A DNA stretch of 22,441 bases from Betaproteobacteria bacterium (GTDB lineage: Bacteria > Pseudomonadota > Gammaproteobacteria > Burkholderiales > SG8-39). Numbering within the stretch: position 1 is the first letter of the stretch; each line of letters starts with the position of its first letter. Below are positions 1 through 22,441 of this stretch, piece by piece. Location: the NCBI GenBank assembly GCA_029865405.1, contig JAOUGZ010000007.1, positions 1-22,441 of the forward strand, given 5' to 3'. The position numbers and the translations under genes are program-made. Below the pieces are notes generated by a model, which saw nothing but the letters and a program-made list of their open reading frames with translations, was not told where the DNA came from and ran no database searches.

Positions 1-383
1 GCGCGGTCGCCCAGGTCGACGGTTGCCGCCGCCCCTTCCACGGTGGTGACTTCGATACCGGCCAACAGCACGAACGTCCCGGTTTTCACCGGAATGAGCT
101 CGAGCACGTCGGCCGCGCCCAGCGCCGCCTGCCCCGCGGCGACGCGCGCCGCGGCGATCGCGGCGAAGTCGAGCGGGACGTTGACGACGTTGACCAGGCC
201 CGGGGTACGCACGTTGCCGTGCGCGTACAGACCAGCAGCGGCACCGCCCGGCTTGCCACCCCAGTACGGATAGGTGACGTTGTGCTTGAGCAGGCGGCCC
301 ATGTCGGCCATTGCGGGCCACATGGCGGCCGGAGCAGCCAGCGCGGCAGCCACGGCCAGGTGCGTCATGTTGATGCGTTTCAT
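1..383 (-). CDS. Phage structural protein of unknown function, 3' end missing
   Basis: This gene starts at an ATG ending at 383 behind a clear AGAAGGAAA ribosome site, and it runs off the left edge, so about 127 residues are visible. The N-terminus (residues 1-26) has two basic residues followed by an Ala-rich hydrophobic run ending AMA, which looks like a cleavable signal peptide. The rest is Gly/Ala/Val-rich and includes ELIPVKTGTFVLLAGIEV followed by a VDLGD motif. That style of sequence is common in small phage virion proteins encoded just after the coat gene, but I cannot assign a named family. It lies 66 bases downstream of the coat protein gene, separated from it by a GC hairpin. A decoration or other capsid-associated role is an inference from position. 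The real length is unknown. Confidence 0.75.
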   Translation of the reverse strand, partial: MKRINMTHLAVAAALAAPAAMWPAMADMGRLLKHNVTYPYWGGKPGGAAAGLYAHGNVRTPGLVNVVNVPLDFAAIAAARVAAGQAALGAADVLELIPVKTGTFVLLAGIEVTTVEGAAATVDLGDR

Positions 384-403
384 GTTTGCGTTTCCTTCTA
401 AAC

Positions 404-427
404 GGGGGCGCCAACCTGCGCGCCCCC
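404..427 (-). terminator. GC-rich hairpin after the coat gene (weak terminator or attenuator)
   Basis: GGGGGCGC at 404-411 and GCGCCCCC at 420-427 form a perfect 8-bp stem with an 8-base loop. On the minus strand the stem is followed by G then TTT, a short T-tract. It sits 23 bases past the coat protein stop and just before the ribosome site of the next gene. The T-tract is too short for a strong intrinsic terminator, so partial termination or mRNA 3'-end protection is more likely. The stem is seen directly and the function is inferred. Confidence 0.45.
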
Positions 428-449
428 TTGGGTCATGGAATCAGCCGGC

Positions 450-1466
450 TTAGCCCTTGCGGACGTAGCCCAGCCCCAGCGCCTCGGTCTTGATGACCTC
501 GAAGCCGTACACGTTCAGCCCGCGGACCAGCGTGCCAAAGGTGCTTTCGGCCTTGAGGCTGTCCATTTCGGTCATCTGCGCGGCGAACGTGATGGCCGAC
601 TTGTGGCCGAAGAGCACGTTGTAGGCGGTGAAGCCGCCGTCCGACGCCGTGGAAATGTTGTTCGACACGTACATCATGAAGCGGTCGATCATCCCCAGGC
701 GGCCATTGCGCAGGATCGAGGACTCGTCGCCCGCGAGGCTTGCGTTTTTCAGGTCGCTGTTCATGAGCAGGAAGCGCATCCACGGCGGGATCACCATCCA
801 GCGCCCGCCTTCCGGCCAGTTCTGCTCGTCCGCAACCGTCGAGCACGCCGTGATGAACTCCACGACGTTCGCGGCGGTGAGCACGAACGGCGTGCCCGTG
901 GTGCCCAGGTTGAAGCTGGCGGACTTGCGGCCGGCAGTCAGGCCCTTGTTCGCGGCCGGTACATCGGCGACGACGGTGCCCAGGACTTGCGTGTCGATCA
1001 CGATCTTCATCTGCTCGCCGCCATCACCGGCCCAGTCGTCCATGAGGCTCAGGTCGGACTGGAACTTGTCGATGTCGTCGACCACGAAGGCAAAATACTT
1101 CGCCTTGTCGATGAGGAGCTCGACGTTCGGGCTTTCCGGGCGCTGGTACTGCAGATTGGCGCCCTTCTGGTAGTCCCGGATCACGATCGTGGGCACGGTG
1201 CGGATGATCACCTTGTCGCCCATCTTCGAAATCTCGCCCTCGTAGTCGGTATTCGCGATTTCACCGAACACGGTGGCGTCGTAGAACTTCTCCACGAGCT
1301 TCCCGGACCAGATTTCCGGGATGAAGGTGCCGCTGTACTGGGGATGGCCCGCGGCTGCTGGCACGCCGACGTAGAACCGGTACTCGCGCGGCGACGCAAA
1401 CAGCGCCAGGACGCTCGCAAGGAGCGTGGCTGCCATGCTCTTGGCTTTGTTGATGAAGGCTTTCAT
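450..1466 (-). CDS. Major capsid (coat) protein
   Basis: The protein has 338 residues and starts at the ATG ending at 1466, which has a strong AGGAG site 7 bases upstream. The reading frame stays open further upstream, but that part is antisense to the scaffold gene. Residues 45-75 (YSGTFIPEIWSGKLVEKFYD) and the following GDKVIIRTVPTIVIRDYQKG stretch resemble the N-arm and early beta region of coat proteins in podovirus-type and environmental tailed phages, which adopt the HK97 fold. Placement directly after a coiled-coil scaffold gene supports this. Residues 1-24 form a basic and then hydrophobic segment (core AATLLASVLALFA) that looks like a signal peptide or membrane anchor, which is unusual for a coat protein. 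No internal start with a good ribosome site would remove it. The family call is by recognition and was not searched. Confidence 0.85.
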   Translation of the reverse strand: MKAFINKAKSMAATLLASVLALFASPREYRFYVGVPAAAGHPQYSGTFIPEIWSGKLVEKFYDATVFGEIANTDYEGEISKMGDKVIIRTVPTIVIRDYQKGANLQYQRPESPNVELLIDKAKYFAFVVDDIDKFQSDLSLMDDWAGDGGEQMKIVIDTQVLGTVVADVPAANKGLTAGRKSASFNLGTTGTPFVLTAANVVEFITACSTVADEQNWPEGGRWMVIPPWMRFLLMNSDLKNASLAGDESSILRNGRLGMIDRFMMYVSNNISTASDGGFTAYNVLFGHKSAITFAAQMTEMDSLKAESTFGTLVRGLNVYGFEVIKTEALGLGYVRKG

Positions 1467-1509
1467 GCGGTTTCTCCTGACCGCTTTCAAAGGCGCCGGA
1501 CCGGTTCCT

Positions 1510-2442
1510 TTAACCGGAGATACGGCCATCCCTCTGGGCGGCGAAAATTTCTTGTTCGACCTCGCGCGCCTTCGCCTTGCCCTGCACCCCCTGGTATTTC
1601 GGAGAGAGATTCTTCTCCTTGTAAAACTGCGCGATCTCCGCCCTCGACCAGATCTTGCCTTTCGGCTGATCAATCGGCGGCTGACTGTCTCCGCCTTGCG
1701 GTGGATCCACGCGGGGAGTTCTGGGCTTGGGCGGCGCAGTGCGCGCCCCAATGTCCCGACCTTCCCTGAAAGCGTTGACGATTTCGACGATGGCATGACC
1801 CTGCCGGGCCGCCTCCGCGTTCTTGAGCAGAGTCCATCGCGTCCTGTTCGTCTCGGGGTCCATGCTCTGCAGCCAGTTGAGGAACTTCGGGTCGTCGTTG
1901 ATGCTCGACCCATCGGTGGCGTCCCATCCGGGAATGCCGGCATCGAGCGTGGCGTAGTAGCTCGCCTCGTGCTGCCGCTCGAAATTTCCCAGCTTTTCGT
2001 TGACGGACTTCAAGCGAGCATCGATGGTGCCTTCGGCCACTTCGCGCGCGACCTTTGCCACAACGTCCAGCATCGGGCCCGCGAGGCTGCGTTCCTCATC
2101 GGTCACCGAAGTCAGTACGCCGGCTTCTACTTTGCGCTGCGCAGCGGCTTGCAGCTCCTCGAGTTGCTTCTTGAGTGCGTCGTTCTCGGACATCAGGCGC
2201 GGCGTCTCCTTGTCGTACTTCGACTGCAGTACGCGCACGGAAGCGTTGAGCCTGCGGATTTCTCCGGTAAGTCTCTCGTTTTCGGCTTGCAGCGCAGCCG
2301 TGTCCGACGCCGCGACCGGCCCGGATGCTCCGGGTGTCGGTGGCTGGTCGACGGGCGGTTGCTGCCCACGCGCCGCGATTTCGCGCGACAACTCATGGGC
2401 CTTCTGGACGTTGCGTTGTGCCGCTTCAGGTAGTGGTGGCAT
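1510..2442 (-). CDS. Capsid scaffolding protein
   Basis: The protein has 310 residues and starts at an ATG preceded by GAGGAAGAA. Residues 28-45 are Pro-rich. Residues 47-102 form a clear heptad-like coiled coil (ENERLTGEIRRL through LKKQLEELQ). The middle is charged and helical, residues 235-260 are another Pro-rich linker, and the C-terminus is basic and helical (FYKEKNL, QGKAKAREVEQEI). This charged, helical, low-complexity composition with a basic C-terminal tail is typical of scaffolds that template the prohead and contact the coat protein through that tail. The gene sits immediately upstream of the coat gene, as in P22-like genomes. No protease motif is visible, so it appears to be a pure scaffold and not a protease-scaffold fusion. 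The stop codon lies in the loop of a small CCGGTT/AACCGG hairpin (1501-1517). Confidence 0.85.
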   Translation of the reverse strand: MPPLPEAAQRNVQKAHELSREIAARGQQPPVDQPPTPGASGPVAASDTAALQAENERLTGEIRRLNASVRVLQSKYDKETPRLMSENDALKKQLEELQAAAQRKVEAGVLTSVTDEERSLAGPMLDVVAKVAREVAEGTIDARLKSVNEKLGNFERQHEASYYATLDAGIPGWDATDGSSINDDPKFLNWLQSMDPETNRTRWTLLKNAEAARQGHAIVEIVNAFREGRDIGARTAPPKPRTPRVDPPQGGDSQPPIDQPKGKIWSRAEIAQFYKEKNLSPKYQGVQGKAKAREVEQEIFAAQRDGRISG

Positions 2443-2492
2443 TTCTTCCTCGAGCCGTTGGGTTGGGGTGTTCCGCTAAGGAGCCTTGGCCT

Positions 2493-2774
2493 TCACGGTG
2501 TTCGTTGCCCCACGGGCCCGGAGAGGGTGTCGCGCGGAGCAATTGCGGTCGCCTTGTTGACGCCATTTCCGTGATCGACGAATTCGGCAACCGCCTTGGC
2601 TGCCCCTTGCTGCATGCGCAGGACAACCGCATCCGCCGTCACACGTTTCGCCCGGTCGAGCTCCTGCACGGAGTGTTCGAGCCAGGCGAGGACTTGCATG
2701 AAATCGGGATCCCCGCGAAGGCGCGCCAGCGCTTTCACGACGCGCGCATCGGGGGATTTGAGCCAGCCGCTCAT
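2493..2774 (-). CDS. Small helical phage protein of unknown function
   Basis: The protein has 93 residues. The ATG (2774-2772) shares one base with the stop of the upstream gene (TGATG junction), so it is probably translated by coupling. The N-terminal two thirds are predicted helical and charged (ARVVKALARLRGDPDF, VLAWLEHSVQELDRAKR), and the tail is Thr/Pro-rich. The pattern RLRGDPDFxxVLxWLExSxxEL resembles short proteins found beside scaffold genes in many phages, but I do not know a function for them. The longer frame reading upstream to 2930 is antisense or out of frame with the preceding gene and was discarded. Confidence 0.7.
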   Translation of the reverse strand: MSGWLKSPDARVVKALARLRGDPDFMQVLAWLEHSVQELDRAKRVTADAVVLRMQQGAAKAVAEFVDHGNGVNKATAIAPRDTLSGPVGQRTP

Positions 2775-3394
2775 CAGTACAGATACGCGATCGGCCCGGC
2801 GTCGGCCACGATCGTGGCGGGCACCGCGATGGCGCCCGGGATCGTGCCGAAGGAGCCGGCGATCGTGCTGGCCCTGTTCAGGTAGGTGCTCGCCGCGATG
2901 CGGCGGGTCGTCGCCGTGACCCCGTTGCACTGGAGCACGATGTGGTACTTCTCGTCGCTGTCCAGGTCGAGTGGCCTGGTGAACGGGATCTGCTGGAAGG
3001 CATTCGCACCTGCCGACACGACTCCGGCCAGGGCCGAATGCGCAAGACGCACGCCGGTGGCGTTGTAGAGCGCCACGATGAGGTTGTCGGTGCCCACGGT
3101 CACGCCGTTCAGCACGCCGATGCCGGTCACCAGCTTGGTCCGCGGAACGTAAATCTCTGACACGTACAACGTGCCAGCGACGTGCACGGCACTCGTGCCG
3201 AGCGCGGCGTAGGCCACCGGACCGATGGGAATGTTGCTCATCAGGAACGGCGAGTGCGTGCGGTCGTCGGTGCGCTTGATCTTGCGCACAAACAGGTTCT
3301 CGTAAAAAGCGTAGTGGAGCAGCCCGGCGCGCGCGAGATAGCGCTCCAGCTGGGCGTCGATCGGGCGAAGCGCGTTCAGGATGGCGGTTTTCAT
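2774..3394 (-). CDS. Probable beta-rich virion protein (decoration or head-surface type)
   Basis: The protein has 206 residues and starts at the ATG ending at 3394, which has AGAAGGAG 8 bases upstream. A longer frame start at 3484 would overlap the upstream gene and has no ribosome site. Residues 1-30 are helical (IDAQLERYLARAGLL). From residue 55 the sequence is a run of short beta strands and turns (GTLYVSEIYVPRTKL, VGTDNLIVALYNATG, YHIVLQCNG) that resembles a single beta-sandwich domain. This style of sequence is common in phage head decoration and receptor-binding modules. Nothing catalytic is visible. It is encoded with the capsid block behind the 3.85-kb promoter, which suggests it is abundant in virions. 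Family membership is not established. Confidence 0.75.
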   Translation of the reverse strand: MKTAILNALRPIDAQLERYLARAGLLHYAFYENLFVRKIKRTDDRTHSPFLMSNIPIGPVAYAALGTSAVHVAGTLYVSEIYVPRTKLVTGIGVLNGVTVGTDNLIVALYNATGVRLAHSALAGVVSAGANAFQQIPFTRPLDLDSDEKYHIVLQCNGVTATTRRIAASTYLNRASTIAGSFGTIPGAIAVPATIVADAGPIAYLY

Positions 3395-3425
3395 TGCTGT
3401 TCTCCTTCTCAGTGTCGTTGACGGA

Positions 3426-3794
3426 TCACTGCACCAACTCCAGCGACGCGGAGTACGTAATCGAGTCCCCGTTCGCATGGGCAAAATTCACTTCGATCAG
3501 CGGTGGCATGACGTCATTCGCGACCAGGTTCGCCGCGGCGGTGAGGGCCGGGCCGACTTTCAGGACCGTGGTGGCCACACCGGTGAGGGCCACGCTGGCG
3601 AGGACGTCGGACTTCTTTCCCGACACCCGATCCACGGCCCGGATCGTGGCAACGACACTTGGCGCCGTCACGATGCCGGTCACGTCGATGACGAGTCGAC
3701 CATATTTCCCGTGCGGGTTGCGAATTTGGGCCGCCCATGACGCCGTGCGCGCCAAGGACTCCGCCACTTTAACTGTATCGTTCAGATTGCTCAC
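3426..3794 (-). CDS. Small beta-sandwich phage structural protein
   Basis: The protein has 122 residues and begins with GTG at 3794, with AAGGGGA just upstream and no better start nearby. The pattern is distinctive: SLARTASWAAQ, then VIDVTGIVTAPSVVATI, VDRVSGKK, VLASVALTG and TVLKVGPALTAAANLVANDV, ending SITYSASLEL. I recognise this as a widespread small phage and prophage protein of immunoglobulin-like beta composition, usually encoded near capsid genes and left as hypothetical. It is the first gene after a TTGACA/GATTAT promoter, with a short 5' leader of about 30 bases. A capsid decoration role is plausible but is inferred only from context. Confidence 0.8.
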   Translation of the reverse strand: MSNLNDTVKVAESLARTASWAAQIRNPHGKYGRLVIDVTGIVTAPSVVATIRAVDRVSGKKSDVLASVALTGVATTVLKVGPALTAAANLVANDVMPPLIEVNFAHANGDSITYSASLELVQ

Positions 3795-3829
3795 GGCGTC
3801 CCCTTATGATGGCTGGCCACGTGCGAGCG

Positions 3830-3858
3830 ATAATCCCCCACCCTATAGGGGTTGTCAA
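3830..3858 (-). promoter_or_regulatory. Sigma70-like promoter for the capsid block, with a palindrome in its spacer
   Basis: On the minus strand TTGACA (3858-3853, a perfect -35) is followed after exactly 17 bases by GATTAT (3835-3830, 4 of 6 match to the -10). The predicted start near 3823 gives a leader of about 30 bases before the GTG at 3794. The spacer contains the perfect 10-bp palindrome CCCTATAGGG at 3841-3850, a possible repressor or activator site. The -35 overlaps the stop codon of the preceding gene. It would drive the two beta-rich proteins, the 93-residue protein, scaffold and coat. The match is seen directly, and activity is inferred. Confidence 0.6.
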
Positions 3859-4361
3859 ACGATCCGACCCAAGATCTTGAGTGCATCCTCGTCGCTGATC
3901 GGGCGTTTGGACAGCGGGTCGAGCTCGATTTCTGCGGCGGCCGTCAATAGTATGTGCACTTCGACGATCACGTCCCGCCTGGTCGAGACGTCCGCATTCG
4001 ACCCAACGCCGAGCGGAATCTCGTCGAGAGTCAACGCTTCAAGATTCGCCGTGACGGCAGAACCAACCTCAGGGAAACCAATGACCGCTTGTTGGTGCGC
4101 CTCGATGCCGGAGTAAACGGATAGCGCCAATCCCAGCCCGATTACCGCTGGCGCCTCTATGTAGGTCGGCGCCGGCGGCTCCGGGATCGGGATCGGTGGC
4201 TGGACGACAACTTCGGGCTCGCGCCGATTTGGGATGAACTCTGGTCGGTAGCCGCGCCCGCGGCGGTGCGGGCGCCCGATCGGGGTTTCCTGCTCGACCG
4301 CGGGCCCCTGCTGGTAAGCAGGAAGCGGCTGGAACGCCCCGACTTGGAAACCGCCGATCAT
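3855..4361 (-). CDS. Hypothetical phage protein with Pro-rich N-terminal half
   Basis: The protein has 168 residues. The ATG overlaps the methyltransferase stop (ATGA), with AAGGGCAA before it. Residues 1-65 are low-complexity, rich in Pro, Gln and Arg, and include PIPIPEPPAP. Residues 68-168 look folded, with alternating hydrophobic strands (VIGLGLALSVYSG, RRDVIVEVHILLTAAAEIEL) and the C-terminal end SDEDALKILGRIV. No motif or family is recognised. Similar Pro-rich-plus-beta proteins occur among virion accessory genes. Its tight coupling to the methyltransferase could reflect co-expression only. Confidence 0.65.
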   Translation of the reverse strand: MIGGFQVGAFQPLPAYQQGPAVEQETPIGRPHRRGRGYRPEFIPNRREPEVVVQPPIPIPEPPAPTYIEAPAVIGLGLALSVYSGIEAHQQAVIGFPEVGSAVTANLEALTLDEIPLGVGSNADVSTRRDVIVEVHILLTAAAEIELDPLSKRPISDEDALKILGRIV

Positions 4362-4939
4362 TTGCCCTTCTTGGCCTCGATCTTGGTGAAGGTGGCGATC
4401 GTGTCCTGCGCCGCCTCCTTGTTGAACTTGAGCGCCTCCTGCTGGTACTCAGGGTTGCGCTGCTGGATTTCAGGGTGCAGGTTGTAGCCCCAGCCCACGG
4501 CGAAGTCGCACTCGTACTTGTCGTTGTGCGGCGCGTTCGCCGCGCGCCACGGCTTGGACAGGTAGTAGAACCAGAACTCGCTGACCGGCGGCCATTGGTG
4601 CGTGAGATCACCGTACGCGCGCCCGCTCGCCCAGTGCGGCACGATCACCAAGCACTTCCCGTCAGGGATGAGCACGCGGTAGAGCTCGTTCACGAAGTGA
4701 ATGCGCTGCTCGCCGGTCAGGTGCTCGATGAAATGCGAGCAATGCGCCTCCTCCACCGACCCGTTCTTCCACGGCCAGGGCTTGGTCAGATCGACGATGT
4801 GCTTCTGCCCGAAGTCCCGAGCGTCCACGCCCTCGAATCCCTCACGCGGCGTTTTGCCGCAGCCGAAGTCCAGCTTCAACAGCTTGTGGGTCTTGACTAC
4901 CTTCTTCTTCTTCAACGTCCGTCGTTGCTTCCGATTCAT
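4358..4939 (-). CDS. Class I SAM-dependent methyltransferase
   Basis: The protein has 193 residues and starts at the ATG ending at 4939 behind a very strong AGGAGGAGA site. The longer frame to 5191 is antisense to the glycosyltransferase-like gene. A Lys/Arg-rich N-terminus (residues 3-18) precedes motif I, LLKLDFGCG (D24, G26, G28), which is the SAM-binding loop. It is followed by GVDARD (D39, the usual acidic residue after beta 2) and then HCSHFIEHL and VNELYRVLIPDGKCLVIVPH, the motif IV/V region of Methyltransf_11-type enzymes. The substrate is unknown, as there is no NPPY or DPPY motif of a DNA amino-methyltransferase. Placed between a glycosyltransferase-like gene and structural genes, it may modify a glycan or virion protein. 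That is inference. Confidence 0.85.
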   Translation of the reverse strand: MNRKQRRTLKKKKVVKTHKLLKLDFGCGKTPREGFEGVDARDFGQKHIVDLTKPWPWKNGSVEEAHCSHFIEHLTGEQRIHFVNELYRVLIPDGKCLVIVPHWASGRAYGDLTHQWPPVSEFWFYYLSKPWRAANAPHNDKYECDFAVGWGYNLHPEIQQRNPEYQQEALKFNKEAAQDTIATFTKIEAKKGK

Positions 4940-4959
4940 TGCGTTCTCCTCCTGCGTTG

Positions 4960-5694
4960 TTAATACATCTTGTCGGGCGGGCCGTACTCGCCTTTCCAGT
5001 CGTAGTGCCCGACCCTCACGGAGCAATCGACAGCACAGCGATAGCCGTACTTTCGCGCATCGCTCCAGAAATAGAGATCCTGCGTGGCCACGCCACCGTG
5101 ACGCTGCGTCACGAACCATGGTTTGCGCAATCTCCCGTCCTTGAACATCTTCATTCGGAACAGGCTGAACCCCATGCCGGTGCCGCAACATTCCTGCAGC
5201 CCGCCGGTCGGGATCTGAGGCATGTAGTTCTGCGGGATCTTCGGATCACCCCAGATCTGCGCTACGCCCTGCGGTCCTTTGGTGAAGTACAGGCCGCCGA
5301 TGCAGGCGAATTCCGGGTGCGCCTCCATTTGCGCGATCAAGTTGATGAGGCCGTCCGGCGGCGGGGCGTTGTCGTGCTCGAGAGTAAGCATGAATTCCCA
5401 GTTTTTCAGCTCCGGGTGTGCGAGCACTGCCTCTACCGCGCTTGAATATGCGATCCCTACCTCCTCGCCCAACGTGACGATCTTAGCCACGCCGTTGTTC
5501 GGGGCAAACGCGAGATTCCAGTACGACAGCATCACCTTCGCCGGGATCGCCTCGCTCATCGGGACGACGACTACAACACGCTGCCTCTTCCACGATGCGC
5601 CCTTGATCAGGCGGGATCGTGTCGCGGCGAGATTGGCGGAATGCTCACCGCCGAAGTCCTGCATGATGATTTGCGGTTTATTTTCCTTATCCAT
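4960..5694 (-). CDS. Glycosyltransferase-like protein (GT-A/family 2 type)
   Basis: The protein has 244 residues, and the start lies within GGAGGAGGAGGATGG, an unusually strong ribosome site. After a 36-residue lead, VVVVVPMSEAIPAKVMLSYWNLAF resembles the first nucleotide-binding strand of GT-A enzymes. FMLTLEHDNAPP (residues 101-112) resembles the region around the metal-binding DxD, here E-H-D. FACIGGLYFTKG and GGVATQDLYFWSDARKYGYR match the later strands and the ED-like acceptor motif. The protein is short but complete for phage versions of this fold. Such proteins in phages decorate DNA, virion proteins or host surface sugars, and the sequence does not say which. It overlaps the preceding 66-residue gene by 8 bases and is followed by a methyltransferase. 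Confidence 0.75.
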   Translation of the reverse strand: MDKENKPQIIMQDFGGEHSANLAATRSRLIKGASWKRQRVVVVVPMSEAIPAKVMLSYWNLAFAPNNGVAKIVTLGEEVGIAYSSAVEAVLAHPELKNWEFMLTLEHDNAPPPDGLINLIAQMEAHPEFACIGGLYFTKGPQGVAQIWGDPKIPQNYMPQIPTGGLQECCGTGMGFSLFRMKMFKDGRLRKPWFVTQRHGGVATQDLYFWSDARKYGYRCAVDCSVRVGHYDWKGEYGPPDKMY

Positions 5695-5887
5695 CCTCCT
5701 CCTCCTGCTGTTCGGTCATTGTCGGCGGAGAGCGCTGCGGATCTTTCAGTGCTGCCGCATCCAGGTTGTAGACAGGGCCAAAGGCGACCGCCTGGCGTAT
5801 GGCAATTTCAATGCTCACTCGTGCCCTGTAGAGTTTTGCCGTGCCAGTCGCGATTAAGTCACCACCCACCACCAGCTTGCGACTCAC
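5687..5887 (-). CDS. Small hypothetical protein
   Basis: The protein has 66 residues. It starts at GTG (5887-5885), which overlaps the stop of the upstream exported-protein gene as GTGA, and it ends 8 bases inside the next gene. The same frame stays open back to 6124, but that part is antisense or out of frame with the exported protein. The N-terminal 45 residues look structured (KLVVGGDLIATGTAKLY, VSIEIAIRQAVAFG), and the C-terminal tail is acidic with a Gln/Glu run. That run arises because its codons double as the strong ribosome site of the glycosyltransferase-like gene. Function is unknown. Confidence rests on the overlap pattern at both ends. Confidence 0.55.
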   Translation of the reverse strand: MSRKLVVGGDLIATGTAKLYRARVSIEIAIRQAVAFGPVYNLDAAALKDPQRSPPTMTEQQEEEDG

Positions 5888-6363
5888 TTGAGCGCGACCA
5901 CGATAGGCGTCTCTGCCCAAAGCCCGCTTACGCGATCGAACTTCAACGAATAACCTTCGCCTGGCTTCGCGCGAAGCGGGAGGAACACTCCCGCAAGCAA
6001 GCATTCGCTGGCGCTGCAATTGGTGTACTTCGTGACATTGAGGCGATTCGACCACGGCAATTTCAACATCACCCGATATGTCACTGCAATAATTTCTGGG
6101 CACGCGGACTTCGTGTTCCAGCACGGCACCACATAGTTCAGGTAGCGCGCGTTGTAATCCTTGAACACGACCTTCTCTATGCGACGTGTTGGCAGATCGG
6201 ACAGGACGCTCACCTGGGAACCAGCGGCTGGCGGGCCTTTCATGCGCAGCTCGATCTCAAGGTTTTGGCCAAACCAATTAGGGCTCGTCGGCTGAGACAC
6301 GGGAACCTGAGCTCCCAGGCTCACCGGACATAGCGTAAGAAAAAGAAACAGTGCCCGCGTCAT
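5884..6363 (-). CDS. Exported protein with predicted disulfides, function unknown
   Basis: The protein has 159 residues, with GGAGGG 4 bases before the ATG. Residues 1-18 are a textbook signal peptide (short basic start, hydrophobic FLFLTLCPVSL core, cleavage after LGA). The mature part has four cysteines in two close pairs (PCWNTKSAC and NCSASEC), consistent with disulfides formed in the periplasm. It has beta-type segments such as RRIEKVVFKDYNARYLNYVV and GYSLKFDRVSGLW. No family is recognised. An exported cysteine-containing protein in a virion-gene cluster could be a surface-exclusion, receptor-masking or envelope-acting protein, but the sequence does not decide between these. It is followed by the 66-residue gene through a GTGA overlap. 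Confidence 0.7.
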   Translation of the reverse strand: MTRALFLFLTLCPVSLGAQVPVSQPTSPNWFGQNLEIELRMKGPPAAGSQVSVLSDLPTRRIEKVVFKDYNARYLNYVVPCWNTKSACPEIIAVTYRVMLKLPWSNRLNVTKYTNCSASECLLAGVFLPLRAKPGEGYSLKFDRVSGLWAETPIVVALK

Positions 6364-6422
6364 TGACCCTCCAGTCTATAAAGATAGCGCGAGTGACCGC
6401 GCGAATCGACCTGCCGTTTCAT
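6360..6422 (-). CDS. Possible 20-residue leader ORF
   Basis: An ATG at 6422 opens a 20-codon frame, very basic at the start (MKRQ) and Tyr/Arg-rich, whose TGA overlaps the ATG of the exported protein as ATGA. The geometry suits translational coupling, as at other junctions in this operon. The nearest AGGAGG lies about 18 bases upstream, too far for normal use, so translation is doubtful. It could equally be chance. Confidence 0.2.
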   Translation of the reverse strand: MKRQVDSRGHSRYLYRLEGQ

Positions 6423-6444
6423 GCTCTGAGCCAAGCTAGACCTC

Positions 6445-7077
6445 CTATGCAGTTATCCACGCAAGCCCGCCGCCGGCCGTGGCAGCCTCGTCCCAAATCT
6501 CCACGTTGTCGTGGTTTGACAAATCAACGGTTGCGCCCACGTTGAGTCCGGGCTGCCCGCTTTGCAATCGCGCCGCGTCGGAGTCATTGTAAGTAACAAT
6601 CGCGGGGCCGTTGGTGTCATCCCCGAGTTCGATAGCACAAGGATTTGTTCCCGTGACCTTGGCGTAGGCGTTCGTATAGGTCGTTGCTGAGACAGACCCA
6701 CCGAAAGCAATTTGGTTGTATGACCCACCACTTCCCCCGGTGAAGCCGGTGGCACGGTAGAGATAGATGCCGTTTTCAGCACTGTCCCATTCGATGTAGT
6801 AGCAGTTTTGATCGGCATCGCATCGCAGAACAAGACCCGGCCACTGACCAGTGGAGCCAATATCGATGTCGCTGACGATCTTCTGGTCTAGGACTGTCTG
6901 CCCTGTCCACCGGCTGACGCCGTTGATACTAGCGTTGGTGTACACCTTGTCCGTGGCAGCAAGGATGTGAAGCTGGTGCGTCCCAGAATTGACCACATCC
7001 CAGTTGGCATCGTAGGTGATTAGGTTTGTGTCGCTGCCGACCGTGAACGCATCCGGCCCGTAAATGAGCGCGCTCAC
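6445..7077 (-). CDS. Concanavalin-A/LamG-like jelly-roll protein
   Basis: The protein has 210 residues. It starts at GTG overlapping the stop of the upstream gene (GTGA), with AGAGG 8 bases before. The sequence alternates strands and loops: YDANWDVVNSGTHQL, QTVLDQKIVSDIDIG, PGLVLRCDADQNCYYIEW, NGIYLYRATGF, NAYAKVTGTN, IVTYNDSDAARLQSGQPGLN and DNVEIWDEA. This order (a heterogeneous-sample-like opening, a ligand-facing GLVLR strand, a terminal NVEIWD strand) is what I expect of LamG or 3-keto-disaccharide-hydrolase-type concanavalin folds used in phage fibres and carbohydrate binding. No catalytic residue is assigned. It lies two small genes downstream of the large fibre, suggesting an accessory adhesin or fibre tip. 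Family level is moderate confidence. Confidence 0.7.
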   Translation of the reverse strand: MSALIYGPDAFTVGSDTNLITYDANWDVVNSGTHQLHILAATDKVYTNASINGVSRWTGQTVLDQKIVSDIDIGSTGQWPGLVLRCDADQNCYYIEWDSAENGIYLYRATGFTGGSGGSYNQIAFGGSVSATTYTNAYAKVTGTNPCAIELGDDTNGPAIVTYNDSDAARLQSGQPGLNVGATVDLSNHDNVEIWDEAATAGGGLAWITA

Positions 7078-7382
7078 GGTAGCGGCCTCTTAACCCAGTC
7101 CGAGCGCACCAGCGACTCGAAATCGGCCACTTTGTCGCGCAAGTCAGCATCGAGAAGCTGCTCCGCTCGTGCGTTCTGTACAACCCTGCACTGTGGGTCT
7201 GCCGCGATCAGGTCAAGCTGCGCCTGCGTTCCCTCGATCACGATTGCTGCAACACCGTTGCGGGACTCGTAGAAAGACACGCCCCTCGCGGCGAATGCAG
7301 TGGACGCATACTTTGGCCGAATGCGCGTCCCGCCGCGAAACGGCTCAGACACCAGCGGCATGAGGACAAGTGCGACAGGCAT
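7074..7382 (-). CDS. Hypothetical phage protein
   Basis: The protein has 102 residues, with an ATG ending at 7382. The only upstream purine stretch is GCGGGACGG, a modest ribosome site. The N-terminus is hydrophobic for about 12 residues (VALVLMPLV) without a clear cleavage site. The middle has VAAIVIEGTQAQLDLIAADPQCRVV, a strand-helix-strand unit, and the C-terminus is helical and acidic (LLDADLRDKVADFESLV). No family is recognised. It sits between the 60-residue exported protein and the lectin-like gene and is coupled to the latter by GTGA. Confidence 0.6.
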   Translation of the reverse strand: MPVALVLMPLVSEPFRGGTRIRPKYASTAFAARGVSFYESRNGVAAIVIEGTQAQLDLIAADPQCRVVQNARAEQLLDADLRDKVADFESLVRSDWVKRPLP

Positions 7383-7404
7383 TTACGCCGTCCCGCTGGC
7401 GAGC

Positions 7405-7587
7405 TTAGTCATTGTTGAACCCGATCCACGTGCCGCTCGGGCTACAGGTTTCTGGCTTTCTCTCCAGCACGAAAGTCACGTTGGTGGCGGCGTAGTCCCA
7501 TTCGAGTCGCGCCTCGGTCGGAGCGACGGTCTGAGCCATCGCCGGCAGGGCCGCGACAAGCGCGAGAAGAGCAATCATACGTTTCAT
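7405..7587 (-). CDS. Tiny exported protein, possibly a truncated fibronectin-III module
   Basis: The protein has 60 residues and follows an excellent AAAGGAGG site. Residues 1-18 form a signal peptide (MKRM, then IALLALVAALPAMA, cleavage before Gln19). The mature 42 residues contain ARLEWDYAATNVTFVLERKP, which resembles the first two strands of fibronectin type III domains commonly encoded near phage fibre genes. The domain then stops at SGTWIGFNND, well short of the usual 90 residues. It may be a decayed or minimised module, or a separate small periplasmic protein. Two cysteine-bearing or exported proteins follow nearby, so exported products cluster here. Confidence 0.65.
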   Translation of the reverse strand: MKRMIALLALVAALPAMAQTVAPTEARLEWDYAATNVTFVLERKPETCSPSGTWIGFNND

Positions 7588-7633
7588 GTGACCTCCTTTA
7601 GTGTGCGTTAAACACGATTCGCGCCACGACCAC

Positions 7634-10489
7634 TTACCAGACGCTCCAGTTGCGCAGATCGACCCACAAGTTGGCGAGCGTGGCGCTGTTCCCCGCTTGC
7701 CCCGTCAGGTCGCTGAACGCGATGGAAGCGCGCGTCACGCTGGTGGAGAAGATGCCGAGCCCAACCATCGCGCCGCGCGTGTTGGTCGTGGCCGCGCCGA
7801 ACGGATCAAGCCCGGCCATGGCTGATGCGAGGCTGGGCAGTACAGCCATCGAGAGCGACTTGGCGAGGCTGATCTGGCCGCTGGTCGTGGTCCTGACATG
7901 CACCGCCATCCAGTACTCGTCGGGCACGAGCGTGGTCGCGCTCGCGAAGTTCACGGTCAGCGCGCGCGCGCCGAACATGCTGGCGGTGGAGTTGCTCTGG
8001 TGGAAGCCGCTGAACGTGTTAGAGCCGGAGTTGACCGACGAGAGGGTCGAGCCGTTCCTCGTGTAGAGCACCATCGAGATAGACACCATGAAACCAGCGC
8101 TCGAAGTGTTCGTCGTCGTCGCCCCGCCGATCGACATGCCGAAGCGCGCGTTGCTGATAGCGAGGTTGCCACCGATGTTGAACGGGAAGATGCTGGCCGA
8201 CGTGTTGTGCTGCGTGCTGCCAGCCTGCGTCATGATCGGCAAGCGGATCCAGCGGTCTACCGGCGCGCCACCACCGCCGGCCGCGACGCTAAAGCCAATC
8301 GTCGATCCTGTCGTGCCGATCGTGATGTTCGTGATCGCCGAAAGACTCGAGGTCGCGGGCGCGGAAATCACAATCTGGCTGCCGTTCGTCCCCGAGAGCG
8401 TGAGGTTCAGTCCCGACAGGCCGATGGTCGAGCCGCTCGCGGTCGTGTTGCCGGCCGTGTTCGCGCCGAGCAGGTGATGCCAGTTGTTCTCCGCCGCTGC
8501 GCCCGGCGCGTTTGCCGAGAGGCTGAGCGTGAAGCCGGCGCTGTTCGATGCGGTCGTGCCGCTCAGGTTGGTCAGGTTGAGCGTCGGGTTGCCGTGCGAG
8601 TGATCGCTCGCGGCGTAATTCGTGTTGACCGAGAAGCCGATCGTGTTGAGCGCGCCGGCCGCGGTGCTCTGGTTCAGCGTGACCCCGTTCTGGCCCTGCA
8701 GCACGAAGCGCCCGACGTCCACGCGAGTATTGCCGCCGGTGTTGCCGAGGGTCGACACGCCGAACGAGAACACGCCGGGGTGCACATGGTCGTCTGCCGC
8801 GAAGCGCGACGTGTTCGTCCCGGATCCGCTGGCCGAGCCCACCGCCTGAATCGCGTTCGATACCACCGGCACGCTGTAGCTGCCCTGCACCGCGCCGCCC
8901 ACGTTGGAGAAGGTGAAGCCGTTGGCGTTGTTGAACGAGAGTGTCTGGAACGCGCTCGATCCGCCCGCTGCTGAGAATGCTTGGTTCGACTGGCTGGTCA
9001 GGCCATTGTGGCTCGCCACGATCTGGCTGCCGGTCGTCGTCTGGAATGAAACGCCATTCGAGTTGAGAAAGCCCAGCGTCTGGAATGTGAAGCTCCCGTT
9101 CGCCGCGCTCGCCGCCTGATTGCTCTGGCTGGTAAGCCCGTTGTGCGATGCCGTGACGGTCGATCCGTTCAGCCCGAAGCTCACGCCGTTGGCATTGTTG
9201 AACTCGAATTTCGACAGGTTCTGGCTCGTCGTCCCAGCGCTCACGTTGATGTTCGTGATCCCGCCTCCGCCGGATGGCACGGAAACGATGAGCGCACCGT
9301 TCGACCAGCCCATGGAGGCCACACCCATGCCGCTGACGGAGAAGCTGCGTGCATCGAACGTGCTGCTCGAGGACTGCCCGACCGTGTTTCCGAGGGCATA
9401 GCCGCCCAAGGTCTGGTTCGTCTGCGAGGTAATGCCGTTGTGGCTGGCGGTGACGGTGTTGCCGTCGACACCAAAGCTGATGCCGTTCAGGTTTCCGAAA
9501 ACGGCAGCGCCGGAAGTGAACTGCGTCGTCCCCGCAGAGATCGCCTGAATCCCGAACTCGCCGCGAGCGCCAGCGACCAAGACGAGCAGTTTGCCTTGCG
9601 TGGCGTGGGCGTTTATGACGATGGCGACGCGCTGACGCAGGTTCGGATAGGCCGGCTCGGTTGCCGTGAGATCCCCGGCTGTGACCGCTGATACCCACAG
9701 TCGATCGCCCTCGGTGAATGAGGAAGTATCAAGTCCGTCGGCAACGCCGCCGACCATCACCCGGCCAAAGCCGTTGTTGGAGATCGCATCCACCGTCACG
9801 CCGATGGCGGGCATGGTGCTGCCGGCATCCGCCTTGGCCGGAGAGATATTCGGCGTCTGCCCGGTCGAGCCCGTGACGTACACCGCCTTGCCGGCCGCTA
9901 TTGCGCCACCCGAGGTATTGCGCGCAATGATGAACTGGTCTTGCGCATGCGTAATCTGCGAGCCGTCTGGCGTGACCATACCAAGGCGCGTCTTGCCTTG
10001 TTCGTTGAAGCCATAGAGGATAATGCGCCCGGCGCTCGCGGCCGGAACGCCCGCCGTACCGATCGATATGGCGTTGTTGCCGAAGTCCTGCACCGCGTTC
10101 GGGATGATGTTGCCCGAATGACCCGCGCTGTCGTGCACCGGTAGGGCGGTGAGGCCGTTGTGGCTGCCGGTGATTACCGACCCATTCAGCCCAAAGCTGA
10201 TCCCGTTCAGGTTGTCGAACGTGAGGCGCGAGAGGTTCTGGCTGGTCGTGCCGGCCGAGACGTTGATGTTGGTGATGCCACCGCCGCCAGCGGGCGCGGC
10301 GGCCGTGATCTTGCCATCGGTGTCCAGCCCGAAGCTGACGCCGCCGTCGTTCTTGAACGCGCCGATTACCTCGGAGCCAACGACCGTCAGGCTTACCGGG
10401 TGGCTGTCATTCCAGTGCGACGGACGGAGCTCGTATAGCGGATCATCCGGCGTCGTCGCTACGAGGTTGTGGTATGCAATGCCCGGCAT
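7634..10489 (-). CDS. Large repetitive tail fibre or tailspike-type protein
   Basis: The protein has 951 residues, with GGGGGAG before the ATG. The N-terminal 60 residues (LRPSHWNDSHPV) resemble virion-attachment segments of phage fibres. A diverged unit, roughly NxNGxSFGLNGSxxxASHNGLTSQxNQ, occurs at about residues 93-114, 333-359, 431-459, 476-503 and, degenerate, 520-540. The stretch GGGGITNINVSAGTTSQNLS occurs twice (residues 68 and 407). Residues 185-310 form a separate folded module (GGAIAAGKAVYVTG, DGLDTSSFTEGDRLWV). DDHVHPG (566-572) and SDHSHGN (628-634) are HxH turns like metal-binding sites in fibres. Residues 745-951 form a Ser/Thr/Ala-rich beta head likely to bind the receptor. 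No hydrolase motif is seen. Unusually, the gene lies between portal and scaffold. Confidence 0.85.
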   Translation of the reverse strand: MPGIAYHNLVATTPDDPLYELRPSHWNDSHPVSLTVVGSEVIGAFKNDGGVSFGLDTDGKITAAAPAGGGGITNINVSAGTTSQNLSRLTFDNLNGISFGLNGSVITGSHNGLTALPVHDSAGHSGNIIPNAVQDFGNNAISIGTAGVPAASAGRIILYGFNEQGKTRLGMVTPDGSQITHAQDQFIIARNTSGGAIAAGKAVYVTGSTGQTPNISPAKADAGSTMPAIGVTVDAISNNGFGRVMVGGVADGLDTSSFTEGDRLWVSAVTAGDLTATEPAYPNLRQRVAIVINAHATQGKLLVLVAGARGEFGIQAISAGTTQFTSGAAVFGNLNGISFGVDGNTVTASHNGITSQTNQTLGGYALGNTVGQSSSSTFDARSFSVSGMGVASMGWSNGALIVSVPSGGGGITNINVSAGTTSQNLSKFEFNNANGVSFGLNGSTVTASHNGLTSQSNQAASAANGSFTFQTLGFLNSNGVSFQTTTGSQIVASHNGLTSQSNQAFSAAGGSSAFQTLSFNNANGFTFSNVGGAVQGSYSVPVVSNAIQAVGSASGSGTNTSRFAADDHVHPGVFSFGVSTLGNTGGNTRVDVGRFVLQGQNGVTLNQSTAAGALNTIGFSVNTNYAASDHSHGNPTLNLTNLSGTTASNSAGFTLSLSANAPGAAAENNWHHLLGANTAGNTTASGSTIGLSGLNLTLSGTNGSQIVISAPATSSLSAITNITIGTTGSTIGFSVAAGGGGAPVDRWIRLPIMTQAGSTQHNTSASIFPFNIGGNLAISNARFGMSIGGATTTNTSSAGFMVSISMVLYTRNGSTLSSVNSGSNTFSGFHQSNSTASMFGARALTVNFASATTLVPDEYWMAVHVRTTTSGQISLAKSLSMAVLPSLASAMAGLDPFGAATTNTRGAMVGLGIFSTSVTRASIAFSDLTGQAGNSATLANLWVDLRNWSVW

Positions 10490-10499
10490 TGCTCCCCCG

Positions 10500-10880
10500 T
10501 CAGGCGGCTACGTCGCGCAGCGCCAGGACTGGCCTGACCGCCACCTTGTCCTCGATGGAATTGACCGGGTAGGGCTCCGGATAGTAGTCATATCCCACGA
10601 TCACCTGATCCTTTTTCGTGGCGAGATACCAGCCAGCGATTTTTTCTCCAGCGGCGGAGAAAGAGAATGTGCGCTTGTCGGCGCGCGCGATGATTGCTTC
10701 TTCATCCACCAGCCAATCCCGAAACTGCAGCGCGTGCATCTGGGTGCTCTTCGGGAGGATGAAGTCGCTGCGCGAGGCATTGTCGTTCTTGCGATTCGGG
10801 CCCTTGGTGAAGAGGCACAGCTGCATTGGCTCAGTGATCAGCAGTCGAAGCAGCAGCACGCGGCCCTCTTTTGGCGTCAT
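10500..10880 (-). CDS. Small phage virion-associated protein of unknown function
   Basis: The protein has 126 residues. I choose the ATG at 10880 because GAGGAG lies 8 bases before it. A TTG at 10886 would sit only 2 bases from that site. The sequence runs LLLRLLITEPMQLCLFTKG, then a charged stretch, a helical centre, then IAGWYLATKKDQVIVGYDYYPEPYPV and VAVRPVLALRD. The layout (an LxLFxN-type opening, a central GWYL strand, a final RPVLAL strand) resembles a beta-rich family encoded beside portals or fibres in environmental phages, often adjacent to the fibre as here. Its function is not known to me. It begins 2 bases after the portal stop. Confidence 0.65.
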   Translation of the reverse strand: MTPKEGRVLLLRLLITEPMQLCLFTKGPNRKNDNASRSDFILPKSTQMHALQFRDWLVDEEAIIARADKRTFSFSAAGEKIAGWYLATKKDQVIVGYDYYPEPYPVNSIEDKVAVRPVLALRDVAA

Positions 10881-10882
10881 GA

Positions 10883-13072
10883 TCAAAGCTCCTCGGCCAT
10901 CATTTCACCGTCCGGGCTGCGCCACATCTTGAAGCGACGCGGCGGCGGGGTAATCGGCATACCGCTGATCACCATGCCGCCATCCCGGTAGCCCTGCGTC
11001 TGCTCGCGCACGCGCGTGCCCTGCGGCGGATTCCCAGCGACGTCCTGATTCTCCGGACCTTCGGGCGTGCCGCCACCGGCGCCACGACCAGGCTCCTCGG
11101 CCGCATTGGGCCCGGTTTTGCCGAGCAGCTGGGCGGGCGGCGGCATCGTCGCCATGGCGAGCTCGAGCTCCATTTCGGTCGGCAAGATCTTCTCGACCGG
11201 GAATTCGGCCGCTCTGAGCGCCGGGCGCAGCATTTCCATGCGCCCGCGCGGGCCGATGATCTGCGCATCCAGCGGGTTGAGGGTCGCCTGCAGCATTTCC
11301 TTCTGCCGCAGGGCGATCTGGTCCTTGATGAGCATCGCCACACTGCCGCGCGCCACCGGGCGGAGGTCGAACTTGATCGCCGGGTCTGGGTGATACTCCA
11401 TGTTGTAGTCGAAGGTGCGGGCGACGCACTCCTCGATCACGTAGAGATCCACGTTCGCCACCACGCGGCGCACGCCCTTGCCCAGGTTGCTCATCAGCTG
11501 CGACAGGCCGCTCGACGTGCGCGCGGCGCCGCTCGCCTTGCTGTCGCCGGTGGAGTACTTCGGGAACCCGCTCTCGTTGTCCGCCTCCGACGAGAAGTGC
11601 TGGTAGATCATCAGCAATTCCTGCACGTGCATCTGCGGCTGGGAGAAGCGAATCGCGGATTGGTTGTTGCCTGTGAGGTCGGTGGTCGTCTGCCACAACT
11701 TCCACGGGAACATCTTCGTCACCGGCTCGCCATCGGCCAGCCGATCGACGGTGACTTCGACTTGCGGGCCGCTCGCGATCGCCGCGTTGTTCGAGATTGA
11801 ACGCGCGGCGGCGTTGCACATCGCCTGGCTATCCTTGATCACGTCGGGCAGGCCCAAGCCCCAGAATGCGCCCGCGATGTTCTCGAACGATGCCTTGCTG
11901 TAGGGCTTCTTGCCGAGCGGGTTGGGATTGACCTGGGCCTTGATCACGAACCGGCCGACCTTCCACGCCTCTATCTTGTACTCCCGATGCGGCTCGATTT
12001 CGGTGTCGGACTCTACCCTGTTCTGGTAGTGCCACTCCAGCAGCCTGTGCCCCGGACACGAGCCCCAGTAGTCCAGCGCCTCGATGGTGCCCTCGGGGTC
12101 GTACTCCTCGTTGCGGCGCAATTCCAGAATCGCGCGCTGGTGGTCGTTCATCTGGCGCGATGTGTAGCCGCGCTCTCCGTAGGCTTCCAACACCTGCGTG
12201 ATTGCGTCATCGGAATAACCGGGGACGCCGAGCAACTCCTGAAGATGCTCTCGCGTGAAATGGTGCCGGTCGATCAGGCTGCCGTACTGGATATTGCGCA
12301 TCGCCGGCGCCGGGAAGATGTCGAAGGGGCTGCGCCGCTCGTAGCAGGGGGCGACGGCATCTTCGACCACCGCATTCCACTGGCCGCCAGGCCCCGGGCG
12401 CCACTTCAGCGTTTTCTTCATGCGCATCACCGGCCCCTTGATGAAGGCGGCGGGGAAGGTGATCAGATCGTAGATGAACTCGTCCAGGGCGGTTTTCCAA
12501 CCGCCCTCGGCGAATTGGTCGGCGATCACCAACTCGTGGCGTTCCGCGACCTTGAGCGAGAGGCTCATCATGCGCTTGTAGGCGAGCGTCTTGATCGTGA
12601 GCAACCGCTCGCTGACCTGGCTGTCGTCCACTTCCCAGCCTGCGGCCATCGCTTCCAGCACGACGGCATTGACGATGGCCTGCTGCACCGCAGGCGGCAG
12701 ATCCGGGATCGGCGTTGGCTCCAGCCCCCAAGGCCTCTCGACCTCGCTCATCAGGATCTCGCGTAGCCACGACTCGGCGCCGCGGCACTTCGCGCTGGTG
12801 AGCATCATGAAGATTTCGCTGCCGCCCTGCTGGCGGATCAGCGCAAGATCGGTGGGCTCGTAGACTCCGGTGCGCTGGCGCAGCGCGCGCAGCATGGTGT
12901 CTTCGATGCTGCGCTTTGCGTGCTGTGCGGCCTGCCAGAAGCGCTCGATGTGGCCGGCGATGCCCTGCAGGAACATGTCCTGCGATTGCTGTTCTCGCTG
13001 CGCGGCGAAGCGAGCTTCCTGATTGGCGTTGATCTGCTGGTTGCTGACGACGCGAAGGCCGATGGCGGGCAT
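10883..13072 (-). CDS. Portal protein, P22-like size class
   Basis: The protein has 729 residues, close to the 725 of P22 gp1. It forms the dodecameric ring at the capsid vertex through which DNA is packaged. The N-terminal helices (ERFWQAAQHAKRSIEDTMLRA), the wing and crown body with FPAAFIKGPVMRMKK and SPFDIFPAPAMRNIQYG, a stem-like LPDVIKDSQAMCNAAARSISNN and the C-terminal helical region SGLSQLMSNLGKGVRRVVANVD all match large podovirus portals. The last 80 residues are Pro/Gly-rich and disordered and carry QGYRDGGMV. The ATG follows the previous stop directly (TAAATG) with GAGGG upstream. The gene sits after TerL and two small genes, as expected for a packaging module. Confidence 0.92.
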   Translation of the reverse strand: MPAIGLRVVSNQQINANQEARFAAQREQQSQDMFLQGIAGHIERFWQAAQHAKRSIEDTMLRALRQRTGVYEPTDLALIRQQGGSEIFMMLTSAKCRGAESWLREILMSEVERPWGLEPTPIPDLPPAVQQAIVNAVVLEAMAAGWEVDDSQVSERLLTIKTLAYKRMMSLSLKVAERHELVIADQFAEGGWKTALDEFIYDLITFPAAFIKGPVMRMKKTLKWRPGPGGQWNAVVEDAVAPCYERRSPFDIFPAPAMRNIQYGSLIDRHHFTREHLQELLGVPGYSDDAITQVLEAYGERGYTSRQMNDHQRAILELRRNEEYDPEGTIEALDYWGSCPGHRLLEWHYQNRVESDTEIEPHREYKIEAWKVGRFVIKAQVNPNPLGKKPYSKASFENIAGAFWGLGLPDVIKDSQAMCNAAARSISNNAAIASGPQVEVTVDRLADGEPVTKMFPWKLWQTTTDLTGNNQSAIRFSQPQMHVQELLMIYQHFSSEADNESGFPKYSTGDSKASGAARTSSGLSQLMSNLGKGVRRVVANVDLYVIEECVARTFDYNMEYHPDPAIKFDLRPVARGSVAMLIKDQIALRQKEMLQATLNPLDAQIIGPRGRMEMLRPALRAAEFPVEKILPTEMELELAMATMPPPAQLLGKTGPNAAEEPGRGAGGGTPEGPENQDVAGNPPQGTRVREQTQGYRDGGMVISGMPITPPPRRFKMWRSPDGEMMAEEL

Positions 13073-13297
13073 TTACCCTCGAACGAACCGGTTGAGCTTG
13101 TCGTTGATCTGGACCGGTTTACGGTCGCTCTTTGGTGGAATGTCGGCTTTGATCGCGTCACGCACACTGCGCTCAGCTGCCGGTGTAGCACGCGGCCCGG
13201 GATTGTCCTGCAACTCGTTCGTTTCGATCTTCCCGCCGTCGCGATAGCCGGATGGCCGTTTCGACTTGCGCGCCATCTTGCGCTGGTGATTGTTCAT
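13073..13297 (-). CDS. Small basic protein sharing its N-terminus with the upstream metalloprotease-like gene
   Basis: The protein has 74 residues. The ATG overlaps the upstream stop (ATGA), and GAGAG lies before it. The first 18 residues, MNNHQRKMARKSKRPSGY, nearly repeat residues 33-50 of the upstream product (VNDHQRKMARKSREPSGY). The following RDGGKIE resembles the portal tail motif GYRDGGMV. The remainder is charged and probably disordered (Pro- and Lys-rich) and ends NRFVRG. No family is recognised. The shared basic segment suggests a common binding partner or DNA/RNA contact, or a recent partial gene duplication. It ends immediately before the portal ATG. Confidence 0.65.
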   Translation of the reverse strand: MNNHQRKMARKSKRPSGYRDGGKIETNELQDNPGPRATPAAERSVRDAIKADIPPKSDRKPVQINDKLNRFVRG

Positions 13298-13872
13298 CGC
13301 TGTCTCTCGAGAATTGAGGGCAGCGGCGCTCCCAGGCTGTGGCCGTAGCCGGGATGGTCGTACCCCATCACGTGCATCTTTTCATGTTGGTGCACTTCGT
13401 CGTAGTTGCGCGCGTTGGATCGCATGACCACGTTGCAGTTGCGTGCCGGCTTGTCGCAAACGGTGTAGCCCTGCACTCCCTCGCCGCCCGGGATGCCCTT
13501 GTCGACGCTCTTCGTGTCGTAGCGCGTGGCGCCTTCCCACGTGCGCTTCCAGTACTCGGGCGAGCGTTTCAGCGCGGCGTCGATGTGGTCTTGTTGCAAA
13601 AGCGGCTCGGTGTCGGGCACCGTTTCCATCTGCGGCTTCCCGAACCGCCAGCTGTCGTATTGCGCGGGATCCTGCGCCGCGCGCTGGCCGGCGTCGGCCA
13701 GTTGCAGATACGCATCCGGGTGATAGCCCGATGGCTCCCTCGACTTGCGTGCCATTTTTCTCTGGTGGTCGTTCACATCACTCCCGCGAACGGCTGAAAC
13801 GCCGACAGCGTATCCGCTCATCCCCACGGCCGCAAGCGAGAGCAGGACCGCCGCCTTGCAGAAGGCGTTCAT
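13294..13872 (-). CDS. Small zinc-metalloprotease-like protein with HExxHxxGxxH motif
   Basis: From the ATG at 13872 the product has 192 residues. It has a hydrophobic N-terminus (residues 5-28, CKAAVLLSLAAVGMSGYAVG) resembling a signal peptide or anchor. From the GTG at 13776, which has a better ribosome site (GGGAG, 4-5 bases away), it has 160 residues and lacks that segment. Residues 163-173 read HEKMHVMGYDH, an exact match to the metzincin zinc-binding pattern, with H163, H167 and H173 as candidate ligands and E164 as the catalytic base. Two cysteines (C139, C146) precede it. A Met-turn beyond the motif is not obvious, since only 19 residues follow. The protein is therefore much smaller than known metzincins and may be a minimal peptidase or a coincidental match. 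It lies between TerL and portal. Confidence 0.7.
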   Translation of the reverse strand: MNAFCKAAVLLSLAAVGMSGYAVGVSAVRGSDVNDHQRKMARKSREPSGYHPDAYLQLADAGQRAAQDPAQYDSWRFGKPQMETVPDTEPLLQQDHIDAALKRSPEYWKRTWEGATRYDTKSVDKGIPGGEGVQGYTVCDKPARNCNVVMRSNARNYDEVHQHEKMHVMGYDHPGYGHSLGAPLPSILERQR

Positions 13873-13883
13873 CCGGTCAACGG

Positions 13884-15437
13884 TTAGGTCGCGAAATTGC
13901 TGCCGAGCACGGTACGCGCCCGGGTGTTCCCATGACCGACAACCCCAGCCGACATGGCGCCCGTCATGAGGGCGGACGAGCAGTGGGAATGCTCGTCGTG
14001 CCGGGGCTCGGACATGTAGCTTTGCAGGTTCTCGTTCCACTCAAAGCGGAAGTTCTCCAGGTGGGCGATGCCGACGTCGCAGTTTTCCTCGTCGAAGTAG
14101 CACATCGGGATCAGGTTGCGGCCGGCCTCGATCTGGTCGGACACGTCCCACTGCTTGCCCACGATGAAGTTCAGGCCCGCGGCTTTGGCCTGCATAACGC
14201 GCGATTTCTTCGTGAACAGGTCGCGGACTTCGAGGTCGTGCGGCCCGATGTGGTGCCGGTAGTGCCACTTGCGCTCCGTCTTGAGGTCGGCGAGCAGCCG
14301 GATATGCCACTCCAGCGATTGATTCTCGATCTCGTGGTAGTAGATAAATCGAAACTGCATCCCGAGTTGCTGCACGAACCAAATCGCCATCTTGTCGCGC
14401 AGGCCCAAGTCCCACCAGGTGTCGACCGACAGCCCGGGGTCGAATGGCACCTTGGTGATCCGATTCTCCTCGCGTGCCTTGGCCATCTGCGTGCCAAAGA
14501 TGGCGCCGCGAATCACCGCTTCAAACGGCTCCCTGTCCGTGCTGGGGTACTCGCGGAACATCAGATCGCCGTTCCATTCCTTTTTCTTCACGTACCACGC
14601 GCGCTGACCCAGATCGAGCGTTGTCCCGGTCATGCGCTCGACCTTGGTGAAGTAGGCGGTGTGCTCGCGCGTGAACACGACGTGGCGCGCCTCATCCAGC
14701 GGCAGCCGGTATTTCTTGTTCAGCCACCACGGATAGAAGTGCAGCTTGAAGTCCATTTTGGTGAGCGGCTTGCCCATGCGCTGCGCGTTCTGGGTCTTCG
14801 TCACGAGCTCGTGGAACTTGCCGCCTTTGCCGTAGCCCGTCGACTCGACGAAGATGTAGTTGCCCGGGTGCACCGTATTGAACGAGCCAGTCTGAATCTC
14901 CTCGGCCTTCTCCGGGTACTTGTGGGAAATGATGCCGTACTCGGACACGTGCAGGTAGGACAGCGTGCCCGCGCGCATCGACGTGCCCACGCTGATTTCG
15001 CTCTTGTTGGCGAACACCAATTCCTGCGCGCTGTCGTTGGTCGCCGGGTTCGCGGCGCGGATCGCCTCGGGCAGTCGATCGTAGGGATACTTGATCTTGC
15101 GCCGGAAGATCTTGCGCACGTCGTCCAGGGTGTGCGCGATGATGCCGCCCACCTGACCCGGGTGCCAAATGCACTCGTCGAGGATGAACAGGTCGATGAA
15201 CGTGGTGAAGCCGTGCTGGCGACCCTTCAAAATCACGTTCAAGTACCACATGTCGTTCCAGAACTTCACCTGCATGTCGTTCGGGACGAACTTAACTTCC
15301 AGATTCAGCTCGTCGAGAATGTAGTACAGGTTCGCCATGCGCCATTTCTTGTCGGCGAATTGGTCGACGACCTCGATGTCGATCGCCGACTGCGGCGCGA
15401 CCGGCTCAGATTGCTCGGCGGGCGGGTCGAAGGCCAT
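13884..15437 (-). CDS. terL: Terminase large subunit (TerL), packaging ATPase and nuclease
   Basis: The protein has 517 residues, a normal length for TerL, which drives DNA into the prohead and cuts the concatemer. The ATPase half has a Walker A-like KGRQHGFTT (residues 71-79), a Walker B/catalytic position YLHVSEYG (E166) and the coupling motif VESTGYG (198-203). The RNase H-like nuclease half has WWDLGLRD (D343) and IGPHDLEVRD, a motif seen in many TerL proteins. It ends with HDEHSHCSSALMTG (480-493), where most TerL proteins carry an Asp (SHxxDAL) in place of S487 or S488. The ATG overlaps the previous stop by one base (TGATG). The small subunit lies 6.4 kb away, unlike the usual adjacent pair. 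Confidence 0.93.
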   Translation of the reverse strand: MAFDPPAEQSEPVAPQSAIDIEVVDQFADKKWRMANLYYILDELNLEVKFVPNDMQVKFWNDMWYLNVILKGRQHGFTTFIDLFILDECIWHPGQVGGIIAHTLDDVRKIFRRKIKYPYDRLPEAIRAANPATNDSAQELVFANKSEISVGTSMRAGTLSYLHVSEYGIISHKYPEKAEEIQTGSFNTVHPGNYIFVESTGYGKGGKFHELVTKTQNAQRMGKPLTKMDFKLHFYPWWLNKKYRLPLDEARHVVFTREHTAYFTKVERMTGTTLDLGQRAWYVKKKEWNGDLMFREYPSTDREPFEAVIRGAIFGTQMAKAREENRITKVPFDPGLSVDTWWDLGLRDKMAIWFVQQLGMQFRFIYYHEIENQSLEWHIRLLADLKTERKWHYRHHIGPHDLEVRDLFTKKSRVMQAKAAGLNFIVGKQWDVSDQIEAGRNLIPMCYFDEENCDVGIAHLENFRFEWNENLQSYMSEPRHDEHSHCSSALMTGAMSAGVVGHGNTRARTVLGSNFAT

Positions 15438-15694
15438 CAGCTGCCGGCGCGGTCCATCGACTCACGCACGCACGACTGCGCGAATTCCATCAGCGCGATC
15501 GCCATGGTGCACAGCTTGAGATAGTCGGTGTTGGCCTTGGCCCACTTTATGTTCTGCTCGCCCTGGTCATTCGTCTCCACCCACACCGCGACGAAAGGCG
15601 CGTCGTTCGGGACGCGATTGAGCGCGTCGCCGGCCGCGGCCTTCGAGCCCCACGACTTGCCGGTCTTCGTGTCGAGTCCGGTGATTTCCCCCAT
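15437..15694 (-). CDS. Hypothetical protein preceding TerL
   Basis: The protein has 85 residues. The start is an ATG two bases after the previous stop, with a weak GTGAG upstream, so re-initiation is likely. The N-terminus is polar with Gly and Lys. Residues 33-48 (PFVAVWVETNDQGEQN) form two strands, and the C-terminus is one amphipathic helix (DYLKLCTMAIALMEFAQSCV). It occupies the place next to TerL where a small terminase subunit might be expected but lacks an HTH or the Terminase_2 pattern, so I do not call it TerS. Function is unknown. Confidence 0.6.
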   Translation of the reverse strand: MGEITGLDTKTGKSWGSKAAAGDALNRVPNDAPFVAVWVETNDQGEQNIKWAKANTDYLKLCTMAIALMEFAQSCVRESMDRAGS

Positions 15695-15696
15695 GG

Positions 15697-16014
15697 CTAC
15701 TCACGCGGCGGCCAGCACCACGACCCCTGGACGTATGACCCTGGAACGCTCGGAGTTTCGCTGAACGGGACGGACGTGACCCACAACACGTCATTGCCGT
15801 CGAGATACACCTGGCCATTGACCACGTTGTCGGACCACACTTGCACGATCATCATCGGCAGAACGTCGCCCGCGCCGGTCGCGTTGCCGACGTGCGCCTG
15901 CGCGCCGCCTGGCCAAGCCGCGTCCTGCGTTCGCGCGACCCGCCGTCGATTGATGGCCCTCGAGTCCTGATCGGAGAGCGTGTAGTGGACGATCCTGCCT
16001 TTCGTTGCGTTCAT
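15697..16014 (-). CDS. Conserved small phage protein (VVHYxL...VWSD type)
   Basis: The protein has 105 residues, with AAAGGA about 10 bases before the ATG. The signature RIVHYTLSDQ at the start, then MMIVQVWSDNVVNGQVYLDG, VLWVTSVPFSE and a terminal GSWCWPPRE, is one I recognise from many small phage and prophage proteins of unknown function. The compact strand-rich layout suggests an SH3-like or OB-like barrel, which is inference. It lies among small genes just before TerL. Confidence 0.75.
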   Translation of the reverse strand: MNATKGRIVHYTLSDQDSRAINRRRVARTQDAAWPGGAQAHVGNATGAGDVLPMMIVQVWSDNVVNGQVYLDGNDVLWVTSVPFSETPSVPGSYVQGSWCWPPRE

Positions 16015-16027
16015 CGTCGCCGATCCT

Positions 16028-16216
16028 TTATGTTGGTGATGCCGGTCTATTCATGAAGGCGTTGAATTCAGTGCTGCACTGCGCGCACAGGTCGATGTCT
16101 TCTTCCGAACGGTCCACGTCCTCTTCCGTGGTGGCCTCGTGCACGTCCAGGGTGATGGCCCCGATGACGCGCGAGAAGAAGGCGCCGCAGCGATCGCATT
16201 GCCGAGCTCGGCTCAT
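16028..16216 (-). CDS. Small four-cysteine zinc-binding protein
   Basis: The protein has 62 residues. The ATG overlaps the upstream stop (ATGA), with AGGGG upstream. Cysteines C7, C10, C44 and C47 form two CxxC knuckles (CDRCG and CAQCS) separated by 33 residues, a treble-clef or zinc-ribbon layout. The linker is very acidic (TTEEDVDRSEEDIDL). Small zinc-ribbon proteins of this kind are common in phages and may act as transcription or replication adaptors. No specific function can be given. A longer frame to 16333 is antisense or out of frame with the upstream gene. Confidence 0.65.
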   Translation of the reverse strand: MSRARQCDRCGAFFSRVIGAITLDVHEATTEEDVDRSEEDIDLCAQCSTEFNAFMNRPASPT

Positions 16217-16440
16217 GGATAAGCCCCTATTTGAAAATGCGTCGCGGCCATCTTGCAGACGAGGTACAAATCGCCCTCTTGGAAATGCTGTACGTACGGG
16301 TGTGCGGCGCCAACGCGCACCACGAGCTTCCATGGTAGCCCGTCACAAACCTCATAGACCTCGACGAAGTGAGCATCGGGAAGATGCTTCTTCGCCGTCT
16401 CCGTGAGGGCCGTGCGGCTGGCGACGGGCGCGAATCCCAT
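16213..16440 (-). CDS. Hypothetical protein
   Basis: The protein has 75 residues, and the ATG lies two bases past the previous stop. The sequence has two beta-type stretches (AHFVEVYEVCDGLPWKLVVRVG and GDLYLVCKMAATHFQIG) around a short helix, suggesting a single small alpha/beta domain. The two cysteines are isolated. No family is recognised. It is linked by ATGA to the zinc-binding gene that follows, so the two are probably made together. Confidence 0.55.
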   Translation of the reverse strand: MGFAPVASRTALTETAKKHLPDAHFVEVYEVCDGLPWKLVVRVGAAHPYVQHFQEGDLYLVCKMAATHFQIGAYP

Positions 16441-16442
16441 GG

Positions 16443-16748
16443 TTACTCCGGCGTCGCCTGCGGCGGGGACGGCTCTGGCGGGGGCGGCGGCGCCGGGCGC
16501 AGATACGACGGCGGCGTGGGCGCCGGTTTGGGCATCGACTGCGCGTACTCGAAGAGCCTGCGGCGCACCGCGGCCATCATTTCGTTCATGCGGCGCGTGT
16601 ACGTTTCGTGCTCGCGGTGGATCGTCTCCAGGTGCTCGATCAAATCCTGCACACTCGGCGCGACCGGCACCATCGGCCCCTGCTCGTTCGTCCAGACCTT
16701 CCAGAATTCACCGGCCAAAGCGGGCCGATATTGAACGTCGTTTGGCAT
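16443..16748 (-). CDS. Hypothetical protein with helical core and Pro-rich tail
   Basis: The protein has 101 residues. The ATG at 16748 is preferred over the adjacent GTG (16751) because AGGAGG is 4 bases from it. That ribosome site overlaps the previous gene's TAG. Residues 30-70 are a long charged helix (VQDLIEHLETIHREHETYTRRMNE), and residues 72-101 are Pro-rich (YLRPAPPPPPEP). Its function is unknown. The helix could mediate oligomerisation. Confidence 0.6.
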   Translation of the reverse strand: MPNDVQYRPALAGEFWKVWTNEQGPMVPVAPSVQDLIEHLETIHREHETYTRRMNEMMAAVRRRLFEYAQSMPKPAPTPPSYLRPAPPPPPEPSPPQATPE

Positions 16749-16756
16749 CACCCCTC

Positions 16757-17275
16757 CTATTCGAACCCTTCGAGTTTCACGTCGCGATGCTCGCGCGCGC
16801 GCTGGCTTGGCTTGGTGAGCTCGGGCAGCTTTGGCCAGAAATGTTTCGGATCCAGCCCCGACTTGAGAATGTGCGCCGCCATCGCGTCCGCCCAGGCTTT
16901 ATAGCGCAACAGTTGAATCGGCCATTTGTGCATCGGGAATCCGTACCACTGATAGAAGGCCCCTTGGCTGATGCCCGAGAATTCGAGGAATTGCGCGATG
17001 GTCATGTTGTTGACCTTGATCAGGCCGTATAGCTCGCTCATGGGGGCGAACTCGTGGCGGCGCTTTTGCTGCGCCGGCCCCATGTTTTTTTTCGTCATCC
17101 TTGGATACCTCAATTTGGCTCGTTTGCGATGGTAGGCCAAGTGCCGCGCGCGCTTTCGCGTCTGCAGGACCGAGAGGAAACGCTCGAGGCTCACGCCCAC
17201 GTGGTCAGCGGTGCGCTGCGCGATCGCGCGGCGCTGCGGATGGGTAAACGGTCGCTTGGCGGCGCAGAAGTTCAT
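16757..17275 (-). CDS. HTH-like DNA-binding protein
   Basis: The protein has 172 residues. The ATG shares one base with the radical SAM stop (TGATG). A basic N-terminal region (residues 10-60, rich in Arg and Lys) is followed by a second region in which MTIAQFLEFSGISQGAFYQW (91-110) has the helix-turn-helix spacing: helix, Gly-containing turn (SGIS), then recognition helix. The C-terminal part is helical with a basic end. It could be a transcriptional regulator or a packaging or replication DNA-binding factor. It does not look like the classical small terminase. An internal ATG at residue 60 has AAGG directly adjacent and is a poorer start. Confidence 0.6.
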   Translation of the reverse strand: MNFCAAKRPFTHPQRRAIAQRTADHVGVSLERFLSVLQTRKRARHLAYHRKRAKLRYPRMTKKNMGPAQQKRRHEFAPMSELYGLIKVNNMTIAQFLEFSGISQGAFYQWYGFPMHKWPIQLLRYKAWADAMAAHILKSGLDPKHFWPKLPELTKPSQRAREHRDVKLEGFE

Positions 17276-18189
17276 CAAACGAATAACCCTTGCTGTTCGT
17301 CATAGATTTCAGCCGGCCTGTTGCCGCGATAGTAGCGGTCGTAGTCTTCGAATGGCCCGCGTTTCCAGATGAATCCATTCGCCCAGCGCGCCACGTCCTT
17401 GAGTTTTTGGACCGTCCAATCGTAGCGCGCGACCGGTTCGCGTTCGAGCGCGTTGAGTTTTAGATACGGCTGCACGTGGGGCTCGCAGCCAGCGTCGAGC
17501 ACTTCTTGAATGCGCGCCATGCACTCGGCATAAGGTTCATTTCCAACCAGCACGTAGACCCGCTTCCGTTTCTGTGGCTCCTCGGCCAGCATCTTCATCA
17601 CCTGGCGCACTTGCGGCCCTTCCTTCGTTTCGTCGAAGGCGAAGCGCCACGGGCCACCGCCAGAATTGAGCAGTGGTCGCCAGCGCCGATAGACCTCCTC
17701 GGTGAACGTGATCGGCTCGAATCCAGAGTTGGCGTCGATGAGCTTCACACCCTCGGCCTGGTAGCGCCGAATAATATGCTCCTGATATTCCGCAGGAAGG
17801 GCGCTCAGGTTGTTGTCGCAGAGAATCGGCCGCACCGGGAAATCAGGAATCAGCGTGAACTCGCGCCCTTCCATCGCGGGCACGATACAGAACCAGCACC
17901 CAACCGGGCAACCCCGCGAGGCGAAGGTGGCGAGAGGGTTGTGCTTGAAGATTGCGTCCGGGTAGTCCTGCCTGATTTCTGCCACGTCCGCGAGAATGTG
18001 CTGCATCTTGATGAGGAACAACGCGGGGCCACCAGCGACCACCCTTTTCCCGCAAGCGCGCGCGAATAAGGCGCGGCTGTACGCCTCGTCGAGCTTGTAG
18101 GTGAAAACGATCGACAGATACTTCACGTCGCCGTCGTCCCATTCCGCCAGCCCACCAATCCATTTACCGACCTCTTGTCTTTTACTCAC
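17275..18189 (-). CDS. Radical SAM enzyme
   Basis: The protein has 304 residues and begins with GTG overlapping the preceding stop (GTGA). A longer frame to 18372 is out of frame with the upstream gene. RGCPVGCWFC gives C94-x3-C98-x2-C101, the canonical cluster that holds the 4Fe-4S used to cleave SAM. Before it, VKYLSIVFTY and GKRVVAGGPAL resemble the Rossmann-type, B12-binding-like N-terminal domain of many radical SAM proteins, but the cobalamin DxHxxG motif is absent. After it, LSALPAEYQEHIIRRY, GVKLIDANSGFEP, WRFAFDETKEG and KRVYVLVGN follow a TIM-barrel order. The substrate is unknown. A tRNA, nucleotide or peptide modification is possible, and the sequence does not choose between them. 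Confidence 0.88.
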   Translation of the reverse strand: MSKRQEVGKWIGGLAEWDDGDVKYLSIVFTYKLDEAYSRALFARACGKRVVAGGPALFLIKMQHILADVAEIRQDYPDAIFKHNPLATFASRGCPVGCWFCIVPAMEGREFTLIPDFPVRPILCDNNLSALPAEYQEHIIRRYQAEGVKLIDANSGFEPITFTEEVYRRWRPLLNSGGGPWRFAFDETKEGPQVRQVMKMLAEEPQKRKRVYVLVGNEPYAECMARIQEVLDAGCEPHVQPYLKLNALEREPVARYDWTVQKLKDVARWANGFIWKRGPFEDYDRYYRGNRPAEIYDEQQGLFV

Positions 18190-18467
18190 CGCAGGATCCT
18201 GGTGGCGGCATGATCGGCGGCACGCCGCCCAATTTCCTCGGTGAGCTCTTCCAGGCAGGCTTTGCCCAAGTCCTTCATGATCCGCTCCACCGGCGCGTCG
18301 CCGCGCTTCGTGCGCACGCCGGCGAGGTAGTGTAAGCGGTCGCTCACTTTCAGGGATTTGACGTACCGACACTCACACTCGTGCCTATATTGCTCGGACC
18401 CGGTGTCGAACACGGGCGGCTTGGGCTCTGGTGGCGCGGCGTCGCGCGGCGGCGGATCGAACGGCAT
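18186..18467 (-). CDS. DUF7696-like small phage protein
   Basis: The protein has 93 residues, with GAGG before the ATG. After a Pro-rich lead (residues 1-20), FDTGSEQYRHECECRYVKSL followed by a helix and YLAGVRTKRGDAPVERIMKDL matches my memory of a widespread phage family (ECxxRxV followed by RxxYLxxVxxxRG). I use the DUF7696 name with caution. Function is unknown. It lies between the protease-like and radical SAM genes and is coupled to the latter by a GTGA overlap. Confidence 0.65.
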   Translation of the reverse strand: MPFDPPPRDAAPPEPKPPVFDTGSEQYRHECECRYVKSLKVSDRLHYLAGVRTKRGDAPVERIMKDLGKACLEELTEEIGRRAADHAATRILR

Positions 18468-18470
18468 CGG

Positions 18471-19025
18471 CTACCTCGTTTCACGTGGAACGGAATCGTT
18501 GACGAGCATCAAATCCGCCAACACATCGACCGGAATCCCGGTCATGAGCCGGGCGTACTCGTTGGCTGCGAACTCACGGCTTTCCTCGCCAGAGCTCCAG
18601 GCCTCGTCGTGGATCCCAAGAAAGTACCGTCCCGTGTTTGCGGCGACTGTCGCGACCACGCTGGTGTGCCCCATGCGGTGGTGGCCGAGCTCGTGCCCGA
18701 CCACGAAGAGCAGCTGGATCAGCGAGCCGGTTTTCAGGAAGATCCGGTCGACCACGATCACGTTGATGAACGGCGTCAGCTGCATGGCGTAGCCAAGGAT
18801 TCGACGCCCTTGGTGGTTGCGCTTGGCATCATCGAGCATCAGCAACACCCGAGGCACCCGCGAGCGCGTGATCAGGTCGCGCACCGCGTAGGGCATGGGG
18901 TCGAACAACTCGGCGCGGCGCAGCGACCACATCGGCCCGAAGAACATCAGCGTCAGGACCATCGTCAGCCATGGCACAAGGAGCGCCACGAGCAGCGCAT
19001 ACAGGAAGAATTCGATGTAGATCAT
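18471..19025 (-). CDS. Membrane-anchored M48-like zinc metalloprotease
   Basis: The protein has 184 residues, with an ATGA overlap to the replication-accessory gene upstream. Residues 3-30 are one long hydrophobic segment, likely a membrane anchor. HELGHHRMGH (111-120) gives the HExxH zinc motif (H111, H115, catalytic E112). EESREFAANEYARL (147-160) supplies a candidate third ligand, E151, in an ExxAN pattern close to the ExxAD of M48 and HtpX-type gluzincins. INVIVVDRIFLKTG before the motif matches the edge strand and entry helix that precede it in M48 enzymes. It is shorter than most M48 proteins (about 280 or more residues), so this is a minimal domain. A role in envelope proteolysis, superinfection exclusion or lysis is inference. 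Confidence 0.85.
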   Translation of the reverse strand: MIYIEFFLYALLVALLVPWLTMVLTLMFFGPMWSLRRAELFDPMPYAVRDLITRSRVPRVLLMLDDAKRNHQGRRILGYAMQLTPFINVIVVDRIFLKTGSLIQLLFVVGHELGHHRMGHTSVVATVAANTGRYFLGIHDEAWSSGEESREFAANEYARLMTGIPVDVLADLMLVNDSVPRETR

Positions 19026-19606
19026 GCGCTGGGCAGGAATTTCAACGGTTTTGCGGCGAGCAGCCGCGCGGTGACGCCTTCGTCGGTGTGGTGGTGGGGT
19101 AGGAGCATCTGCGCTACATCGTGGGTGATGCGGCCCTTTTCCAGCGCGTCGATCACCACCAGCTCGCGCCCCGCCTTGTCGGTGCCCGGCGTGAACTGCC
19201 AGGCGACCGGCCGGTGCGCATCGCGCGCAAACTGAACCGTTGACCGGTACGTCTCGAGAAAAGCCATGCGCGCCTGCACCATGTCCCCAGACTCGATCAA
19301 CGGCCGGGCGACGAAGTACGCGGCGCGCATTTCGTCGGTCCAGAAGGCGCTCATGGCCTCGGTGTGCGGGATTATCGACCAGGCCTCTTCCGGGCCCGGC
19401 CGTCCGTCCTGGAGTCGCTGCAGCACATCGGCGATCGTCAGGCGGCCCTTCAACTCACGCCGGCAGCGCACGAGCGCGGCGAGCACCTGGTCCTCGGGAT
19501 ACTTCGACAGGTCGCTTGCCATGACTTGCGCCGCGGCGGTGGAAATCTGCGTGTTCGTGAGCTCGCACGTCACGGCGAGCGCCTGCAGGAGAGTTTTCGT
19601 CGCCAT
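19022..19606 (-). CDS. Replication accessory-type phage protein
   Basis: The protein has 194 residues. The ATG at 19606 is preferred over the GTG at 19609 because it makes a TGATG junction with the upstream stop and has GGGGG 5 bases away. ALAVTCELTNTQIS, AALVRCRRELKGRLTIADVLQRL and DGRPGPEEAW form a pattern I recognise from proteins encoded just after phage replication initiators. FWTDEMRAAYFVARPLIESGD and QARMAFLETYRS continue the helical body. In other phages such proteins occupy the place of helicase loaders such as lambda P, but no AAA+ or Walker motif is visible here, so loader activity is unproven. Its position after the winged-helix protein supports a replication role. Confidence 0.7.
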   Translation of the reverse strand: MATKTLLQALAVTCELTNTQISTAAAQVMASDLSKYPEDQVLAALVRCRRELKGRLTIADVLQRLQDGRPGPEEAWSIIPHTEAMSAFWTDEMRAAYFVARPLIESGDMVQARMAFLETYRSTVQFARDAHRPVAWQFTPGTDKAGRELVVIDALEKGRITHDVAQMLLPHHHTDEGVTARLLAAKPLKFLPSA

Positions 19607-19869
19607 CACCGCCCCCGCTGTTTGATCATGGCGTCGGCGTAGCGATACGCGCCGAGTGCCACGGCGTGATAGCCGAAGAATTCCGGTCCGGGATCATCGT
19701 CCATGCTGGAGCAGAGAATCGGTGGCGACTTGGCGATCATCGCCTGCATTGCCTTCGCCGCGAAGTAGTCGCGCAGGGACATGCCGTCACAGGTCTGGCG
19801 ACTACCATCCGCGCGTTCGAGCGGCGCCTCCAGGTCATCAACCCCCACCTGGATCTTGCCCGTGCTCAT
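19606..19869 (-). CDS. Small phage protein with SLRDYFAAKAM motif
   Basis: The protein has 87 residues. The ATG (19869) follows GGAG at 5 bases and overlaps the upstream stop (ATGA). The segment GMSLRDYFAAKAMQAMI followed by YHAVALGAYRYADAMIKQR is a familiar feature of many small phage and prophage proteins in early regions. Both are amphipathic helices. I know of no established function for this group. It sits inside the replication block. Confidence 0.7.
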   Translation of the reverse strand: MSTGKIQVGVDDLEAPLERADGSRQTCDGMSLRDYFAAKAMQAMIAKSPPILCSSMDDDPGPEFFGYHAVALGAYRYADAMIKQRGR

Positions 19870-20075
19870 GGGAGCTCCAGCGCTTCGCGCACTTTCGACA
19901 ACGTGATGGTGGCGGTTCCGGCGATGCCGAGCGCGTGATACAGCGCGCGCTTCCATCGGCCGTTGTCGTAACTCCCGGCCTGATTCCGGATCCGGGCGAT
20001 CGAGCGCGCGATGTTGTGCGTTTCCGCAAGCTCGATCATGTTCGTTTGGCGCTGCTGTTTCAGTCCGGCGGTCAT
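19866..20075 (-). CDS. Small hypothetical protein in the replication block
   Basis: The protein has 69 residues, with a strong AAGGAGG site and an ATGA overlap with the replication gene's stop. It is basic and helical throughout (MIELAETHNIARSIARIRNQAG, WKRALYHALGIAG) and ends in a short helix (LSKVREALEL). Its size and charge suit a nucleic-acid or replisome accessory protein. No family is recognised. Confidence 0.6.
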   Translation of the reverse strand: MTAGLKQQRQTNMIELAETHNIARSIARIRNQAGSYDNGRWKRALYHALGIAGTATITLSKVREALELP

Positions 20076-21031
20076 TGGCCCTCCTTGCGATCTGCTTCGT
20101 CCAGCATTGGACGAAAGGCTTCGAATCGTGTGGCGCTCTGGTCGCCCTGGCGCGCAGCGCCATCGGTGCCGTGGCGCCCGGTGAGCCACTCGGTGCGTAG
20201 CGCTTGCGCGTCTCTCACGGCGAGGTTGAGCGGGTGCTTGGCCGAGACGTACAGGCCGCGCGGGGAGCGCAGGTAGAACGCGATGACGTCGGGGGCTTCG
20301 GCCTCGGGCATGGACTTGGAGAACCGGGAGCAGAACGAATTCGCCGCGGCGTTGCGCGCGGGCGCCACGCCCCAGCGCATGCGGTAGGCGGCGACGTAGG
20401 CCTCCCACACGAGCGCGCCGGCTGTGGGCTCACCCTGGCCGTTGGGCTTGGCTTTGGTGGCGGGCAGCGTCGACTCAGCCTTCGGTCTGTGGGGAGCCGC
20501 CGCTGGCTTGGCCCCCGATCCCTCGGGTACGGACGACGTGCCCGCCGTTGATTTGGAGGCAGGAACAGGTCGGGTTCCGTTATCGTCGGTCTGGCGTGAT
20601 TGCCTTCCCGATTCCTGTCCTGCCGTTGATTGGGCCGGCCCGCCCTTTTCCTTGGCGCGCCGCTCGGCCATGTAGTTGCGCATGTACTCGTTTTTCGCCT
20701 CGGCGTCGCGCTTGGCGCGGTAGAACTCCCACTGGGGGACGAAATACTGGAAGGCGTGCTGGTGCACAAGGCGCCGGCCCTCGTGCTCAATGCCCCTTGA
20801 GTCCGGGTCGGGCGAGGATAGAAACTCGATCGCCTCGCGGATTTTTTCGACCTCCCCGCCGATCACCCCGGCGAGCAGCTTCGGGTTCAGTTCCACCAAC
20901 CCCGGAGCTTGCGTCTTGGCGATCACGTACGACCACACCGCAAACACAGTCGGCCCGGAGCCCACCATCGAACCCTCGAACAACGACTCGAAGATCTTGC
21001 CCCACCCCCCAAACCCACGCACCCCGGCCAC
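20072..21031 (-). CDS. Phage replication protein with winged-helix-like N-terminus
   Basis: The protein has 319 residues and starts at GTG (21031) with GAGGAAT upstream. Residues 8-95 (KIFESLFEGSMVGSG, VFAVWSYVIAKTQ, KLLAGVIGGEVEKIREAIEFL, RLVHQHAFQYF) match the compact winged-helix domain of phage replication initiators that bind the origin. Residues 110-128 are a basic helix (NEYMRNYMAERRAKEK). Residues 130-205 are low-complexity and disordered, and residues 206-290 form a helical C-terminal domain (VWEAYVAAYRMRWG, PEAEAPDVIAFYL) seen in DnaT- and O-type replication proteins. The disordered linker explains the poor homology expected there. The phased repeats 270-300 bases upstream are candidate binding sites. 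Assignment is by pattern and context. Confidence 0.8.
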   Translation of the reverse strand: MAGVRGFGGWGKIFESLFEGSMVGSGPTVFAVWSYVIAKTQAPGLVELNPKLLAGVIGGEVEKIREAIEFLSSPDPDSRGIEHEGRRLVHQHAFQYFVPQWEFYRAKRDAEAKNEYMRNYMAERRAKEKGGPAQSTAGQESGRQSRQTDDNGTRPVPASKSTAGTSSVPEGSGAKPAAAPHRPKAESTLPATKAKPNGQGEPTAGALVWEAYVAAYRMRWGVAPARNAAANSFCSRFSKSMPEAEAPDVIAFYLRSPRGLYVSAKHPLNLAVRDAQALRTEWLTGRHGTDGAARQGDQSATRFEAFRPMLDEADRKEGQ

Positions 21032-21035
21032 GCGG

Positions 21036-21245
21036 CTATTCCTCCGTCTCCGTACTCACCGGGGAACGCCCCGCCAGCAAATCACGCATGATCCGAGTCC
21101 GCGCCGCAGCACGCTCGATCGTGCAGTGCACGCACGACCCGCTCGAGGTGTGCCTCACCCCTCCCGCATCAGGATGCCTCGGGCACACCGCACCCATATA
21201 CCGCTTCTCCCGCGCCCTCGCCGCCGCCATCCGATTCGTCTCCAT
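21036..21245 (-). CDS. Small zinc-ribbon protein, first gene of the replication block
   Basis: The protein has 69 residues and begins at the ATG ending at 21245, with AGAGGATTGGGGG before it. A basic helix (residues 5-16) leads to CPRHP (C21, H24) and GSCVHC (C38, C41), a C-H-C-C zinc site typical of small phage proteins with a GxxCxxHPxxGGxRxxSSGxCxxC pattern related to HNH-type zinc ribbons. The HNH catalytic residues themselves are not present. The C-terminal 28 residues are basic and helical. As the gene nearest the putative origin/operator it is a candidate early regulator, which is inference. Confidence 0.7.
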   Translation of the reverse strand: METNRMAAARAREKRYMGAVCPRHPDAGGVRHTSSGSCVHCTIERAAARTRIMRDLLAGRSPVSTETEE

Positions 21246-21257
21246 CCCCCAATCCTC

Positions 21258-21300
21258 TCAGAGATAAATAAAAAGAACAAGCCACATATCGAAACGGTTA
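21258..21300. other. AT-rich tract next to the iterons (possible unwinding element)
   Basis: In an otherwise GC-rich genome this stretch is conspicuously AT-rich (AGATAAATAAAAAG and further A/T runs). It lies directly between the three phased repeats and the first replication gene, the usual place of a DNA-unwinding element or promoter. A TATTTA hexamer (21270-21265, minus strand) could be a -10, but no good -35 is spaced for it. Confidence 0.4.
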
Positions 21301-21330
21301 TTGTTAGACCTTGTTAGACGTTGTTAGACA
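21301..21330 (+). repeat. Three tandem TTGTTAGAC iterons at 10-base spacing
   Basis: TTGTTAGAC occurs identically three times, at 21301-21309, 21311-21319 and 21321-21329, separated by single variable bases, so the period is exactly 10. This is close to one helical turn and would place bound proteins on the same DNA face. Such short direct repeats upstream of a replication gene are typical of iteron origins or of cooperative operators. Which applies here is not decided by sequence. Confidence 0.75.
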
Positions 21331-21449
21331 TCAGTTGGCGTCCGGTAGGGGTAGTTGGCCCAAGCAGAAGCAGGAACAGAAGGAGATCCAGATGCTTCTA
21401 CTGAACTACCGCCTTAGCCAGTAACAAAGCCCGCACTGAATCTACCACT

Positions 21450-21470
21450 CCCGCGGGACAAGCCCGCGGG
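21450..21470. repeat. Two CCCGCGGG palindromes separated by 5 bases
   Basis: CCCGCGGG at 21450-21457 and again at 21463-21470 flank ACAAG. Each copy is self-palindromic, and together they can form an 8-bp stem with a 5-base loop. No T-tract follows on either strand, so it is not a standard terminator. A dimer-binding operator or structural element is possible. Confidence 0.5.
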
Positions 21471-21526
21471 CGTGTCAACCACGTCAAGACCTGTCCAAAA
21501 TGCTCGAGATCCGGAAAAACACCACG

Positions 21527-21565
21527 AAAAAAAATGGACGGTACTCCCTCGAAGGCCAGGGGGAG
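21527..21565 (-). terminator. Weak candidate terminator downstream of terS
   Basis: Minus-strand CTCCC (21565-21561) can pair with GGGAG (21548-21544), and T8 follows at 21534-21527. The stem is only 5 bp with a 12-base loop, and the T-run starts 9 bases late, so this is a poor match to an intrinsic terminator. It is listed because it is the only T-run after the terS gene. Confidence 0.2.
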
Positions 21566-21619
21566 AAACCGGGAAAATACAACGGCCCAGGGGCCAGTAC
21601 GGTACTGAATCGCGCGGCC

Positions 21620-21656
21620 GGGCGGGCGGGGGTGGGGGGCGACTGGCCCCACCCCC
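21620..21656. other. G-quadruplex motif overlapping a 10-bp perfect hairpin
   Basis: On the plus strand G3-C-G3-C-G5-T-G6 (21620-21639) has four G-runs with single-base loops, the arrangement that gives very stable parallel quadruplexes. The last two runs also form the left arm of GGGGGTGGGG/CCCCACCCCC (21628-21637 with 21647-21656), a perfect 10-bp stem with a 9-base loop. The two structures exclude each other. The G-rich strand is the template for the minus-strand operon, so it could stall polymerase downstream of terS. The motif is seen directly, and function is inferred. Confidence 0.6.
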
Positions 21657-21798
21657 CCGCGGGCGCGCGTCGGCGCAGCGTGAGCAGCAGCAGCAGCAGA
21701 CTTGACATAATGCAGAATGATGTTCCCGCAGCGCACCAACTCAAACAAATCAGCAGCATGCGACGGTGTGCTCATACGCTGCGCTAGCCTGTGGGCTC

Positions 21799-22441
21799 TT
21801 ACTGCTCGAGGATCCGGCCAGGCGCACCAGGCGCCGGCAGGGCAGGCTTGCCCCGCTCGGCCACCGCTCGCATGAGCTCGCGCACGTCCTGCGACACGTC
21901 ATGCACGACCCGCTTGCCGAACATACCCGCTTGATTCCCCAGCAATTCGAGGCAGCGCGCCGCGGTGGCGCCGTCGAATCGATACTCGCCGGTCGGCTCG
22001 CCGCGGCGGTCCAAGACGGCCACGGAACGCGAGGCGCGCCGGTACAATTCGACCAGCTGAGTAAGTATCCACTCACGGGACGCGCCACAACTGGCGGCCA
22101 GTTCTCGGACCAGGTAGGCGGCGGCTTCGTGCACGGCTGGCGGGCAGGCGTTGCGCACGTTGGCGCGCCTGGAGATTCCGAGCTCGGTCAGGGCGTCGGT
22201 GTAGGTGCGGCCGGCGGCCATGAGCCAGGCGGTGCGCTGCTCGCGTGGGTTGAGGCGCTGGGCGAGGAAGGGCGGCAGCTGTGGCAGCTGTGCGGGATCT
22301 GGTCGCAGTGCGGAGAGGGAGGCGAGCTCAGGGGGAGGGGCGAGGGGGTCGGCTGGGATGGTCGAGGACGTTTCCCCGACTTTTCGGGTAGGGCTGGCCT
22401 GTGGCGTGCCTGGGAGCGGCGCGCCGGGCGCGGCCTGGGCT
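21799..22441 (-). CDS. terS: Terminase small subunit (TerS), 5' end beyond the window
   Basis: The frame is open from the right edge to the TAA at 21801-21799, giving 213 codons. The only in-frame ATG/GTG/TTG is the ATG at 22221, but the segment before it (LNPREQRTAWL) continues smoothly into MAAGRTYTDALTELGISRRANV, which together looks like the TerS helix-turn-helix. The real start is therefore probably outside the window. SREWILTQLVELYRRA, then GEPTGEYRFDGATAARCLELLGNQAGMFGKRV is the Terminase_2 pattern (interrupted beta hairpin, YxFDxxxAxxxLELLG, GMF). The upstream 50 residues are Pro/Ala-rich and disordered. TerS recognises packaging sites and recruits TerL. Here TerL is 6.4 kb downstream with replication genes in between. 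Confidence 0.85.
   Translation of the reverse strand, partial: AQAAPGAPLPGTPQASPTRKVGETSSTIPADPLAPPPELASLSALRPDPAQLPQLPPFLAQRLNPREQRTAWLMAAGRTYTDALTELGISRRANVRNACPPAVHEAAAYLVRELAASCGASREWILTQLVELYRRASRSVAVLDRRGEPTGEYRFDGATAARCLELLGNQAGMFGKRVVHDVSQDVRELMRAVAERGKPALPAPGAPGRILEQ

Follow-up and report, generated by a model that had tools for sequence, protein, structure and literature searches.

A small protein with a conserved HExxHxxGxxH motif and a start block shared with its neighbour, encoded between terminase and portal genes

The region between terminase and portal

The window, by which we mean the whole 22,441-nt contig stretch that was analysed, carries on its minus strand the gene order TerL, an ORF with an HExxH motif, a 74-aa ORF referred to here as DGG, and a portal-like gene (Table 1). 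The HExxH ORF spans 13294-13872, on a strand that had originally been left unstated; it can begin at an ATG at 13872, giving 192 aa, or at a GTG at 13776, giving 160 aa, and its stop ends at 13294. Residue numbers below refer to the short form unless stated otherwise. Of the PHROGs families matched by the portal-like gene, phrog_332 is a head-tail adaptor and phrog_1216 a portal protein, and the Pfam family SU10_portal matches the same ORF at 23.1 bits, under its cut-off of 30. GC content at the third codon position is 0.81 in the short form against 0.88 in TerL and 0.87 in the portal gene, and codon-position GC is similar. The nearest virus record (G001) is identical to the window, by BLAST, at 3480 of 3480 bases around the gene.

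Table 1. Features of the TerL-to-portal region, with positions numbered within the window
Feature	Position	Strand	Support
Large terminase subunit (TerL)	13884..15437	-	phrog_2, E 4.6e-17
96-base extension from ATG, hydrophobic, signal-peptide-like	13777..13872	-	no SD; leader alignment
HExxH ORF, short GTG form, 160 aa	13294..13776	-	ORF list; GTG homology; SD -6.9
Duplicated start block in HExxH ORF, (V/M)NDHQRKMARKSREPSGY	13722..13776	-	54-base direct repeat
Predicted mini-zincin core (residues 76-145) comprising three strands, the HExxH helix and the third His	13342..13551	-	AlphaFold
Conserved Cys pair C107 and C114, on neighbouring predicted strands	13435..13458	-	alignment rows
HEKMHVMGYDH motif	13354..13386	-	residues 131-141 of short form, 163-173 of long form
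Matching start block in DGG gene, MNNHQRKMARKSKRPSGY	13243..13297	-	same 54-base repeat
DGG gene, 74 aa (MNxHQRKMARK..YxDGG)	13073..13297	-	counterparts in L001, L005, L011
Portal / head-tail connector	10883..13072	-	phrog_332, E 1.4e-38; phrog_1216, E 1.2e-6

Counterparts of the DGG gene lie between TerL and portal in three relatives (L001, 2698-2982; L005, 5976-6239; L011, 3250-3735). The profile of the HExxH family described below found no member in these three records or in L006 and L007, all of which are fragments; in the last two TerL is incomplete, and they were left out of the comparison of the TerL-portal gap. The slot between TerL and DGG is variable, since L005 has a different gene there, of 92 aa (5603-5881). 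Over 91 aligned columns the product of that gene shares 52% identity with the product of window gene 15697-16014 (minus strand), and because the two lie on opposite sides of TerL, upstream in the window and downstream in L005, this gene has moved across TerL. The HExxH protein had originally been placed in the packaging module. With no family member in the fragments of three relatives that have both TerL and portal, its gene looks accessory instead. Among annotated portal matches the best was in Rhizobium phage RHph_TM3_14A, which was rejected for the gap comparison because its TerL is on the opposite strand.

Three further minus-strand genes of the window deserve mention. A long tail-fibre-like ORF of 951 aa (7634-10489) contains recurring NINVSAGTTSQNLS-type segments. 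An ORF in a phage gene cluster (17275-18372) contains GCPVGCWFC, a CxxxCxxC pattern like that of radical-SAM proteins. A second metalloprotease-like gene (18471-19025), with HELGHHRMGH, matches Pfam Peptidase_M48 at 25.8 bits, above the cut-off of 20.3; it has a homologue in L005 (1417-1980, 39% identity), and L011 has a HELGH ORF (938-1456) beside TerL.

Start codon and duplicated start block

The first ~18 codons read from the GTG duplicate the start of the neighbouring DGG gene, as a 54-base direct repeat with 80% identity and a spacing of 479. DGG genes start at a homologous ATG or GTG, and the block MN[NDE]HQRKMARK[ST] is present at the homologous start codon of the HExxH ORF; MNxHQRKMARK is invariant in five of five sequences, including the fusion. 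The GTG does have the better ribosome site, as originally predicted, with an SD duplex energy of -6.9 kcal/mol against +0.4 kcal/mol at the ATG. In the three relatives the energies at the DGG start range from -10.2 to -11.4, while the window has -3.0 at both DGG and TerL and +0.4 at the M48 gene. Since these last three starts are also weak, a poor SD does not exclude a start and is weak evidence alone.

The intergenic leader of DGG in L005 can be aligned with the stretch from TerL to the GTG (score 22.5), an alignment that 1 of 1000 dinucleotide shuffles equalled. When the L005 leader is translated in frame, a stop appears close to the 5' end, and there is neither an ATG nor a signal-like run. 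The leader of L001 gave no alignment, 491 of 500 shuffles being as good for the window and 128 of 500 for L005. That the frame of the 96-base extension is open is no evidence by itself, since it is also open further upstream into TerL, where a GTG at 14040 would give 248 aa.

The extension had been read as a signal peptide, so that one gene would make two products. Of 10702 open shuffles, 161 are at least as hydrophobic (top 1.5%), and a V-S-A signal-peptidase-like site is present. Against this reading, the extension matches the L005 leader, its ATG has no SD and the GTG is the start of the DGG family; in the protein's own clade, moreover, the 20 other members start with MDY.., and inspection by eye reveals no signal peptide in them. 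We take translation to start at the GTG and give the long form a small chance. From these comparisons of sequence, the extension is probably an untranslated leader, and the 160-aa form is most likely the real product. The account of an exported and an internal protein is probably wrong. Since the front end of the HExxH protein copies the start of the neighbouring gene, the protein most likely acts inside the cell and is not exported.

Motif, family and predicted fold

HExxHxxGxxH occurs once in the six frames of the window, the expectation from residue frequencies being 0.0037. For plain HExxH the count is 4 and the expectation 1.4, so only the extended form of the motif is notable. A first search with the whole protein returned the window's own protein only, which the protein database carries in its 192-aa form; used alone, the window protein had no match in Pfam (E <= 10), NCBIfam or PDB sequences, and its PHROGs matches were at chance level. 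A search with residues 70-160 retrieved P0002, a protein of 116 aa (E 1.2e-10) in which every constrained position of the motif is kept, and a search with P0002 gave only noise at E >= 4. A profile was built from the window protein, P0002 and two phage lipoproteins with HERxHCAGYDHPG (L014, 4051-4407, minus strand; L015, 8033-8419, plus strand), and it retrieved 69 proteins at E <= 0.1, including that of the window. By sequence similarity, the HExxH protein belongs to a family whose members are small and come for the most part from metagenomes and phage contigs.

In the alignment of all 69 (A5, with the window protein standing in for P0001), the Glu, the second His, the Gly and the third His are present in 69/69 rows and the first His in 68/69, with P0039 as the exception, so that all five are kept in 68 rows. 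The constrained positions are kept in 21/21 rows of an alignment restricted to the window protein's clade (A3, window included). Part of the conservation in A5 reflects selection, since two of the four seeds (L014 and L015) were picked by the motif itself, while P0002 was found by similarity alone. The claim of an exact HExxHxxGxxH in a very small protein holds, as does the conservation of its His and Glu residues; because relatives conserve the constrained positions, HEKMHVMGYDH is more than a chance occurrence. C107 and C114 are both present in 21/21 A3 rows, and C114 in 69/69 A5 rows.

The window protein groups with 20 others in a quick tree (support 0.97), on a long branch. These 20 members of clade A are stand-alone proteins of 108-128 aa that start with the pattern MDYGDWRLGxPQ. 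The remaining 48 members are mostly small lipoproteins; a crude regular expression finds a lipobox-like pattern in 40/48 and leaves 8 unclassified. L014 and L015 belong to this lipoprotein clade. Both clades occur in phage contigs. The L014 gene lies near DnaB-like and HTH genes and the L015 gene near an integrase, and no TerL or portal match was found in either record.

Library matches of the 69 members were weak. Pfam gave 19 families at E <= 1. Those matched by the most members were U1 zinc finger (9 members, best E 0.017), M10 (8 members, best E 0.028) and YbeY (3 members, best E 0.14); SprT-like matched one member (E 0.0015), and PF06262 was absent at that threshold. No member has a precomputed Pfam domain. 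PHROGs gave 36 families, and the figures here come from the best 25 of these 36. Among the matches listed, two families of unknown function, phrog_27783 (9 members, best E 0.0013) and phrog_33198 (5 members, best E 0.016), could be real relatives. Cor superinfection exclusion (3 members, best E 0.0054) and several Rz-like spanin families (best E 0.00095), also among the matches listed, were rejected as relatives, the similarity being taken as that of signal peptides.

Searches by tblastn against 50,697 phage records gave no match for the window protein, P0012, P0035 or the L014 protein, and P0035 had no match among 72,556 plasmids. A scan of genome contigs with profile A1 found no relative. 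A DNA scan of genome contigs for HExxHxxG[YWC][ND]HPG picked up L018 and L019, each in an implausible frame, which suggests that under this pattern the family is rare or absent there; a further pattern match, L009, is apparently false, being another frame of an unrelated gene. Literature searches turned up no paper that we recognised as describing the family. Judged by sequence, and with no match to a named family, it looks like a new small family.

AlphaFold (71 sequences) predicts with high confidence a three-stranded sheet and an HExxH helix, the elements being strands at residues 85-91, 103-108 and 113-119 and a helix at 125-136, with 19 residues beyond the third His. In 10-residue blocks the pLDDT is 84-97 between residues 81 and 140; the flanking blocks have 77 (71-80) and 60 (141-150). 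The prediction for P0012, a clade-A protein, has an identical order of elements and 11 residues beyond the third His. The three His had been expected to cluster; two of them lie on one confidently predicted helix and the third falls just after it, as read from the predicted elements. Foldseek found no significant structural match for the predicted fold. The candidates re-aligned by VIA-align, which covers only folds that Foldseek returned, were mostly zincins, including mini-zincins of ~110 residues, and MMP-11 tops both lists.

Assignment of this protein to the metzincins is not supported: the ligand motif fits, yet the window protein has no Met beyond it. The metzincins (M10, astacins, serralysins) have the same exact HExxHxxGxxH, whereas the window protein is smaller, is without the C-terminal subdomain and belongs to a clade in which no Met-turn is kept. 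A Met after the motif is found in 4/21 rows of clade A (window included), at +10, +10, +11 and +16, and a Tyr three residues past the third His in 13/21 A3 rows, with His in 6. In the lipoprotein clade a Met-turn is possible, since 31/48 rows carry a Met beyond the motif, which in 19 lies six residues past the third His (+6). Against PDB sequences the family profile matched the astacins 3vtg (E 0.9) and 3lqb (E 1), and the A3 profile alone had no match at E <= 10.

The mini-zincins Acel_2062 and TTHA0227 belong to Pfam PF06262 (Zincin_1, formerly DUF1025), called M94 in PMC3890501. Trame and colleagues there describe proteins of ~110 residues with a three-stranded sheet, in which a Met-turn and a signal peptide are absent, little sequence follows the third ligand and the third ligand is Asp (HExxHxxGxxD). 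The mini-zincins share with the window protein, as predicted, the three-stranded minimal scaffold, the C-terminal position of the motif and the lack of a Met-turn, whereas the third ligand in the window family is His (69/69 rows), not Asp. The window family also differs from PF06262 in its conserved Cys pair and GYDHP and in its mostly metagenome and phage-contig sources. PF06262 proteins have a C-terminal aromatic residue in place of the Met-turn methionine, a role for which the Tyr of 13/21 A3 rows would be a candidate. A further comparison is Mtz of Listeria monocytogenes (LMRG_00713), a metzincin of phage origin, which resembles the window protein in that HExxHxxGxxH is tied to phage elements. 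It differs in its Sec signal peptide, in its Met-turn (AIMLD) and in having a lipoprotein partner, Tim, which is not cleaved without the catalytic Glu (PMC8235301). On the features tested in sequence and model, the window protein appears metzincin-like by motif and mini-zincin-like by build, and a member of neither group. Its domain of ~110 residues is predicted to fold as a mini-zincin with the third His three residues past the Gly.

Candidate role and alternative readings

The explanation that we consider best, and towards which we lean with modest confidence, is a cytoplasmic mini-zincin that is accessory to the packaging machine and carries a duplicated DGG start at its front. A clade-A gene would have joined the operon between TerL and DGG, with the DGG start duplicated in the process; the repeat is observed, and the order of events is our reconstruction. 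The zincin would now begin with the DGG block MNDHQRKMARKS and be translated from the GTG by way of the DGG leader and its ribosome site, presumably late in infection. Translation from the GTG in the cytoplasm is well supported, if not proven. The domain is predicted to fold as a mini-zincin and would bind one zinc ion through H131, H135 and H141, with E132, to judge from its invariance, activating water for cleavage of a peptide bond. By default, the substrate would be a host protein or a late phage protein.

An unlikely but substantial alternative is that the protein binds metal without catalysis, its fold serving zinc-supported structure or the binding of a partner such as a portal, lysis or host protein. 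The very small size, the short run past the third ligand, the two conserved Cys, which could stabilise the protein, the weak U1 zinc-finger matches and the lack of a known partner or substrate would all suit such a role, as would the finding that another minimal zincin family showed no peptidase activity (PMC3890501). Structure alone would nevertheless not demand such strict conservation of the catalytic Glu, which equals that of the ligands. The original prediction, in which the ATG yields an exported product and the GTG an internal one, we consider improbable. The unusual hydrophobic stretch with its V-S-A site speaks for it, as do the exported sister clade with its lipobox-like pattern, the database entry for the long form and the location of the ATG 11 bases past the TerL stop, where coupled initiation is possible; the ATG without SD, the alignment of the stretch with the L005 leader and the absence of signal peptides from the rest of the clade count against it.

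YbeY is an endoribonuclease. YbeY (UPF0054) has the HxxxHxxGYDH spacing and the small size of the window family, and we regard it as quite improbable that GYDH and the three His form an RNase site and not a peptidase. The best PDB sequence match of the family profile is indeed the YbeY protein TM1509 (E 0.36), with HERAHCAGYDH aligned to HGILHLAGYDH, and Pfam YbeY is among the weak family matches, yet every row of A5 has the invariant Glu at position 2, where the aligned YbeY has Gly, and the M10 and SprT-like matches and the zincins that lead in VIA-align point away from a nuclease. Very improbable, finally, is an injected enzyme or maturation protease of the virion that the duplicated block would address to the portal vertex or capsid. 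The invariance of MNxHQRKMARK favours it, DGG adjoins the portal in the window, L001, L005 and L011, and the C-terminus of the window portal repeats YRDGGM. However, the YxDGG that follows the start block in DGG is lost in the fusion, which has SGYHPDAY instead, the presence of the DGG protein in virions is without support, and the block may persist only as the carrier of a start site after a recent insertion.

A different context is seen in L020, a phage contig, where the clade-A gene encoding P0012 lies directly upstream of a spanin-like gene (phrog_739, E 3e-4) in a lysis cassette with an endolysin-like gene (phrog_894, E 3e-4) and a holin (phrog_3427, E 4.4e-31); the L020 portal has no match to that of the window. 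Clade-A genes may have a lysis role on the strength of this gene order, one context being too few to assign it.

If active, the protein would be a zincin with the metzincin ligand set and no Met-turn in ~110 residues, and would bear on the minimal scaffold and on the need for a Met-turn. A family with signal-less and lipoprotein clades in phage contigs could be named. The duplicated start block is a readable case of a cargo gene spliced into a late operon via the translation start of its neighbour, and if the virion reading were true, duplication of the portal-adjacent DGG start would have turned a stand-alone mini-zincin into a targeted enzyme.

Motif scans of viral contigs also recovered other proteins. 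The first scan gave 6 loci, the two family lipoproteins of L014 and L015 and four others (L012, L013, L016 and L017) that were rejected as members, being serralysin-like metzincins. The second gave 26 loci: L036, which is the L020 contig again, L045, apparent noise, and 24 phage or prophage contigs (L026-L035, L037-L044 and L046-L051) with larger HExxHxxGxDHP[ND] proteins. Most of these 24 have a Met-turn-like MCSP/MCAP or IMSY downstream of the motif, and they seem to be separate groups of phage-borne metzincins.
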